From Caulobacter sp. UNC358MFTsu5.1 (lineage in GTDB: Bacteria; Pseudomonadota; Alphaproteobacteria; Caulobacterales; Caulobacteraceae): DNA of 64,000 nt. The notes under the pieces were generated by a model, which had not been told where the DNA came from, ran no database searches, and saw only the letters and a program-made list of their open reading frames with translations. Below, piece after piece: positions 1-64,000 of the stretch. How positions within the stretch are numbered: the stretch's first letter is position 1; each line of letters starts with the position of its first letter. The stretch lies in contig NZ_JONW01000010.1 of NCBI RefSeq assembly GCF_000712075.1, positions 186,092-250,091 on the forward strand. The letters run 5' to 3'. The translations under genes and the position numbers were made by a program.

Positions 1-1
1 C

Positions 2-601
2 AAGGTGACCTTCGACCAGGTCTACCAGGCCTATCGCGAGCAGGTGGCGGCGCTCTACGAGGGCGGGGTGGACCTCTTCCTGATCGAGACCATCACCGAC
101 ACGCTGAACTGCAAGGCCGCGATCAAGGCGATCCTGGACCTGCGCGACGAGGGCCACGAGGAGCTGCCGATCTGGATCAGCGGCACCATCACCGACCGCT
201 CGGGCCGCACCCTGTCGGGCCAGACGGCCGAGGCGTTCTGGAACTCGATCAAGCACTGCAAGCCGTTCGCCGTGGGCTTCAACTGCGCCCTGGGCGCCGA
301 CCTGATGCGCCCGCACATCGCCGAGATGGCCCGCATCGCCGACACCCTGGTCGCCGCCTATCCGAACGCCGGCCTGCCCAACGCCATGGGCGAGTACGAC
401 GAGGAGCCGCACCAGACCGGCCACCAGCTGCACGAGTGGGCCAAGGACGGCATCGTCAACATCCTGGGCGGCTGCTGCGGCACCACCCCCGACCACATCC
501 GCCATGTGGCCGACGAGGTGCGCGGCGTGAAGCCCCGGGCCATCCCCGAGCGTCCCAAGGCCATGCGCTTGGCGGGCCTGGAACCGTTCGAGCTGGCTTA
601 A
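2..601 (+). CDS. metH: Methionine synthase, homocysteine-binding half (5' end outside window)
   Basis: The reading frame is open at the window edge, so this is the C-terminal 199 residues of a longer protein. It matches the homocysteine S-methyltransferase (Hcy) barrel of cobalamin-dependent methionine synthase: a cysteine in VGFNCALG and the zinc-binding pair in GGCCGTTPDHI near the end supply the thiolate ligands that activate homocysteine. The protein stops after this domain, and the pterin, B12 and activation domains are encoded separately at 2010-4679, a split arrangement known in Caulobacter. It is followed after 3 bases by an ATP-grasp gene, probably in one operon. Confidence 0.93.
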   Translation, partial: KVTFDQVYQAYREQVAALYEGGVDLFLIETITDTLNCKAAIKAILDLRDEGHEELPIWISGTITDRSGRTLSGQTAEAFWNSIKHCKPFAVGFNCALGADLMRPHIAEMARIADTLVAAYPNAGLPNAMGEYDEEPHQTGHQLHEWAKDGIVNILGGCCGTTPDHIRHVADEVRGVKPRAIPERPKAMRLAGLEPFELA

Positions 602-604
602 GAG

Positions 605-1609
605 ATGCGCACCACTCTTCTCTTCGGCGGCATGAGCCGCGAGCGCCTGGTCTCGGTGGCCAGCGCCAAGGCTCTGGCCAAGGCGCTGCCCGAGGCCGAC
701 CTGTGGTTCTGGGCGCCCGACGACCAGGTCTACATCGCCAGCGACGCGGTGCTGCAGGGCCATGAGCGGCCGTTCGAGATCGACCTGCCGACCGAAGGCG
801 CGCCGATCGGCGGCATCGAGGCCGCGCTCGACAAGGCCAAGGCCGAGGACCGCGTGCTGTTCCTGGGCATGCACGGCGGCGCGGCCGAGAACGGCGACCT
901 GGCGGCCCTCTGCGAGGCGCGGGGCGTGGCCTTCACCGGCTCGGACAGCAAGTCCAGCCGCCTGGCCTTCGACAAGATCGCCACCAAGGCCGCCGTGGCC
1001 AAGGCCGGGGTCGTCGCCCCCTCGACGGTCGAGCTGGCCGATGCGGAAGCCGCGCTGGCCCAGTACGGCAAGCTGGTCGCCAAGCCGGTGGCCGACGGCT
1101 CCAGCTACGGCCTGATCTTCGTCAGCCAGGCCGCCGACCTGGACGCGCTTCGGGCCGCCGCCGCGCGCGAGGCCTATGTGATCGAGCCCTTCGTGACCGG
1201 CTTCGAGGCCACCTGCGGGGTGCTGGAGCAGGACGGCGAGGTCTTCGCCCTGCCGCCGGTCGAAATCCGCCCGGCCGACGGCGCCTTCGACTATGTCGGC
1301 AAGTACCTGGCCAAGACGACGGAAGAGATCTGCCCGGCCACCTTCGCGCCGCAGATCAACGCCGCCATGCAGGACGCCGCCCTGAAGGCCCACAAGACCG
1401 TGGGCGCCGGCGGCTATTCGCGCAGCGACTTCATCGTCAGCCCCAACGGCCCGATCTTCCTGGAGATCAACACCCTGCCGGGCATGACGGCCGCCTCGCT
1501 GTATCCCAAGTCGCTGAAGGCCCAGGGGATCGCGTTCCGCGACTTCCTGGACGGCCAGATCGCCCTGGCGGTCGCGCGCGCCAAACGCGTCAGCGAAGGG
1601 GCGGCCTGA
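605..1609 (+). CDS. D-alanine--D-alanine ligase family ATP-grasp protein
   Basis: This 334-residue protein has the fold and motifs of D-Ala-D-Ala ligases: an N-terminal LLFGGMSRER segment like the Ddl GG(x)S(x)E loop, LGMHGGAAENG in the first third, an ATP-grasp core, and the C-terminal signature YSRSDFIV...LEINTLPGMT, which carries the Mg-binding Glu and Asn. It is not beside cell-wall genes. It lies between the two halves of metH with 3-base and 2-base gaps, so it may be a second, non-mur Ddl or a ligase for another amino acid pair. Family assignment is firm; substrate is open. Confidence 0.85.
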   Translation: MRTTLLFGGMSRERLVSVASAKALAKALPEADLWFWAPDDQVYIASDAVLQGHERPFEIDLPTEGAPIGGIEAALDKAKAEDRVLFLGMHGGAAENGDLAALCEARGVAFTGSDSKSSRLAFDKIATKAAVAKAGVVAPSTVELADAEAALAQYGKLVAKPVADGSSYGLIFVSQAADLDALRAAAAREAYVIEPFVTGFEATCGVLEQDGEVFALPPVEIRPADGAFDYVGKYLAKTTEEICPATFAPQINAAMQDAALKAHKTVGAGGYSRSDFIVSPNGPIFLEINTLPGMTAASLYPKSLKAQGIAFRDFLDGQIALAVARAKRVSEGAA

Positions 1610-1611
1610 CC

Positions 1612-2009
1612 ATGAGCGCCTGGGCCCACGGACCTTTCGACAACGACGACGCGCTGGACTTCATCGAAGACCTGGCCGAGGCGCCCGGCTGGCGCACGAT
1701 CACGCAGGCGCTCGACCACGTCTCCAAGACGGCGGGCTATTTGGAGGCCCCCGAGGGCCAGATCGCCGTGGCCGCCGCCGCCATCGTCGCGGCCGCGGTC
1801 GGCGAGGCGACGATCCTTCCCGACAATCACCGCGAGCTGAAAGCCGCCCTCGGCGCGCCGCCGGAAGGCTCGGTCGCCCTGGCGCGGTCGGCCCTGGCCC
1901 GCGTGGTGGCCCCGGCTTCCGAACTCGACGAACTCTGGCAGGAGGGTGACGGCCACGACGCGTGGCTCACCCAGATCGCCGCCCTGCAATCGACCTTGAG
2001 CAAAGCCCA

Positions 2010-2013
<4 letters not shown>
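1612..2013 (+). CDS. DUF4259 family protein
   Basis: This small acidic protein of 133 residues opens with [20 protein letters not shown], the typical start of DUF4259 proteins, and is mostly helical with Ala-rich segments. It has no signal peptide or membrane segment. It begins 2 bases after the ATP-grasp gene, and its stop codon overlaps the metH start (ATGA at 2010), so translation is probably coupled. Function unknown. Confidence 0.8.
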
Positions 2014-4679
<2,666 letters not shown>

Positions 4680-4680
4680 C

Positions 4681-4790
4681 CCCCTCAGTCGCTCCGCGAC
4701 AGCTCCCCAAGAGGGGGAGCATCTGCTCGGTGTAGATCCTCCCCCTTTGGGGGAGGTGGCCCGAAGGGCCGGAGGGGGCTGGGCCGCCTA
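4681..4790. repeat. Intergenic hairpin cluster, REP-like
   Basis: Three short palindromes fill the gap between convergent metH and the LysR gene: GCTCCCC/GGGGAGC (4702-4720), CCTCCCCC-ttt-GGGGGAGG (4738-4756) and GGCCC-gaa-GGGCC (4759-4769). There is no T-run, so this looks more like a dispersed repeat than a plain terminator, though it could end transcripts from both sides. Confidence 0.6.
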
Positions 4791-5717
4791 AGGCGCCGGA
4801 CACCGTTCCGCCGTGTCCTTCAGCCGCTCGATCAGCCAGCGTCCCGCCGGACCCGGCGGTGTGTCGGCGCGATGGGCGGCGTACATGGGCATGATGTAGC
4901 CGCCGGCCGGGGCGTCGCGCATCTTCAGCTCGACCAGGTCGCCGGCGGCGATGTCGTCCTCGACCCGATCCCAGGGCATGCCGCCCCAGCCCAGGCCCGC
5001 GCGCAGGAAGGCGTGCTTGGCGCCCATGTCGGCCAGCCGCCAGGTGCGGGCCGAGAACACCCCGAACTCCCGGCCTTCTGTCAGCTTCGAACGGTCGGTC
5101 AGCACCAGCTGGATGTGACCCGCCACGTCCTCGGGGCTCAGCGGGCCGGGCAGGGCGGCCAGGGGATGGCCGGCGGCGGCCACCTGCACCATGCGCAGCG
5201 AGATCAGCCGCTCGCGCGTCAGTTCCGGCGGCGCGTCGGGCAGCGAGCCCATCACGCCGAAGGCGCAGCGGCCGTCCAGCACGGGCGCCAGCACCGCGCC
5301 CAGGGCCTCGACATGGATGCGCAACGTGGTGTCGGGGAAGTGGTGCTGGAAGTCGCCGATGGCGTGGGTCAGCACCACCATCGGGAACAGCACGTCGACC
5401 ACGATCGAGACCTCGGGCTCCAGCCCTCCGGCCAGGCTGGCGGCGCGGGCCTTGAAGGCGTCCATGCGCCCGGCCACCTCGCGCGCCTCGACCAGCAGCG
5501 CCCGGCCGGCCTCGGTCAGGACGGGTAGGCGGGCGGCGCGGTCGAACAGCCGCACGCCGATCTGGCCCTCGAGGTTGGCCAGGGTCTGGCTGACCACCGA
5601 CTGGGCCCGGCCCAGCCTGCGTCCGGCCGCCGAGAAGCTGCCCTCGTCGGCGGCGGCCAGGAAGGTGCGCATCTGGTCGAGGGTGACGCCGTCCAACATC
5701 GATCGATCCTCATCCAT
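4788..5717 (-). CDS. LysR-family transcriptional regulator
   Basis: This 309-residue protein has an N-terminal winged helix-turn-helix (LDQMRTFLAAADEGSFSAAG, then LGRAQSVVSQTLANLE, residues about 12-55) and a LysR effector-binding domain. It is divergent from azoR with a 103-base gap holding a T-N11-A palindrome, so it most likely controls azoR and itself. The start at 5717 leaves a short MDEDRS leader; Met7 (5699) is an alternative. The effector is not predictable; quinone or azo-type electrophiles would fit the neighbour. Confidence 0.9.
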   Translation of the reverse strand: MDEDRSMLDGVTLDQMRTFLAAADEGSFSAAGRRLGRAQSVVSQTLANLEGQIGVRLFDRAARLPVLTEAGRALLVEAREVAGRMDAFKARAASLAGGLEPEVSIVVDVLFPMVVLTHAIGDFQHHFPDTTLRIHVEALGAVLAPVLDGRCAFGVMGSLPDAPPELTRERLISLRMVQVAAAGHPLAALPGPLSPEDVAGHIQLVLTDRSKLTEGREFGVFSARTWRLADMGAKHAFLRAGLGWGGMPWDRVEDDIAAGDLVELKMRDAPAGGYIMPMYAAHRADTPPGPAGRWLIERLKDTAERCPAP

Positions 5718-5729
5718 CGGTTCTGGCGA

Positions 5730-5742
5730 TGGATATCATCCA
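5730..5742. promoter_or_regulatory. Putative LysR box
   Basis: TGGAT-atc-ATCCA is a perfect 5+3+5 inverted repeat with the T-N11-A spacing of LysR-type sites. It lies 12 bases from the regulator's start codon and 78 bases from the azoR start, the usual place for an autoregulated divergent pair. Confidence 0.55.
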
Positions 5743-5820
5743 ATCATATAGGCTGCTGCGCTGGGTTCGAAAGGCCTAAATCACCCGTCGCGCCATAGGG
5801 CGCTTCGGAGTTCCAAGGTC

Positions 5821-6429
5821 ATGAAACTGCTTCACATCGATTCCAGCATCCTGGGCGCCGGCTCGGTGAGCCGCACGCTGTCGGCCGCGATCGTCGCCGC
5901 CCAGACCGCCCAGCATACCGGTCTCGACATCGTCTATCGCGACCTGGCCGCCCAGCCGCTGGACCACCTGACGGGCGCCCACCTGGCCGCCGGCCAGGGC
6001 GCGACGCCGGAGAGCGCCGCGATCGCCGCCGACATCGCCTCGGGCCAGGCCGCCATCGACGAGTTCCTGGCCGCCGACATCGTGGTGATCGGCGCGCCGA
6101 TGTACAATTTCTCGATCTCCAGCCAGCTGAAGGCCTGGATCGACCGCGTCGCCGTGGCCGGCCGCACCTTCCGCTATACCGAGAACGGCCCCGAGGGCCT
6201 GGCCGGCGGCAAGACGGTGATCATCGCCTCGTCGCGCGGCGGCTATTACGGCGAGGGCACGTCCGCCGCCGTCATGGACCACCAGGAGACCTATCTGAAG
6301 GGCCTGTTCGGTTTCCTGGGCGTCACCGACATCCGCTTCATCCGCGCGGAGGGCGTGGCCCTGGGCGAGGAAGCCCGCGGCAAGTCGCTGGAAACCGCCC
6401 AGGGCGAGATCCTGAAGCTGGCGGCCTAG
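5821..6429 (+). CDS. azoR: FMN-dependent NADH-azoreductase
   Basis: This 202-residue flavodoxin-fold protein has full AzoR length. It opens with [16 protein letters not shown], the FMN-phosphate loop, and carries the diagnostic [12 protein letters not shown] (residues 93-104) plus [10 protein letters not shown] near residue 140 for the isoalloxazine. AzoR enzymes are homodimeric cytoplasmic quinone/azo reductases that use NADH and protect against thiol-reactive quinones. The divergent LysR gene suggests inducible expression. Confidence 0.93.
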
Positions 6430-6450
6430 AGGTCGCGCTCCGGACCCGCG

Positions 6451-7071
6451 TCAGGCGTCGGTCCGGAGGCTGTCCATCAGCCCGTCCCATCCCGCCATCG
6501 TGGCCCGGACGATCCCCTCGAGGGTCGCCCGGGTCGCGCCGTCCCGGGCCTGGATCGACATGCCCTGCTGGACGGTGGCCAGATAGGTGGCGACGGCTCG
6601 GACATCGGTTCCGGCCGGCACGTCGCCCTCGACCTGGCCCCGCCGGAGCCGGGCTTCCAGCAGATCGATCGCGCCGGCCCGGCCGCGCACCAGCGCCTCG
6701 CGCAGGGCCCCGTTGGCGTCGCCGCCGGGCAGGGCCGACAGCACCACCATGCAGCCCGGCGGCTTGTCGGGCCGGGTGAAGGCGCGGGCCGAGGCCGTCA
6801 GCATGCCTTCGCACGCCTCCCGCGCCGTGGCGGCCGTCTCCAGCCCGCCCCAGATCCCTTCGTTTTCGGTGGCCCCGTACAGGGCCAAGGCTTCGGCGAA
6901 CAGCGCCTCCTTGCAGCCGAAGGCCGCGTAGAGGCTGGGCGAGGCGATGCCCATGGCGGTCGTCAGCTCGCTCATGGACGCGCCCTCGTAGCCGCGCGCC
7001 CAGAACACTTCCATCGCCCTCGCCAGGGCCGCGTCGCGGTCGAAACCCCGCGGTCGTCCTCGTTCCGCCAT
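6451..7071 (-). CDS. TetR-family transcriptional regulator
   Basis: This 206-residue protein has an N-terminal TetR helix-turn-helix (FDRDAALARAMEVFWARGYEGASMSEL...SLYAAFGCKEALF, residues about 10-55) and a helical ligand-binding C-terminus. It is divergent from an SDR gene across 111 bases that hold two copies of a TTCTGTATCGATCGA element. By analogy with similar pairs it probably represses the SDR gene and itself; ligand unknown. Confidence 0.92.
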   Translation of the reverse strand: MAERGRPRGFDRDAALARAMEVFWARGYEGASMSELTTAMGIASPSLYAAFGCKEALFAEALALYGATENEGIWGGLETAATAREACEGMLTASARAFTRPDKPPGCMVVLSALPGGDANGALREALVRGRAGAIDLLEARLRRGQVEGDVPAGTDVRAVATYLATVQQGMSIQARDGATRATLEGIVRATMAGWDGLMDSLRTDA

Positions 7072-7094
7072 TGTGAAATCGCAACTTTCATGAA

Positions 7095-7171
7095 TTCTGT
7101 ATCGATCGATAAATAAGGCCCTTGATCTGGGGCGACAAGGTCATAGCTATTTCTGTATCGATCGACACAGA
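7095..7171. promoter_or_regulatory. Tandem operators for the divergent TetR/SDR pair
   Basis: The 15-mer TTCTGTATCGATCGA occurs at 7095-7109 and again at 7151-7165, 56 bases apart. The first is centred on the perfect palindrome TATCGATCGATA (7100-7111); the second extends to TCTGTatcgatcgacACAGA (7152-7171), palindromic apart from one symmetric mismatched pair. One copy lies near each start codon. The second ends 12 bases before the SDR start codon and abuts its AAAGGA ribosome site. Confidence 0.7.
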
Positions 7172-7182
7172 AAGGAATCGAT

Positions 7183-7923
7183 ATGAGCGATCTCAGCGGG
7201 AAGCGCGCCCTGGTCACCGGCGCCAGTCGGGGCATCGGCGCGGCCATCGCCCTGCGCCTGGCCCAGGACGGCGCCGACGTGGCGATCACCTACGAACGGT
7301 CGGCCGACAAGGCCGCCGAAGTGGTCAGGAGCATAGAGGCCCTCGGCCGCAAGGCCGTCGCCCTGAAGGCGGACGCCGCCGATCCGGCCGCCGTGCGCCA
7401 GGCGGTGGACGACGCCGCGGCGGCGCTGGGCGGGCTGGACATCCTGGTCAACAACGCCGGCCTGGCGCGCGGCGGGCCGATCGAGGGCCTGACCCTGGAC
7501 GACATCGACGCGATCCTGGCCGTCAACGTCCGCGCCGTGGTCGTGGCCTCGCAGGCCGCCGCCCGTTACCTGCCGCAGGGCGGCCGCATCATCTCGATCG
7601 GCAGCTGCCTGGCCGAGCGCGTCTTCACCCCCGGCATTTCCATGTACGCCATGAGCAAGTCGGCCCTGGTCGGCTGGACCAAGGGCCTGGCCCGCGACCT
7701 GGGTCCGCGCGGGATCACCGTCAATGTCGTGCATCCGGGTCCGACCGACACCGACATGAACCCCGCCAGCGGACCCCAGGCCGACGGCCTGCGCGCCCAG
7801 ATGGCGATCCCGGAATACGGCAAGCCCGAGGACATCGCCGCCCTGGTGGCCTTCGTGGCCGGCCCGGAAGGCCGGTTCATCAACGGCGCGGGCCTGACCA
7901 TCGACGGCGGCGTCAACGCCTAA
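7183..7923 (+). CDS. Short-chain dehydrogenase/reductase, FabG-like
   Basis: This 246-residue classical SDR has TGASRGIG for NAD(P) binding (residues about 13-20), NNAG, the catalytic Ser in ISIGSC, and YAMSK. The C-terminus ends with the usual INGAGLTIDGG. It is probably a soluble ketone or aldehyde reductase. It is divergently paired with a TetR gene and preceded by two copies of a palindromic element, so it is likely substrate-induced. Substrate cannot be read from sequence. Confidence 0.92.
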   Translation: MSDLSGKRALVTGASRGIGAAIALRLAQDGADVAITYERSADKAAEVVRSIEALGRKAVALKADAADPAAVRQAVDDAAAALGGLDILVNNAGLARGGPIEGLTLDDIDAILAVNVRAVVVASQAAARYLPQGGRIISIGSCLAERVFTPGISMYAMSKSALVGWTKGLARDLGPRGITVNVVHPGPTDTDMNPASGPQADGLRAQMAIPEYGKPEDIAALVAFVAGPEGRFINGAGLTIDGGVNA

Positions 7924-7932
7924 ACGACCGAA

Positions 7933-7967
7933 ACGGGGACGCAGGCTCGGCGAGTGTGCGTCCCCGT
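7933..7967. terminator. GGGGAC-type hairpin after SDR gene
   Basis: ACGGGGACGCA (7933-7943) and TGCGTCCCCGT (7957-7967) form an 11-base-pair perfect stem with a 13-base loop, 9 bases after the SDR stop. No U-tract follows. It belongs to the GGGGAC...GTCCCC family also seen at 11441, 20231 and 29756. Confidence 0.55.
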
Positions 7968-8008
7968 CGAACTCGGCTAGGTTTCCCGGCGAATCCGGGA
8001 GACCCAGC

Positions 8009-9841
8009 ATGAGCCAGTTCAATCGACGCGACGTTCTGGCGCTGGGCGCCGCCACCCTGGCCCTGGGGACGACGGGCAAGGCCCTCGCCGCCGCATCCGG
8101 CGACGCCGCCGCCGAGGCCCTGCTGTCCCAGGTCGCCGAGGACCTGATGCGGGAATATCCCGAGAACGCCTCGGCCCTGGGTCTGGACAAGGACAAGCGC
8201 GCCGCCCTGAAGTCCAGTCTGACCGACCGCTCGTTGGAGGGCCGGGCCAAGCTGGCCGCCGCCGCCAAGGCCCGGGTGGCCAAGATGAAGGCGGTTGACC
8301 GCAAGACCCTCAGCCCCGCCGCCGCGCTCGACCTGGGCGTGGTCCAGACCGCCCACGAACTGGCCGTCGAGGGTTTCGACTTCCCCTATGGCGACGCCAT
8401 CGGCCTGTCGTCGCAGTGGTCGTACCGCAACGCGCCGTATGTGGTGGCCCAGAACACCGGGGCGTTCGTCGAGACGCCGGACTTCCTGGACAGCCTGCAC
8501 GGCGTGGCCAATGCGGCGGACGTCGAGTCCTACCTGCATCGCCTGGAGCTCTACGCCGCCCAGCTGGACGGCGAGACGGCGCGCCTGAAGCACGACGGCG
8601 CCCAGGGCGTGATCGCGCCGGACTTCCTGCTGGACAAGACGCTGAAGCAGCAGAAGGGCGCCCGCGCCCAGCCGATCGCGGACTGGGGTCTGGTCGCCGG
8701 CCTGGCCAAGAAGGCCAAGGACATCCCGGGCGACCACGCCCGCCGCGCCGCCGCCATCGTCGAGGGCAAGATCGCCCCGGCCATGGACCGCCAGATCGCC
8801 GAGCTGCTGGCCCACCGCGCCAAGGCCACGTCGGACGCCGGCGCCTGGAAGCTGCCGAACGGCGAGGCCTACTACGCCTGGGCGCTGCGGGCCGGCACCA
8901 CCAGCCGCATGACGCCCGACGAGGTCCACCAGATGGGCCAGGAGCAGCTCAAGGCGTTGTTCGCCCGCATGGACGGTCTGCTGAAGGCCCAGGGCCTGAC
9001 CCAGGGCAGCGTCGGCGCGCGGATGAAGGCGCTGGGCGAGAAGCCCGAGAACCTGTTCCCCAACACCGACGAGGGCCGGGCCCAGATCCTGGCCTATCTG
9101 AACGGCCGGGTGGCCGACATCCGCACGCGCCTGCCCAAGGCCTTCGCGACGCTGGTGCCGGGCAACCTGCTGATCAAGCGGGTGCCGGTCGAGATCCAGG
9201 ACGGCGCGCCGGGCGGCTATGCGGCGGCCGGTTCGATCGACGGGACCGTGCCCGGCAACTACTACATCAACCTGCGCGACACGGGCATGTGGCCGCGCTA
9301 CGGCCTGCCGACCCTGACCTATCACGAGGGCCTGCCGGGCCACATCTGGCAGGGCGAGTACACCTACAAGCTGCCGCTGGTGCGCTCGCTGCTGGCCTTC
9401 AACGCCTATTCGGAAGGCTGGGCGCTGTACGCCGAGCAGCTGGCCGACGAGCTGGGCGTCTACGAGGGCGATCCGCTGGGCCAGCTGGGCTATCTGCAGT
9501 CCATCGCCTTCCGCGCCTGCCGCCTGGTGGTCGATACGGGCATCCACGCCAAGCGCTGGACCCGCGACCAGGCCATCGACTGGTTCGTCACCACCAACGG
9601 CTCGACCCGCGAGGAGGTGCAGGGCGAGGTGGACCGCTACTGCGCCTGGCCGGGCCAGGCCTGCGGCTACAAGGTGGGTCACAGCGAGATCGTCCGCCTG
9701 CGGAGCAAGGCCCAGGCGGCGCTGGGCGGCCGCTTCGACCTGCGCACCTTCGACGACGCGGTGGTGATGGGCGGCAACGTCCCGCTGACCGAACTGGAGG
9801 GCGTGATCGACACGTACATCGCGGGTAGGCGCGCGGTTTAA
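8009..9841 (+). CDS. DUF885 family protein, Tat-exported putative metallopeptidase
   Basis: This 610-residue protein starts with a twin-arginine signal (FNRRDVLALGAATLALG) cleaved near AAAS. The body is the DUF885 family, and the conserved HEGLPGH motif begins at His439, inside YHEGLPGHIWQGEY. The two His and the Glu of such a motif resemble a metal-binding gluzincin site, and a few family members are described as carboxypeptidase-like. It is likely periplasmic. It sits between hairpin repeats with no obvious operon partner. Family call is strong; activity is inferred. Confidence 0.88.
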   Translation: MSQFNRRDVLALGAATLALGTTGKALAAASGDAAAEALLSQVAEDLMREYPENASALGLDKDKRAALKSSLTDRSLEGRAKLAAAAKARVAKMKAVDRKTLSPAAALDLGVVQTAHELAVEGFDFPYGDAIGLSSQWSYRNAPYVVAQNTGAFVETPDFLDSLHGVANAADVESYLHRLELYAAQLDGETARLKHDGAQGVIAPDFLLDKTLKQQKGARAQPIADWGLVAGLAKKAKDIPGDHARRAAAIVEGKIAPAMDRQIAELLAHRAKATSDAGAWKLPNGEAYYAWALRAGTTSRMTPDEVHQMGQEQLKALFARMDGLLKAQGLTQGSVGARMKALGEKPENLFPNTDEGRAQILAYLNGRVADIRTRLPKAFATLVPGNLLIKRVPVEIQDGAPGGYAAAGSIDGTVPGNYYINLRDTGMWPRYGLPTLTYHEGLPGHIWQGEYTYKLPLVRSLLAFNAYSEGWALYAEQLADELGVYEGDPLGQLGYLQSIAFRACRLVVDTGIHAKRWTRDQAIDWFVTTNGSTREEVQGEVDRYCAWPGQACGYKVGHSEIVRLRSKAQAALGGRFDLRTFDDAVVMGGNVPLTELEGVIDTYIAGRRAV

Positions 9842-9853
9842 GGCCCCATAAAC

Positions 9854-9885
9854 CCGCTCATCCCGGCATTCGCCGGGATGAGCGG
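9854..9885. repeat. REP-like 32-base palindrome
   Basis: CCGCTCATCCCGGC followed by attc and GCCGGGATGAGCGG forms an almost perfect hairpin just after the DUF885 gene. The same sequence occurs at 42970-43001 and inverted at 42875-42906. Confidence 0.8.
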
Positions 9886-9984
9886 AGCAGGGGATGCCGG
9901 GGGAGCTAGCCAAAGCTATCGATTTACCCCCATCCTCTTCCCGCACGGGGGCGTTCGATCCCCGGCGGGCATAAGGGGGCGAAC

Positions 9985-11433
9985 GTGGGCGACAAGGGCA
10001 TCAACCGCCGGGCGCTGGGCGCGCTCGCCGTGGGCGGGGCGGCCGCCGCGAGCCTGAGCGGCTGCGAGCGGGCCGGGCCGACCGAGGCGACCGTCAAGTC
10101 GCGGCAATTCCCCAGCGACTTCGTCTGGGGCGTGGCCACGGCGGCCTTCCAGACCGAGGGCTCGCCCACCGCCGACGGACGCGGCGCCACCATCTGGGAC
10201 ACGTTCGAGAAGCTGCCCGGCAAGATCAAGGACGGCTCGAACGCCGACGTCGCCACCGACAGCTACCGTCGCTACGCCGAGGACGTCGATCTGATCGCCG
10301 GGGCGGGGCTGAAGGCCTTCCGCTTCTCGATGGCCTGGTCGCGGGTGCTGCCGACCGGGTCGGGCACGGTCAACGCCGCGGGCCTGGACCACTACGAGCG
10401 GCTGGTCGACGCGTGCCTGGCCAAGGGGATCGCGCCCTACGCCACCCTGTTCCACTGGGACCTGCCCCAGGCCCTGCAGGACAAGGGCGGCTGGAGCGCG
10501 CGCGACACCGCCAAGAGCTTCGCCGACTACGCCGCCGCCGTGGCCGGGCGCATGGGCGACCGCCTCAAGCACTTCATCACCCTCAACGAGCCGGCCGTGC
10601 ACACGGTGTTCGGCCACGTGCTGGGCGAGCACGCGCCGGGGCTGAAGGACATCGCCCTGCTGGGTCCCACCACCCACCACATGAACCTGGGGCAGGGGCT
10701 GGCGATCCAGGCCCTGCGGGCGGCCCACGGCGACCTCAAGATCGGCACGACCCAGGCGCTGCAGCCCTGCCGGCCGGCGGGCGGGGCGGCGGCGTTCTGG
10801 AACCGCCCGGCGTCGAGCGGGCTGGACGCCCTGTGGAACCGCGCCTGGCTGGACCCGCTGCTGAAGGGGACCTATCCGGGGCTGATGGACGACTTCCTCA
10901 AGGGGCACGTCCGCGACGGCGACCTGAAGACCGTCCGGCAGCCGATCGACTTCCTGGGGGTCAACTACTACGCCCCGGCCTATGTGAAGCTGGACCTGGC
11001 CAGCCCCAGCCATATCGCGCCCGGCGCGCCGCCGAAGGGCGCGGAACTGGACGCCTTCGGCCGCCAGATCGACCCGTCTGGCCTGGCCGAGGTGCTGAAG
11101 ATGGTCCGCGACGACTACGGCAACCCGCCGGTGATGATCACCGAGAACGGCTGTTCGGACCCGTTCGGCAACGGCCCGGCGGTGATCGACGACGGCTTCC
11201 GCAGCCAGTACCTGCGCCGCCACCTGGAGGCGGTGAAGAGCGCCATGGAGTCCGGCTCGCGGATCGGCGGCTACTTCACCTGGACCCTGATCGACAATTG
11301 GGAGTGGGACATCGGCTACACGTCGAAGTTCGGCCTGGTGGCGATGGACCGGACCACGGGCGTGCGCACGCCCAAGGCGTCTTACGCCTGGTTCAGGCAG
11401 GTGGCGACGACGGGGACGTTGCCGACGGCGTAG
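9985..11433 (+). CDS. GH1 beta-glucosidase, predicted Tat lipoprotein
   Basis: This 482-residue glycoside hydrolase family 1 enzyme has FVWGVATAAFQTEG at the barrel start, the acid/base Glu202 in TLNEP and the nucleophile Glu387 in ITENG, so it is expected to be active as a retaining beta-glycosidase. The N-terminus is unusual for GH1: NRRALGALAVGG looks like a twin-arginine motif and is followed by a lipobox, LSGC, which would anchor the enzyme to a membrane after export. GTG at 9985 is the start. No transporter lies next to it. Confidence 0.92.
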   Translation: MGDKGINRRALGALAVGGAAAASLSGCERAGPTEATVKSRQFPSDFVWGVATAAFQTEGSPTADGRGATIWDTFEKLPGKIKDGSNADVATDSYRRYAEDVDLIAGAGLKAFRFSMAWSRVLPTGSGTVNAAGLDHYERLVDACLAKGIAPYATLFHWDLPQALQDKGGWSARDTAKSFADYAAAVAGRMGDRLKHFITLNEPAVHTVFGHVLGEHAPGLKDIALLGPTTHHMNLGQGLAIQALRAAHGDLKIGTTQALQPCRPAGGAAAFWNRPASSGLDALWNRAWLDPLLKGTYPGLMDDFLKGHVRDGDLKTVRQPIDFLGVNYYAPAYVKLDLASPSHIAPGAPPKGAELDAFGRQIDPSGLAEVLKMVRDDYGNPPVMITENGCSDPFGNGPAVIDDGFRSQYLRRHLEAVKSAMESGSRIGGYFTWTLIDNWEWDIGYTSKFGLVAMDRTTGVRTPKASYAWFRQVATTGTLPTA

Positions 11434-11440
11434 ACGCGGC

Positions 11441-11468
11441 CGGGGACATGCGCAGGCGCATGTCCCCG
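11441..11468. terminator. Bidirectional terminator-like hairpin
   Basis: CGGGGACATGCGC (11441-11453) and GCGCATGTCCCCG (11456-11468) are a 13-base perfect inverted repeat with a 2-base loop. It sits exactly between the ends of convergent genes at 11433 and 11474, which suits a shared terminator. Confidence 0.65.
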
Positions 11469-11473
11469 ATCGT

Positions 11474-12382
11474 TCAGTCCGCCTTGCAGATCAGCACGTT
11501 CTTGCCGCCACGCTTGGCGGGCGTCAGCGTGCCGGCGCAGGGCTTGGGATCGGCGGGGTCGATGATGATCTCGCCCCTGGCGGCGATCGGCATGGCGGCG
11601 GGCTTGGCGCCGATCGGCGGCAGGTCCGCGGCCGGCTTCTTGGCGACGGGCTTGGTCGTGGCCGGTTTCGGGGCGGGCTTGGCCGTCGAAGCCTTGGTCG
11701 CGGCGGGCTTGGCCGGGGCTTCGGCCACGGGCGCGGGGGTCTCGGCGACCGGCGCCGGAGCCTCGGGCTCGGCCGCCTGAGGGGCTTCGGGCGCGGTCTC
11801 GGGCGGGGCTTCCGGAGCGGGGGGCGCTTCGGCGGGCGCGGGCGCTCCCTTCTTGACGTTGTAGTTCAGGGCCTGGCCGAACAGGTTGGACTTGGTCTCC
11901 AGGGCCTTGGCGCGGGTCTCGCAGTCGCCGGGCGGGCTCCAGCTCATCCACACCTGGGCCAGGCGGGCCTTCTCGACCTGGTCGGCGCCGGCCCAGACCG
12001 AATGGCCCTTCTTGATCGCCGCCGCGCCGTATTCCGAGATCGGACGGGGGCTGGCCTTCTCGGCCGCGACGATGGCCGAGCGGTAGACCACCAGGTCCTT
12101 CTTGGCCTGGTCGCGCATGGCCGGATATTCCTTCATGGCCGCGGCGAAACCGTCCGGGCCGGGGAAGGTCTTCTCGATGCGGGTCACTTCCGGCATCACC
12201 TTGTCGTACAGCTCGACATAGCCGCCCAGCGCGCCATAGCACCAGCCGACATAGCCGTAGTCGTCCGTCGGCGGCGTGGCGGCCGGGGTGGTGCGGGGCG
12301 GAGGAGCGGTCGGAGCCGGCGCGGTGGAGACGGGAGCGTCCTGGGCGATCAGGGCCAGGGCGAAAAGGAAGGCGGTCGCCAT
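11474..12382 (-). CDS. Secreted hypothetical protein with Ala/Pro-rich linker
   Basis: This 302-residue protein, taken from the ATG at 12382, starts with a hydrophobic signal (ATAFLFALALIAQ). A Pro/Thr-rich stretch follows, then a globular part of about 140 residues with Cys and Trp (DDYGYVGWCYGALGGYVELYD onward). After that comes a long low-complexity APAPVAE/KPA linker and a short basic C-terminus with two Cys (PCAGTL...VLICKAD). The layout suggests a periplasmic protein whose tail reaches across the envelope. No family is recognised. The frame is open 83 codons further upstream, but that part lacks coding character. Confidence 0.7.
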   Translation of the reverse strand: MATAFLFALALIAQDAPVSTAPAPTAPPPRTTPAATPPTDDYGYVGWCYGALGGYVELYDKVMPEVTRIEKTFPGPDGFAAAMKEYPAMRDQAKKDLVVYRSAIVAAEKASPRPISEYGAAAIKKGHSVWAGADQVEKARLAQVWMSWSPPGDCETRAKALETKSNLFGQALNYNVKKGAPAPAEAPPAPEAPPETAPEAPQAAEPEAPAPVAETPAPVAEAPAKPAATKASTAKPAPKPATTKPVAKKPAADLPPIGAKPAAMPIAARGEIIIDPADPKPCAGTLTPAKRGGKNVLICKAD

Positions 12383-12753
12383 GCGGGCGGAAGTCCTCTT
12401 GTAGGGCGTCGCTCGAGAGAGTCGGTCGCGTTCGAATAGAGCATTTCCGGCCTCATTGGGACCGGAGCGTGGCGCCCGGATGTTTTGCACCGCGGTCGGC
12501 CAAGCGGCGCCATAACGAACGGATAAGCCAAAAAGCTCCCTCTTGCGGCAAAGATTCCTGTGTACAGCCGAGCGTTGCGAAGATTGCCCGTTCTTCCACA
12601 CGTTACAAAGTTTCAATGTGCGCCGCAGCAAGGACCGGGTGGGGGCGCGGCGTTTTTGTGCTAGAAGGCGAAAAGGGAGCGTGGTCCGTTGAGAGGCGGG
12701 GACGTGCCTCCGCCGTCATCACTCCGCCACGCTTCTGGACTGTCGTCGCTGCC
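12383..12753. other. 371-base non-coding gap between divergent genes
   Basis: This gap separates the starts of the secreted hypothetical protein and the TerB-J protein and must hold both promoters. A GCTAGAAG stretch at 12659-12666 resembles a Caulobacter -10 element for the rightward gene, without a convincing -35. Nothing else is recognised; base composition is locally lower in GC. Confidence 0.45.
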
Positions 12754-13449
12754 ATGACCTTCTGGCGTAACATCGCAACCCTCGCCGCGCGGCGGCTGGA
12801 CCTGGCCGAGTGCCAGGAATGTCCGCCCGGCCTGCCGGGCCAGGACCCAGCCTTCTCGACGGCGGTCACGGCCCTGGGGGCCAAGCTGGCCAAGGCCGAT
12901 GGCTCGGCCGACGGCGACGAGTACGCCGCCTTCGCCGAGGTGTTCCACCCCGACCCCGAGTCGGAGAACAACATCCATCGCCTGTACGACCTGGCGCGGC
13001 AGACGACGCACGGCTTCGAGAGCTACGCCAAGCGGCTGGCCAAGCGCTACCGCACGTGTCCGCAGATCCTCGAGGACGTGCTGGACGGCCTGTTCCACAT
13101 CGCCAAGGCCGATGGGGCGGTGACCCAGGAGGAGCTGGCCTATCTGGAGCGGGTGGCCGACCTGTTCGGCATGTCGCCCCTGTCGTTCCGCCGCTTGACC
13201 GCCACCCACGTGGGGACCGAGCCGGACGACCCGTACCGGATCCTCGACGTGCCGGCCGACGCCGACGACGCGGTGGTGCACCAGGCCTGGCGCTCGGCCA
13301 TGTCGGAAGCCCACCCCGACCGGGCCCGGGCCCGCGGCCTGCCGCTGGAGTTCATCGAGGTGGCCGAGGCCAAGTCGGCCGCGATCAACGCCGCCTTCTC
13401 GACGGTGATGCGCGAGCGCCGCGAACTGGCCGGCCTCCCCGCGAACTAG
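12754..13449 (+). CDS. TerB-like / C-terminal J-domain protein (DjlA-like)
   Basis: This 231-residue protein has a TerB-like helical domain (FSTAVTALGAKLAKADGSAD... and FHIAKADGAVTQEELAYLE) and a C-terminal DnaJ domain with HPD starting at His187, in SEAHPDRARA. That matches DjlA co-chaperones, which stimulate DnaK through the HPD loop. E. coli DjlA has an N-terminal membrane segment; this one has only a weak MTFWRNIATLAARR start. The ATG at 12754 removes 95 residues of unlikely upstream frame. Confidence 0.88.
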   Translation: MTFWRNIATLAARRLDLAECQECPPGLPGQDPAFSTAVTALGAKLAKADGSADGDEYAAFAEVFHPDPESENNIHRLYDLARQTTHGFESYAKRLAKRYRTCPQILEDVLDGLFHIAKADGAVTQEELAYLERVADLFGMSPLSFRRLTATHVGTEPDDPYRILDVPADADDAVVHQAWRSAMSEAHPDRARARGLPLEFIEVAEAKSAAINAAFSTVMRERRELAGLPAN

Positions 13450-13590
13450 TTGGCCGCGAACTAAGCCGTCATTTCGCCGTGGTTAGAGCGGAATTCATTT
13501 TGCGGAACGATCCGCTGGGTGTTCAGTTGACGTTCACGAGTGGCGCCCCATCTTGATTTGCGAGGGCGGGGCACGCCTGCGAGGACGACG

Positions 13591-13896
13591 ATGGAGACGG
13601 TTGGCACTTCTTCAGGCAAGGCTACCGGTATCGCTTGGCGCAGCCTGGCCACTGTGGCCGGCGCCGTGGCCACCTCGGTCGCCGTCGCCGTCGCGGCCGT
13701 GATCGCGGTGGTGTTCGCCGCCACCCTGGTGGTCATCGGCTTCATGGCCACCGCGCTCCTGGGCTTGGCCGCCTTCGCCTTCCGCGGCCGCTCCTCCGCC
13801 CGCGCCGCCGCCCCCAGCGGCGATCCCGGCCTGATCGAAGCTCGCCACATGGGCGGGCACTCCTGGGTGGCCTACGGCTGGAACGAGCGGCGCTGA
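13591..13896 (+). CDS. Small membrane protein of unknown function
   Basis: This 101-residue protein has a short soluble N-terminus (METVGTSSGKATGIAWRS), a long Ala/Val-rich hydrophobic region (residues about 20-65) that could form one or two membrane helices, and a polar tail ending HSWVAYGWNERR. The ATG at 13591 follows GAGGACGACG, a usable ribosome site. It is convergent with the serine hydrolase gene. No family recognised. Confidence 0.65.
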   Translation: METVGTSSGKATGIAWRSLATVAGAVATSVAVAVAAVIAVVFAATLVVIGFMATALLGLAAFAFRGRSSARAAAPSGDPGLIEARHMGGHSWVAYGWNERR

Positions 13897-13903
13897 GACC
13901 CGC

Positions 13904-15325
13904 CTAGGCCCGGCTCAGCCGAGCCGCCTCCAACGCCTGCTGCATCACCGACTGCGCCTCCGGCGTGACGGCGTTCTGGACGCCCGCGAACACCATGCCC
14001 GCCGGCCGGTCGATGAAGACGTGCGCCCACCACAGGCCGTTCGACCCCACGTGACCCAGGCTGCCGTTGGCGTCGACGCCCCAGCCCAGGGCGGAGTAGC
14101 CGCCGAAGGGCGGGGTCTGCAGGCGTTCCCACGACGCCCGGCTCAGGAAGGCCTCGGGGCGATCACGATGGGCCTTCAGATAGGTCAGCAGGTCGCCGAG
14201 ACCGACGTGCGCCAGCCCGGCCGGGCCGAGGACGACGGGCAGGTCGGCCTTGTCGCGCCGGGTCTCGGGATGCAGGGCGCCGTCCAGGCCTCGGGCGTGA
14301 CCCAGGGGCTGCCGAGGCGGGCGGCCGGCCTGGGGCGGGCCGAAGCCGGCGCTCTTCATGCCCAGGGGCGAGAAGACCCGCTCGCGCATCAACTGCTCCC
14401 AGGATCGGCCCGTCACAGTCTCGAGCATGGTCGCCGCGACCACGAACCCGGCGTTGCTGTAGCTCTCGACCTGGCCGACCGCCGCCAGGGGCGGCGGTTT
14501 CAGGGCCGCCTGCGCATAGGCCAGCCGTTCGGCGCGCGGATCGGCCAGCGGCAGCCGGCTGAACCGGGCGTCGGGATCGGGCGCGTCGTGCGCCAGGCCG
14601 GAACGGTGCGACAGCAGGTGCAGCAGGTTGGCCTGGCCGTAGGCCGGGTCGAAACCGATGCGGGGACCCAGGATCTGGGCGATGGTGGTGGTCCAGTCGA
14701 TCTGTCCCGCCTCGACCAGCCGCGCGGCCAGGGTGGCGGTCATCGATTTGGTGTCCGAGCCGATATGCCACTGGTCCGAGGCGGCGACCGGGATCGCCGC
14801 TTCCGTCGAGCGCCGGCCTTCGACCAGCACGTTGTCCGGGCCGCCCTTGAACGCCCAGCCCGCTCCGAAGGCCGGGGCGCCGGAGATCGCGTGCAGTTGC
14901 GTCAGCCGGGCCGCCGTGAGCGGCCCCGGCGCCAGCACCGTCCGGTCCACCTTGAACAGGTCGCCGCGCCTGAACTTGATCGGATAGGATTGGCCGTCCT
15001 GGGTGACGACGCCCTCGAGCGCGTCGGGACCCGAAAGGCGGCCCTCGAAGGCGATGTCGTTGGTCTTCCATTCGACGGACAGGGTCGGGGCGGACCACTG
15101 GAACCGGCTGGCCTCGATCGTGAGCTCGCCCATGTCGATGATGGTCAGGCTCGCCCGCCCGTCGGCCACCGTCACCTTCGAACGATAGGGGCGGCCTTCG
15201 GCGATCATCGTCCCGGACCAGACGCCGATCGGCGGGGCGTCGGCCGCGAACGCGGCGACCGGAACGGTCGTCGCGGCGGCCAGCGCCAAGGCTCCGCGGA
15301 GGTGGTCTCGGCGCGTCGATGTCAT
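13904..15325 (-). CDS. Serine hydrolase, beta-lactamase/class C PBP family, Tat-exported
   Basis: This 473-residue protein begins with a twin-arginine signal (TSTRRDHLRGALALAAATT). An N-terminal domain of about 130 residues precedes the penicillin-binding fold, where Ser190 and Lys193 of SDTK form the SxxK motif, YSN is the second motif and GHVGSNG lies where the third is expected. Such proteins are peptidases or esterases more often than true beta-lactamases. It faces outward from the ABM/acyl-CoA dehydrogenase operon. The ATG at 15325 is chosen because the signal peptide starts there. Confidence 0.88.
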   Translation of the reverse strand: MTSTRRDHLRGALALAAATTVPVAAFAADAPPIGVWSGTMIAEGRPYRSKVTVADGRASLTIIDMGELTIEASRFQWSAPTLSVEWKTNDIAFEGRLSGPDALEGVVTQDGQSYPIKFRRGDLFKVDRTVLAPGPLTAARLTQLHAISGAPAFGAGWAFKGGPDNVLVEGRRSTEAAIPVAASDQWHIGSDTKSMTATLAARLVEAGQIDWTTTIAQILGPRIGFDPAYGQANLLHLLSHRSGLAHDAPDPDARFSRLPLADPRAERLAYAQAALKPPPLAAVGQVESYSNAGFVVAATMLETVTGRSWEQLMRERVFSPLGMKSAGFGPPQAGRPPRQPLGHARGLDGALHPETRRDKADLPVVLGPAGLAHVGLGDLLTYLKAHRDRPEAFLSRASWERLQTPPFGGYSALGWGVDANGSLGHVGSNGLWWAHVFIDRPAGMVFAGVQNAVTPEAQSVMQQALEAARLSRA

Positions 15326-15430
15326 GGGGCCCCCTGGTTTCTCCATTTTCGATAGGCGCGACCTTGGGTTGTCAAGCGGCGCCGCGCGGGGAGCGCCCCT
15401 TGCCCTCGGCGGCGTCTTGCTGGACAGTGG

Positions 15431-15444
15431 TTCAAACAACTGTT
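15431..15444. promoter_or_regulatory. Operator shared with the site at 17072
   Basis: TTCAAACAACTGTT contains the inverted repeat AACA-ac-TGTT and ends 14 bases before the start codon of the ABM-domain gene. The identical 14-mer lies 16 bases before the old-yellow-enzyme gene. A single repressor, perhaps TetR-type, could serve both. Confidence 0.6.
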
Positions 15445-15458
15445 CGCGGGAGGACGAC

Positions 15459-15749
15459 ATGATCGGCGTGGTGGCGGTGCTGAAGGTGCAACCGGACAAG
15501 GCGGCGGACTTCGAGAAGGTGTTCCTGGACCTGCAGAGCAAGGTGAAGGCCAACGAGCCGGGCTGCCTCGTCTATCAGCTGACCCGCAGCCGGGCCGAGG
15601 CCGGCGTCTACAAGGTGCTGGAGCTCTACGCCTCGAAGGATGCGCTCAAGCATCACGGAGGGACCGACTATTTCAAGGCCGCCGGCGCGGCCATGGGGCC
15701 GTTCATGGCCGGCGCTCCCGAGATCGAATATCTGGACGCGGTGGAGTAG
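15459..15749 (+). CDS. Antibiotic-biosynthesis-monooxygenase (ABM) domain protein
   Basis: This 96-residue protein has the small ferredoxin-like ABM fold: IGVVAVLKVQPDKAADFEKVF at the start, CLVYQLTRS in the middle and YKVLELYASKDALKHH, where family members keep the E.W/Y.s..al..H pattern. ABM proteins include cofactor-free quinol monooxygenases and stress-linked enzymes. It is the first gene of a two-gene unit with the acyl-CoA dehydrogenase 5 bases downstream. The ATG at 15459 follows GCGGGAGGA. Confidence 0.85.
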   Translation: MIGVVAVLKVQPDKAADFEKVFLDLQSKVKANEPGCLVYQLTRSRAEAGVYKVLELYASKDALKHHGGTDYFKAAGAAMGPFMAGAPEIEYLDAVE

Positions 15750-15754
15750 GGGCC

Positions 15755-16966
15755 TTGGATCTCGCCTTCTCGCCCGAGGATCTGGCCTTCCAGCAGGAGG
15801 TCCGCGACTGGATCGCCACCGCCTTCGACGACGACCTGCGCCGCAAGGTGGCGCAGTCGAAGAACGGCTATCTCGACAAGGCCGGCCAGGTGAAGTGGCA
15901 GAAGAAGCTGTACGAGCGGGGCTGGGTCGCGCCCGACTGGCCGGTCGAGCTGGGCGGGGCGGGCTTCACGCCGTCGCAGCGCTACATCTTCAACATGGAG
16001 CTGTCGCTGGCCGGCACGCCCAACCCCTCGCCGATGGGGCTGAAGATGTGCGCGCCGGTGATCATGGCGTTCGGCACGCCCGAACAGAAGGCCCAGCACC
16101 TGCCGCCGATCCTGTCGTCCGACATCTGGTGGTGCCAGGGCTATTCCGAACCTGGCTCGGGCTCGGACCTGGCCAGCCTGCAGATGAAGGCCGAGCGAGA
16201 CGGCGACGACTACGTGCTGAACGGCTCGAAGATCTGGACCACCCACGCCCAGTGGGCCGACTGGATGTTCTGCCTGGTGCGCACCTCGACCGAGGGCAAG
16301 CCGCAGGAGGGGATCAGCTTCCTGCTGCTGCCGATGACCCTGCCCGGCATCCAGATCAAGCCGTTGCCCACCCTGGACGGCCCGGCCGAGGGCGAGCAGG
16401 AGATCAACCAGGTCTTCTTCGACAATGTCCGCGTGCCGGTCGCCAACCGGATCGGCGAGGAGAACAAGGGCTGGACCTACGCCAAGTACCTGCTGGAGTT
16501 CGAGCGTGGCAACGCCTACGCACCGGGCCTGATGCACATGCTGCGCAAGGTCAAGAAGATGGCCGCCCTGGAGCGCGCCGACGACGGCGGGGCGCTGATC
16601 GACGATCCGGAGTTCCGCCGCAAGGTCGCCGAGCTGGAGATCGCGGTGGAGTCGCTGAACGCCACCGAGCTGCGGATCTTCTCCGGGCGCGGGGCGGGCA
16701 AGACGGTGGGCTCGGCCTCGTCGATGCTGAAGCTGGCCGGTTCGGAAACCCAGCAGGCGATCACCGAACTGGCCCTGGAGGCGGTGGGAAGCTACGCCGC
16801 GCCGTTCGTCCGCGACACCTGGGCCCCGACCAACGACGGCCGCGCGGGTCCCGACTACGCCGGCCCCGTCGCCCCGGCCTATTTCAGCTACCGCAAGACC
16901 ACGATCTATGCGGGCTCCAGCGAGATCCAGAAGAACATCATCACCAAGCTGGTGCTGGGGATCTGA
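15755..16966 (+). CDS. Acyl-CoA dehydrogenase
   Basis: This 403-residue FAD enzyme of the acyl-CoA dehydrogenase family carries CQGYSEPGSGSDLASLQ (FAD and substrate signature, residues about 128-144), GSKIWTTHAQWADWMF and the C-terminal YAGSSEIQKNIITK. It oxidises an acyl-CoA at alpha-beta and passes electrons to ETF. The start is probably TTG at 15755, giving LDLAFSPEDLAFQ, typical of the family. Its pairing with an ABM protein and shared operator with an ene-reductase suggest catabolism of a terpenoid-, ring- or branched-chain-type substrate, which is inference. Confidence 0.92.
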   Translation: MDLAFSPEDLAFQQEVRDWIATAFDDDLRRKVAQSKNGYLDKAGQVKWQKKLYERGWVAPDWPVELGGAGFTPSQRYIFNMELSLAGTPNPSPMGLKMCAPVIMAFGTPEQKAQHLPPILSSDIWWCQGYSEPGSGSDLASLQMKAERDGDDYVLNGSKIWTTHAQWADWMFCLVRTSTEGKPQEGISFLLLPMTLPGIQIKPLPTLDGPAEGEQEINQVFFDNVRVPVANRIGEENKGWTYAKYLLEFERGNAYAPGLMHMLRKVKKMAALERADDGGALIDDPEFRRKVAELEIAVESLNATELRIFSGRGAGKTVGSASSMLKLAGSETQQAITELALEAVGSYAAPFVRDTWAPTNDGRAGPDYAGPVAPAYFSYRKTTIYAGSSEIQKNIITKLVLGI

Positions 16967-17071
16967 CGCTGCGGGACGTGGCGGCGAAGCCGACGGAGGG
17001 GGCGTCTTGCGGCTCCAAACTTGGTTTCAGTTTTTCTGCGTGGTCTTGAAACGAAACCCACCGCATAAGCT

Positions 17072-17085
17072 TTCAAACAACTGTT
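17072..17085. promoter_or_regulatory. Operator shared with the site at 15431
   Basis: This second copy of TTCAAACAACTGTT has slightly extended symmetry (AAACA-ac-TGTTT) and ends 16 bases before the ene-reductase start codon. It is the only other copy I found in the window. Confidence 0.6.
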
Positions 17086-17101
17086 TTCTCCGGAGCCGCC
17101 C

Positions 17102-18193
<1,092 letters not shown>

Positions 18194-18202
18194 TCTGAGC
18201 TT

Positions 18203-18317
18203 TCCCTCCCCCTCGTGGGGAGGGTGGCCCTGGCGGAGCCAGGGTCGAGTGGGGCTTGATGAGTCAGCAGGCCCCACCCGTCCGCTTCGCGTCCACCCTC
18301 CCCATAAAGGGGAGGGA
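18203..18317. repeat. Dispersed 115-base intergenic repeat, copy A
   Basis: The element starts TCCCTCCCCC and ends with its complement GGGGAGGGA, with inner blocks GGCCCTGGCGGAGCCAGGGT and GGGG(c/t)TTGATGAGTCAGCAG. A closely similar copy lies at 23778-23894. It separates two convergent genes and carries no reading frame of its own. Confidence 0.85.
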
Positions 18318-18324
18318 GCAATCG

Positions 18325-19116
18325 TCACGCGATCGTCGTCACCAGCCCGCCTTCCGCCTTCAGCGACGCGCCGTTGGTCGCCGCCGACAGGGGGCTGGCG
18401 ACATAGGCCACCAGGCTGGCGATCTCCTGCGGCTCGATCATCCGCTGCAGCAGCGACGACGAGCGGTGCTTGGAGAAGAACTCGGCCTCGTGCTCCGCCG
18501 TCGAGGCGTCCGGGTTGCTGGACACGCTTTTCAGGAAGTCGGCGATGGCCGCCGCGCGGGTCGGGCCGGGCAGGACGGAATTGACCGTCACGCCGGTGCC
18601 CTTGGTCTGCTGGGCCATGCCGCGGGCGACGGCCAGCTGGGCGCTCTTGGTCATGCCGTAGTGGACCATCTCGCCCGGGATCGCGAGGCCGCTTTCGCTG
18701 GAGATGAAGATCACCCGGCCCCAGTTGCGCGCCAGCATGCCGGGGAAATAGCCGCGCGACAGGCGCACGCCGCTCATCACGTTGACCTCGAACAGGTGCA
18801 GCCAGTCCTCGTCCGGGATGTCGGCGAACGCCTTCATCTCGTAGATGCCCAGGTTGTTGACCAGGATGTCGATGCTGGGGACGGCCTTCAGGATGGCGGC
18901 GGCGCCGTCGGCCGTGCCGGCGTCGGCGAGCACGCCCTCGACCTTGTCCCCGCCCGAGGCGCGGATGTCGGCCAGCGCCTCGTCCAGCTTGGCCTGGCTG
19001 CGGCCGGTGACGAACACCTTGGCGCCTTCCACGGCCAGGGTGCGGGCGATCTCCAGGCCGATGCCGGCGGTCGAGCCGGTCACCAGGGCGGTCTTGTCTT
19101 GCAGTTTGAGGTCCAT
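18325..19116 (-). CDS. Short-chain dehydrogenase/reductase
   Basis: This 263-residue SDR has TGSTAGIG (NAD(P) loop), NNLG, catalytic Ser in ISSESG and YGMTK. NNLG in place of NNAG and the QRMIEPQEIASLVAYVASP segment place it with 3-oxoacyl-ACP reductase-like SDRs. It lies 105 bases downstream of the SMP-30 gene on the same strand, so the two may act on one sugar or lactone pathway. Confidence 0.9.
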   Translation of the reverse strand: MDLKLQDKTALVTGSTAGIGLEIARTLAVEGAKVFVTGRSQAKLDEALADIRASGGDKVEGVLADAGTADGAAAILKAVPSIDILVNNLGIYEMKAFADIPDEDWLHLFEVNVMSGVRLSRGYFPGMLARNWGRVIFISSESGLAIPGEMVHYGMTKSAQLAVARGMAQQTKGTGVTVNSVLPGPTRAAAIADFLKSVSSNPDASTAEHEAEFFSKHRSSSLLQRMIEPQEIASLVAYVASPLSAATNGASLKAEGGLVTTIA

Positions 19117-19221
19117 GGCTGGGCTCCGTTGTCTGACGAGGCCTCAGATGGTCCCGCGACGACGCCAAACTACGCCGCCGCGGCGACCTGGACTTGTGAA
19201 TTCAAGTCACGATCAGGACGA

Positions 19222-20133
19222 TCACGCGTTGAAATTCAGCTTCAGGCCCGGCCTGGGCCAACGGGCCTTGTAGAGCTTGCCGGTGCCCGACGCCGTGATC
19301 CAGGCGTCGCGCATGTCGGCCCCGCCGAAGCAGATGTTGGTGACGATCACGTCCGGGAAGGCGAAGTGCTCGGTGGTCCCGTCGGGCGAGAAGGCGGTGA
19401 TCCCGCCGTTGATGATCGTGGCCACGCAGACCTTGCCGTCGGCCTCGACCGCCAGGCTGTCCAGCAGTTGGTAGCCCGGCAGGTTGCAGACCACGTTGCC
19501 GGGCTGCAGGGGCGCGGGGTCGGCCAGGACGCCGGGCGAGGCCACGTCGAACGACCACAGCCGTCCCAGCATGGTGTCGGCCATGTAGACCGTCTTCTCG
19601 TCGGGCGAGAGGCCCACGCCGTTGGGCGAGACGAAGTGGTCGCGCCAGCGGGTGATCTTCGAGCCGTCGGTCAGGGCGTAGTACAGCGCCCCGTACTTGC
19701 GGCCCTCGGGCGTCGAGCAGCCGTGGTCGGTGAACCAGAGGCCGCCTTGCTTGTCGAACACCAGGTCGTTGGGCCCGACCAGCCGCTTGCCGTCGCATTC
19801 GGTGTAGAGCGTGGTGATCGCCCCGGTGGCGATGTCGACCCGCTGGATCGAGCCGCCCGTGTGCGTCGGCGGCGTGGGGCCGGGGATGTTCAGGCCGTTG
19901 GCCTCGAAGAACTGGAAGGCGCCGCCGTTGTTGGTGACGTAGATGGCCCCGTCCGGGCCGATGGCCGAGCCGTTGGGGCCGCCGGGGACCTCGGCGACGG
20001 TCTCCTTGCGGCCGTCGGGATGCACCCGGGTCAGGACCTGGCCCTGGATCTCGGTCAGGATCACCGAGCCGTCGGCCATGGCGATCGGGCCTTCCGGAAA
20101 CCGCAGACCCTCGGCGACGAGTTCCAGCTGCAT
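19222..20133 (-). CDS. SMP-30/gluconolactonase-like hydrolase
   Basis: This 303-residue six-bladed beta-propeller of the SMP-30/gluconolactonase family has the metal-ligand Glu in GLRFPEGPIAMADG, the Asn in VGPNDLVFD and Asp/Asn positions in FVSPNGVGLSPDEKTVYMADT. Family members hydrolyse sugar or aromatic lactones using a divalent metal. The ATG at 20133 removes a 57-residue upstream extension. No signal peptide is present, so it is probably cytoplasmic. Confidence 0.9.
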   Translation of the reverse strand: MQLELVAEGLRFPEGPIAMADGSVILTEIQGQVLTRVHPDGRKETVAEVPGGPNGSAIGPDGAIYVTNNGGAFQFFEANGLNIPGPTPPTHTGGSIQRVDIATGAITTLYTECDGKRLVGPNDLVFDKQGGLWFTDHGCSTPEGRKYGALYYALTDGSKITRWRDHFVSPNGVGLSPDEKTVYMADTMLGRLWSFDVASPGVLADPAPLQPGNVVCNLPGYQLLDSLAVEADGKVCVATIINGGITAFSPDGTTEHFAFPDVIVTNICFGGADMRDAWITASGTGKLYKARWPRPGLKLNFNA

Positions 20134-20230
20134 GCGTCTCTCCCTGGGATGACGCCTCTGACGGGCGCGCCCAGGGAGTAAACGGGCGTTTGAAGGTGGC
20201 GGCAAGTTTCCGGTGGGGCAGCGTCCGGGA

Positions 20231-20311
20231 CGGGGACACGCCCTTGCGGCGTGTCCCCATCGGCAGTCACGGAGCCAAGACTTGGAGACACGCCGCAAGG
20301 GCATGTCCCCG
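20231..20311. repeat. Nested GGGGACA hairpins
   Basis: GGGGACACGC (20232-20241) pairs with GCGTGTCCCC (20249-20258). A second, inverted near-copy follows at 20284-20310 with two mismatches, so the whole block can also fold as one long hairpin. It is part of the GGGGAC...GTCCCC family. Confidence 0.7.
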
Positions 20312-20314
20312 GCT

Positions 20315-20710
20315 CTAGTTCAGATCATAAAGCTCATAGGCGATCAGGCCGCCGTCGCCGCCCAGGAAGGCGCGGCCGTGGGCCGAGCGGACCAGGGCCT
20401 CGCGGTCCACCCACTTGGGCGTGGCGTCCGAGGCGTCGGCGCCCTCCATGGCGCAGGGCACGGTCAGGCGGACGGACTGGCGGGGCTTGAAGCGCTTGCC
20501 GCGCTCGGCCCGGATCGCCCGGCCGAACACCCGGCAGCTGGCGACCTCGCCGCCGTCCAGCGGCCGCACCTTGACCACGTTGAAGATCACCACGTCGGTG
20601 GCTGCGGCCCGCGCCAGGCTGTCGCTCTGGCCCAGGCTGACGTCGGCGGAGGCGGCTCCGGCCGCGCCCAGGGCCAGCACGCAGAGCAGGGCGGTCAGCT
20701 GACGCATCAT
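20315..20710 (-). CDS. Secreted hypothetical protein, downstream of folA
   Basis: This 131-residue protein has a clear signal peptide (MMRQLTALLCVLALGAAGAASA) and a mature part with two cysteines (ASCRVFG and VPCAMEG) that could form one disulfide. Its start overlaps the folA stop by 4 bases, so it is the last gene of the thyA-folA run. No family is recognised. Confidence 0.7.
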   Translation of the reverse strand: MMRQLTALLCVLALGAAGAASADVSLGQSDSLARAAATDVVIFNVVKVRPLDGGEVASCRVFGRAIRAERGKRFKPRQSVRLTVPCAMEGADASDATPKWVDREALVRSAHGRAFLGGDGGLIAYELYDLN

Positions 20711-21222
20711 CGGCGCTCCAGCACACGAAAGACGAAGGCGTGGTCGTCGTCCGGACCGGCAGGATGCGCCTCGCGGCGCACTTCCGTCCAGGCCGCTTCG
20801 TCGAAGGCTGGGAAGCTGACGTCGCCCTCGACCTTGGCCTGGACCTCGGTCAGGTAGAGGCGCCTGGCCTTGGGCAGGGCGGTCTCGAACAGGGCCCGGC
20901 CGCCGATCACGCAGACCTCGTCGACGCCGTCCTCGGCCGCCTGTTCCTTGGCCATCTGCACGGCCTCCAGGAAGCTCTCGCAGACCACGGCCTGGCTAGG
21001 GTCGAACGAGCCGTCGCGCGACAGCACGATGTTCATCCGGCCGGGCAGGGGCTTGCGGGGCAGGCTGTCCCAGGTCTTGCGGCCCATGATCACCGGCTTG
21101 CTCATCGTGCAGGCCTTGAAGATCTGGAGATCGGACTTCAACCGCCAGGGCAGGTCGTTGTCGCGGCCGATGACGCCGTTGAGCGAACGGGCTACAGGGC
21201 CGACGGTAAGGATAACGGACAT
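20707..21222 (-). CDS. folA: Dihydrofolate reductase
   Basis: This 171-residue DHFR reduces dihydrofolate to tetrahydrofolate with NADPH. It shows the N-terminal NGVIGRDNDLPWRLKSD, with Asp in place of the E. coli Asn before the catalytic segment, the cofactor segment VIMGRKTWDSLP, and VIGGRALFETALP. The ATG at 21222 (MSVILTVGPVARS) matches family starts; the upstream ATG-like extension is rejected. It lies downstream of thyA, whose product makes the dihydrofolate that this enzyme recycles. Confidence 0.96.
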   Translation of the reverse strand: MSVILTVGPVARSLNGVIGRDNDLPWRLKSDLQIFKACTMSKPVIMGRKTWDSLPRKPLPGRMNIVLSRDGSFDPSQAVVCESFLEAVQMAKEQAAEDGVDEVCVIGGRALFETALPKARRLYLTEVQAKVEGDVSFPAFDEAAWTEVRREAHPAGPDDDHAFVFRVLERR

Positions 21223-21269
21223 GGGGCCTGTCTTAGCCCCCAACCCCGCAGGATGTCGATGAGTCGACG

Positions 21270-22367
21270 CTAGCGGGCGGGAGCGGTCAGCACCAAATGC
21301 TCGCGTTCGGGCGTCACGCCGGCCCGCCAGACGAGTCGGGAAAGCATGACCACATAGGCCTGCATCCGCCCCCGGGTGGCCAGATCGGCCTTCGCCCCGT
21401 GATCGACCGCCGACAGGGTCCCGCCGCCCGACCGCGCGCCCGCCAGCGGCTGGGCCAGGGCGGCGGCGAGACCGGCGCCGCTCGACCAGTCGTGATCGGT
21501 CAGGGAGATCGCCTGCAGGGTCTCGAACGGCTTGTCCGCCGAGCCGTCCTTGACGGCGGCCAGGGTCTGTTTGGCGATCTCGCTGACCGGCTTGCCGTCA
21601 GCGCCCGTCATGGTCTGGCGCATGGTCAGTTCGTTCGTGCCGTCGATGTGCAGCATGGCGATCGTGGGCGCGGCGATCTCCGGCGGCGCGCGCAGCGAGG
21701 GGCAGATCTCGCCGGCCGAAAGATTGCAGATCTCGGTCTTGGCCAGTTCGCCGTACAAGCTGGCGGCCAAGCCGGGGTCGGCCTTGTCCAGCCCGGTCTC
21801 GTCGAAGCGCCAGGCGCCTTCGCGCTGGACCGTGATCGGTGCGCTCGAGGCTTGGCGCGCCTTGATGAAGGCGGCCATCTTGGCCACGGGTTCGCGCCGG
21901 GCGCGCCAGGTCGAGAACAGGTAGTCGTCGCGGACTTGGAAGGCCATGGCGCTGATTTCCAGCACGGTGTCGCCGTCCTTGGGCGACAGGCAGTAGACCA
22001 TGATCTGGCCCCAGCCCGGGAGGGCGGGATCGACGACCACGCGCTTGCTCTGCTCGGCGCAGCGCGCATTCTTGGACTGGCGGACGCCCTCCATCACCTG
22101 CGCCAAGGTGGCGCCCGGCGGCACGGGCGTGACGCTGAAGCCGATCAGATCGACATAGGCGGCGCCGCCTTGATCCTTGGGCGTGATCTCGCCCAGCTCC
22201 GAGCGGCCGTCGGCCGAATAGGTCCCGACGAACCAGCCCTGCGGGATGACCGGGACGATGATGGTCGAGCGCAGGCTGACCGGGGGCGGCGCGGCGGCCT
22301 GGGCCGACGAGACGGTCAGCGCCGCGACAAGCGCGCTGGCCAGTGCGCGAAAGACCTGAAACCGCAT
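21270..22367 (-). CDS. Secreted hypothetical protein between thyA and folA
   Basis: This 365-residue protein has a signal peptide (RFQVFRALASALVAALTVSSAQA). The mature part has scattered Cys pairs (CAEQSK, YCLSP, EICNLSAGEICP) and no recognised domain. The ATG at 22367 is favoured over 22373 because GGGGG then sits 6 bases upstream. It is transcribed in the same direction as thyA and folA with gaps of 67 and 47 bases, so cotranscription is possible. Function unknown. Confidence 0.65.
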   Translation of the reverse strand: MRFQVFRALASALVAALTVSSAQAAAPPPVSLRSTIIVPVIPQGWFVGTYSADGRSELGEITPKDQGGAAYVDLIGFSVTPVPPGATLAQVMEGVRQSKNARCAEQSKRVVVDPALPGWGQIMVYCLSPKDGDTVLEISAMAFQVRDDYLFSTWRARREPVAKMAAFIKARQASSAPITVQREGAWRFDETGLDKADPGLAASLYGELAKTEICNLSAGEICPSLRAPPEIAAPTIAMLHIDGTNELTMRQTMTGADGKPVSEIAKQTLAAVKDGSADKPFETLQAISLTDHDWSSGAGLAAALAQPLAGARSGGGTLSAVDHGAKADLATRGRMQAYVVMLSRLVWRAGVTPEREHLVLTAPAR

Positions 22368-22434
22368 GAGCATCCCCCAACTCGAGGTGAAAGCTCTACC
22401 ACAGGTTCATTGAGGGGGAAGACGGCGGTCGCGG

Positions 22435-22863
22435 TCAGCCGCCGAAGGGGACCACGACCTGCTGGGCCGAGGCGCGGGCGATCAGCTCGCCGTCGGGGCG
22501 GCGGAAGTCGGCCTCGACGTGGATCATGCCCTTGGTCCGGGCGACCACCCGGCCTTCGATCGTCAGGACCTCGGCCTTGCCCACCCGGATGAAGTCGACC
22601 TTCAGGTTGCTGGTGCGGAACATGGCGTCGGCCGGCGCGGCGGTCATGGCCGCGAAGGCCAGGATCTGGTCGGCCAGGGCGGCGATGTAGCCGCCGAACA
22701 GCGAGCCGTCGACGTTCAGCAGTTCGGGAGCGGGCGTCCAGGTCTTGCGGACCCAGCCGTCGCCCCAGTCGTCCAGGCCGCCCAGCTTCAGGGTCTGGAC
22801 CACGGCCGGCAGGACGACGTCGCCGCCCTTGATCTGGTCGAGCCGGTCGGTGGCCCAGGTCAA
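22435..22863 (-). CDS. Hotdog-fold acyl-CoA thioesterase, PaaI-like
   Basis: This 142-residue single hotdog domain has [23 protein letters not shown], which holds the acidic residue and the helix that forms the CoA site, and a C-terminal strand run [27 protein letters not shown]. It likely hydrolyses aryl- or acyl-CoAs. The gene overlaps the thyA stop by 4 bases, so translation is coupled, though no metabolic link to thymidylate synthesis is apparent. Confidence 0.85.
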
Positions 22864-23702
22864 ACGGCGACCGCCGCCTTGATGTGCGGGTGGGCCTCGT
22901 AGCCTTCCAGCTGGAAGTCCTCGTATTCGAAGGCGAACAGGTCGCGCTTGTCGGCCATCTTCAGGGTGGGGAAGGGCTTGGGCTCGCGCTGGATCTGCTC
23001 GCGGGCCTGGTCCAGGTGGTTCAGGTAGAGATGCGCGTCGCCGAAGGTGTGGACGAACTCGCCTGGCTCAAGGCCGACGACCTGGGCGACCATGATCGTC
23101 AGCAGGGCGTAGGAGGCGATGTTGAACGGCACGCCCAGGAACACGTCGGCGCTGCGTTGGTAGAGCTGGCAGCTCAGCTTGCCGTCGGCCACGAAGAACT
23201 GGAACAGGCAGTGGCAGGGCGGCAGGGCCATGTCCTCGACGTCGGCCGGGTTCCAGGCGCTGACGATGTGGCGGCGGCTGTTGGGATTGGTCTTCAGGCC
23301 TTCGACCAGGTTGGCGATCTGGTCGATCGACTGACCGTTGGGCGCGGCCCACGAGCGCCACTGCTTGCCGTAGACCGGACCCAGGTCGCCGTTCTCGTCG
23401 GCCCACTCGTCCCAGATCTTGCAGCCGTTGTCCTGCAGGTAGCGCACGTTGGTGTCGCCCTTCAGGAACCACAGCAGCTCGACGATGATCGAGCGCAGGT
23501 GCAGCTTCTTGGTGGTCAGCACCGGGAAGCCTTGCGACAGGTCGAAGCGGATCTGCCGCCCGAACACGCCCAGCGTGCCGGTGCCCGTGCGGTCGCCGCG
23601 CTGGACGCCGTTCTCCAGGATGTCGGCGAGCAGGTTCAGGTACTGCCGCTCGGGATGGTCGGCGGGAGCCTGTTCGGCGTGAATCGGCGCGATGGCGTTC
23701 AT
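22860..23702 (-). CDS. thyA: Thymidylate synthase
   Basis: This 280-residue thymidylate synthase methylates dUMP using methylene-THF. Recognised blocks are [19 protein letters not shown] (phosphate-binding Arg), the [22 protein letters not shown] segment with the active-site Cys, [18 protein letters not shown] and [18 protein letters not shown] 23702 gives [11 protein letters not shown]; a TTG 9 bases upstream is also possible. It heads a run with a thioesterase, a secreted protein and folA. Confidence 0.97.
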
Positions 23703-23777
23703 GGTCCCCAAGGTGGGACAGAATCAGCCTTCCATCCAGTGCGGCACAGGCACTCATCCACATCCGATGGAGACTTG

Positions 23778-23894
23778 TCCCTCCCCCTTGAGGGGAGGGT
23801 GGCCCTGGCGGAGCCAGGGTCGGGTGGGGTTTGATGAGTCAGCAGACCCCACCCACCAGCTTCGCTGGTCCCCCCTCCCCACAAGGGGGAGGGA
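23778..23894. repeat. Dispersed 117-base intergenic repeat, copy B
   Basis: This is a near-identical partner of 18203-18317: TCCCTCCCCC at one end, its complement at the other, and the same GGCCCTGGCGGAGCCAGGGT and TTGATGAGTCAGCAG blocks inside. It lies between thyA and the DUF924 gene. Confidence 0.85.
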
Positions 23895-23906
23895 AGGCGT
23901 GTTCCT

Positions 23907-24461
23907 TCAACCCGCGAAGCCGCCCTCGTCGAGGAACGCCTGTTCCGCCGCCGTGGTCGTGCGGCCCAGGGCGGCGTTCCGGTGCGGGAACCGGCCGAAG
24001 CGGGCGATGATGTCGCGGTGGGCGATGGCCCATTTCAGGCTGTCGGCGTCGCCGGTGTCCTTCAGCAGCCCTTCGAACAGCCCGATGCTGGTCTCCTGGT
24101 CGGCCAGGGATTCGGAGTGCTCGTAGGGCAGGTAGAAGAACGGCCGCAGCGTGGGTTCGACGGCCTTGTCGTGGCCGGCGGCGATGGCGGCGGCCGCGAT
24201 GGCGCGGGCCTTGCCGTCGGTGGCGAAGGCGTGGCCGCCGCCCCGGTAGAGGTTGCGGGGGAACTGGTCGAGCAGGATCAGCAGGGCCAGGGCGCCCTCG
24301 GCCTGCTCGGCCCAGGCATCGTACTTGCCCCGCGCGGCGGCCAGGTGGACGGGTTCGAACTTCAGCCGGATGGCCTCGTCGAAGGCGTCGGACTTGGCGA
24401 ACCACTTGTCGGGTCCGGCGGCGGTCCAGAAGCCCAGCACGTCCTGTGGTTTGGCGGTCAT
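23907..24461 (-). CDS. DUF924 family protein
   Basis: This 184-residue protein carries DUF924 hallmarks: DVLGFWTAAGPDKWFAKSDAFD at the start, LLDQFPRNLYRGGGHAFATDGKAR in the middle and FFYLPYEHSESLADQE plus HRDIIARFGRFPHRNAALGR at the end. The fold is TPR-like. Function is not established. The ATG at 24461 follows GGGAGAG; one codon upstream is a TTG. Confidence 0.9.
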   Translation of the reverse strand: MTAKPQDVLGFWTAAGPDKWFAKSDAFDEAIRLKFEPVHLAAARGKYDAWAEQAEGALALLILLDQFPRNLYRGGGHAFATDGKARAIAAAAIAAGHDKAVEPTLRPFFYLPYEHSESLADQETSIGLFEGLLKDTGDADSLKWAIAHRDIIARFGRFPHRNAALGRTTTAAEQAFLDEGGFAG

Positions 24462-24591
24462 CAAGTCTCTCCCGGCGGCGGCGTTCGACGGATCGCGTCG
24501 TTCAAACGCGGTTCATCGAGCAAGGACGACACTGCTTACAAGGGATGAGCGACAGGGCCGATGCAAGGCCCCTTGGAGCACTTGGAAAGCA

Positions 24592-25521
24592 ATGAAACGT
24601 CTGATCACGACGGCTGTGGTTCTGTCCTTACTGGGCGGGGTCTCGGCGCACGCCGCCGGCGCGGGCCTGGGACAAGATGGCGCCGAGCGCGTCGACCGCC
24701 AGGGCCGCGAGCGCGGGCCGGGCGCCGGCGGGCGCGGCGACGGCGGCGGCTGGCGCCAGCAGCAGCCCCAGGCCGCGCCGCAGCAGCAGCCTCAACAACA
24801 GTCGCAGCCGCCGTCGGGCGGCGGGGATCGCGGCGGCTGGCGTCAGTCCGGCGGCGGCGACCGTGGTGACCGCGGCGGCCGTCCCGACCGCGGCGACCGG
24901 CCGGCGCCTCAGCCCCAGCAGCCCGCCCCCGCGCCCCAGGCTCAGGCGCCGCAACAGGGCGGCGACAGCGGCTGGCGCGGCCAAGGCGGACGCGGCGGCG
25001 GCTGGAACCGCGGCGACCAGGGCCGTCCCGACCAAGGCCGACCCGACCAGGGCCAAAATCGTGGCGACCAGAATCGCGGCGACCAGAACCGAGGCGATCG
25101 TGACGGCCGTGACGGTCGCGGCGGCTGGGACCGTAACGCCCAGAACGGCGGCTGGGACCGTGGTCCCGGACGCGGCGACCAGGGCCGTCCCGGTCCGCGC
25201 CCGGGCGACGGCCGCTGGCGCGACCGCGACAACGACCGCCCGCGCTACGACCAGCGCCAGTACCGTCCGTCCTACCGCGCCGTGCAGCGCTATCGCGCCC
25301 CGGCCTATCGCTATCCGCGCGGCTTCTACGTGCGCCACTGGTCGTTCGGCGACTACCTGCCCGGCGGCTGGTACGGGTCGTCCTACTACCTGGACGCCTG
25401 GCAGTACGGCCTGCCGTATCCGCCGGTCGGCTGCGAGTGGGTCCGCGTCGGCAACGACGCCCTGCTGGTCGACGTCTGGAGCGGCCAGGTGCTGAGCGTC
25501 TACTACGGCCTGTTCTGGTAG
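24592..25521 (+). CDS. RcnB family protein with long RG/DQ-rich repeat region
   Basis: This 309-residue protein has a signal peptide (KRLITTAVVLSLLGGVSAHAA) and a disordered central region of about 190 residues rich in Gly, Arg, Asp and Gln, with tandem GRPDQ and NRGDQ units (around 25020-25100). The C-terminal domain is an RcnB-type fold: WSFGDYLPGGWYGSSYYLDAW, then YGLPYPPVGCEWVRVGNDALLVDVWSGQV. E. coli RcnB is a periplasmic protein tied to nickel/cobalt homeostasis. The family is certain; the metal role is not shown, and no efflux gene lies nearby. Confidence 0.85.
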   Translation: MKRLITTAVVLSLLGGVSAHAAGAGLGQDGAERVDRQGRERGPGAGGRGDGGGWRQQQPQAAPQQQPQQQSQPPSGGGDRGGWRQSGGGDRGDRGGRPDRGDRPAPQPQQPAPAPQAQAPQQGGDSGWRGQGGRGGGWNRGDQGRPDQGRPDQGQNRGDQNRGDQNRGDRDGRDGRGGWDRNAQNGGWDRGPGRGDQGRPGPRPGDGRWRDRDNDRPRYDQRQYRPSYRAVQRYRAPAYRYPRGFYVRHWSFGDYLPGGWYGSSYYLDAWQYGLPYPPVGCEWVRVGNDALLVDVWSGQVLSVYYGLFW

Positions 25522-25543
25522 GACCGGTCCTGTCCTGAGCGAG

Positions 25544-25578
25544 CCCCGGGCGGATTCCCATCCGCCCGGGGTTTGTCG
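25544..25578 (+). terminator. Intrinsic terminator after the RcnB-like gene
   Basis: CCCCGGGCGGAT (25544-25555) and ATCCGCCCGGGG (25560-25571) form a perfect 12-base-pair stem with a TCCC loop, followed by TTTG and a later TTT. Confidence 0.85.
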
Positions 25579-25718
25579 TTTCTCGCGGTCGCCCGCGGGC
25601 CAAGGCCAGGGCGGTGAAGTTTTTCGAGGCGGCGTGTCGGCCGGCGGGCCGAACGCGCGTCCTAGGGGCCCAGGCGCAACGCCTTCCCCGCCGTGTCGCG
25701 GCCTCGAAAGGAACGACG

Positions 25719-26120
25719 ATGTTGAAAGCTTCGCCCATGGTCTGGACCGGACGCGTCCTGACCGGCCTGTTCGCCCTGTTCATGCTGGGCGCGTCCGTCC
25801 TGCCGAAACTGACCGGCATGCCGGTGGCGGCCGACACCCTGACGGCCTTGGGCTGGAAGGCCGACTATGTCCTGATGATCGGGATCATGGAGCTGACCTT
25901 CGTCGCCCTGTACCTGTTCCCGCGCACCGCCCTGCTGGGCGCCGTGCTGATGACCGGTCTGCTGGGCGGGGCCATGGCCACCCAGGTGCGGGTCGAGAAC
26001 CCGCTGTTCAGCCACGAGCTGTTCTCGATCTATCTGGGCCTGTTCATGTGGGGCGGCCTGTGGCTGCGGACCCCGGCGCTGCGGGCGCTGTTCCCGTGGC
26101 GCGACGGGGCGACCGCCTAG
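25719..26120 (+). CDS. DoxX family membrane protein
   Basis: This 133-residue protein has four predicted membrane helices: WTGRVLTGLFALFMLGASVLPKL, YVLMIGIMELTFVALYLF, ALLGAVLMTGLLGGAMAT and the segment around LFSIYLGLFMWGGLWL. The G.LTGLFALF...PKL start and E-L-T-F in helix 2 are usual for DoxX proteins, some of which join redox complexes at the membrane. ATG 25719 follows AAAGGAACGACG. Its end overlaps the convergent flavodoxin-like gene by 4 bases. Confidence 0.85.
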   Translation: MLKASPMVWTGRVLTGLFALFMLGASVLPKLTGMPVAADTLTALGWKADYVLMIGIMELTFVALYLFPRTALLGAVLMTGLLGGAMATQVRVENPLFSHELFSIYLGLFMWGGLWLRTPALRALFPWRDGATA

Positions 26121-27052
26121 ACGTTCGTCGTCGACTTCGCCGCCCGCTCGTCGTCCTTGGTGGCCACGATCCCCTTCGGGACCACATGGGCGACGAAGCG
26201 TTCGACCCAGGCGTCGAACTGGGCGACATGATCGGCCTCGGCCATCATGTCGTCGGCCTGGTCGTCGGCATAGGGCTTGCCTTCACCGAACACCCCGGCG
26301 GTCCAGAGCTCGTCCGGGACCTCGATCCCGCTGTAGCGGCACTGCCAGACCAGGCCCTGATAGGCCAGCCGCTCGTCGGCGTAGGGCTCCTTCTTCGGAT
26401 CGAACCAGGCCTTCTCCTTGACCAGCTTGGGCCGACCGTCCTCGCCCATCTCGTTGGCCCCGCCGTCGCAATAGGTGAAGAAGGCGGCCGTGCGGCCCTC
26501 CAGGTGGTTCTTCGTCAGCCGCTTCCACTGTGGCGAGCGCTCCAGGGCCTGGGCCTTCAGCGTGTCCTTCTTGTCGATCAGGTCGGGACGCGGATTGCCG
26601 CCCGCCGCGCAGACCAGCCGGTCGAACATCAGCTTGAAATTGGTCGTGGGCCCGTACCAGTTGGTCGGACCGATGAAGGCCCAGGCGTCGGCGCGGGCCA
26701 GGCGGCCGTAGAGGTCCAGGTCCCACATCAGATCGGGCTGGGTGGTGCTGCGCGGGCCGTAGCAGTTGCAGGGCCAGACGCAGAGCGCCATCGACGAGGA
26801 AACGCAGGCGTTGCAGGCCTGGATCTTGGGCTTGCCGTGCTGGTTGCCCAGGTCCTCGGTGTCGATCTGCCACGCGGCCGGCAGGCGTGCGGCCATTCGC
26901 AGCATGAGCGCCCGAGCCTTGGAGTCCAGGCCCGGACAGCTGTTGTGCCGCCGCTGCGAGCCGGCGATCAGCAGCACGCGAAGGGCGCGATCCTCGGCGG
27001 GTTCAGGGGAAACGATCGGGGCGTCTTCGGGGGCTTCTCGCGGGCTGGCCAT
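26117..27052 (-). CDS. Flavodoxin-like / NAD(P)H-dependent FMN reductase family protein
   Basis: This 311-residue protein has a flavodoxin-like core: VLLIAGSQRRHNSCPGLDSKA for the FMN phosphate and WAFIGPTNWYGPTTNFKLMFDRLVC for the ring. A Cys-rich insert (IQACNACVSSSMALCVWPCNCYGP) with five cysteines could bind a metal or disulfides and is unusual for a plain reductase. The C-terminal third is long and acidic. ATG 27052 is chosen over an upstream TTG because GAGG lies at a suitable distance. Confidence 0.8.
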   Translation of the reverse strand: MASPREAPEDAPIVSPEPAEDRALRVLLIAGSQRRHNSCPGLDSKARALMLRMAARLPAAWQIDTEDLGNQHGKPKIQACNACVSSSMALCVWPCNCYGPRSTTQPDLMWDLDLYGRLARADAWAFIGPTNWYGPTTNFKLMFDRLVCAAGGNPRPDLIDKKDTLKAQALERSPQWKRLTKNHLEGRTAAFFTYCDGGANEMGEDGRPKLVKEKAWFDPKKEPYADERLAYQGLVWQCRYSGIEVPDELWTAGVFGEGKPYADDQADDMMAEADHVAQFDAWVERFVAHVVPKGIVATKDDERAAKSTTNV

Positions 27053-27124
27053 GGCGGTGGAACGCCTCAAGGCTTAAAACGTCGCCACAGAGGCTTTCGG
27101 GTCACAACGTTCTGTCGTCATCGC

Positions 27125-28239
<1,115 letters not shown>

Positions 28240-28267
28240 GCTTCGGCTTCATCGCTGAAACGACGAA

Positions 28268-28296
28268 CGGCGGGCTCGAAAGGGCCCGCCGTTTTT
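28268..28296 (+). terminator. Intrinsic terminator after ilvC
   Basis: CGGCGGGC (28268-28275) and GCCCGCCG (28284-28291) form a strong stem with an 8-base loop, followed directly by TTTTT. Confidence 0.9.
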
Positions 28297-28306
28297 CGTT
28301 GTGCGC

Positions 28307-29131
28307 TCACCCCAGCACGAAGACCGGCCCCCAGGCCACCTGATACTTCCGTGGACCGGTCGACAGGTGCGGGCGCAACTGCCAGGCGCCGGGCGGCAGG
28401 GTCTGGGCGTTGGGGCTCTCGACATAGGTCTCGACCAGGGCCTCGCCGCCCGGTTCGGACACCGAGAACTGGTCGATGCGCGGGACGGCGCCGGACAGGG
28501 CCGCGGCGATCACGCCGACCGACGCCACGCGCAGCGGGGCGGGGGCGGAGAGGCGCGCCGAGACCTCGGCATAGGCGCCGACCGCCATCACCTCGCGGCC
28601 CTGGCGCAGCACGCCGTAGCCCACGTGGGTGAAGCCGGGCGCCAGCAGGTTGGCGCGGTGGCCGGGGCTGGATTTCCACTGGCCCATGATCTGGTCGGGG
28701 CGCACGGCGCCGCTGGCGTTCAGCCGCTCGGCGATGTTCTCGCCCGGGGCCCCCACTAGGTCGCGGGCCAGCAGGCCCACGCGGGCGGCCGGGCCGAACC
28801 CTTCGCGGGTCATGTGGTCGAAGACGCCGGTGCGGGCGATGTCGGCGGCGTGGGCGCGGGCGGCCAGGGTCAGGCCGGGATCGGGCGCCAGGGCGGCCAG
28901 GCCCTGGGCGCGCCGGAAGATGTCGCCCAGATCGTGCAGGTCGGTCTCGAAATCGGGATCGAAGTCGCCCCGGTTTTCCGCCAGCTGGCGGCGCAGGCGG
29001 CGGTCATAGGCCAGCCACGGGTCGCTCATGGCGGCCCCGGCGCGGGCGGGGACGAGCCCGGGCAGGACCAGGGCGGAGGCGGTCGCGGCGATCAGGGTGC
29101 GGCGGTCCAGGACGGTTTTGGGGGCGAGCAT
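28307..29131 (-). CDS. CAP/SCP-domain secreted protein
   Basis: This 274-residue protein has a signal sequence with a possible twin-arginine motif (LDRRTLIAATASALVLPGL). The CAP domain lies roughly at residues 75-180, with LTLAARAHAADIARTG, FDHMTREGFG, GENIAERL and WKSSPGHRANLLAPGF, the conserved His/Glu cavity motifs. A C-terminal domain of about 80 residues follows. Bacterial CAP proteins are exported and poorly understood. The start at 29131 lies 49 bases from the divergent deoxyribosyltransferase-like gene. Confidence 0.88.
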   Translation of the reverse strand: MLAPKTVLDRRTLIAATASALVLPGLVPARAGAAMSDPWLAYDRRLRRQLAENRGDFDPDFETDLHDLGDIFRRAQGLAALAPDPGLTLAARAHAADIARTGVFDHMTREGFGPAARVGLLARDLVGAPGENIAERLNASGAVRPDQIMGQWKSSPGHRANLLAPGFTHVGYGVLRQGREVMAVGAYAEVSARLSAPAPLRVASVGVIAAALSGAVPRIDQFSVSEPGGEALVETYVESPNAQTLPPGAWQLRPHLSTGPRKYQVAWGPVFVLG

Positions 29132-29180
29132 GGTCCTCAAGGCGGTTGACAGCGTCCCGTTTCGGCAAGTTCTAAGGGCC

Positions 29181-29744
29181 ATGAGACCCGTACGTTCCAT
29201 CTGGCTGGCCGGACCCGAACCCTGGCTTCCCGACGCCGAGGCGCAAGGTTCGCGCCAACGCGCCCTCTGTGCTGATAACGGCTTCACCGGCCTGACCGCT
29301 CCCGCCATCGTCGAGACCCAGGCCGACAATGTCGAGGTCCAGGCTCGGGAACTGTACGCCGAGAGGATGGCCAAGCTGCGGCAGGCGGACGCCGGGATCA
29401 TCAACCTGACCCCGTTCCGCGGCCCGTCCTGCGCCAGCGCCGCCGCCTTCGAGGCCGGCGTGCTGGCCGGGCTGGGGCGGCCGATCATGGCCTATGTCAA
29501 CATCGCCGACGAGAGCGAGGCCGAATATGTCGACCGCGTCGAGGTGCACGTCGGCGCCCAGCGCGACGAGCACGGCGTCTGGCGCGACGGCGACGGCTGC
29601 GTGGTCGAGGACTTCGGCCTGCCCGAGACCCTGATGCTGTGGGCCGAGGCCCGGCGGCTGTTCGTGATCATCACCGATGACCCGCTGCACGACCTGACGG
29701 GCCTGGAGATGTGCCTGGACGCCCTGGCGCTGTACGCGGAGTAG
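29181..29744 (+). CDS. Nucleoside 2-deoxyribosyltransferase-like protein
   Basis: This 187-residue protein has the fold of nucleoside 2-deoxyribosyltransferases: IWLAGPEPWLPDA at the first strand, IINLTPFRGPSCASAAAFEAGVLAGLGRPIMAYVN with the catalytic Glu in the AFEAG segment, and a C-terminal helical part. The family exchanges bases on deoxynucleosides or hydrolyses modified ones. ATG 29181 follows AAGGGCC. No purine or pyrimidine salvage gene is adjacent. Confidence 0.85.
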   Translation: MRPVRSIWLAGPEPWLPDAEAQGSRQRALCADNGFTGLTAPAIVETQADNVEVQARELYAERMAKLRQADAGIINLTPFRGPSCASAAAFEAGVLAGLGRPIMAYVNIADESEAEYVDRVEVHVGAQRDEHGVWRDGDGCVVEDFGLPETLMLWAEARRLFVIITDDPLHDLTGLEMCLDALALYAE

Positions 29745-29755
29745 GGGATTAAGGT

Positions 29756-29821
29756 GGGGACACACACTCACGGCAAGGCCTAGCCAGTTCGGCGAAGACC
29801 GTGGGGTGAGTGTGTGTCCCC
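29756..29821. terminator. Long-armed hairpin between convergent genes
   Basis: GGGGACACACACTCAC (29756-29771) and GTGAGTGTGTGTCCCC (29806-29821) are perfect 16-base complements separated by 34 bases. The element lies between the ends of the deoxyribosyltransferase-like gene and metE and ends 9 bases from metE. It is the longest of the GGGGAC...GTCCCC hairpins. Confidence 0.7.
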
Positions 29822-29830
29822 TTCTTCAGG

Positions 29831-32158
29831 CTACAACGCCGCCCGCGCGGCCTTGGCCGCCGCCACCATGTTGACCAGGGCCGGGCGGACCTCGTCCCAC
29901 TTGCGGGTCTTCAGGCCGCAGTCGGGATTGACCCACAGCTGGCCGGGCGACAGGCGCGCGCCGGCGCTGGCCAGCAGGGCGACCATTTCCTCGGACCCCG
30001 GCACGCGCGGGGCGTGGATGTCGTAGACGCCGGGCCCGATCTCGGCCGGATAGGCGTAGGCCTCGAAGGCGTCCAGCAGCTCCATCTTCGAGCGCGCGGT
30101 CTCGATGGAGATGACGTCGGCGTCCATCGCCCCGATCGCGGCGATGATGTCGTTGAACTCCGAATAGCACATGTGGGTGTGGATCTGGGTCTCGTCGCGG
30201 ACGCCGGAGGCGGTCAGGCGGAAGGCCTCCACCGCCCAGTCCAGATAGGCCTGGCGATCGGCGCGGCGCAGGGGCAAGCCCTCGCGCAGGGCCGCCTCGT
30301 CGATCTGGATGACCTTGGCCCCGGCCGCCTCCAGGTCGAGCACCTCGTCACGGATGGCCAGGGCGATCTGGCGGCAGGTCCGGCTGCGCGGGATGTCGTC
30401 ACGGACGAACGACCACTGCAGGATGGTGACCGGGCCGGTCAGCATGCCCTTCATCGGCCGGTCGGTCAGCGACTGGGCGTAGCGCCACCACTCCACCGTC
30501 ATCGGTCGCGGACGCGAGACGTCGCCGTAGATGATCGGCGGCCGCACGCAACGCGAGCCGTACGACTGCACCCAGGCGTGCTTGGTGAACACGAAGCCGG
30601 CCAGTTGCTCGCCGAAGTACTGGACCATGTCGTTGCGCTCGAACTCGCCGTGCACCAGCACGTCCAGGTCGATCTCCTCCTGCCAGGCCACGGCGGCGGC
30701 GGTCTCCTCGCGCAGGAAGACCTGGTAGTCGGCGTCGGCCAGGGCGCCCTTGGCGTGGGCGGCGCGGGCCTTGCGCACGGCGCTGGTCTGGGGGAACGAG
30801 CCGATCGTAGTGGTCGGCAGCGGCGGCAGGTTGAGGCGGGCCTGCTGCAGGGCGATACGCTGGGCGAACGGCGAGGCGCGTTCTGCGTCGTCCGGCGTCA
30901 CGGCCGCCAGCCGGGCCTGGACCGCCGGGTCATGGATGCGCGGCGAGGCCCGACGCGCCGCGGCGGCCTTGGAGGCGGCCTCCAGGGCCGGACGGACGGC
31001 CTCGCGGCCCTCGTTCAGCGCCCTGGCCAGGATCGCCAGCTCTTCGATCTTCTGGACGGCGAAGGCCAGCCATTGACGGACCTCCGGATCGAGGGCCGTC
31101 TCCAGTTCCAGGTCGATCGGGGTGTGCAGCAGCGAGCACGACGGCGCCAGGATCACGCGGTCGCCGCCGCGCTTGGAGACGATCGGGTCCAGGCGGTCCA
31201 GCAGGGCCTCCAGATCGGCGCGCCAGACGTTGCGGCCGTCGATCACGCCCAGCGACAGCACCAGCCCCTCGCGGGTCGCCGACAGCACCGCGTCCAGTTG
31301 CTCGGGCGCGCGGGCCAGGTCGATGTGCAGGCCGTCGACCGGCAGGTTGGCGGCGGTCGACAGGTTGTCGCCATAGGCTCCGAAATAGCTGGTCAGCATG
31401 ATCCGCAGGCCGGGCGTGGCGTGGGTCAGCAGGCCGTAGGCCCGGCGCAGCTCGCCGCGCTCGAACTCGGTCAGGTCCAGGGCCAGGCAGGGTTCGTCGA
31501 TCTGCACCCAGTCGGCGCCGGCCGCTGTCAGGCGCTGCAGCACCTCGACATAGACCGGGATCAGCGACGACAGCAGGGTGAGGGGCGAGAAGTCCGGATC
31601 ACGGCTCTTGGCCAGCTTCAGGAAGGTGACCGGGCCCAGCAGCACGGGGCGGGTGCGGATTCCCAGGGCCTTGGCCTCCAGGAATTCGTCGATCGGCTTG
31701 GTGGACGCCAGGGCGAAGACCTGGTCGCGCGACACCTCGGGGGTCAGGTAGTGGTAGTTGGTGTCGAACCACTTGGTCATCTCCATGGCCGGCAGGCCCG
31801 CGCCGTGGCCGTGGACGTGGCCGTGTTCGCAGGCCTCGGCCTGGCCCTGGGTTCCGCGCGCCATGGCGAAGTAGGTGGCGGTGTCGACGGCGTCGCCGAC
31901 CCGGCCGTAGGCCGCGGGGATGGCGCCGACCATGACGCTGGCGTCCAGCACGTGGTCGTAGAGCGAGAAGTCGTTGCTGGGCACGTGATCGACGCCCAGG
32001 GCCTTCTGGCGTTTCCAGGCCTGGGCGCGCAGGCCGGCGCCGGTGGCGAGCAGGGACGGGGCGTCGGTCTTGCCCGCCCAATGGTCCTCGAGCGCGAGCT
32101 TCAGCTCGCGGCGCGGGCCGATGCGGGGAAAGCCCAGGGTGGCGACGGTGACGGTCAT
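29831..32158 (-). CDS. metE: Cobalamin-independent methionine synthase
   Basis: This 775-residue protein is full-length MetE: two barrels, the first beginning with TLGFPRIGPRRELKLALE, the second with LPTTTIGSFPQTSAVRKAR. Zinc ligands lie in QIHTHMCYSEFNDI and the C-terminal NPDCGLKTR. It methylates homocysteine from methyl-THF without B12 and is therefore an alternative to MetH at the left end of the window. The leader contains a cobalamin riboswitch, so expression is expected only when B12 is short. The ATG at 32158 lies just after a terminator-like hairpin. Confidence 0.97.
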   Translation of the reverse strand: MTVTVATLGFPRIGPRRELKLALEDHWAGKTDAPSLLATGAGLRAQAWKRQKALGVDHVPSNDFSLYDHVLDASVMVGAIPAAYGRVGDAVDTATYFAMARGTQGQAEACEHGHVHGHGAGLPAMEMTKWFDTNYHYLTPEVSRDQVFALASTKPIDEFLEAKALGIRTRPVLLGPVTFLKLAKSRDPDFSPLTLLSSLIPVYVEVLQRLTAAGADWVQIDEPCLALDLTEFERGELRRAYGLLTHATPGLRIMLTSYFGAYGDNLSTAANLPVDGLHIDLARAPEQLDAVLSATREGLVLSLGVIDGRNVWRADLEALLDRLDPIVSKRGGDRVILAPSCSLLHTPIDLELETALDPEVRQWLAFAVQKIEELAILARALNEGREAVRPALEAASKAAAARRASPRIHDPAVQARLAAVTPDDAERASPFAQRIALQQARLNLPPLPTTTIGSFPQTSAVRKARAAHAKGALADADYQVFLREETAAAVAWQEEIDLDVLVHGEFERNDMVQYFGEQLAGFVFTKHAWVQSYGSRCVRPPIIYGDVSRPRPMTVEWWRYAQSLTDRPMKGMLTGPVTILQWSFVRDDIPRSRTCRQIALAIRDEVLDLEAAGAKVIQIDEAALREGLPLRRADRQAYLDWAVEAFRLTASGVRDETQIHTHMCYSEFNDIIAAIGAMDADVISIETARSKMELLDAFEAYAYPAEIGPGVYDIHAPRVPGSEEMVALLASAGARLSPGQLWVNPDCGLKTRKWDEVRPALVNMVAAAKAARAAL

Positions 32159-32159
32159 T

Positions 32160-32193
32160 TCAAAAAGCCTCTGCCGGTGTGAAGGCGGAGGCT
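32160..32193 (-). terminator. Expression platform of the metE riboswitch
   Basis: Read on the minus strand, AGCCTCCGCC (from 32193) pairs with GGCAGAGGCT (to 32166) with one mismatch and is followed by TTTTTG, giving an intrinsic terminator. The GAGG in its 3' arm is the only purine-rich sequence well placed to be the metE ribosome site, so the hairpin would also hide it. Confidence 0.75.
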
Positions 32194-32291
32194 GATCGGG
32201 GCGCGCGCGGCCGGTCGCGCACGGGTGCTCACGCCCCGGCCGCGCCTTTGCAAGCGACCAGACCGGGCACCCCGCCGGAGGACGTTATCTG

Positions 32292-32497
32292 TCGGGGCAG
32301 GTCTCCTGGCTCACGGGTCAGCGCCCCTGTCCTGGCCTTCCCGACACGCCACCGATCCAGCTTCGGCGCGTCAGTGACACGTATCGGACAGCGGCTCGCC
32401 GCTCACAGTTGCGGGGGCAGCGCCGGATTTGGGATTTCACCCCCGCACCGACTTCCCTCTTAGCTCCGGACGCGAACGTCCGCAGACCACGACGAGC
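32292..32497 (-). promoter_or_regulatory. Cobalamin riboswitch upstream of metE
   Basis: The minus strand shows the B12-box features in order: GGGAAGTCGGTG, then CCGGCGCTGCCCCCGCAACTGT, a GTCACTG block, and GAGCCAGGAGACCTGCC near the 3' end. These match the conserved core of the cobalamin riboswitch. It lies about 130 bases upstream of metE on the same strand and is followed by a terminator-type hairpin, so cobalamin binding should stop metE expression. Outer boundaries are approximate. Confidence 0.93.
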
Positions 32498-32521
32498 CTA
32501 GAGAGCGCCCGTTCCAGCCGA

Positions 32522-32552
32522 CCGTCAAGAGGGATATAAAGATATCCTTATA
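32522..32552 (-). promoter_or_regulatory. metE promoter -35 region and AT-rich palindrome
   Basis: TTGACGG on the minus strand (32528-32522) fits a -35 element that would start transcription near the riboswitch 5' end. Just upstream of it, at 32535-32552, lies TATAAAGATATCCTTATA, an 18-base palindrome with one mismatched pair, striking in such GC-rich DNA. It resembles SahR-type (ArsR family) methionine-cycle operators of alphaproteobacteria as I recall them; the regulator is not in this window. Confidence 0.5.
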
Positions 32553-32558
32553 TGATTT

Positions 32559-33326
32559 TCACCAGCCGAGCGCCGCGTCGCCGCGCAGGATCGACTCCGC
32601 CTGGGGCGAGTGCCCCGATTCCTCCCGTTCGTGCAGCACGAGGGGCGGCAGCAGCACCAGCGGCGCCTTGCCGGTCTTGGTCGCCCGCACGATCACCCGC
32701 TTGGCCGGGGCGTCGGCGAAGGGCGCGACGGGGCGGATCCGGAACGAGCCGGCCTTGGGCGCCAGCAGGGCCAGGAGGTCGGCCAAGCGGTCGGCGCGGT
32801 GGATCAGGGTGATGGTCCCGCCCTCGCGCACCGCCTTCAGACAGAAACCGGTCCAGGCCTTCAGGCCGCCGTCGGCCATCCAGGCGCCGGACTTCTCCGG
32901 CGCGGGCGCGCGCAGGGCGGCGGGGTCGTCGAAGAAGGGCGGATTGCTGATCACGGCGTCGAACACGGGCCGGTCCAGGGCGCGGAAGCCGGCTTCGACG
33001 TCGCCGGCGACGATCTCGACGCGATCAGCCAGGGCGTTCAGGGCGACATTGCCCCGCGCCAGCTCGACGGCGGCGGAATCGCGCTCCAGCCCGACGAATC
33101 GGGCGCCCTGACGGCGGGTCGCCGCCGCCAGCAGCGCGCCGCCCACGCCGCAGCCGGCCTCGATCACCCGGTCGCCGGGGGCGGCGTCGCAGGCGGCCGC
33201 CAGCAGGGCCGCGTCCATGCCGGCCCGGTAGCCCGCCACGGCCTGGCGCAGCTTGACGCGGCCGTTCAGGACGGCGTCTTCGGTCACCGCGAGGGGCTCG
33301 GGGGATGTGGGTAACGCGTCCGGCAA
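32559..33326 (-). CDS. TrmN6-like N6-adenine methyltransferase
   Basis: This 255-residue SAM methyltransferase has VIEAGCGVGGALLAAA for SAM binding and the NPPF tetrad (in AVISNPPFFDDPAAL) that marks N6-adenine or N-methyltransferases. The conserved N-terminal GRVKLRQAVAGYRAGMDAALLAA is typical of tRNA1(Val) A37 methyltransferases. The start is probably TTG at 33326, with AAGG upstream; GTG at 33287 is an alternative. It is divergent from the polyprenyl synthase gene, a common alphaproteobacterial arrangement. Confidence 0.87.
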   Translation of the reverse strand: MPDALPTSPEPLAVTEDAVLNGRVKLRQAVAGYRAGMDAALLAAACDAAPGDRVIEAGCGVGGALLAAATRRQGARFVGLERDSAAVELARGNVALNALADRVEIVAGDVEAGFRALDRPVFDAVISNPPFFDDPAALRAPAPEKSGAWMADGGLKAWTGFCLKAVREGGTITLIHRADRLADLLALLAPKAGSFRIRPVAPFADAPAKRVIVRATKTGKAPLVLLPPLVLHEREESGHSPQAESILRGDAALGW

Positions 33327-33451
33327 CGTTTCAAGCCTTGTGCTCGCCTTGACCCTGACCTATCCCGCCAGCATTGTCGCTCGCAACGGCTGATCAAGCC
33401 CAAGGGACGCGAGGCGCAAGCCGACCTCCGGCGGGCGTCAGCAGGGAGAGT

Positions 33452-34468
33452 ATGGTTTTGGACGCAGCTGCAGCGACCCTCGCCCGGGAGCCGGGATCGG
33501 TGGATCGTCTCGTGCGGCTGGCCGCCGCCGACATGGCTGGGGTCGACGCCCTGATCACCGCGCGCATGCAGAGCGAGGTTCCGGTCATCCCGGCCCTGGC
33601 CGAGCACCTGATCGCCGCCGGCGGCAAGCGCCTGCGCCCGCTGCTGACCGTGGCCGCCGCGCGCCTGGCCGGCTCGGACAACGACTCCTGCCTGAAGCTG
33701 GCCGCCGCCGTCGAGTTCATCCACACCGCCACCCTGCTGCACGACGACGTGGTCGACGGCAGCCAGCTGCGGCGCGGCAAGGTCGCGGCCCACCTGATCT
33801 GGGGCGCGGCTCAGAGCGTGCTGGTCGGCGACTTCCTGTTCGCCAGGGCCTTCGAACTGATGGTCGAGACCAACTCGATGAAGGCGCTGGAGATCCTGGC
33901 CCGTGCGAGCCGGGTGATCGCCGAAGGCGAAGTGCTTCAACTCACCCGCAGCCACGACCTGAACCTGTCCCAGGCCCTGTATCTGGAGATCATCGGCGCC
34001 AAGACCGCCGAGCTGTTCGCCGCGGCCTCGGAGGCCGGGGGCGTCTCGGCCGGGGTGTCGGCCGAGAAGTCCAACGCCCTGCGCGACTACGGCATGAACC
34101 TGGGCCTGGCCTTCCAGCTGGCCGATGACGCCCTCGACTACGGCGGCACGACCGAGGCCCTGGGCAAGAACGCCGGCGACGACTTCCGCGAAGGCAAGGC
34201 CACCTTGCCCCTGCTGCTGGCCATCGCCCGCTCGGGCCCGCGCGAGGCCGAGTTCTGGGAACGGGCCATCGGCCGCCGCGAGCAGACCGAAGCCGACTTC
34301 CGCCGGGCCCGCGAGCTGATCGTCGGCACCGGCGCGCTGGAAGCCACGCTGGACCTGGCGGGCGGCTACGCCGACAAGGCCAAGGCCGCGCTGTCGGGCT
34401 TCCCGGCCAACGACTGGCGCACCAGCCTGGAAAGCCTGGCCGACTTCGCGGTCAGCCGACGGACCTGA
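33452..34468 (+). CDS. ispB: Long-chain polyprenyl diphosphate synthase
   Basis: This 338-residue trans-prenyltransferase makes the isoprenoid tail of ubiquinone. It has both aspartate-rich motifs, LLHDDVVDG and FQLADDALDYG, plus GGKRLRPLL for the IPP site and GKATLPLLLAI. Chain length is not readable with certainty; octa- or decaprenyl products are usual in this group. ATG 33452 follows AGGGAGAG closely; a TTG 78 bases upstream would add 26 residues. Confidence 0.92.
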   Translation: MVLDAAAATLAREPGSVDRLVRLAAADMAGVDALITARMQSEVPVIPALAEHLIAAGGKRLRPLLTVAAARLAGSDNDSCLKLAAAVEFIHTATLLHDDVVDGSQLRRGKVAAHLIWGAAQSVLVGDFLFARAFELMVETNSMKALEILARASRVIAEGEVLQLTRSHDLNLSQALYLEIIGAKTAELFAAASEAGGVSAGVSAEKSNALRDYGMNLGLAFQLADDALDYGGTTEALGKNAGDDFREGKATLPLLLAIARSGPREAEFWERAIGRREQTEADFRRARELIVGTGALEATLDLAGGYADKAKAALSGFPANDWRTSLESLADFAVSRRT

Positions 34469-34472
34469 CGCG

Positions 34473-35078
34473 ATGGGGCCGGGGGGATCCAAGCTCAGCA
34501 ACATGCTTCCGCTGCCGCCGGAAGGCCCGCTGCCGTCCCTCAACACCGTGCTGAAGACCACGCCGGACAATCCCAGCGGCGATCCGCACGGTCACGGCCA
34601 TGCGCACGAGGCGGGCGAGGCGGCCGGCAAGGTGATCGGCGGCGGCCTGGGCGTGGTGATCGGCTTCGGGATTCTGCTGCTGACCTTCGGTCCGGTGCTG
34701 TGGGCCCCGCTGTGGGCGGCCTTCTCGGCCGGCGTGCGGGTCAAGGCCCTGGCGCATAACGGCTGGCTGACGGCCGGCGCGGCGATCGCCGCCGGCCTGG
34801 TCGTGGCCTTCGTGCAGTTCCTGCTGCTGGTCCAGAAGAGCCCGGTCCTGCGCTATCCGGCCGTGCTGCTGTTCTCGCTGGCCTGGGTGGGCGGGCTGTG
34901 GCTGGAGCTGACCGCCCCGCCGCACAACTGGCTGGTCCCGCCGCCCTGGCATGCGCCGGGCCCCTGGGCGATGGGCCTCGTGGGCGTCGGCACGGTGATC
35001 TATGCCGGCCTCTACCTGCTGATCCTCACGCGCTTCGGCAAGGGCCGGTGGGCGCGCACGTGGCAGCTGATCAAGTAG
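34473..35078 (+). CDS. Membrane protein of unknown function
   Basis: This 201-residue protein has a soluble N-terminal stretch of about 50 residues with a His-rich patch (GDPHGHGHAHE) and four likely membrane helices (VIGGGLGVVIGFGILLLTF, a segment near WLTAGAAIAAGLVVAFVQF, AVLLFSLAWVGGLWLEL and MGLVGVGTVIYAGLYLLIL). It starts 4 bases after ispB, so it is probably cotranscribed. The His patch could bind a metal. No family recognised. Confidence 0.72.
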   Translation: MGPGGSKLSNMLPLPPEGPLPSLNTVLKTTPDNPSGDPHGHGHAHEAGEAAGKVIGGGLGVVIGFGILLLTFGPVLWAPLWAAFSAGVRVKALAHNGWLTAGAAIAAGLVVAFVQFLLLVQKSPVLRYPAVLLFSLAWVGGLWLELTAPPHNWLVPPPWHAPGPWAMGLVGVGTVIYAGLYLLILTRFGKGRWARTWQLIK

Positions 35079-35082
35079 GCGG

Positions 35083-35937
35083 CTAGGCCTTCGCCTTCAG
35101 GCACAGGTCCAGGTGGGTGCCGTTGTCGTCCTCGACGTGGCGCTTCCAGGCCGCATCGACATTGGCGATCACCTCGGCGGCGGTCGCGCCCTTCACGGCC
35201 TCGCGCTTCTTCTTGCGGTGCAGGATCTCGACGCCGTAGCCCAGGTCCAGGAAGAAGCCCAGCAGGGCCGAGCCCTCGGCGCGCGAGGTCTCGGCCTGGA
35301 AGGCCGGCGAATATTCCAGGAAGGTGATCGGCTTCTGTTCGGCCATGAACGCCTTGGCGCCCATGAAGGCGCGGTATTCCATGCCTTCGATGTCGATCTT
35401 CATCACGTCGACCTGACCGAGCTCGCCGCGCAGCAGGTCGATCGGCACGACGGGGGCGAAGTCGTAGTCGCTCAGGTCGTCGGGCGCGGCTTGGCCGGCC
35501 GGTTCCAGCTGGTGGTTGTTGTGCATGGTCTGGCGGCGCAGGAAGGCCGTCTCCAGCCGGTCGGACACGCCCACCAGGATCAGGCGGATATTGTCGATGG
35601 CGTTGGCCTTGGCGCTTTCCAGGATCACCCGGCCGTTGCCCGGGCTCATCTCGATGGCGATCACCCGGCCGTCGGGCCCGACCTTCTTGGCCGCGGGCAG
35701 GGCGAAGGCCCCCCAGCTGGCCCCGACGTCCAGCACGGTCATGCCGGGCTTCAGGATCTGCAGGAAGTAGTCCAGCACCCAGGGCTCGTAGTTCTTGCCG
35801 TCCAGCAGCTGCTTGGTGATCACCCAGTGGTCGGGCATGCGGAAGGTGCAGCCGCGGAACTTGACCGAGGCGGGGACGGGGGTGACGCCGACCGGCAGGG
35901 AGATCGCCTGGTGCTTCTTCTTACGGAACAGACCCAT
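35083..35937 (-). CDS. FkbM family methyltransferase
   Basis: This 284-residue SAM methyltransferase of the FkbM type has TVLDVGASWGAFALPAAKKVGPDGRVIAIEMSP for SAM binding (residues about 68-100) and the family's DVMKIDIEGMEYRAFMGA motif. Members O-methylate sugars or natural products, often in surface polysaccharides. The start MGLFRKKKHQ is basic without a signal. It stands alone between convergent and divergent neighbours, so the substrate is open. Confidence 0.87.
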   Translation of the reverse strand: MGLFRKKKHQAISLPVGVTPVPASVKFRGCTFRMPDHWVITKQLLDGKNYEPWVLDYFLQILKPGMTVLDVGASWGAFALPAAKKVGPDGRVIAIEMSPGNGRVILESAKANAIDNIRLILVGVSDRLETAFLRRQTMHNNHQLEPAGQAAPDDLSDYDFAPVVPIDLLRGELGQVDVMKIDIEGMEYRAFMGAKAFMAEQKPITFLEYSPAFQAETSRAEGSALLGFFLDLGYGVEILHRKKKREAVKGATAAEVIANVDAAWKRHVEDDNGTHLDLCLKAKA

Positions 35938-36115
35938 CGTGACCTCGTGCGGCGCGGCGCCTCGGAATCAAAGGCGCGACATTTGTTTCTGGACCGTCAC
36001 ATAGCGTCAGCTTGTGGCAAGGTCACGTCCGCCGGAGGAGAAAGGTGAAGCTCGACATCGTCCGCGATTCGTCGCACGCCTAGGTCGCGCCCGGAGGCGC
36101 GCGTCGGAGACGGTC

Positions 36116-36517
36116 ATGATCCGCCTGTTGCTCAACATCCTGTGGTTCATCTGCGGCGGCTTCATCTCGGGCTGCCTTTGGCTGCTGGGCGGCGCGCTGC
36201 TGGCCATCACCATCGTGGGCCTGCCCTATGCGGGCGCGGCCTGGCGCATCGCCGGCTTCGCCTTCTGGCCGTTCGGCAAGGAGATGGTCCCCCGCGAGCT
36301 GGTGACCGGCCGCGAGGACCTGGGGACCGGCGGCCTGGGCTGCGTGCTCAACGTGATCTGGTTCGTGCTGGGCGGCTGGTACATCGCCCTGTCGCACCTG
36401 ATCGCCGCCGCCGCCGAGGCCGTGACGATCATCGGCATCCCGTTCGCCATCAAGGACCTGCAGCTGGCCATCGCCGCCATCGCCCCGATCGGCCGGACGG
36501 TGGTGGACCGGCGCTAG
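36116..36517 (+). CDS. YccF family inner-membrane protein
   Basis: This 133-residue protein shows the repeated YccF pattern: two similar halves, each a membrane helix pair, LLLNILWFICGGFISGCLWLLGG then VGLPYAGAAWRIAGFAFWPFGKEMV, and LGCVLNVIWFVLGGWYIALSHL then IIGIPFAIKDLQLA. Function is unknown. ATG 36116 follows GGAGACGGTC. Its stop overlaps that of the convergent ccdB remnant. Confidence 0.9.
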   Translation: MIRLLLNILWFICGGFISGCLWLLGGALLAITIVGLPYAGAAWRIAGFAFWPFGKEMVPRELVTGREDLGTGGLGCVLNVIWFVLGGWYIALSHLIAAAAEAVTIIGIPFAIKDLQLAIAAIAPIGRTVVDRR

Positions 36518-36821
36518 AAGCCGGTGAACAAGCGATCGACGGCGCGGCGGATATCGTCTTCGAGATAGGACAGGTTGTCGACCGCACCGCGCAGTCCAGT
36601 CGGCGTGACGCTGAACATTTCGCTGATCACCAGGGTCAGGCGTTCGCCTTCAACTTCCGCAAGGATCTCAAGTTCGCCCACGGTTTCGGCGGCATCGTTG
36701 ACCAGCGGCGCGACAATGATCTCGTCTATGCCGCGCAAGTGATGCGATGAAAGCATCACAAGGAAGGGCGCGACCTCCGAGCTTCCAGAGATGGATTTCG
36801 GAAGACGTCGAACTGCCGCAA
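36514..36821 (-). pseudogene. ccdB: ccdB-like toxin gene, broken by a frameshift
   Basis: Two overlapping frames together make a full-length CcdB. The first starts with TTG at 36821, one base after the antitoxin stop, reads MRQFDVFRNPSLEARR and then hits a stop at 36756. The second, shifted by one base, reads APFLVMLSSHHLRGIDEIIVAPL and continues to a CcdB-like end, DIRRAVDRLFTGF, at 36514. Joining them near 36768-36785 gives about 102 residues, the normal CcdB length. CcdB poisons DNA gyrase; this allele should not make a complete toxin unless the shift is a sequencing error or is bypassed. Taken alone, the second frame would give an 81-residue fragment. Confidence 0.82.
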
Positions 36822-36822
36822 A

Positions 36823-37065
36823 TCACCACTTTCTGAAGTGGTCCGAGATCAGGCCTCGGCGCGCGATGCGTTCGTTGTGTTCCTTGATCGCCTCGGCGTT
36901 CTCCTCAGCCCACCGCCGCGCACGCTCTTCGGCGCCGGCGGGGTCGATCTTCTGGAGGTGCAGCCGCAGCTGGGTCTCGCTCATGCCGGCGACGGAAATC
37001 CGCAGCCGCTTGGCCTGCGCCAGCAGCTCCGGATCGACGCCGATGTCGAGTTCGACCTTGCCCAT
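36823..37065 (-). CDS. ccdA: CcdA-like antitoxin
   Basis: This 80-residue protein ends in the CcdA signature RRWAEENAEAIKEHNERIARRGL followed by FRKW; in F plasmid CcdA the equivalent tail ends in DW and wraps around CcdB. The N-terminus (KVELDIGVDPELLAQAKR) looks like the ribbon-helix-helix DNA-binding half. It should bind its own promoter and neutralise CcdB. The open frame is intact even though the toxin gene behind it is shifted. Confidence 0.85.
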   Translation of the reverse strand: MGKVELDIGVDPELLAQAKRLRISVAGMSETQLRLHLQKIDPAGAEERARRWAEENAEAIKEHNERIARRGLISDHFRKW

Positions 37066-37106
37066 GGGCGAAGGCTAACACGGCGCCGGGCCGACAGCTC
37101 GGGGCG

Positions 37107-37784
37107 TCAGGCCAATCCCGCCCAGGCCAAGCCGCCCGGCAAGTCGAAGTCGGCGTAGTCGACCTGCAGAACGCGGCGACGGCGCGGCGGTTCGGCGCGG
37201 TCCGAGGCGTGCAGGATCGGGGTGGCGTAGGCCCAGACGTCGCCGGTTTCCGCCAGGCAGTCGATCACTGGATGCTCTGCGGCGCGGGCGGCTGCGTCCC
37301 CGGCGGCCACGCGGCCCAGGCGGTGCGAGCCGAGGGCCGCCCGCAGCGGGGCGTTGGCGGCGTCGACGGGATCGAGGTGGACGCGCAAGGTGACCATCCG
37401 CGCCAGGATCTCGAACGGTGGTGCGACGTGCAACAGGTCATCCTTAGTCGACCAGGGGCCGAAGCCCTCGACCTCGACCCGCTGGGCGACCGGCAGGACG
37501 CGATCCTGATGCCAGGCCACGGCCCAGTTGGCGTCGGGCGTCTTGTCGAACATCACCGCGCGCACGGGACGAGCGGCGGGGGAGGTGAGGCGGGCGGCCA
37601 GGGCGCCGATCGTTCCGGCCGGCGCCAGCAGGTCGGCCAGGATGGCGTCGCCCCGCAGTCTTGCGCCTGGCCGGGCGCCGACGCGTTCGTCGGCCAGGGT
37701 TCGCAGGGTTTCGACGGTCCGGGCGGCGAGCGCGCCGGGAAACAGCGCCGCGCCGTCGCGGGCGAAGTCGAGAGGTGCGCTCAT
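37107..37784 (-). CDS. Phytanoyl-CoA dioxygenase (PhyH) family protein
   Basis: This 225-residue Fe(II)/2-oxoglutarate oxygenase-like protein has the metal triad visible as HQD in VAWHQDRVLPV and a distal His in YATPILHASD, with Arg residues after it for 2-oxoglutarate. The start ATG at 37784 overlaps the GNAT stop (ATGA), so the pair is translationally coupled. Substrate unknown. The frame stays open 300 codons upstream, but that part is antisense to the fumarase gene and is rejected. Confidence 0.83.
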   Translation of the reverse strand: MSAPLDFARDGAALFPGALAARTVETLRTLADERVGARPGARLRGDAILADLLAPAGTIGALAARLTSPAARPVRAVMFDKTPDANWAVAWHQDRVLPVAQRVEVEGFGPWSTKDDLLHVAPPFEILARMVTLRVHLDPVDAANAPLRAALGSHRLGRVAAGDAAARAAEHPVIDCLAETGDVWAYATPILHASDRAEPPRRRRVLQVDYADFDLPGGLAWAGLA

Positions 37785-38227
37785 CCGAGACTCCGCCGCA
37801 GCACATGCGTCCAAGGGCCTGAAGCATCTGGCGAAAAGCCCTGCGCTTCCCAGAACGGCGCGGCGGCGGGGGAGGCGGCGGCGTTGCAGGTCAGGAGGTC
37901 GACCTGGTCGAGGGCTTCCTGCACCAGGGCCGAGGCCAGGGTGCGCGCCACGCCCTGGCGGCGGAAGGCGGGGCGGACGTAGAAGCGGCGCACGCGGCGG
38001 GCTGGCTCGGCGGCGGCGGTCTCGACGGACAGGCCGCCGATCCCCGCCAGCTCGCCGGCCAGCAAGGCGCCCAGCAGGGCCTCGCCGTCGCGGTCGAAGC
38101 GCTGGCAGCGGTCGGCCCAGCCCTGGGCCAACAGCGCCATGTTGCGGACGCCCTCGCTCGCCGCGTCGGCGAGGAGGGCGTCGAAGCCGTCCGGCAGGTC
38201 GTCGATGATCCGGATCAGCTGGATCAA
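37781..38227 (-). CDS. GNAT family acetyltransferase
   Basis: This 148-residue GNAT has the acetyl-CoA motif A, VRPAFRRQGVARTLASALV (residues about 84-102), preceded by strand LAGIGGLSVET and followed by APFWEAQGFSPD. The substrate cannot be assigned. It is the first gene of a coupled pair with the PhyH-family gene. Confidence 0.87.
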   Translation of the reverse strand: MIQLIRIIDDLPDGFDALLADAASEGVRNMALLAQGWADRCQRFDRDGEALLGALLAGELAGIGGLSVETAAAEPARRVRRFYVRPAFRRQGVARTLASALVQEALDQVDLLTCNAAASPAAAPFWEAQGFSPDASGPWTHVLRRSLG

Positions 38228-38290
38228 GAAGGACTCCTAGTTGGCGCGCATTCTGATCGCCGAACCGGCTTCCACTTCGGCGGAATGCGC

Positions 38291-39682
38291 TTAGCCCGGC
38301 GAGATCATGTTCTCGGGGCGGACGTACTGGTCGAACTCTTCGTTCGTCAGGTAGCCGCCGCCGACGGCTTCCTCGCGCAGGGTGGTGCCGTTCTTGTGCG
38401 CGGTCTTGGCGATCTTGGCGCAGATGTCGTAGCCCAGCTTGCCGTTCAGGGCCGTGACCAGCATCAGGCTGTTCTCGACGCCCTTCTTGATGTTGTCGAC
38501 GCGCGGCTCGATGCCGACGACGCAGTTGTCGGTGAAGCTGATCGCGGCGTCGGCCATCAGGCGCACCGACTGCAGGAAGTTGTAGGCCATCACCGGGTTG
38601 AAGACGTTCAGCTCGAAGTGGCCCTGGCTGCCGGCGAAGGTGACGGCGGCGTGGTTGCCGAACACCTGCACGCAGACCTGGGTCAGGGCTTCGCACTGGG
38701 TGGGGTTGACCTTGCCCGGCATGATCGACGAGCCCGGCTCGTTTTCCGGCAGGGAGAGCTCGCCCAGGCCCGCGCGCGGGCCGCTGCCCAGGAAGCGGAT
38801 GTCGTTGGCGATCTTGAACAGGCTGGCGGCGACGGTGTTGATCGCGCCGTGGCTGAAGACCATGGCGTCGTGGGCGGCCAGGGCCTCGAACTTGTTCGGG
38901 GCGGTGGTGAAGGGCAGGCCGGTGATGGCGGCGATCTGGGCGGCCACCTTCTCGGCGAAGCCGATCGGGGCGTTCAGGCCGGTGCCGACGGCGGTGCCGC
39001 CCTGGGCCAGCTGCATCAGGGCCGGCAGGGTGCTCTCGATGCGGGCGATGCCGTTCTCGACCTGCTGGGCGTAGCCGCCGAACTCCTGGCCCAGGGTCAG
39101 GGGCGTGGCGTCCTGGGTGTGGGTGCGGCCGATCTTGATGATCTTGGCCCAGGCGTCGGACTTGGCCTTCAGGGCCGCGTGCAGGTGCTTCAGGGCCGGC
39201 AGCAGGTCATGGACGATCTGCTCGGCGCAGGCCACGTGCATCGCCGTCGGATAGGTGTCGTTCGACGACTGGCTCATATTGACGTGGTCGTTGGGGTGGA
39301 CGGGCTTCTTGCTGCCCATCTCGCCGCCCAGCATTTGGATCGCGCGGTTCGAGATCACCTCGTTGGCGTTCATGTTCGACTGGGTGCCCGAGCCGGTCTG
39401 CCAGACCACCAGCGGGAAGTGCTCGTTCAGCTTGCCTTCGATCACCTCGTTGGCCGCGGCGACGATGGTCTCGGCGATCTTCGGGTCCAGCTTGCCCAGG
39501 GCCAGGTTGGCCTCGGCTGCGGCGCGCTTGACGATGCCCAGGGCGCGGACGACGGGAAGCGGCTGCTTCTCCCAGCCGATCTTGAAGTTGCCGAGCGAAC
39601 GCTGGGCCTGAGCGCCCCAGTACTTGTCGTTCTCGACGGCGATCGGGCCAAAGGTGTCGGTCTCGTTGCGCGTGGCGGTCAT
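38291..39682 (-). CDS. fumC: Class II fumarate hydratase
   Basis: This 463-residue fumarase C interconverts fumarate and malate. It shows [14 protein letters not shown], the [19 protein letters not shown] block, [17 protein letters not shown] with the catalytic His, and the family signature [15 protein letters not shown] with the flexible-loop Ser. ATG 39682 ([14 protein letters not shown]) matches family starts. It is monocistronic, and no other TCA-cycle gene is adjacent. Confidence 0.97.
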
Positions 39683-39811
39683 GCGGCGGGTCTCCCGGAA
39701 AAACGGTCGAGCGGGGTCTAGACCCAAGGCGCGCGGAGGGCAACGCTCCCGGCTTGCGAAGGCGCGACGGCGAGGTTACGACAAGAACGTTCGAAGAACG
39801 GAGTTCGTCTG

Positions 39812-40348
39812 ATGAGCCCTCACATCGCCCTGCTGCGCGGCGTCAATGTCGGCGGCCGCAAGGTGCTGAAGGACGACCTGCTGGGCCTGGCCAAGGACCT
39901 GGGCTTCGACGACGCCAAGACCCTGCTGGCCAGCGGCAACCTGGTGCTGTGGGGCAAGGGCGGGGACGCCGACATCGAGAAGCGCCTCGAGGACGGCCTC
40001 GAGAAGCGCATGGGCCTGCGCACAGAGTTCTTCGTCCGATCGCCCGCCGAGCTGAAGGCCATCATCGACGGCAATCCCTATCCGGACGAGGTCAAGAGCC
40101 ACCCCAACCACCTGCTGGTGCACTTCATGAAGGCGCGGCTGCCGGACGAGGACGAGGCGATCCTGCGCGCGGCGATCACGGGCCCCGAGACCTTCAAGGT
40201 CGGCACGCGGGAGCTCTACATCGACTATCCCGACGACGTCGGCCATTCGATGCTGGATCGCGATTGGAAGAAGACCAAGCGGGCCCCGCTGGGCACGGCC
40301 CGCAACTGGAACACCGTCCTGAAGCTTGCGGCGATGGTCGGGCTCTGA
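39812..40348 (+). CDS. DUF1697 family protein
   Basis: This 178-residue protein has the family's opening HIALLRGVNVGGRKVLKDDL, the LLASGNLVL segment and the C-terminal TARNWNTVLKLAAM. The fold is ferredoxin-like; the role is unknown. No signal peptide. It is divergent from fumC and lies 154 bases before a LacI-type operator region. Confidence 0.92.
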   Translation: MSPHIALLRGVNVGGRKVLKDDLLGLAKDLGFDDAKTLLASGNLVLWGKGGDADIEKRLEDGLEKRMGLRTEFFVRSPAELKAIIDGNPYPDEVKSHPNHLLVHFMKARLPDEDEAILRAAITGPETFKVGTRELYIDYPDDVGHSMLDRDWKKTKRAPLGTARNWNTVLKLAAMVGL

Positions 40349-40450
40349 CTGCGATCATCCGTTTGTTTCATAAGGCTTTGAAGCTCGAAACGGCCTGAAA
40401 TCCATCCCAGCACGGGAGTGATCAGGTAATCGAAAAATCATCTCATATTT

Positions 40451-40462
40451 GACAGCGCTGTC
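40451..40462. promoter_or_regulatory. LacI-type operator upstream of the acyltransferase gene
   Basis: GACAGCGCTGTC is a perfect 12-base palindrome with the central CG that LacI-family repressors need, flanked by TTT on the left and TTT on the right. It ends 40 bases before the ATG at 40503, in an AT-rich promoter stretch. Confidence 0.6.
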
Positions 40463-40502
40463 TTTCTTGGTCATAACTCCCGCAACGATAGGGGAGGTGA
40501 CC

Positions 40503-41696
40503 ATGGGATCGACGAAAGTCGGATCCGGGCGAGTGATTGCGCTCGATGTCTTGAGAGGACTGGCGGTCGCGGGCATGACCCTGGTGACTAGTCCGGGGTC
40601 CTGGGATCACAGTTACGCGCCGCTGAAGCACGCGGCCTGGAACGGCTGGACCCCGGCCGACCTGGTGTTCCCCACCTTCCTGTTCTGCGTCGGCATGGCG
40701 ATCGGCCTGTCGGCGCCGCGCCTGCGGGCCGGGGACCCGACGTCCGCCGCGCTGTGGATCAAGATCGCCCGGCGCACCGGCCTGCTGATCCTGCTGGGCC
40801 TCGTGCTCAACGCCCTGCCCACCTTCGACCTGGCCCATCTGCGCATCCCCGGCATCCTGCAGCGGATCGGCCTCTGCTACGCCCTGGCCAGCGCCATCTG
40901 CCTGCTGCCCGCCAAGCCCGCCGCCGACGGGACGCTGCGGATCGACATCGGCGGCGCCGCCCTGGCCGCCGCGGCGCTGCTGGTCGGCTATTGGGCGCTG
41001 CTGGCCTTCACGCCGGTTCCCGGCTTCGGCGTCGGGCGATTGGACTCCAACGGCTCGCTGCCGGCCTTCATCGACCGGGCGGTGTTCACGATCCCGCACC
41101 TGTGGCCCTACGGCCTGACCGAGGGCGTGGGCGTGACCTACGATCCGGAGGGGCTGCTCTCGACCTTCCCGGCCACGGTCAACGTCCTGGTCGGCGCGAT
41201 CGCCGCCGCCCTGCTGACCCGGCGCGCGGAGCGGGGCGGGGAGACGGCGGGCGGGCTGGTCCCGCTGCTGGTCCTCGGCGCGGCCCTGGTGATGGTCGGC
41301 CTTGCGCTGGACCCGGTCGTGCCGGTCAACAAGCGGATCTGGACGTCCAGCTTCGCCCTGTTCAGCAGCGGCGCGTCGCTGGTCGCCCTGATCGTGCTGC
41401 AGGTGGTCCTGAAGCTCCGGGCGATCGAGATCGTCGCCGCGCCGCTGAAGGTGCTGGGCGGCAACGCCATCCTGGCCTTCGTGGTCTCGCAGGTGCTGGG
41501 CGCCTGCGCGGGCCTGGCGCTGATCCATCGGACGGGCGGGACCGACCTGACGCCCCAGGGCTTCGGCTACGAGACGGCCCAGCGCCTGACCACCGATCCC
41601 TATCTGGCCTCGTTTCTGTGCGCCCTGGCGATTCTGGCCTTGATCACCGCGGCGATCGCCCCGCTGCATCGCAAGGGAATCCACCTGCGGCTCTAG
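40503..41696 (+). CDS. HGSNAT-like membrane acyltransferase (DUF5009/NagX type)
   Basis: This 397-residue integral membrane protein starts GRVIALDVLRGLAVAGMTLV, with WTPADLVFPTFLFCVG and GILQRIGLCYALAS following. These are the conserved segments of the heparan-alpha-glucosaminide N-acetyltransferase-like family, often called DUF5009 or NagX. About ten membrane helices are predicted. NagX proteins are linked to N-acetylglucosamine use, which fits a LacI-type operator upstream, but no nag genes are in the window. ATG 40503 follows GGGGAGG. Confidence 0.85.
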   Translation: MGSTKVGSGRVIALDVLRGLAVAGMTLVTSPGSWDHSYAPLKHAAWNGWTPADLVFPTFLFCVGMAIGLSAPRLRAGDPTSAALWIKIARRTGLLILLGLVLNALPTFDLAHLRIPGILQRIGLCYALASAICLLPAKPAADGTLRIDIGGAALAAAALLVGYWALLAFTPVPGFGVGRLDSNGSLPAFIDRAVFTIPHLWPYGLTEGVGVTYDPEGLLSTFPATVNVLVGAIAAALLTRRAERGGETAGGLVPLLVLGAALVMVGLALDPVVPVNKRIWTSSFALFSSGASLVALIVLQVVLKLRAIEIVAAPLKVLGGNAILAFVVSQVLGACAGLALIHRTGGTDLTPQGFGYETAQRLTTDPYLASFLCALAILALITAAIAPLHRKGIHLRL

Positions 41697-41751
41697 TGAT
41701 GGCGAGGCGGCGGGCGGTCCGATATACGGACGGGACGTCAGGAGACATCCC

Positions 41752-42075
41752 ATGCTCGTCGCCACCACCAACGATCTGCCCGGCTATCGCATCGTCGCCC
41801 ATCTGGGCCTGGTGCGCGGCGTCACCGTCCGCTCGCGCAGCGTGATCGGCAACATCGGCGGATCGATCCAGTCGATCTTCGGCGGCAAGCTGTCGATCTA
41901 TGTTGACCTGGCCGAGGCGGCCCGCAAGGAGGCCTACGACCTGCTGACGGCCCACGCGGCCGAACTGGGCGCCAACGCCGTCATCGCCATGCGCTACGAC
42001 GCCAACGAGATCATGGAAGGCATCACCGAGGTCCTGGCCTACGGCACGGCCGTGAAGGTCGAGCCGATCGCGTAA
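41752..42075 (+). CDS. YbjQ family (heavy-metal-binding domain) protein
   Basis: This 107-residue protein shows the YbjQ/UPF0145 pattern: LPGYRIVAHLGLVRGVTVRSRSV, then IYVDLAEAARKEAYDLLTAHAAELGANAVIAMRYD. The fold is a pentameric dodecin-like barrel in known structures; function is unclear. Its TAA stop overlaps the RusA start (TAATG). Confidence 0.92.
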   Translation: MLVATTNDLPGYRIVAHLGLVRGVTVRSRSVIGNIGGSIQSIFGGKLSIYVDLAEAARKEAYDLLTAHAAELGANAVIAMRYDANEIMEGITEVLAYGTAVKVEPIA

Positions 42076-42461
42076 TGGATGACGGCTGGACGCATCACGG
42101 CAAGGTCCGGGCCCGCGAGGCGGACGGCCAGCTGACCCTGGTGGTCGACGGCCTGACCACCCAGGCCAAGTACTACAAGCCCCTGATCTACGAGTTCTTC
42201 CGCAAGGTCTGGCGCGGCTCGCGCCCGGCCTGGGGCGAGTTCTCGGTCGAGATCGGCATGGAGTTCGTCGGCGAGCCGCCATGGATGGACCTGGACAACC
42301 TGGCCAAGGCCCTGCTGGACGCCATCAAGGGCTACGCCTTTCACGACGACGCCCAGGTGGCCCGACTGCTGGTCGAGCGCCGACCGGCCGAGCGCGAGCG
42401 CATCGTCATCGTGGTGCGGAAGCTAGACTCGCGCTTTCTGCGGTCCACGCTCGAAGATTGA
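42075..42461 (+). CDS. RusA-like crossover junction endodeoxyribonuclease
   Basis: This 128-residue protein has the RusA core: KPLIYEFFRKVW, then MDLDNLAKALLDAIKG with the acidic metal ligands, and AFHDDAQVARLLVERR with a second acidic pair. RusA cuts Holliday junctions and is usually phage-borne. Here no phage genes surround it, and it is coupled to ybjQ by a one-base overlap. It may therefore be a domesticated resolvase. It overlaps the convergent membrane gene by 39 bases. Confidence 0.82.
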   Translation: MDDGWTHHGKVRAREADGQLTLVVDGLTTQAKYYKPLIYEFFRKVWRGSRPAWGEFSVEIGMEFVGEPPWMDLDNLAKALLDAIKGYAFHDDAQVARLLVERRPAERERIVIVVRKLDSRFLRSTLED

Positions 42462-42812
42462 CGCCCCCACCGAGACCAGCAGAACCAGCATGAAGGCGCC
42501 GTAGCGGCCCACGCTGGCCGGGTCGTCGGACATCAGTTTCTCGAAGTGGGCCAGAACCAGATCGGCGCCGGCCAGGATCGGCAGGCCGAAGGCCATGGCC
42601 GGGAACAGCCGCCGGGCGCGGGGAATGCGCCGCAGCCGCGCGGCGACCTGGAAGACGAAGGTGGCCGCCGCGGCCGCCGCGAAGGCGTTCAGGGCGTAGA
42701 ACCAGAAGGCCTTCTCCAGCAGCCCGCCGCCGTAGGCCGCGTAGAACAGGGTGGCCGCGAGCCAGGCCATAAGGCCGGCCAGACCGAAGATGGCGGCGTC
42801 CAGTTTTGACAC
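42423..42812 (-). CDS. Small four-helix membrane protein
   Basis: This 129-residue protein, taken from GTG 42812, has four predicted helices: AAIFGLAGLMAWLAATLFYAA, AFWFYALNAFAAAAAATFVF, LFPAMAFGLPILAGADLVLA and YGAFMLVLLVSVGASIF. GTG is favoured because GGGGGAGAG lies just upstream; the ATG at 42854 would add a poor leader. It may belong with DUF5367-type proteins, not confirmed. Confidence 0.65.
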   Translation of the reverse strand: MSKLDAAIFGLAGLMAWLAATLFYAAYGGGLLEKAFWFYALNAFAAAAAATFVFQVAARLRRIPRARRLFPAMAFGLPILAGADLVLAHFEKLMSDDPASVGRYGAFMLVLLVSVGASIFERGPQKARV

Positions 42813-42874
42813 GATCGGCTCTCCCCCGAGGCTTGCTCGGGAGAGGTGGTGCATGGGACGTGCCGATTTAAACT

Positions 42875-43001
42875 CCGCTCATCCCGGCGAATGCCGGGAC
42901 CCAGATCCTATGGCGGTGTGGATGATTGGAAGGGCGCGGTGCTGATGGCGTCAGCCTCAAAGCCATTCCATCTGGGTCCCGGCATTCGCCGGGATGAGCG
43001 G
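42875..43001. repeat. Inverted pair of 32-base REP-like elements
   Basis: Positions 42875-42906 and 42970-43001 are perfect 32-base reverse complements (CCGCTCATCCCGGCGAATGC... and its partner), separated by 63 bases without a gene. Each arm contains its own small palindrome. The right arm equals the single element at 9854-9885. Confidence 0.9.
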
Positions 43002-43008
43002 ATAAAAG

Positions 43009-45171
43009 TCAGGTGTTCCAGAATTCCAGGAAGCCCCAGGCGCCCAGCAGCAGGGTGAAGCCCAGGAAGATCAGGGTCGTGCAGGTGAAGGCCAGCTTGC
43101 GCAGCGAGGTCCAGCTGTCGACCCGCCGGCCGCCGCGCCACACCACCGGCAGCATGGCCAGGGTGGCGATGGTCAGCCAGGCGGAGACGAAGGCGCAGGC
43201 CGAGGCGCTGAGCAGCCACCCGCTGGGCCAGCCATAGACCACGTTGGCCACGTCGGACGCCCCGCCGGCGAACACGCCCACGCCGATCAGGGCGATCAGC
43301 CACAGGATGGACTGGATGGTCTGCATCAGGCTGGCGCGGGCCTGGGTCGGGGTCTGGCGCGCCTCGCGGCGGTCCCGGGTGGCCACGCCGATCAGGGTGG
43401 CCACGGCCGCCAGGGCGGTCAGCACGGCGAAGGCGATAAGCAGGCCCAGCTGGTGCGGGAAGCCGATGCGCTCGAACGCCGCGCCGCCCATCGGCGAGAA
43501 GAAGCGCACGACCTTGCCGTCGTCGCGCTGGAACACCAGCAGGCCGGGACCGCTGACCGGGGCGAAGGTGTCGGGCTGGCCGGTCGCCGTCCATTGGCTG
43601 GACTGGCCGTCGATCGTCAGGGTCAGGCGGCCGTCCGGCGCGGCGCGCACCGAGGCCTCGCCGATCAGGCGGTCGATGAAGCCCTCCAGCCCGCCGTACG
43701 AGCGGCGCGTGGTCAGGAACCGACCCTCATAGGCGCGGGCCTCGTCGTGCGAGATCGGGCTGGCGGCGGGGATGTCCGGGCGCGGGGCGTAGAAGCGCTC
43801 GATGATCGTCGCGGGCAGGGTGGCGGGCAGGTCGGCGCCGGTGTCGGTGTTGACCGCCACGAAGACGCCCAAGCCCAGCTCGGGAACCATGACCATGTTG
43901 GAGTGGAACCACAGGGTGGCGCCGGCGTGGCCGAAGCCGCGCTTGCCGCCGGGCAGGGGGATGTCCATGAAGCCGGCGTTCCAGCCGGGCGCGCCCTCGG
44001 CCGGGCGGTACATCGGCGTGCGGAACAGGGCGCTGGTCTTGGGCGAGAAGACCGTCTTGCCGTCGATCGTCCCGCCGTTCAGCAGCAGGGTCATGTAGCG
44101 GGCCATGTCGCCGGCCGTGCTGGACGCGGCGCCGGCGGGCGCGATGTGGCCGATGAACTCGGGATCCTCGGTCTGGAAACCCAGCGGGGTCCAGCGGAAG
44201 CCGTCCGAAAGGTCGGCGGCCAGGTTCGCGGCCATTGGGGGCGGCAGGTCGTCACGCCACGGACGGTTCTCGCGGAAGGTGGTGTGGGTCAGGCCGGCGG
44301 GCAGGATCACCTGGTCGGCGACCTCCTTCTCGAACGGCTGGCCGGTGACGTTGGCCAGAGCCGCGCCGGCCAGGCCGACGCCGTAGTTCGAATAGGCCGG
44401 CAGCAGGCCCGGCTCGCGCACGCGGTTGGGGCGCTCCTGGCGCAGGTACAGCTCCAGGGGCCGTTCGCGGCGCGGGTCGCGCTCGAACAGCTGGCCCAGG
44501 GCCCGGTCCTCGAACCCGGCGGTGTGGGTCATCAGGTCGCGCAGTCGCACCGGGGTCTTCTTGCCCTGGTCCTTCAGCTGCAGCTTCTCGGGCAGGTAGA
44601 TGTTGATCGGGGTGTCCAGGCGCATGCGCCCGGCGTCCACCTCGTTCATCAGGGCGATCCAGGTGAAGGTCTTGGAGATCGAGCCGATGCGGAACAAGGT
44701 CTTGTCGGGATCGACCTTGCGGCCGTCCTTCAGGCTGGCCACGCCGTAGCCCTTCTTCAGCACCACCTGGCCGTTCTGGACAACGGCGATGGTCACGCCG
44801 GCGATGTGGTCGCGGACCATGCGGTCGCGCACGACGCCGTCGACATAGGATTCCAGGTCGGCGACCGGCAGGGGGGCGTGGCTGGTCAGGACCGGCGGCG
44901 CAGCGGCGTCGGGCGTCGCGGCCGCGGCGGTCGGGGACGCGGGCGTCGCGGCGGGCGTCACCGCGGCCGGAGCGGCGGCGCGCGGACGCGGCGCGCGGCG
45001 GCGGACGGTGGCCGTATAGGGGACCGGGGCCGAGGGCAGGTTGGCGGCCGGCGCCGACGGCGGCGGCGCAATGGGCGCGGCGTCCTGGGTCTCGGCCATC
45101 GTCGCGCCGAACAGACCGCAGCCGATGATCGCCGCCGAAAGAACGGCCCTGAACGAAAGACGCAGCGTCAC
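43009..45171 (-). CDS. Membrane-anchored serine hydrolase, beta-lactamase family
   Basis: This 720-residue protein has a signal peptide (RLSFRAVLSAAIIGCGLFG) and an Ala/Pro-rich linker, then a class C beta-lactamase/PBP domain with Ser164 and Lys167 of SISK, YSN in LPAYSNYGVG and GHAG as the third motif. An insert with a beta-rich domain follows, and the last 170 residues hold five likely membrane helices. It would act on periplasmic substrates while tethered to the inner membrane. GTG 45171 is preferred over TTG 45177 because GAGG lies 8 bases upstream. Confidence 0.88.
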   Translation of the reverse strand: MTLRLSFRAVLSAAIIGCGLFGATMAETQDAAPIAPPPSAPAANLPSAPVPYTATVRRRAPRPRAAAPAAVTPAATPASPTAAAATPDAAAPPVLTSHAPLPVADLESYVDGVVRDRMVRDHIAGVTIAVVQNGQVVLKKGYGVASLKDGRKVDPDKTLFRIGSISKTFTWIALMNEVDAGRMRLDTPINIYLPEKLQLKDQGKKTPVRLRDLMTHTAGFEDRALGQLFERDPRRERPLELYLRQERPNRVREPGLLPAYSNYGVGLAGAALANVTGQPFEKEVADQVILPAGLTHTTFRENRPWRDDLPPPMAANLAADLSDGFRWTPLGFQTEDPEFIGHIAPAGAASSTAGDMARYMTLLLNGGTIDGKTVFSPKTSALFRTPMYRPAEGAPGWNAGFMDIPLPGGKRGFGHAGATLWFHSNMVMVPELGLGVFVAVNTDTGADLPATLPATIIERFYAPRPDIPAASPISHDEARAYEGRFLTTRRSYGGLEGFIDRLIGEASVRAAPDGRLTLTIDGQSSQWTATGQPDTFAPVSGPGLLVFQRDDGKVVRFFSPMGGAAFERIGFPHQLGLLIAFAVLTALAAVATLIGVATRDRREARQTPTQARASLMQTIQSILWLIALIGVGVFAGGASDVANVVYGWPSGWLLSASACAFVSAWLTIATLAMLPVVWRGGRRVDSWTSLRKLAFTCTTLIFLGFTLLLGAWGFLEFWNT

Positions 45172-45321
45172 GAACAAGACCTCGTCGGCTCATGGAAAAT
45201 AAGGGTGAGCAGACTTCTAGGGTGTTCCGGCCGGGGATCAAAGGGTCTGTGGCCGGCCTTGGGCGCTTTCCCGTGGACGCTTGATCCTTCGGCAATGACC
45301 GAAAAGGCGTCCTCTCGGGCG

Positions 45322-45810
45322 CTAGAGCGTGGCGACGGCCTGCGAGGCCGCGTCGGGGCTGTAGAACCGGCACAAGCCCGAGGCCGGATCGGAGAAGGTT
45401 GTCACGGCCGCGTAGGGAACCGAGACGCGTTCCGGGCGACCTTTGAAGCTTAGGGTCACCTCGAATCGGGACTTGCCAAGTGAGAGGTCCCGGTACTGGT
45501 ACTGGAGGATCACCGTCATCTCGTCGGGATACTGGGCGGCCAGATAGGCGGGGAGGGAAACACCCGGAACCGCCGTCTTGAAGGTGATGTTGAGCGCGTG
45601 CGGTTCGGGCAATCCGCCGGGGGCCGCCGCGTAAGTCAACGCGCTCCGCAAGGCGTTGCCCATGTCCGCCCGGGTCGTGGCTTCGCAGGCTAGGGACGGC
45701 TCGGAAGGACCATCCTGGGCGTGCGCGGATTGTCCTACGGCGTGGGCCAGGGACAAGAGGCCGGTCAGTACCGCCAGGCCAATGCCCTTGAACGGAGAAT
45801 GCGTCGCCAA
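45322..45810 (-). CDS. Exported SspB-fold paralogue
   Basis: This 162-residue protein starts with a signal peptide (IGLAVLTGLLSLAHAVGQSAHA, predicted cut before QDGP). Its mature part matches cytoplasmic SspB at 47183-47668: over an 82-residue gapless stretch beginning AAAPGGLPEPH, 54 positions are identical by hand count. It lacks the acidic linker and the ClpX-binding tail ending SLDQFRKK. It carries two cysteines absent from SspB (SLACEA and SGLCRF), able to form a disulfide. It cannot act as a normal ClpXP tether if exported. TTG 45810 is the only suitable start, with GGGGG six bases upstream. Confidence 0.8.
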   Translation of the reverse strand: MATHSPFKGIGLAVLTGLLSLAHAVGQSAHAQDGPSEPSLACEATTRADMGNALRSALTYAAAPGGLPEPHALNITFKTAVPGVSLPAYLAAQYPDEMTVILQYQYRDLSLGKSRFEVTLSFKGRPERVSVPYAAVTTFSDPASGLCRFYSPDAASQAVATL

Positions 45811-45908
45811 ACCAAGCCCCCGTCCCTAATCAACCTCCGATGATCGTAGAGGCCGACGGTGTCGGAGGGAAGGGTCCGGTCAAGCTACGTGTCAACCAGG
45901 CGGCGGCG

Positions 45909-46685
45909 TTAGCGCGAGGGGGCGCGGGGGAACGCATACAGCGGCAGCAGCGGCCGCAGGCCGGCGCCGATCCACAGCTGGGGTTCGGAGGCCGGCTTGG
46001 CCCCGGTGTCGCGCTCGCGCCGGGCCACGCAGGCCTGCACCGCCCGGCCCAGGGCCGCGAAGTCGCGGGCGGTCGGGGCGGACGACAGGAAGCAGTCGTC
46101 GAAATAGGGGTACTTGTCGTCCTCGCTGCAGCCGAACGAGGTGCGGTCCGACCGCGCCGCCGTCAGGATCATCCGGTCGTCGCGCTGCAGGGGACGGACG
46201 AAGACGCCCGAGAAGCAGGCCGACACCACCACGATCGAGGGGCGCGCCGGGCAGGCGTCGTCGATCACCGCGGCCAGCAGGCTGGGCGGCAGGATGTCCT
46301 CGTCCAGCACCGCGCCCTCGGGCGCGCCGTGGCTGGTGAGGTAGAACAGGCAGCCGGCGGTGTTCTTGGCCGCCAGGGCGCTCAGATCGGCGTGGATGGC
46401 GCGCAGGTCGGTCTTGCCCGGCTTCACGGCGGGGTAGCGCTGGGGGCGCACGGAGTACTGGCGAATGGCGTCCGGCGAGAAGCCCAGGCCGGCCAGGGTG
46501 GCGCCGACGTCGCGGCGGGCGTTGTCGAAGGCCTCGGTGGGGGCGCCGGAATGGGCGTGCCAGTCGCCGGCCACGACCACGGCCGCCCAGTTGGCGAAGG
46601 GCGGAGCGGTCCGCGCCTGGGCGGACGCGGACAGCGCGAACAGCGACAGAAGCAAACCCAGGACCAGGCTCGCGAACCGCCGCAT
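45909..46685 (-). CDS. Secreted C13-like cysteine peptidase
   Basis: This 258-residue protein has a signal peptide (RRFASLVLGLLLSLFALSASAQA) and the caspase/legumain-clan layout: a strand ending WAAVVVAGD, the catalytic His119 in YLTSHGAPEG and Cys157 in VVSACFSGVFV. That His-Gly spacer Ala-Cys pair is the C13 hallmark. It is expected to be periplasmic. It begins 7 bases after the thioesterase and ends 98 bases before the SspB paralogue, all on one strand. Substrate unknown; Asn/Asp specificity is only a family expectation. Confidence 0.85.
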   Translation of the reverse strand: MRRFASLVLGLLLSLFALSASAQARTAPPFANWAAVVVAGDWHAHSGAPTEAFDNARRDVGATLAGLGFSPDAIRQYSVRPQRYPAVKPGKTDLRAIHADLSALAAKNTAGCLFYLTSHGAPEGAVLDEDILPPSLLAAVIDDACPARPSIVVVSACFSGVFVRPLQRDDRMILTAARSDRTSFGCSEDDKYPYFDDCFLSSAPTARDFAALGRAVQACVARRERDTGAKPASEPQLWIGAGLRPLLPLYAFPRAPSR

Positions 46686-46692
46686 GGCCGCG

Positions 46693-47178
46693 CTACTTCT
46701 TGAACTTCGTGAACGGCGTCGGGATCGCCGTGGCGCTGGCCTTGGCCAGCAGCCGGCCCTCGGGGTCGTAGAGCTCGCCCTCGAGGAAACACACGGTCTT
46801 GCCCCACTTGACCACCCAGCCCACGCCCTTGAGCGGGCCGGGCAGGGCGGGACGCAGGAAGCTGGTCTTCATCTCCAGGGTGGGGACCACGCAGGTCATG
46901 CCCGAGGTGATCATCCCCGCCACCGACATGCATTCGTCCAGCATGGCGCAGACGAAGCCGCCCTGGACCTGGCCCATCGGATTGCCGACCGCCTCGACCG
47001 ACGGCTCGAACGCGATCTCGACCCGGCGTTCGGCCTGGCTGACCGACAGCATGCGGAAGCCCAGGGTGCGGGCGCTGCCCGGCGGGTTCTTGGACGCGTG
47101 GAACCGCGCGAGGATCGCCTCGTCCGTCAGGGTCTGCGGAGTCTCCCCCACCAAGTCTTTAGGGGCGATGTCGCTCAC
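46693..47178 (-). CDS. PaaI-like hotdog thioesterase
   Basis: This 161-residue hotdog protein has GNPMGQVQGGFVCAMLDECMSVAG, with the catalytic acidic residue in the helix, then TLEMKTSFLRPALPGPLKGVG. It should hydrolyse an acyl- or aryl-CoA. It starts 4 bases after sspB stops and is followed 7 bases later by the C13-like peptidase, so the three probably share a message. Confidence 0.87.
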   Translation of the reverse strand: MSDIAPKDLVGETPQTLTDEAILARFHASKNPPGSARTLGFRMLSVSQAERRVEIAFEPSVEAVGNPMGQVQGGFVCAMLDECMSVAGMITSGMTCVVPTLEMKTSFLRPALPGPLKGVGWVVKWGKTVCFLEGELYDPEGRLLAKASATAIPTPFTKFKK

Positions 47179-47182
47179 GCGG

Positions 47183-47668
47183 CTATTTCTTGCGGAACTG
47201 GTCGAGGGAGATGATCTTCGGCGCTTCCTCGCCGCCCTCGGTGGTCGCGACCACTTCGGGTTCCGGGTCCGGCTCGGGCTCCTGCGGCACGATCTCGGGG
47301 GCCTCGAACTGCAGGGCGAACTGCACCGACGGGTCGTAGAACCGGGTCACCGCCGCATAGGGGATCGACAGCCGCTTGGGCTGGCCGCCGAACTTCAGGG
47401 TGACCGAGAAGAAGGTCTCGCCCGGCGCCAGGTCCCAGTACTGGTGCTGCAGGATGATGGTCATCTCGTCGGGATACTTGCCCAGCAGGTCCTGGGGACC
47501 GGAGACGCCCGCCGCCTGGGTCTTGAAGGTGATGTAGAGGTGGTGCGGTTCGGGCAGGCCGCCGGGCGCGGCGGCCTTCTTCAACGCGGCCTTCACGACG
47601 CCGCGCAGGGCGTCCTGGGCCATCGCCTCGTACTGCATCAGGTCTTCAGGCGGATTGGTCTGGGCCAT
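47183..47668 (-). CDS. sspB: SspB-alpha, ClpXP adaptor for ssrA-tagged proteins
   Basis: This 161-residue cytoplasmic protein matches alphaproteobacterial SspB: core GGLPEPHHLYITFKTQAAGV, then YPDEMTIILQHQYWDL and PKRLSIPYAAVTRFYDP, an acidic Pro/Glu linker, and the C-terminal ISLDQFRKK that docks on ClpX. SspB delivers ssrA-tagged substrates to ClpXP. ATG 47668 is chosen; ATG 47677 would add three residues. It lies directly downstream of ssrA on the same strand, tying the adaptor to the tag gene. Confidence 0.93.
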   Translation of the reverse strand: MAQTNPPEDLMQYEAMAQDALRGVVKAALKKAAAPGGLPEPHHLYITFKTQAAGVSGPQDLLGKYPDEMTIILQHQYWDLAPGETFFSVTLKFGGQPKRLSIPYAAVTRFYDPSVQFALQFEAPEIVPQEPEPDPEPEVVATTEGGEEAPKIISLDQFRKK

Positions 47669-47836
47669 GCGGTCCATCGTAAAGCGAGAACTGGAACGAA
47701 GCGCGCAGATTAGCCTGTCGCGGGGGCGGCGAGAAGGTGGGGGGAGTGGCGAATTTCGAAGAAAGAGGAGGTCGGCGCTGGCCCCCTCCGTCACGGCGCT
47801 TCGCGCCGCGCCACCTCCCCCGCTTCGCGAGGGAGG

Positions 47837-47940
47837 AAGTGGAGGGATTCTGTTGGCAGGCTCCCGCATCCCTTCGCAAGGAAGAGGAGGGAGCCTCGGC
47901 GATGTCGTGGAAAGTGGAGGGATTCTGTTGGCAGGCTCCC
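47837..47940. repeat. 29-base direct repeat between ssrA and sspB
   Basis: AAGTGGAGGGATTCTGTTGG and the nine following bases occur identically at 47837-47865 and 47912-47940, 75 bases apart. The surrounding stretch (47700-47900) is rich in CCTCCC/GGGAGG blocks like other intergenic repeats here and has no coding gene. Confidence 0.85.
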
Positions 47941-47944
47941 TCCG

Positions 47945-48240
47945 GGCCCCGCCTAAGGATCTGAACCCCTAGGACTTAAGAGGCGAGATCACCCGCACCG
48001 CATTACGCGGCGATGGCGAACTCTTCAGCGAAGTTATCGTTCGCAGTTAGTTTAGCGGCCCGATACGGTGAGCCACGCCGAGAGAAAGCAGACACCTTTA
48101 CACGTCTGTCGATGCTGATCGGCCCCATGCATTCCCGTGATAACTCGGGAGGTTTTGGTGGAGCCGCCGGGAATCGCACCCGGGTCCAGTCCGCTTATTA
48201 CGTGCGCGTTTATCCCCATAGTCCGGGCGAACCCGGACGG
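47945..48240 (-). ncRNA. ssrA: Permuted two-piece tmRNA
   Basis: Read on the minus strand, the acceptor piece comes first, ending GGTGCGATTCCCGGCGGCTCCACCA at 48156 with T-arm and CCA. A 29-base intervening segment (48155-48127) follows, then the coding piece starts GGGGCCG at 48126, which pairs with CGGCTCC to form the acceptor stem. The tag frame at 48044-48003 encodes ANDNFAEEFAIAA then TAA. This permuted order is the alphaproteobacterial form. tmRNA rescues stalled ribosomes and tags products for ClpXP. The 5' end near 48240 and 3' end near 47945 are estimates. Confidence 0.93.
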
Positions 48241-48242
48241 AC

Positions 48243-48652
48243 TCAATATAGAGGCTGGGGGGCATGGATGGAAGGCCGCCCGTACTTTTGGCCGTAGCGG
48301 GGGTGGCGGCGGCGCTGGGCCGGGGGCGGCGGGGTCAGGCTCAGGCGGCCCTCGGTCAGGCGACCGGTCAGCTGGCCGCCGCCGTCCTCGAACAGGCGCA
48401 CGTCGTCGCCGACCAGCTCGTAGTGGCCTTCGAACACCAGCTCGCCGTCATGACGCTCCTCGAACCGGCCGTCGAGGCTCAGTTCTAGGGCGACCGCCTG
48501 GTTGGCGCTGGCCCAGACGCCCGAGATGCGGCGGCCGATCAATGGGAAGCTCCGATAGCTGAAGCGGCGGTGATGAGGGCGGTGGCGGTCAGCCAGGCGG
48601 CGACGAACCACCGTGGCGCGGCCTGGGGCCGGCGGGGCGAGTAGCGTGTCAT
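48243..48652 (-). pseudogene. Small exported protein gene, apparently frameshifted
   Basis: An ATG at 48652 with an excellent ribosome site (GAGGATATC) begins MTRYSPRRPQAAPRWFVAAW followed by a hydrophobic, signal-like segment, but stops at 48539 after 37 codons. One base off, a second frame continues PLIGRRISGVWASANQAVAL through a beta-strand-rich domain (FEERHDGELVFEGHYELV) to 48243. Together they read as one exported protein of about 137 residues. Alternatively the TTGA overlap at 48539-48542 lets the second frame start separately. No family recognised. Confidence 0.55.
48245..48250 (-). promoter_or_regulatory. ssrA -10 element
   Basis: TATATT on the minus strand lies 5-7 bases before the estimated 5' end of the tmRNA acceptor piece. 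No strong -35 is seen 17 bases further up. Confidence 0.45.
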
Positions 48653-48882
48653 GATATCCTCGGGGGCGGACGGCCGCTGCGTCGCTCGGTCCCGAAGCGG
48701 GCGCTTCGGGAAGGGGCGGCGACGGCGGCGATGCGGGACGTCCCCACAATGACTCATGGATCGCCGTTCGCGATAGACCGATGCTGCCCCTTGATTGCAC
48801 GATCCTGCACATCACCTTTGGCAGGCGTGACGGGGTGATCCCCCGAGCGTATGGCAACGTCCATCAGCAAAAGGAAATGTCG

Positions 48883-49791
48883 ATGGTCGAGCAAGGCGAA
48901 CTCGCCGCGCTGATTGAACGATACGCGCCTCATGACGGCGACCACACCGTGTGCGAGAAGGCCTCGCTGCACCGCTCCAGCCAGCCCACCGAGCCCAAGC
49001 ACGGCGTGTTCGGCGCCGCGGTCTGCGTGGTGGCCCAGGGCCGCAAGCAGGTGCTGAGCGGCGGATCGGTGCTGGTCTACGACCCGCTGAACTACCTGGT
49101 CGCCTCGGTCGACCTGCCGGTGATCGGCCAGGTGATCGAGGCCTCGCCGGACGAGCCCTACCTGTCGTTCCGCATGACCCTGGACCCGGCGGTCATCGGC
49201 GACATGCTGCTGCAGCTGGGCGGCGAACCGGCCCTGGCCCAGGACGCCGGGCCGCTGATCCAGGCCATGGCCGTCAGCGAGGTCAATCCGCCCCTGCTGG
49301 ACGCGGTGATGCGGATGGTCCGCCTCGCCGAGAACCCGCGCGACGCCGCCGTCCTGGCCCCGCTGCTCGAGCGCGAGATCCTGTACCGCATGCTGCTGGG
49401 CGACCAGGGGCCGCGCCTGGCCCAGATCGCCCGGGCCGACGGTCGCATGCGCCAGGTCAAGCGGGCGATCGGCTGGATCACACAGCACTTCAACCAGCCC
49501 TTCAGCATCGACGAACTGGCGGCCGAGGCGCGCATGAGCCCCTCGGCCCTGCACCGTCATTTCAAGGCCGTGACCGCCCTCAGCCCGCTGCAGTACCAGA
49601 AGCAGATCCGCCTGCAGGAGGCGCGCAAGCTGATCCTGGCCCAGCGGATGGACGCCGGCTCGGCCGGCCACGCGGTGGGCTACGACAGCCCCTCGCAGTT
49701 CAGCCGCGAATACGCCCGCCTGTTCGGCGCGCCGCCCCTGCGCGACGTGGCCCGCCTGCGCGCCCGGCCCGAGATCCTGCTCGACACCTAG
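48883..49791 (+). CDS. AraC-family transcriptional regulator
   Basis: This 302-residue protein has an N-terminal AraC_N-type domain (residues about 25-160, ASLHRSSQPTEPKHGVFGAAVCVVAQGRKQVL) and a C-terminal pair of helix-turn-helices (FSIDELAAEARMSPSALHRHFKAVTALSPLQYQKQIRLQEARKLI and YDSPSQFSREYARLFG). ATG 48883 follows AAGGAAATGTCG; ATG 48877 is too close to the site. It lies upstream of aqpZ with 108 bases between and is divergent from the small exported-protein gene. Targets unknown. Confidence 0.9.
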   Translation: MVEQGELAALIERYAPHDGDHTVCEKASLHRSSQPTEPKHGVFGAAVCVVAQGRKQVLSGGSVLVYDPLNYLVASVDLPVIGQVIEASPDEPYLSFRMTLDPAVIGDMLLQLGGEPALAQDAGPLIQAMAVSEVNPPLLDAVMRMVRLAENPRDAAVLAPLLEREILYRMLLGDQGPRLAQIARADGRMRQVKRAIGWITQHFNQPFSIDELAAEARMSPSALHRHFKAVTALSPLQYQKQIRLQEARKLILAQRMDAGSAGHAVGYDSPSQFSREYARLFGAPPLRDVARLRARPEILLDT

Positions 49792-49899
49792 GGCGCGACG
49801 TCGCCCCTCCTGGAGGTTTTCCCCCATTTCTGGCCCGGCCGAAGAGGGACAAGCTCGCCCCGCTCGCCTTCGGAGCGAGCTGGGAGAGGAGAGGGTCAG

Positions 49900-50562
49900 A
49901 TGTCCAAGTTCGTGGCCGAGTTGATCGGCACGTTCGCCCTTGTGCTGTTCGGCTGCGGCGCGGCGGTCCTGGGCGGCGACCATGTCGGGCAGTTGGGCAT
50001 AGCCCTGGCTTTCGGCTTCGCGATCGTGGCCATGGCCTACGGGATCGGTCCGGTGTCGGGCTGCCACGTCAATCCGGCGGTCAGCCTGGCGGCCTTCGTG
50101 GCCGGGCGGATGAGCGCCAAGCAGATGGTGCTCTACTGGGCGGCCCAGTTCGTCGGCGCCACAGCCGGCGCGGCGGTGCTGCTGTTCATCGCCGGAAGCA
50201 CGGCCAACGGCCTGGGCCAGAACGGCTGGGGCCCCGGCTACGGCGGCGGGTTCGGCGTCGAGGCGGCCTTCGTCTTCGAGGTGGTGATGACCGCCCTGTT
50301 CGTGATCGTCATCCTGGGCTCGACCGGCACGGACTCGGCCCCGGGGTTCGCCGGGATGGGCATCGGCATCGCCCTGGCGGTGATCCACATCGTCGGCATC
50401 CAGGTGACCGGCGTCTCGGTCAATCCCGCCCGCAGCTTCGGCCCGGCCGTCTTCGTCGGCGGCCAGGCCCTGGCGCAGCTGTGGCTGTTCTTCGTGGCCC
50501 CGGCGATCGGGGCGGTGCTGGGCGCGCTGCTCTACCGCTTCAACCTGCTGAAGGTCGGCTGA
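49900..50562 (+). CDS. aqpZ: Aquaporin Z-type water channel
   Basis: This 220-residue MIP channel has both NPA boxes: N58 in HVNPAVSLAAF and N175 in SVNPARSFGPAV, the latter followed by the Arg of the selectivity filter. Six membrane helices fit the hydrophobic segments. Other filter positions, as far as can be read, suit water rather than glycerol. The ribosome site GAGGAGAGGG is strong. It stands alone after the AraC gene. Confidence 0.94.
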   Translation: MSKFVAELIGTFALVLFGCGAAVLGGDHVGQLGIALAFGFAIVAMAYGIGPVSGCHVNPAVSLAAFVAGRMSAKQMVLYWAAQFVGATAGAAVLLFIAGSTANGLGQNGWGPGYGGGFGVEAAFVFEVVMTALFVIVILGSTGTDSAPGFAGMGIGIALAVIHIVGIQVTGVSVNPARSFGPAVFVGGQALAQLWLFFVAPAIGAVLGALLYRFNLLKVG

Positions 50563-50595
50563 GGCGCGCCCAGTCGGCGCGGTGGGCGCTTCGGC

Positions 50596-51033
50596 CTAGT
50601 GCGGCAGGTCGGACCAGTTGATGACGACCGAGTTCTTGGACTGGCCCACCAGGGTCAGCTTCTGGCCCTGGTCGTCGCTGAACACGTCGAAGATGTAGCG
50701 CGCGCCACGGACCTCGACGTTCCGCAGGACCTTGCCGGTGGAGTCGAAGGTGACCACGGCGAACGAGGTGCGGTTGTCGCCGTAGCTGAAGATCCAGGTC
50801 CTGGTCGAGCCGTAGTAGACGACCGGGCAGGTCTTGCTGGTCGGCGCGCCGTCGACCGGCGCGTTGATGCAGGCGGTCTGCAGCCCGGGCGGGATCGAGG
50901 GGACCTCCGCGGAGGGGACGAACTGGATCTGGGGCGTGTTCGGCACGGCCTGGGCCTGGGCGGCGGTCGCGCCCAGGGCGGCGGCGAGGCCGGCGGCGGC
51001 CAGCATGGATTTCAGGACGACGGTCTTGGCCAT
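50596..51033 (-). CDS. Secreted hypothetical protein
   Basis: This 145-residue protein has a signal peptide (LKSMLAAAGLAAALGATAAQAQA) and a mature beta-rich domain with two Cys (TACINAP and KTCPVVYYG). No family is recognised. It is the last minus-strand gene before the aquaporin and is separated from the next gene by 85 bases. Confidence 0.68.
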   Translation of the reverse strand: MAKTVVLKSMLAAAGLAAALGATAAQAQAVPNTPQIQFVPSAEVPSIPPGLQTACINAPVDGAPTSKTCPVVYYGSTRTWIFSYGDNRTSFAVVTFDSTGKVLRNVEVRGARYIFDVFSDDQGQKLTLVGQSKNSVVINWSDLPH

Positions 51034-51118
51034 GGATCCCCTCCGGAGTTATGGTCAAGTTTGATAACGGCGTTATCCAGAAATTGCAATTTCCAGGCGT
51101 GGACCCGCGTCTTGCTCG

Positions 51119-51976
51119 CTAGGGCGAGGTCGGGGGCGGCGCGTCCGGCGTGTCGTCCGGCGCCACGGGCACGGCGGCCGGCTGGGCGCGGCTGCCGGTT
51201 CCCGCCTTGAGCCGCCCGCCCGAGGCGATCAGCGAGTCGTAGGCCTGTTGCTGGCGCGAGAAGTCGCCGCCGCGGGCGAACATCGCGTCGAACCGGGCGT
51301 CGCGGCCCGACGCCGCCGACAGCGCCGCCGTCAGCGCCGGGGCGATCGAGCCCACCTCGGCGTCGTCGCAGGCCCGGCGCAGGTGGCGGGCCTGGCCGGG
51401 GACCAGCAGGGTGACGTCCCACGACACGCCCTCCAGGCACACCGGCTCCACGGCCCCGCCGCCGTAGTCGACGATCACCGAGCGGGGCTGGGCCCACATC
51501 GGCGCGCCGACCAGGGCCTTGAGGGACGGAATCTGCTGGGTGGCCAGTTCGGCGTCGATGTCGACCCGGCGGCCGATCTCCGGCGTACAGCAGCCCAGGC
51601 CGGCGCGGGCCTGGACGAAGGCGCGACCGTCGCGGCGGACCGTTACCCGCACCACCGCCTGGCGTACGCCGGTGGCCGGCCGGGCCCAGACCTCCAGCAC
51701 CAGCTCGCCGGGCTTGATCAGCTGGCTCTGCAGGGGCTGCAGGCCCCAGAGGCGGTACAGCAGGGGATCGACCCCGTTGTCGATCGGGACCAACTGCTCG
51801 CCCTTGCGGAGGCGGCGGCCCTGGAAGGGGTCCTGCTCGGGCGGCGGCTTGGAGATTTCCGGCGACCACCAGACGGCGGGATCGGGCGGCGTGGTCGGAG
51901 GCGTCTGGGGCGCGGGCTGCTGGCCGGCGAGGGCGAGCCCCGTCAGGAGGCCGGCCAAAAGCATCGCGCCCGTCAT
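51119..51976 (-). CDS. Secreted hypothetical protein at the end of the ilvB-ilvN run
   Basis: This 285-residue protein has a signal-like start (MTGAMLLAGLLTGLALAG), a Pro-rich spacer, a middle domain with a Cys pair (LGCCTPEIG) and a Pro-rich tail. It starts 2 bases after ilvN stops, so it is probably transcribed with the branched-chain amino acid genes, although export makes a direct metabolic role unlikely. No family recognised. Confidence 0.68.
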   Translation of the reverse strand: MTGAMLLAGLLTGLALAGQQPAPQTPPTTPPDPAVWWSPEISKPPPEQDPFQGRRLRKGEQLVPIDNGVDPLLYRLWGLQPLQSQLIKPGELVLEVWARPATGVRQAVVRVTVRRDGRAFVQARAGLGCCTPEIGRRVDIDAELATQQIPSLKALVGAPMWAQPRSVIVDYGGGAVEPVCLEGVSWDVTLLVPGQARHLRRACDDAEVGSIAPALTAALSAASGRDARFDAMFARGGDFSRQQQAYDSLIASGGRLKAGTGSRAQPAAVPVAPDDTPDAPPPTSP

Positions 51977-51978
51977 GG

Positions 51979-52527
51979 CTACATCCCTTCAACACCCCGT
52001 TCGATGGAAAGCACGCCGGTGCGCGACAGTTCCACCAGGCCCAGCGGCCGCATCAGGTCCAGGAACTTGTCGATCTTCGACGGCACGCCCGAAATCTCGA
52101 ACACGAAGCTCTCCAGGGTGGTGTCCACCGGCTTGGCGCGGAAGATCTCGGCGATGCGCAGGGCCTCGACGCGGTCGGCGCCCGAACCGCGCACCTTGAC
52201 CAGGGCCAGCTCACGCTCGACGCCGTTCGGGTCGCGCGTCACGTCGTGCACGCGGCGGACGTTGACCACCTTGTTCAGCTGGGCCTCGATCTGGTCCAGC
52301 ACCTGGCGGGTGCCGCGGGTCACCACGGTGATGCGGCTGGTGTGGGCCTTGCGGTCGGTCTCGGCCACCGTGAGGCTTTCGATGTTGTAGCCGCGCGCGG
52401 CGAACAGGCCGACCACGCGGTGCAGCACGCCCGGTTCGTTGTCCACCAGGAGGGCGAAGGTGGCGGTCTGCTCGACCTGTTCGTTCGGGGCCATGTCGTA
52501 GGCGGAGGCGGGTTGAAGGTCGGTCAT
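51979..52527 (-). CDS. ilvN: Acetolactate synthase small (regulatory) subunit
   Basis: This 182-residue protein has an N-terminal ACT domain (FALLVDNEPGVLHRVVGLFAARGYNIESLTV, residues about 24-54) that binds valine, and the C-terminal ALS_ss_C domain (ELALVKV...SFVFEISGVPSKIDKFLDLM). It activates and feedback-regulates IlvB. Its start overlaps the stop of the inserted membrane-protein gene by 4 bases. Confidence 0.96.
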   Translation of the reverse strand: MTDLQPASAYDMAPNEQVEQTATFALLVDNEPGVLHRVVGLFAARGYNIESLTVAETDRKAHTSRITVVTRGTRQVLDQIEAQLNKVVNVRRVHDVTRDPNGVERELALVKVRGSGADRVEALRIAEIFRAKPVDTTLESFVFEISGVPSKIDKFLDLMRPLGLVELSRTGVLSIERGVEGM

Positions 52528-53084
52528 GACAGGTCTTCCAAGCGGATCTTGATGGCGGGGCGTGTCTGGCGGACGGCGGCGGAAGAGCGCCGGCTGGAGC
52601 CGACCTCCTTCTGTAGCAGGGATACGAACTCGCGGCGGGCGTCGCGCAGGGGCTGCTGCAGCCGCCCCTTCCGTTCCGGGCCGGCCTGGGGGATCAGGTG
52701 GGCGACATCATAGCCGACGATCACCTGATCCAGGATCACCACCCGCGAACCGCGATAGGCCTCGGGCTTGTCGCCCCGCTGCTGGCCCTTGGACTGGACG
52801 TTGGGGAAGAACATCCGGCCCTGGTCGACCAGGCTGGACAGGCGCGCGGCGATGGCCAGGCGCTCGCGATCGAACTCGACGCCCGGCCACAGCGAGGCGG
52901 GGTTGGCGCACAGGGTTTCCAGTTCGGCCATGGCGTCCATCACCTTGGCTCCCCAGGCCAGCAGTTCGTCGTCCCGTTCATCCGAACGCTCCCGCGCCGC
53001 CAGCAGCCACTGGAAGAGGCTGAACAGACCGGCCACCACGGCGAAGGCCACCGGCGCGACGGCTAGAAAGAGTTGCAGCGACAT
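52524..53084 (-). CDS. Membrane-anchored hypothetical protein between ilvB and ilvN
   Basis: This 186-residue protein has one N-terminal membrane helix (LFLAVAPVAFAVVAGLFSLFQWLL), then a charged cytoplasmic helical part and a basic tail. ATG 53084 follows GGGGACGCC; the GTG four codons upstream is less likely. It lies 46 bases after ilvB and overlaps ilvN by 4 bases, separating two subunits usually encoded side by side. No family recognised. Confidence 0.72.
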   Translation of the reverse strand: MSLQLFLAVAPVAFAVVAGLFSLFQWLLAARERSDERDDELLAWGAKVMDAMAELETLCANPASLWPGVEFDRERLAIAARLSSLVDQGRMFFPNVQSKGQQRGDKPEAYRGSRVVILDQVIVGYDVAHLIPQAGPERKGRLQQPLRDARREFVSLLQKEVGSSRRSSAAVRQTRPAIKIRLEDLS

Positions 53085-53130
53085 GGCGTCCCCCACGAAT
53101 GCCGCCGCAAGCTATAGCAGAGCCCGCGTG

Positions 53131-54939
53131 TCAGACGAGCCCGGCGCCCGCCGCGCCGATGACATTCCCGATGTCCTCGACGTCGCCCATGATCATCTCG
53201 TTGTGGGCCTTGCCCGAGGGGATCATCGGCAGGCAGTTCTCGTGCTTCTCGACGCGGCAGTCGAAGACCACGACCTTGTCGCTGTTGATCATCTCCAGGA
53301 TCTTGCCGTCCAGCTCGGCCGGGTCGTCGCAGCGGATGCCGACGGCGCCGTAGGCCTCGGCCAGCTTCACGAAGTCGGGCAGGCTGTCGGAATAGGAGTG
53401 GCTGTAGCGCTCGCCGTGCAGCAGCTGCTGCCACTGGCGGACCATGCCCATCCATTCGTTGTTCAGGATGAAGATCTTGACCGGCAGGTCGAACTGGATC
53501 GCCGTCGACAGCTCCTGGATGCACATCTGGATCGAGGCTTCGCCGGCGATGTCGACGACCAGGCTGCCCGGGTGGGCCAGCTGCACGCCCAGGGCGGCGG
53601 GCAGGCCGTAGCCCATGGTGCCCAGGCCGCCGGAGGTCATCCAGCGGTTCGGCTCCTCGAAGCGGAAGAACTGCGCGGCCCACATCTGGTGCTGGCCGAC
53701 CTCGGTGGTGATGTAGGTGTCGCGGCCCTTGCTCAGCTCGTACAGGCGCTCGATGGCGTACTGCGGCTTGATGACCTTGTCGGACGGGCGATAGGCCAGG
53801 CACTGGCGGGCGCGCCACTGGTCGATCTGGGCCCACCATTCGGTCAGGGCGGCCTTGTTGGGCTGGTGGCCGCCGGCCTTCCAGGCGGCGATCAGGTCCT
53901 CGAGGATGCTGCCCGCGTCACCGACGATCGGCAGGTCGACGCGGACGTTCTTGTTGATCGACGAGGCGTCGATGTCGATGTGGATCTTCTTGGAGCCCGG
54001 CGAGAAGGCGTCCAGGCGCCCGGTGACCCGGTCGTCGAAGCGCGCGCCGACGCAGACCATCACGTCGCAGTCGTGCATGGCGTTGTTGGCCTCGAACGTG
54101 CCGTGCATGCCCAGCATGCCCAGCCACGCCGGGTCGGCGGCCGGGAAGGCGCCCAGGCCCATCAGGGTCGAAGTGACCGGCGCGCCCGTCATCGCCGCGA
54201 ATTCGCGCAGGGCGGCCGAGGCCTTCGGGCCGGCGTTGATGACGCCGCCGCCGGTGTAGAAGATCGGCCGACGGGCGCCGGCGATCAGCTTTGCCGCCTC
54301 GGCGATGCGGGTCTGGTCGCCCTTGACGCGCGGATTGTAGGCGTGGGTCGAGGCGACTTCCGTGGGGCCGTAATATTCGCCCTTGGCGAACTGGACGTCC
54401 TTGGGGATGTCGATCAGCACCGGGCCCGGGCGGCCGGTGGTGGCGATCTTGAAGGCCTCGTGGATGATCTGCGGCAGGTCGCGGACGTCTTTGACCAGGT
54501 AGTTGTGCTTGGTGCACGAGCGGGTCATGCCGACCGTGTCGGCTTCCTGGAAGGCGTCGGTGCCGATCAGGTGGGTGGGGACCTGGCCGGTGATGACGAC
54601 CATCGGGATCGAGTCCATCAGGGCGTCCATGATGCCGGTGATGGCGTTGGTCGCGCCCGGGCCCGAGGTGACCAGGACGACGCCCGGCTTGCCCGAGCTG
54701 CGCGCGTAGCCCTCGGCGGCGTGGGTCGCGCCCTGCTCATGGCGGACCAGGATGTGCTGCAGGCGCGGTTCGTGGAACAGCGCGTCGTAGATCGGCAGGA
54801 CCGCGCCGCCCGGATAGCCGAACAGGACCTCGACGCCCTGGTCCACGAGGCCGCGGACCACGATCTCGGCGCCGGTCATGGCGCGATCGCTGATGGTCTG
54901 GGCGGGAGCTTTGCTCTCGATGGTCTGGTGGGCGGTCAT
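53131..54939 (-). CDS. ilvB: Acetolactate synthase large (catalytic) subunit
   Basis: This 602-residue TPP enzyme begins MTGAEIVVRGLVDQGVEVLFGYPGGAVLPIYDAL, with the catalytic Glu in RHEQGATHAAEGYARSSG, and carries VGARFDDRVTGR in the middle and the Mg-TPP motif in the C-terminal third (DIAGEASIQMCIQELSTA...LNNEWMGMVRQWQ). It condenses pyruvate units in valine/leucine and isoleucine synthesis. An attenuator-type leader precedes it. Confidence 0.97.
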   Translation of the reverse strand: MTAHQTIESKAPAQTISDRAMTGAEIVVRGLVDQGVEVLFGYPGGAVLPIYDALFHEPRLQHILVRHEQGATHAAEGYARSSGKPGVVLVTSGPGATNAITGIMDALMDSIPMVVITGQVPTHLIGTDAFQEADTVGMTRSCTKHNYLVKDVRDLPQIIHEAFKIATTGRPGPVLIDIPKDVQFAKGEYYGPTEVASTHAYNPRVKGDQTRIAEAAKLIAGARRPIFYTGGGVINAGPKASAALREFAAMTGAPVTSTLMGLGAFPAADPAWLGMLGMHGTFEANNAMHDCDVMVCVGARFDDRVTGRLDAFSPGSKKIHIDIDASSINKNVRVDLPIVGDAGSILEDLIAAWKAGGHQPNKAALTEWWAQIDQWRARQCLAYRPSDKVIKPQYAIERLYELSKGRDTYITTEVGQHQMWAAQFFRFEEPNRWMTSGGLGTMGYGLPAALGVQLAHPGSLVVDIAGEASIQMCIQELSTAIQFDLPVKIFILNNEWMGMVRQWQQLLHGERYSHSYSDSLPDFVKLAEAYGAVGIRCDDPAELDGKILEMINSDKVVVFDCRVEKHENCLPMIPSGKAHNEMIMGDVEDIGNVIGAAGAGLV

Positions 54940-54999
54940 GGCGGAATCCCTGGATTGGGAGGCGGGCGGGGAAGCTGGGCTTTGGGGTAGGCCGGAAAA

Positions 55000-55022
55000 G
55001 AAAAAAGGCCCCGAAGGACCTT
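55000..55022 (-). terminator. Attenuator of ilvB
   Basis: Minus-strand AAGGTCC-TTCG-GGGCCTT is a 7-base-pair stem with one G-U pair and a stable UUCG-type loop, followed by TTTTCTTTT. It lies about 60 bases before the ilvB start and after a leader peptide frame. Confidence 0.8.
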
Positions 55023-55058
55023 TGTGCGCGCGACCGATCTATCAACGTGACTTCGAGG

Positions 55059-55106
55059 TCACGCCGTGAACGGCCGCTCCATAAGTACGATCATGGTGTT
55101 GCGCAC
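55059..55106 (-). CDS. ilvB leader peptide
   Basis: A 15-codon frame, from GTG at 55106 with GGAG eight bases upstream, reads MRNTMIVLMERPFTA and then stops; ATG at 55094 is an alternative start. Codons for Ile, Val and Leu are consecutive (ATC GTA CTT), as expected of a sensor for charged branched-chain tRNAs. The stop lies inside a hairpin CGTGAC/GTCACG (55046-55063), followed by the terminator at 55005-55022, so the arrangement suits translation-coupled attenuation. Confidence 0.72.
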   Translation of the reverse strand: MRNTMIVLMERPFTA

Positions 55107-55224
55107 GAGTGTTGCTCCAAATGGATGATTGGGGAATGCCATGCTCACTGGAGAGCGTCAAGGCGCGGTTTGACGCAAGAAACGACCCGTTGCGCTGGCG
55201 CAACGCCGTTCTTCCAGGCGAGAT

Positions 55225-55707
55225 TCAGCCCAAGGACTTCAGCAGCAGGGCAAGAGCATGCTCGGCGAAGCGCCGCATGTTGGCCTCGCGGTCGTCCTGG
55301 CCCGTCTCGACGGTAAGACTGACCTCGACGCCGGGGCCGACCACGGCGGTGCAGCTGTGGCCGGCGGCGTCGCCGTAACGGTTTCCGTCCGGTCCGGCGG
55401 CCCCGGTTTCCGACAGGCCCCACGTCGCCTTGAGGTTCTTGCCGGCCACCCGGGCCAGCAGGACGGCGTAGGGTTCGCTGGCCGAGCGCAGGCCGTCCAT
55501 GGCCTTCTGCGGGATGTCGAGCAGGGTGAGGCGGGCCCGCGCCGTATAGACCACCGCGCCGCCGACATAGAATTTCGACGCCCCCGGCACGGCCAGCAGG
55601 GCGGCCGAGATCAGGCCGCCGGTCGAGGACTCGGCCACGGCGACGGTCTCGCCGCGTTCGACCAGGCGGGCGCCGACGGCGGCGGCGAGGCGGGAAAGTT
55701 CGGTCAT
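55225..55707 (-). CDS. CinA-type nicotinamide-nucleotide amidase domain protein
   Basis: This 160-residue protein consists only of the CinA C-terminal domain: ETVAVAESSTGGLISAALL with the catalytic Ser, then GGAVVYTARARLTLLDIP and GLSETGAAGPDGNRYG. This domain, called PncC when free-standing, deamidates NMN in pyridine-nucleotide recycling. It starts 2 bases after miaA ends and lies upstream of the ilvB leader. Confidence 0.92.
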   Translation of the reverse strand: MTELSRLAAAVGARLVERGETVAVAESSTGGLISAALLAVPGASKFYVGGAVVYTARARLTLLDIPQKAMDGLRSASEPYAVLLARVAGKNLKATWGLSETGAAGPDGNRYGDAAGHSCTAVVGPGVEVSLTVETGQDDREANMRRFAEHALALLLKSLG

Positions 55708-55709
55708 GG

Positions 55710-56600
55710 CTATGCTTTCGTCGTCCAGGGAACGACTCGTTCCCAATCCGGGGTCTGGTTCCTGAACCAGGTCATCTGACGCTTGGCGTAGCGTCGCGTC
55801 TCCTGGCGGGCGGCGTCCAGCGCCTCGTCCAGCGTGGTCTCGCCGCGCAGGTGCGCCGCCAGTTCGCGATAGCCGACGGCCTTGAGGGCAGGGAGGGACG
55901 GGTCCAGGCCGCGCGCCTCCATGGCCCGCACCTCGTCGAGGGCGCCGTTCTGCACCATCAGGCCCAGACGGGCGTCGCAGCGGTCGTAGAGCTCGGCGCG
56001 GGGCGGATCGAGGACGACACCGCGCCAGGTCCCTTCGGCGAGGGCCGGCTTGGTGTCGGTCTGCCAGGCGGTCAGCGGCTTGCCCGTGGCCACGGCCACG
56101 GCGTGGGCGCGGACCAGGCGCTGGCGGTCGCCGATCTCGATGCGCTTCTCGGCCTCGGGATCCAGCTCGGCCAGGATGTCGCGGAACTCCGGCTCGCCCT
56201 GGGCCGCGTACAGAAGGGCCGAGATCTCGCGCTGGGTCTCGGGCACCGGCGGCACGTCGGCCAGGCCGTGGGTCAGGGCGCGGAAATAGAGGCCGGTGCC
56301 GCCCACCACGACGGCGGGCCGGCCGCGCGCGGCGATGTCGGCCAGGGCCTGCGTCGCCGCCGCCAGCCAGCGTCCCACCGACCAGCCGTCGGCCGCGTCG
56401 GCCACGCCGAACAGGTGGTGCGGCGCCTGGGCCAGTTCATCCGGCGAGGGACCGGCCGTCAGCACCGGCAAACCGGCGTAGATCTGCATGGAATCGGCGT
56501 TGACGATCTCGCCGCCGCTCTCGCGCGCCAGGTTCAGCGCGAAAGCCGACTTGCCGCTGGCCGTGGGGCCTCCGATAAGGGTGATGCTGTTGGCGGCCAA
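55710..56600 (-). CDS. miaA: tRNA dimethylallyltransferase
   Basis: This 296-residue protein transfers dimethylallyl to A37 of tRNAs that read U-starting codons. It shows the P-loop [66 protein letters not shown] and the C-terminal [17 protein letters not shown] at 56600 is the start, giving [13 protein letters not shown]. It is followed by the CinA-type gene at a 2-base distance. It has the normal family length. Confidence 0.95.
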
Positions 56601-56678
56601 ATCCTGAGTCCAACGTCTCGTCTCGGCGACACTCTACTGTATCTGGCGCCTGCATATCCGGGGGATGCGATCCATACC

Positions 56679-57110
56679 ATGCTAGACTTGATCTTCACCG
56701 CCGCCCTGGTGTCGTCCACGACGCCGGCCGCCACCAAACCCGTCGCGCCGTCGCCGATCGCGGCCCAGTCCAAGGCCGACCAGAAGTTCGGCTGCGCCGT
56801 GCTGTTCGTCGGCGCGGACGAGGTCATCCGCAGCAATCCGGCCATCCTGGCCAAGCTGTCGGAAGGCGAGGGCGGCAAGGCCGTCGGGCCGCTGCTCAAG
56901 ATGATGGGCGTCAGCGGCGAGACCATCCTCAACGCCGCGATCGCCGATGGCGCGGCCCGGGGCGAGAAGCCGGCGGACGTCTATCGCCGCGGCGTGGCCA
57001 GCATGGCCAGCATGATGATCGACGCGCCGGTGACCAAGAAGGGCGACGACGCCAACGAGGAGCGCGGCATGCTGCTCTTCACAAACTGCCTGTCGCTGAT
57101 GAACGAATAG
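56679..57110 (+). CDS. Secreted hypothetical protein
   Basis: This 143-residue protein has a short hydrophobic start (LDLIFTAALVSSTTPAATK) and a helical mature part with two cysteines (KFGCAVLFVG and LFTNCLSLMNE). It lies between divergent miaA and serB. ATG 56679 is the first Met with coding character in the frame. No family recognised. Confidence 0.62.
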   Translation: MLDLIFTAALVSSTTPAATKPVAPSPIAAQSKADQKFGCAVLFVGADEVIRSNPAILAKLSEGEGGKAVGPLLKMMGVSGETILNAAIADGAARGEKPADVYRRGVASMASMMIDAPVTKKGDDANEERGMLLFTNCLSLMNE

Positions 57111-57178
57111 GGCCCCGCCGGGTCCCAATCGCGCACTGCCGGGTTGACGCGGGCGGCTTCCTCCAATAGCCGCCCCTC

Positions 57179-58048
57179 ATGCTCGCGATCACCCTCGTCT
57201 CGCCCGACCCTGCCGCCCTGGCGGAGGCCGCCGCCGCCGTGCGCGCCGTCCTGACGGTCTCGTCGGAAGCCCTGCTGGGCGACGGCGCGCTGGACCTGCT
57301 GGCCGATGGCCCGCCGGTCGAGACGCACCAGGCGGTGAGGGCCGCCGTCGGCGACCGTCCGGTCGACTTCGCCGTCCAGCCGGTCGCGAACCGCCGGAAG
57401 CGCCTGCTGATCGCCGACATGGACTCCACCATCATCAACGTCGAGTGCCTGGACGAGCTGGCCGACTTCGCCGGCGTGAAGGACAAGGTCTCGGAGATCA
57501 CCGAGCGCGCCATGCGCGGCGAGCTGGCCTTCGAGGGCGCCCTGCGCGAGCGCGTCGGCATGCTGACGGGCCTGTCGGTCGACGCCCTGCAGGCCTGCTA
57601 CGACGATCGCGTGAAGCTGAACCCCGGCGCCCGCACCCTGGTGCGGACCATGGCCGAGAACGGCGCCCGCTGCGCCCTGGTCTCGGGCGGTTTCACCTTC
57701 TTCACCTCGCGGGTGGCCCAGGCCGCCGGCTTCCATCTGAACCGCGCCAACACCCTGATCGAGGCCGACGGCAAGCTGACCGGAACGGTGGGCGACCCGA
57801 TCCTGGGCAAGGAGGCCAAGCTGGCCGCCCTGCGGGAAGAGACGGCCGCCCTGGGCCTGACCCCGGCCGACGCACTGGCCGTCGGTGACGGCGCCAACGA
57901 CCTGGCGATGATCGAGGTGGCGGGCCTGGGCGTGGCCTACCGCGCCAAGCCGATCGTCGCGGCCCAGGCGCATGCGAAGGTCGACCACGCCGACCTCACC
58001 GCCTTGCTCTACTTCCAGGGCTACACCCAGGCGGAGTTCGTATCGTGA
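57179..58048 (+). CDS. serB: Phosphoserine phosphatase
   Basis: This 289-residue HAD phosphatase catalyses the last step of serine synthesis. After an ACT-like N-terminal region of about 75 residues it shows DMDSTIINVECLDELAD, with nucleophile Asp80 and Asp82, then LVSGGFTFF (Ser of motif II), a Lys in ILGKEAK and VGDGANDLAMI (motif IV). The GTG of the next gene overlaps its stop by 4 bases. Confidence 0.95.
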   Translation: MLAITLVSPDPAALAEAAAAVRAVLTVSSEALLGDGALDLLADGPPVETHQAVRAAVGDRPVDFAVQPVANRRKRLLIADMDSTIINVECLDELADFAGVKDKVSEITERAMRGELAFEGALRERVGMLTGLSVDALQACYDDRVKLNPGARTLVRTMAENGARCALVSGGFTFFTSRVAQAAGFHLNRANTLIEADGKLTGTVGDPILGKEAKLAALREETAALGLTPADALAVGDGANDLAMIEVAGLGVAYRAKPIVAAQAHAKVDHADLTALLYFQGYTQAEFVS

Positions 58049-58710
58049 GCTTCCCCCGCGGCGTCCAGGCGGTCGTCTTCGACATGGACGGCCTGCTGCT
58101 GGACACCGAGACCGTCTACCAGGCGGCGATGATCGAGGCGGGACGGGCGTTCGGCGTCGACTTCACGGCCGCGACCTACCGCTCGATGGTGGGCAAGACC
58201 AATCCAGAATGCGCGGGGATGCTGCGCGACCTCTATGGCCAGGCCTTTCCGGTCGAGGACTATTTCAAGCGCACCTGGGCCGACGTCGAGATGATCCTCG
58301 AGGCCGAGGTGCGGCTGAAGACCGGGGTGATGGAGATCCTCGACTACCTGGACGCCCTGGGCCTGCCGCGCGCCATCGCCACCTCCAACAGCCGCCAGGC
58401 GGCCGAGCGCTATCTGGGCCGCTTCGACCTGTTCAAGCGCTTCCACGCGGTGGTCGCCCATGCCGACGTCACCCGCCACAAGCCGCATCCCGATCCCTAT
58501 CTGGAAGCGGCCCGCCGGCTGAACGTCCATCCGACCCTTTGCCTGGCGCTGGAGGACTCCCACCCCGGCGTCCGCGCGGCCCACGCGGCGGGCATGATGA
58601 CGGTGATGGTGCCCGACATCCTCGATCCCAACGACGAGATGCACGAGAAGTGCGTCCACGTCGCCGACAGCCTGCACGTGGTGATGGACCTGCTGAAGGC
58701 GGCGGCCTAG
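58045..58710 (+). CDS. HAD-superfamily phosphatase, beta-phosphoglucomutase-like
   Basis: This 221-residue HAD protein has motif I VVFDMDGLLLDTE, the helical cap (residues about 17-85), motif II IATSNS, the Lys in RHKPHPDPYLEAA and motif IV LALEDSHPGVRAAHAAGM. Closest in style are sugar-phosphate phosphatases and beta-phosphoglucomutases. GTG 58045 overlaps the serB stop, so they are coupled. Its end overlaps that of the convergent EAL gene by 4 bases. Confidence 0.92.
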   Translation: MSFPRGVQAVVFDMDGLLLDTETVYQAAMIEAGRAFGVDFTAATYRSMVGKTNPECAGMLRDLYGQAFPVEDYFKRTWADVEMILEAEVRLKTGVMEILDYLDALGLPRAIATSNSRQAAERYLGRFDLFKRFHAVVAHADVTRHKPHPDPYLEAARRLNVHPTLCLALEDSHPGVRAAHAAGMMTVMVPDILDPNDEMHEKCVHVADSLHVVMDLLKAAA

Positions 58711-61055
58711 CGCGCCCTGCGGCGGGCTTTCGCCGGGGCGGAGGTCTCGGCGAGCCGTTGTTCGCCCAGGAACGCCACCAGGGCCTCCAACGCCATCGGC
58801 TTGGCGATGTGGTAGCCCTGGGCCAGGTCGCAGCCCATCATCTGCAGCATGGCCAGGGCCTCGCGGCTCTCCACGCCCTCGGCGGTGACCTTCAGGCCCA
58901 GGCTGTGGGCCAGGTCGATCGTGGACTTGACCAGCAGGGCGTCCTTGGCGTCGTTCTCCAGCGACAGCACGAAGGCCTTGTCGATCTTCAGCTCGTCGGC
59001 GTTGATCTGCTTCAGATAGGCCAGGGACGACAGGCCCGAGCCATAGTCGTCGATCGACACCGGGATACCGGCGGCGTTCAGCTTGGCCAGCACGCCCAGG
59101 GCGACGTCCGGATTGCCGATCACGGCGGTCTCGGTGATCTCGAAACAGAACCGCGCCCCCGACGCCGCGATCTTCTCGATGGCGCGGTCGGCGAACTCGG
59201 CGTCGTCGATCAGGCGGCCAGAGATGTTGATCGAGATCGTCAGGTCGTGGCCCAGGTCGCGCAGGGCGCGCTGGTCCAGGATGGCCCGGTCGATCACGCA
59301 GTCGGTCAGGGCGCGGATGTGGCCGGTCTCCTCGGCCATGCCGACGAACAGGTCGGGCCGCAGGAGGCCGCGGGCGGGGTGGTTCCAGCGCACCAGGGCC
59401 TCCACGCCCGTGATCGCGCCGGTGCGCAGGTCCAGCTTGGGCTGGTGATGCAGGAACAGGGCGCCGGTCGCCACGCCCTGCAGCATCTCGCTCATCAGCG
59501 ACAGGTTGCCGGCCGGGTCGCCATAGGCCACCGGGTCGAAGATCGCGACCTTGCGGCCGCAGGCGCGAGCTTGGTCCAGGGCGATCATCGCCTGCTCGAT
59601 CAGGCGCGGCGCGTCCAGGCCGCCGGCCTCGGCCGCCGCCAGGCCGTTGGACATGTGGACGTCGACCAGTTCGTTGCCCAGCCGCACGGGCGCGGCCAGG
59701 TCGACCAGCGCCCGCTCGACCACAGGCACGACCTCGTCGGTCAGCGCTGTCAGGCGGGAGATCACGCAGAGGGTCGAAGTCGTCAGGCGGCCGACCACGG
59801 CCTCGGGGTCCAGCACCTGGATCCGCGCCCCGATCTCGCGGACCAGCTGGGTGAACAGGGCGTAGCCGATGGCGCTGCGCAGCACGGTGAAGCGGTCCAG
59901 CCCCAGGGCGGCGACCACCACCTGCTGGCCGGGCGCCAGGCGGGCCATGCGCGCCTCGATCTCGCGCTCCATGGCCAGGTGGTTGGGCAGGCCGGTCTCG
60001 GCGTCGCGCAGGGCCAGTTCGGTGATCCGGACCTCGCGCTCGCGGATCTCGGCGGCCATCAGGTTGAAGCTGTCGGACAGGCGGCCGATCTCGTCGCTGG
60101 AGCGGACGTCCACGTGGGCGGCCTCGCCGTGCCGCAGGCGGCGGGCGGCGGCCTCGAGGGCGGTGATCGGCCGGGCGATGTCGCGCGACAGCGCCCAGCT
60201 GGCGGCCACGACCAGGGCCGCGCCGATCAGGCCGGCGATGATCACGGCGGCCATCAGCGGCTGATAGGGCGCCAAGGCCAGGGCCATCGGATAGCGCAGG
60301 ACCAGGGCGGCCGGGGTCTGGCCGTCCAGCGTCATCAGCCGCTTGACCAGCACCAGGCTGTCGCCCGTGGCGGTGCGCAGGCGGGCGGGTTCGGCGGTCG
60401 CTTGGCGCATGGCCGTGGCCACGACCGCGCCCAGGGCGCCGGTGTCGGCGGTCTTGTCGGTGGTCACCCAGGTCTCGCCGCGGCGGTCGAACACCTGGGC
60501 GTCCAGGCGGATGGCCGACAGCCGTTCCAGGGCGGTCATCTCGCGGTCGTCGAGGCGCGCGCCGAACACGATCCAGCCGGTCAGGTTCGGCGACATCACG
60601 GGTGCGGAGATCAGCTGGTAGGGCGCGCCGTCGACGATGAACACGCCCTGGGCCCGCTCCTCGTGGTCCAGCGCGCTCCACAGCTTGTCGATGTCGACCT
60701 TGGCCGGATCGACGCCGACCACGTCGCCGTCGACGCCCACCAGGAAGGCCAGGTCCAGGCCCATGCGCTGGCGCAGGTTGGTCACCGCCGACTCCACGGT
60801 CGGCGCGTCGCGGGTGGCCACGGCGGCCCGGAAGCCGAAGTCGCGCGCCAGCAGGTCGGCGCCGTCGCGCAGCCGCTGGGTGCGCAGGGCCCAGACGCTG
60901 TCGAACACCGTGCCGGTCGCGGTCAGCTCCCGGCGGACCTGCTGCTGGGCGTTGTTGGCGATGGTCAGGTAGACGCTCACGGCGACCAGGCTCAGGGCCA
61001 GGGCGAACAGTCCCGCGTAGAGGACGGTCAGCTTGGTCTGGAGGCGCCTGAACAT
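58707..61055 (-). CDS. c-di-GMP phosphodiesterase: periplasmic sensor, HAMP, degenerate GGDEF, EAL
   Basis: This 782-residue protein has a first membrane helix (LTVLYAGLFALALSLVAVSVYL), a periplasmic dCache-like sensor (residues about 30-260), a second helix (MAAVIIAGLIGAALVVAASW), HAMP, and a GGDEF domain in which the GGDEF loop is replaced by RLTTST, so it cannot make c-di-GMP. The EAL domain keeps E552-A-L in GVEALVRW, FEITETAV, DDYGSG and KIDKAFV, so it should hydrolyse c-di-GMP in response to an envelope signal. The cupredoxin-like gene ends 5 bases upstream, indicating cotranscription. Confidence 0.93.
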   Translation of the reverse strand: MFRRLQTKLTVLYAGLFALALSLVAVSVYLTIANNAQQQVRRELTATGTVFDSVWALRTQRLRDGADLLARDFGFRAAVATRDAPTVESAVTNLRQRMGLDLAFLVGVDGDVVGVDPAKVDIDKLWSALDHEERAQGVFIVDGAPYQLISAPVMSPNLTGWIVFGARLDDREMTALERLSAIRLDAQVFDRRGETWVTTDKTADTGALGAVVATAMRQATAEPARLRTATGDSLVLVKRLMTLDGQTPAALVLRYPMALALAPYQPLMAAVIIAGLIGAALVVAASWALSRDIARPITALEAAARRLRHGEAAHVDVRSSDEIGRLSDSFNLMAAEIREREVRITELALRDAETGLPNHLAMEREIEARMARLAPGQQVVVAALGLDRFTVLRSAIGYALFTQLVREIGARIQVLDPEAVVGRLTTSTLCVISRLTALTDEVVPVVERALVDLAAPVRLGNELVDVHMSNGLAAAEAGGLDAPRLIEQAMIALDQARACGRKVAIFDPVAYGDPAGNLSLMSEMLQGVATGALFLHHQPKLDLRTGAITGVEALVRWNHPARGLLRPDLFVGMAEETGHIRALTDCVIDRAILDQRALRDLGHDLTISINISGRLIDDAEFADRAIEKIAASGARFCFEITETAVIGNPDVALGVLAKLNAAGIPVSIDDYGSGLSSLAYLKQINADELKIDKAFVLSLENDAKDALLVKSTIDLAHSLGLKVTAEGVESREALAMLQMMGCDLAQGYHIAKPMALEALVAFLGEQRLAETSAPAKARRRAR

Positions 61056-61060
61056 CGGGG

Positions 61061-61672
61061 TCAGCGACCGCCGGGGCGGAGTTCGATCGTCGCGGTCTCG
61101 CGCGCCGCGCCGCGAACGGCGGTGACGGCCAGGGTCTTCTCGTTCTTGGGCGCGCGCAGATAGGGGTGCCAGACCTTGGCGACGACCGGACCGTCCGGCA
61201 GGCCGTGGATCACGGCCACGCCGTTGGCGTCGCTCTTGGCCGCATAGGCGGTGTCGACCACCTTGATGAAGCCGACCATCTGGTCGTGGATGTTGCAGCC
61301 GATCGCCGCGATCCCGACCGCGGGCAGCCGGACCGTGCGGCTCTCCTCGTGGCCGTACAGCTTCAGTTCGAACTTGTTGCCGGCCGAGAACGAATAGACG
61401 TGGTGGCGGACCTTATCGAGATTGGGGAACGACACCTCGGCCCCCGCCGGCACGATCAGCACGAACGGGGTGAACTGGATGTTCTGCTGGGCGACGCGAT
61501 AGGGCCAGTCGAACTTGATCGGGCCCTTGGTCGGCTGGCCGTTGGGATAGACGGTGATCACCGCGTCCGGGATGGGCTTGCCGTCGGGTCCGCGCACGGC
61601 GACCGTCAGGTCCGCGGCCTGCGCCGAACCCGCCAACATTGCTACCGCGAAGAGTATCGAGGCGATCTTCAT
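61061..61672 (-). CDS. Periplasmic cupredoxin-like (plastocyanin-type) protein
   Basis: This 203-residue protein has a signal peptide (KIASILFAVAMLAGSAQAA), then a cupredoxin-like strand pattern with likely copper ligands: the His pair in KVRHHVYSF and Cys, His and Met in GCNIHDQM. Such proteins are often annotated methylamine utilization protein, but no mau genes are present. A carboxypeptidase-regulatory-like beta domain ends the protein. It is the first gene of a two-gene unit with the EAL protein. Confidence 0.83.
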   Translation of the reverse strand: MKIASILFAVAMLAGSAQAADLTVAVRGPDGKPIPDAVITVYPNGQPTKGPIKFDWPYRVAQQNIQFTPFVLIVPAGAEVSFPNLDKVRHHVYSFSAGNKFELKLYGHEESRTVRLPAVGIAAIGCNIHDQMVGFIKVVDTAYAAKSDANGVAVIHGLPDGPVVAKVWHPYLRAPKNEKTLAVTAVRGAARETATIELRPGGR

Positions 61673-61820
61673 GACGCCTGCTTAGCCTTGGCGCCGTGAA
61701 GTCCCAGTTAACGGGCGTCGAGCGGTGTTCTTCGACCAAGACCTGCGACAAATTGGCAGGGCTCAAGGATCGGTAAGGTCTTACCCGGCATGGTGTTGGA
61801 CGTAATCGGTTGGGGACGTC

Positions 61821-62702
61821 ATGCGGTCGAGACTTTGGGTTATGGCGGCGGTCGCGGCGACGCTGGCGTTCGGGAGCGGCGCTGTTCAGGCGGCCGAGGC
61901 CGAGCCGGGCGGCAAGCTGCTGCTGACCGGCGGCGTCAGCGCCCTCGAGGGCGGCGGGGGCGGCGGCGTGGCGACCTGGGCCCTGATCGGCGGCAACGAG
62001 ACCTCGCGCGGCGTCGGCGGCTCGGTCCACGCCACCTATGTGAACGTGCCCGACTACGAGCTGCGTTCGGCGGGGGTGACCCTGGGCCTGTTCGACCGGG
62101 TGGAGCTGTCGCTGGCCCGCCAGGACTTCGACACCGGGGCCACCGGCGCCAAGCTGGGGCTGGGGCAGGGCTTCACCTTCAAGCAGACCGTCGCGGGCGT
62201 GAAGGTCCGGCTGATCGGCGACGCGGTCTACGACCAGGACACCTGGCTGCCCCAGGTGGCGGTGGGCGCCCAGTTCAAGCAGAACGACCAGCCGGCCATC
62301 GTCCGCGCCGTCGGCGCCCAGGACGACACCGGGATCGACTACTACGCGGCGGCGACCAAGGTGCTGCTGGACCGGAGCCTGGTCGTCAGCGGCGCAGTGC
62401 GCCTGACCAAGGCCAACCAGACCGGCCTGCTGGGTTTCGGCGGCGACAAGCACGACCGCTACGGCGCGCAGTTCGAGGGCTCGGCCGGCTGGCTGGTCTC
62501 CAAGCGCCTGCTGGTCGGGGCCGAGTATCGGACCAAGCCCGACAACCTGGGCTTCGCCAAGGAGGACGACTGGGCCGACGTCTTCGTGGCCTACGCCTTC
62601 AGCAAGACCCTGTCGGTGACGGCGGCCTATGCAGACCTGGGCGACATCGCCACCTTCAGGAACCAGCGGGGGCTCTACGTCTCGCTGCAGGCCGGCTTCT
62701 AG
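61821..62702 (+). CDS. DUF3034 family protein, probable outer-membrane beta-barrel
   Basis: This 293-residue protein has a signal peptide (RLWVMAAVAATLAFGSGAVQAA) and a mature part opening GGKLLLTGGVSALEGGGGGG, the DUF3034 start, with many alternating beta-strand segments and a C-terminal aromatic (LQAGF), typical of outer-membrane barrels. It is divergent from the cupredoxin/EAL unit (148-base gap) and lies 14 bases before the globin gene. Function unknown. Confidence 0.87.
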   Translation: MRSRLWVMAAVAATLAFGSGAVQAAEAEPGGKLLLTGGVSALEGGGGGGVATWALIGGNETSRGVGGSVHATYVNVPDYELRSAGVTLGLFDRVELSLARQDFDTGATGAKLGLGQGFTFKQTVAGVKVRLIGDAVYDQDTWLPQVAVGAQFKQNDQPAIVRAVGAQDDTGIDYYAAATKVLLDRSLVVSGAVRLTKANQTGLLGFGGDKHDRYGAQFEGSAGWLVSKRLLVGAEYRTKPDNLGFAKEDDWADVFVAYAFSKTLSVTAAYADLGDIATFRNQRGLYVSLQAGF

Positions 62703-62716
62703 GGAAAGACACGAGC

Positions 62717-63232
62717 ATGCGCCTCATCCTGGCCGCCACGGCCCTTTCCCTGACCTTCGCGGGCGTCGCCTTCGCCCAGCAGCCCGTTCCGCCCGGCGAG
62801 CAGCCGGTCGAGCCCTACGTCCAGTCCAACGCCAACGCCGGCGCCACGCCGATGAGGGACAAGGCCGTGCTGGAGGCCTTCCACGGCAAGGAAGGGATCG
62901 CGCGGATCACCAGCGATCTCGTCGACCGCAACATCGCCGACCCGCGCATCAAGGACATCTTCGCCACGGCTGACGTCGTGCGGCTGAAGCGGACCCTATC
63001 GGAGCAGTTCTGCTACATCCTGGCCGGCCCGGCCTCGGACGGCGGCTGCGACTATACCGGCAAGGACATGAGCGCCACCCACCAGTACCAGGGGATCACG
63101 CCGCGCGACTTCAACATCCTGGTCGAGAACCTGCAGAAGGCGATGGACAAGGAAGGCGTGCCCTTCGCCGCCCAGAACAAGCTGCTGGCCAAGCTGGCGC
63201 CGATGAGCCGCCAGGTGATCGAGCGGCGCTGA
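62717..63232 (+). CDS. Truncated hemoglobin with signal peptide
   Basis: This 171-residue protein starts with a signal peptide (RLILAATALSLTFAGVAFAQQ). The globin domain has HGKEGIARITSDLVDRN, the FCYILAGPASDGGCDYTGKDM segment and the likely proximal His in ATHQYQGITPRDF, a group 1-like truncated globin. Two extra cysteines (FCY and GCD) may bond in the periplasm. An exported globin could handle NO or oxygen outside the cytoplasm. It is 14 bases after the DUF3034 gene, so the two are probably one operon. Confidence 0.88.
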   Translation: MRLILAATALSLTFAGVAFAQQPVPPGEQPVEPYVQSNANAGATPMRDKAVLEAFHGKEGIARITSDLVDRNIADPRIKDIFATADVVRLKRTLSEQFCYILAGPASDGGCDYTGKDMSATHQYQGITPRDFNILVENLQKAMDKEGVPFAAQNKLLAKLAPMSRQVIERR

Positions 63233-64000
63233 TCAGCCCGCCGGGCCCTTCTCGAAGTACTTGAAGAACGCGCTGTCGGGCGAGAGCACCAGGGTGGTGT
63301 CGCCCTGGCCCAGCGACTTCTCGTACGCCTGCATCGACCGGTAGAAGGCGGCGAAGCCCGGATCGCGGCCGAAGCTCTCGGCGAACAGCTGGGCGCGCTG
63401 GGCGTCCGCGTCGCCGCGGATCTTCTCGGCTTCCTCGTAGGCGGTGGCGACGATCTCGCGGCGCTTCTGCTCGCCGATGGCCCGAAGCTCGGCGGCCTCC
63501 TGCTTGCGGGCCGTCTGCATGCGCTCGAACACCGCCTGTTCGTTGGTGGGCGGCAGGTCTGCGCGCTTGATCCGCACGTCGATGATCTGGACGCCCAGGT
63601 TCGAGGCGGCCACCTGGCGGGCGACGCGGGCGCGGATGGCGGCCATCACCTGGGCGCGCTTGCCGGCGATCACCTCTTCCGAGGTCGAACGGCCGATTTC
63701 CTCGCGCAGGGCGGCGTTGACGATGCGGTCCAGGCGGTCGGCGGCGACCGTTTCCTGGCCCAGGGCGCGGTAGAACTGGCGCGGGTCGGTGATGCGGTAG
63801 CGGACGAAGGCGTCGACCACCAGGCGCTCCTGGTCGGCGGCGGTGACTTCCTCCGGCTGGGCGTTCTTCATCTCGATGTTGCGCTTGTCGAACCGGATGA
63901 CGGTGTCGAACGGGCTTTTCACGTGGAGGCCGGGCTCGCGCACGGTGCGGACCGGATCGCCCAGGCGGACGATCAGGGCCTGCTGGCGCTGGTCCACCTT
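63233..64000 (-). CDS. hflC: HflC protease modulator (5' end outside window)
   Basis: The last 256 residues of a band-7/SPFH protein are present. The domain shows RLGDPVRTVREPGLHVKSPF, FDKRNIEMKNAQPEEVTAADQERLVVDAFVRYRITDP and a long coiled-coil (ERMQTARKQEAAELRAIGEQKRREI), then a tail with ALSPDSAFFKY-type features. HflC forms a membrane complex with HflK that restrains FtsH. The N-terminal membrane helix lies beyond 64000. Its stop abuts that of the globin gene. Confidence 0.95.
   Translation of the reverse strand, partial: KVDQRQQALIVRLGDPVRTVREPGLHVKSPFDTVIRFDKRNIEMKNAQPEEVTAADQERLVVDAFVRYRITDPRQFYRALGQETVAADRLDRIVNAALREEIGRSTSEEVIAGKRAQVMAAIRARVARQVAASNLGVQIIDVRIKRADLPPTNEQAVFERMQTARKQEAAELRAIGEQKRREIVATAYEEAEKIRGDADAQRAQLFAESFGRDPGFAAFYRSMQAYEKSLGQGDTTLVLSPDSAFFKYFEKGPAG

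Follow-up and report, generated by a model that had tools for sequence, protein, structure and literature searches.

The window, a 64,000-nucleotide stretch of Caulobacter DNA, encodes besides a canonical SspB a second protein of the SspB family that lacks the ClpX-docking tail, carries two cysteines and begins with a probable signal peptide, and genes of the same design recur in a second alphaproteobacterial family. We consider it rather likely that this second protein, called the exported-type protein below for its predicted export, is a disulfide-stabilised periplasmic SspB-fold protein that is uncoupled from ClpXP and probably binds extended peptides. SspB is a textbook adaptor of the cytoplasm and serves widely in the laboratory as a peptide-binding module, and ClpXP is a cytoplasmic protease. 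In relatives of the exported-type protein this small domain binds extended peptides.

The exported-type gene and the canonical SspB gene

The exported-type protein matches the Pfam SspB family (PF04386) over residues 53–154 (E 3.2e-26), and its score of 92.6 bits exceeds the curated cut-off of 27. The whole genome (5.4 Mb, listed as 100% complete) holds two PF04386 matches, this protein and the canonical SspB, whose true start is probably at 47668 (MAQTNPPED). From the stop codon of the canonical gene, 1373 bp lead to the start of the exported-type frame, and the cores of the two proteins are identical at 54 of 82 positions, exactly the figure given in a preliminary description of this DNA, which had placed the canonical gene about 1.4 kb away. 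A search of the PDB sequences with the exported-type protein places 2qas and 2qaz, structures of Caulobacter crescentus SspB, at the top (E 2.3e-33). No NCBIfam model reaches its cut-off for the exported-type protein, the canonical SspB of the window, four of the genes from the second family (f171) or the G672 protein described below; the best SspB model scores 16.6 bits against a cut-off of 162.

The ClpX-docking motif of alphaproteobacterial SspB is of the LDxFRKK type, and a tail with LDxFRK is found in 45 of 45 canonical SspBs (alignment A1). The exported-type protein ends in ...SPDAASQAVATL, with neither an acidic linker nor an LDxFRKK tail, as the preliminary description had also observed; its terminus (...AASQAVATL) lies 57 residues past its QYQ motif. 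The features of the locus are collected in Table 1.

Table 1. Features of the exported-type SspB locus and its surroundings, in window coordinates.
Feature	Position	Strand	Remarks
Exported SspB-like open reading frame (predicted export)	45322..45810	-	162 aa; TTG start; stop 45322-45324
Putative signal peptide, residues 1-31	45718..45810	-	K8; h-region IGLAVLTGLLSL; AHA/QD; cleavage position inferred
Mature SspB-fold domain, 131 aa	45325..45717	-	Starts QDGPSEP; fold predicted
Cys42 codon (mature Cys11)	45685..45687	-	Tyr in 43/43 canonical SspBs covering the position
In-frame ATG, codon 50 (mature residue 19)	45661..45663	-	Inside helix 1, ahead of the PF04386 core
Cys147 codon (mature Cys116)	45370..45372	-	Last strand, six residues past the invariant Asp
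Segment missing from relatives	45281..45908	-	Delimited by aligning the spacers of relatives; flanked by the C13-like peptidase gene and by the conserved leader of the beta-lactamase-family gene; ends approximate
Canonical SspB	47183..47869	-	Acidic linker and ...ISLDQFRKK tail; PF04386 E 1.7e-39
C13/caspase-like peptidase gene	45912-46685	-	Signal-like N-terminus; 3' of sspB and thioesterase in 14/14 relatives
Beta-lactamase-family gene	43009-45177	-	722 aa; TTG-start frame; signal-like segment; adjoins the site in 14/14 relatives

Export signal and start codon

The first 31 residues, LATHSPFKGIGLAVLTGLLSLAHAVGQSAHA, combine a lysine with a hydrophobic run free of charges and an AHA/QD motif, and so resemble the n-, h- and c-regions of a signal peptide with small residues at −3 and −1, as judged by a rule of our own alone. 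This rule asks for a net basic n-region, an uncharged 12-mer with a mean Kyte-Doolittle hydropathy of at least 2.2, and small residues at −3 and −1. When codons 1–49 were shuffled 20,000 times with dinucleotides preserved, 7264 of the shuffles were free of stops and one of these passed; shuffling the codons instead gave 28 passes in 20,000. Seven of the 208 window frames of at least 100 aa pass the rule, the exported-type frame included, and among in-frame stretches 5′ of canonical sspB starts one of 48, at a Bartonella locus, reaches the hydropathy threshold. The signal peptide that the preliminary description had seen on an SspB core is beyond chance by this rule, and we regard the N-terminus as a probable signal peptide and predict that the protein is exported. 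Inspection found no twin arginine for export through Tat and no lipobox for a lipoprotein, Cys42 lying within SLAC well beyond the h-region.

Base composition bears on where translation begins. The third-position GC content is 0.755 in codons 1–49 and 0.841 in codons 50–162, against 0.419 in the 31 codons upstream, which speaks for translation from the TTG. Over the whole gene it is 0.815, compared with 0.89–0.96 in the neighbouring genes. The codon usage of the gene is poorly adapted, with scores of −0.22 for codons 1–49, the worst part of the gene, and 0.09 for the core, set against 0.42–0.73 for the neighbours and −1.21 upstream of the TTG. The preliminary description had named a start codon downstream of the signal segment as a point that would count against export; such a codon does exist, the ATG at codon 50, yet a start there would cost the protein Cys42, strand 12–14 and the first residues of helix 1 (16–31), and is disfavoured.

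The mature part aligns without gaps to the canonical SspB from canonical residue 3 onwards (QDGPSEPSLACEA against QTNPPEDLMQYEA), with eight identities in the first 30 mature residues (QDGPSEP opposite QTNPPED). Since this alignment begins at the putative cleavage site, the signal peptide seems to have been placed directly before an SspB. When the genome was searched for a second copy of the 263 bases that take in the leader, the signal and the beginning of the mature part, nothing convincing came up, the best other match being 18 bases long (E 0.10).

Predicted fold, cysteines and conserved positions

An AF2 model of the mature domain, built on the 47-sequence alignment A1, has a mean pLDDT of 84 and a pTM of 0.76. 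In a Foldseek comparison with the PDB, it finds 2qas_A first (E 1.2e-13, rmsd 1.2 Å, TM 0.83 by target), followed by 2qaz, 2nys and then further SspB structures, including complexes of SspB with ssrA and with RseA. A model without a peptide groove would have told against the preliminary description by its own account; the model predicts that the SspB fold is retained. A closer look shows a difference near the N-terminus. In the control model of the canonical SspB, helix 1 spans residues 13–33 and the last strand residues 117–120, while in the exported-type model a strand or bridge at 12–14, where the control has helix, precedes helix 1 at 16–31, and the last strand spans 115–119 (the mature numbering of the exported-type protein being the canonical numbering minus 2).

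The two cysteines noted in the preliminary description, Cys42 and Cys147, are indeed additions, as none of the 45 canonical SspBs has a cysteine anywhere; two of the 45 do not cover the column of Cys42. In the model these residues lie at or beside strand 12–14 and strand 115–119, from which we infer a disulfide between mature Cys11 and Cys116. The two strands would pair and so bring the cysteines together. The same genome encodes a DsbB-family gene.

Of the 28 core columns that are at least 95% conserved in canonical SspBs, the exported-type protein keeps 24, against 52 of 82 core columns overall (P 0.002); the four that are changed are H41, I69, H73 and L98. Both glutamines of the QHQ motif are kept. 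Outside the core, one of eight such columns is kept in the N-terminal part and one of four after residue 112. Residues that are invariant in all covering canonical rows and changed in the exported-type protein are D7, Y11, G21, H41, H73, F115 and F119. His41 and His73 (mature numbering) are invariant in all 45 canonical rows, and with both replaced the peptide specificity may well differ. Helix 1 forms the SspB dimer interface, and its divergence, taken with the two changed histidines, may argue for an altered specificity or oligomeric state.

The two halves of the mature protein have also evolved differently. Over the 84-codon core, the exported-type and canonical copies differ at 25 first, 16 second and 37 third codon positions (dN 0.29, dS 0.83), and this pattern, along with the retained conserved columns, shows that purifying selection has acted on the core ever since the two copies separated. 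Over the 29 mature N-terminal codons the differences are 15, 15 and 13 (dN 0.83, dS 0.74), and given the single conserved column kept there, this part, helix 1 included, has diverged unconstrained.

Genomic site, distribution and origin

In 14 relatives the gene order is sspB, thioesterase, C13-like peptidase and beta-lactamase-family gene, and the exported-type gene is absent from all 14. The gap between the peptidase and beta-lactamase-family genes, measured between match ends, is 120–175 bp in 13 of these relatives and 734 bp here; in the remaining one (L051) it is 360 bp, with the beta-lactamase match beginning late, at residue 102. The flank of the insert on the beta-lactamase side aligns with nine near relatives. 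Repeats at the insert are all short, none of them resembling the ends of an element, and a low-power scan found no promoter-like or terminator-like site there.

Among 74 other genomes of the genus, 198 of the family and 298 of the order, none gave a match scoring higher than an ordinary SspB; these sets overlap and include some incomplete genomes and a few in which not every first-look candidate was scored. The preliminary description had asked whether the signal-peptide form is a conserved orthologue group; in the organism's own order it is not, since no orthologue appears in the Caulobacterales genomes searched. In this order the gene seems confined to the genome studied here, the only one that represents the species. 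Scanning 84,980 species genomes for a sequence pattern returned 13 loci, all 13 of them ordinary tailed SspBs; the scan depends on 8 residues matching exactly, so that a diverged orthologue would escape it.

The synonymous divergence of the exported-type copy from canonical copies is high (dS 0.71–1.36, with one row saturated), compared with 0.09–0.20 between the canonical copy and seven of its nearest relatives and 0.39 to an eighth (L035). The exported-type copy is therefore either much older than its confinement to the species or very fast evolving. If it is old, either other lineages have lost it or it came from a relative outside the sample, and the third-position GC content of the gene would fit a foreign source. 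Three trees were built for this copy. Among other divergent paralogues the long branches meet and the placement is uninformative; with canonical SspBs only, the copy branches off at the root of Caulobacteraceae (80/67), and the alternative that it arose within the core clade of the genus is not rejected (p-AU 0.357). The third tree includes the f171 genes and is taken up with them below.

The phage and plasmid records searched give no support to a mobile or phage origin. In tblastn searches with the exported-type protein, one of 50,697 phage records and 12 of 72,556 plasmid records matched, each at less than 60% identity and over less than 80% of the query. An f171 protein (L102) matched six plasmid records, all below 60% identity. 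Two IMG/VR scans found no relative of the exported-type protein; a scan with alignment A3 found one locus (L134), a canonical SspB with tail. PHROGs gave no match for three proteins. Separately, the phage record MT836065.1 holds at about 5472–5705 a stretch that resembles SspB (46% identity across 78 residues); this 13-kb “Bacteriophage sp.” record, obtained from human faeces, is unannotated and possibly chromosomal contamination.

Other second copies of SspB

Second PF04386 copies within a genome are rare. Counting the genome studied here, two matches occur in 2 of 385 genomes of the class sample and 5 of 398 of the phylum sample, and with the exported-type protein as query in 2 of 75 genomes of the genus, 3 of 199 of the family and 5 of 299 of the order. 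The other class genome with two matches is G305, whose second one (18.9 bits, below the cut-off) we take to be spurious, the frame being that of a lipoamide acyltransferase by eye.

These further copies are of several kinds. G051 has two closely similar canonical SspBs, and G1099 has two ordinary-looking copies that both end in basic tails. In G047, a tail-less tandem copy directly follows sspB (L037:4169-4570, minus strand), without an evident signal peptide, and occupies the place of the thioesterase gene of the relatives. In G672, a second PF04386 protein stands behind a hydrophobic N-terminal segment and has two cysteines after it (L083:1294-1827, plus strand), and in G887 (L086) the search turned up just a C-terminal fragment of a relative, 82% identical over 33 residues. 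G746 encodes a diverged SspB-like protein with two cysteines (L082:1300-1734, plus strand) and an amphipathic N-terminus, MRWILDLLIEIAFWSVGEV, upstream of 1300-1734.

The same design in a second alphaproteobacterial family

Three genomes of family f171 (G1170, G1088 and G1104) were found to carry a second PF04386 gene with a signal-like N-terminus, an SspB core and two cysteines. A profile (A3) made from these three proteins and the exported-type protein of the window was run on 391 f171 genomes, scoring up to 9 candidates in each. At least 30 of the 391 have two A3 matches, and at least 22 carry a match of 128 bits or more, which is of the exported type (L104–L125); the next match below, at 126.6 bits, is a canonical SspB (L126). 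The frame is open in 21 of the 22, counting ten that a tool had flagged with one or two stops where the match extends past the frame's own terminal stop. The broken gene, that of G1341 (L105), has an internal stop, whereas the closely related gene of G1320 (L106) has an uninterrupted frame, so that the exported SspB may be dispensable in at least one strain. The exported type occurs in at least 18 of about 107 genomes of genus g286 and at least 4 of about 18 of genus g371, the broken gene included.

All 21 open genes have an uncharged 12-mer with a mean hydropathy of 2.07–3.47 and a start codon at most 30 residues before it; none has an LDxFRK-type tail, and each carries two cysteines in its presumed mature part. 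With the window gene included, the tail is missing and the cysteine pair present in 22 of 22 open genes read. One gene (L120) has a third cysteine, within the presumed cleavage motif. Taking the first start codon within 30 residues of the 12-mer, the net charge before it is positive in 12 of the 21, zero in six and −1 in three. The C-terminal cysteine lies six residues past the invariant aspartate in the exported-type protein of the window and in 18 of the 21. The preliminary description had looked to homologues for a hydrophobic N-terminus; the 21 open genes read from this second family all have such a stretch, and no orthologue was found in the Caulobacterales genomes searched. The f171 genes thus share the hydrophobic N-terminal stretch, the SspB core, the two mature cysteines and the absent tail with the window gene and differ from it in genomic place.

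The largest f171 group, 16 loci (L107–L122), aligns over 101 mature residues without a gap, and both cysteines are invariant. Across its 120 pairs, which are not independent of one another, the median dN/dS is 0.20 (range 0.06–0.40) at a median dS of 0.39, and the differences sum to 1318, 694 and 3023 at the three codon positions. This group is under purifying selection. The pair L123/L124 has a dN of 0.004 and a dS of 0.12, and the pair L104/L106 (dN 0.061, dS 0.125) is less constrained. Around four of the L107–L122 loci, the neighbours that recur are PRC-barrel, FAA-hydrolase and, by eye, flagellar genes, not each of them everywhere, which suggests one ancestral place for the group. Sel1-repeat and CAAX-protease-like genes are also among the neighbours of the f171 genes.

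Conservation was compared at 15 positions that are invariant in 29 canonical rows, scored in 10 exported rows. Nine of them (F46, G52, P64, M67, L78, F85, P101, F108 and D110) are kept in all 10. Y63 is kept in nine rows, L89 and F91 in eight each, P111 in four, H73 in three and F115 in one, with six gaps at this last position.

Whether the window gene and the f171 genes share an ancestor was approached through identities and trees. Over 75 core columns, the window copy has 41–44 identities to SspBs of its own genus, and 30–37 over 72–75 columns to the nine f171 exported rows compared, of 21. The best tree joins the window protein to these nine rows at 49/79, on long branches; the alternative that places it with Caulobacter SspB has a p-AU of 0.367 and is not rejected. 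Going by the identities, a local duplication followed by convergence would be the simpler account, though both may belong to one subfamily that spread horizontally.

Proposed function and alternatives

If the protein is exported, a role as ClpXP adaptor is excluded, because the docking tail is gone and the compartment is the wrong one. The favoured reading is that the product would be exported via Sec, with the signal peptide removed after AHA, and that the Cys11–Cys116 disulfide would stabilise the protein in the periplasm by linking the last strand to the residues ahead of helix 1. The SspB groove would most likely have been kept for extended, probably C-terminal, peptides of exported proteins, which it might shield or present to a periplasmic protease. 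Compared with SspB (PF04386; 2qas and 2qaz, and the complexes SspB-ssrA 1ox9 and SspB-RseA 1yfn), the protein shares the family, the predicted fold and most of the conserved core positions, and differs in the signal peptide, the two cysteines, the diverged helix 1, the replaced His41 and His73 and the absence of the acidic linker and ClpX-docking tail.

An alternative that we hold to be unlikely is that the gene is a relic private to its species, an old sspB duplicate or foreign copy that acquired a hydrophobic N-terminus by chance and has lost selection in this strain. Its confinement to one genome among those searched and its third-position GC content, below that of its neighbours, would agree with this, as would the decay of comparable second copies, seen in the internal stop of G1341 and the C-terminal fragment of G887. 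Against a relic, the 162-codon frame is intact, the differences in the core are greatest at third codon positions, the conserved core positions have been preferentially kept, drift would hardly yield the kind of cysteine pair that the f171 genes also have, and the 16 f171 genes are under purifying selection.

It is also doubtful, in our view, that the SspB fold is exported with its peptide groove disused, serving another role in the envelope such as binding one fixed protein partner. The changed histidines are in line with such a role, as is the finding that the f171 groups examined have other neighbouring genes than the window gene; the nine of 15 canonical-invariant positions that persist in all 10 exported rows compared argue against it. 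A partner that suggests itself is the adjoining C13/caspase-like peptidase, but a protease-adaptor pair is not supported, because the peptidase gene stands without an SspB copy in 14 of 14 relatives and the f171 genes have other neighbours. Least credible is a cytoplasmic decoy or anti-adaptor, made from the codon-50 start or as a retained precursor, whose tail-less core would hide ssrA tags from ClpXP: the in-frame ATG, the missing docking tail and the weak codon-usage score of codons 1–49 would allow it, but these codons have a coding-like GC3, the codon-50 start loses Cys42 and the beginning of helix 1, the signal segment passes a rule that just one of the 7264 shuffles passes, the cysteine pair suits an oxidising compartment, and the hydrophobic stretch is kept in all 21 open f171 genes.

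Beyond the favoured reading of a periplasmic peptide-binding SspB, one may picture a bolder one, which we put forward as speculation and think improbable as a whole, namely that a repeatedly arisen alphaproteobacterial periplasmic SspB is a disulfide-stabilised reader of C-terminal peptides that hands its substrates to a periplasmic tail-specific protease or shields them from it. The substrates would be exported proteins, perhaps including ssrA-tagged ones translocated before the ribosome stalled. A functional parallel is NlpI, a lipoprotein and the adaptor of the periplasmic tail-specific protease Prc, to which no relation is claimed. Periplasmic Prc of E. coli degrades Sec-exported ssrA-tagged proteins and works with the adaptor NlpI (PMC6686036), periplasmic Tsp/Prc and ssrA-tagged exported proteins are treated elsewhere as well (PMC3985003), and NlpI offers a precedent for adaptor-assisted recognition of C-termini in the periplasm (PMC5686067; PMC6686036). 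With this precedent, a periplasmic SspB that reads such C-termini is conceivable.

The preliminary description knew of no envelope SspB, and we likewise found no description of a periplasmic or signal-peptide-bearing SspB in the open-access papers searched. For Legionella, binding of SspB to the isomerase Mip is reported, but SignalP 6.0 found no cleavage site in that SspB (PMC9670971), and a list of putative secreted proteins of Pasteurella includes sspB among ribosomal proteins (PMC11578946). The putative envelope SspB is a recurrent but sporadic variant, undescribed in the open-access literature searched.

The presence of the same design in a second family suggests that a helper from the cytoplasm has found a new use in the cell envelope. 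Its recurrence is natural evidence that the peptide-binding half of SspB is separable from ClpXP and can be moved to another compartment, and it raises the question of what recognises the C-termini of proteins, tagged or damaged, once these are across the membrane. If the reading as a periplasmic C-terminal-peptide reader is true, such a protein would be the envelope counterpart of the SspB-ClpXP step.
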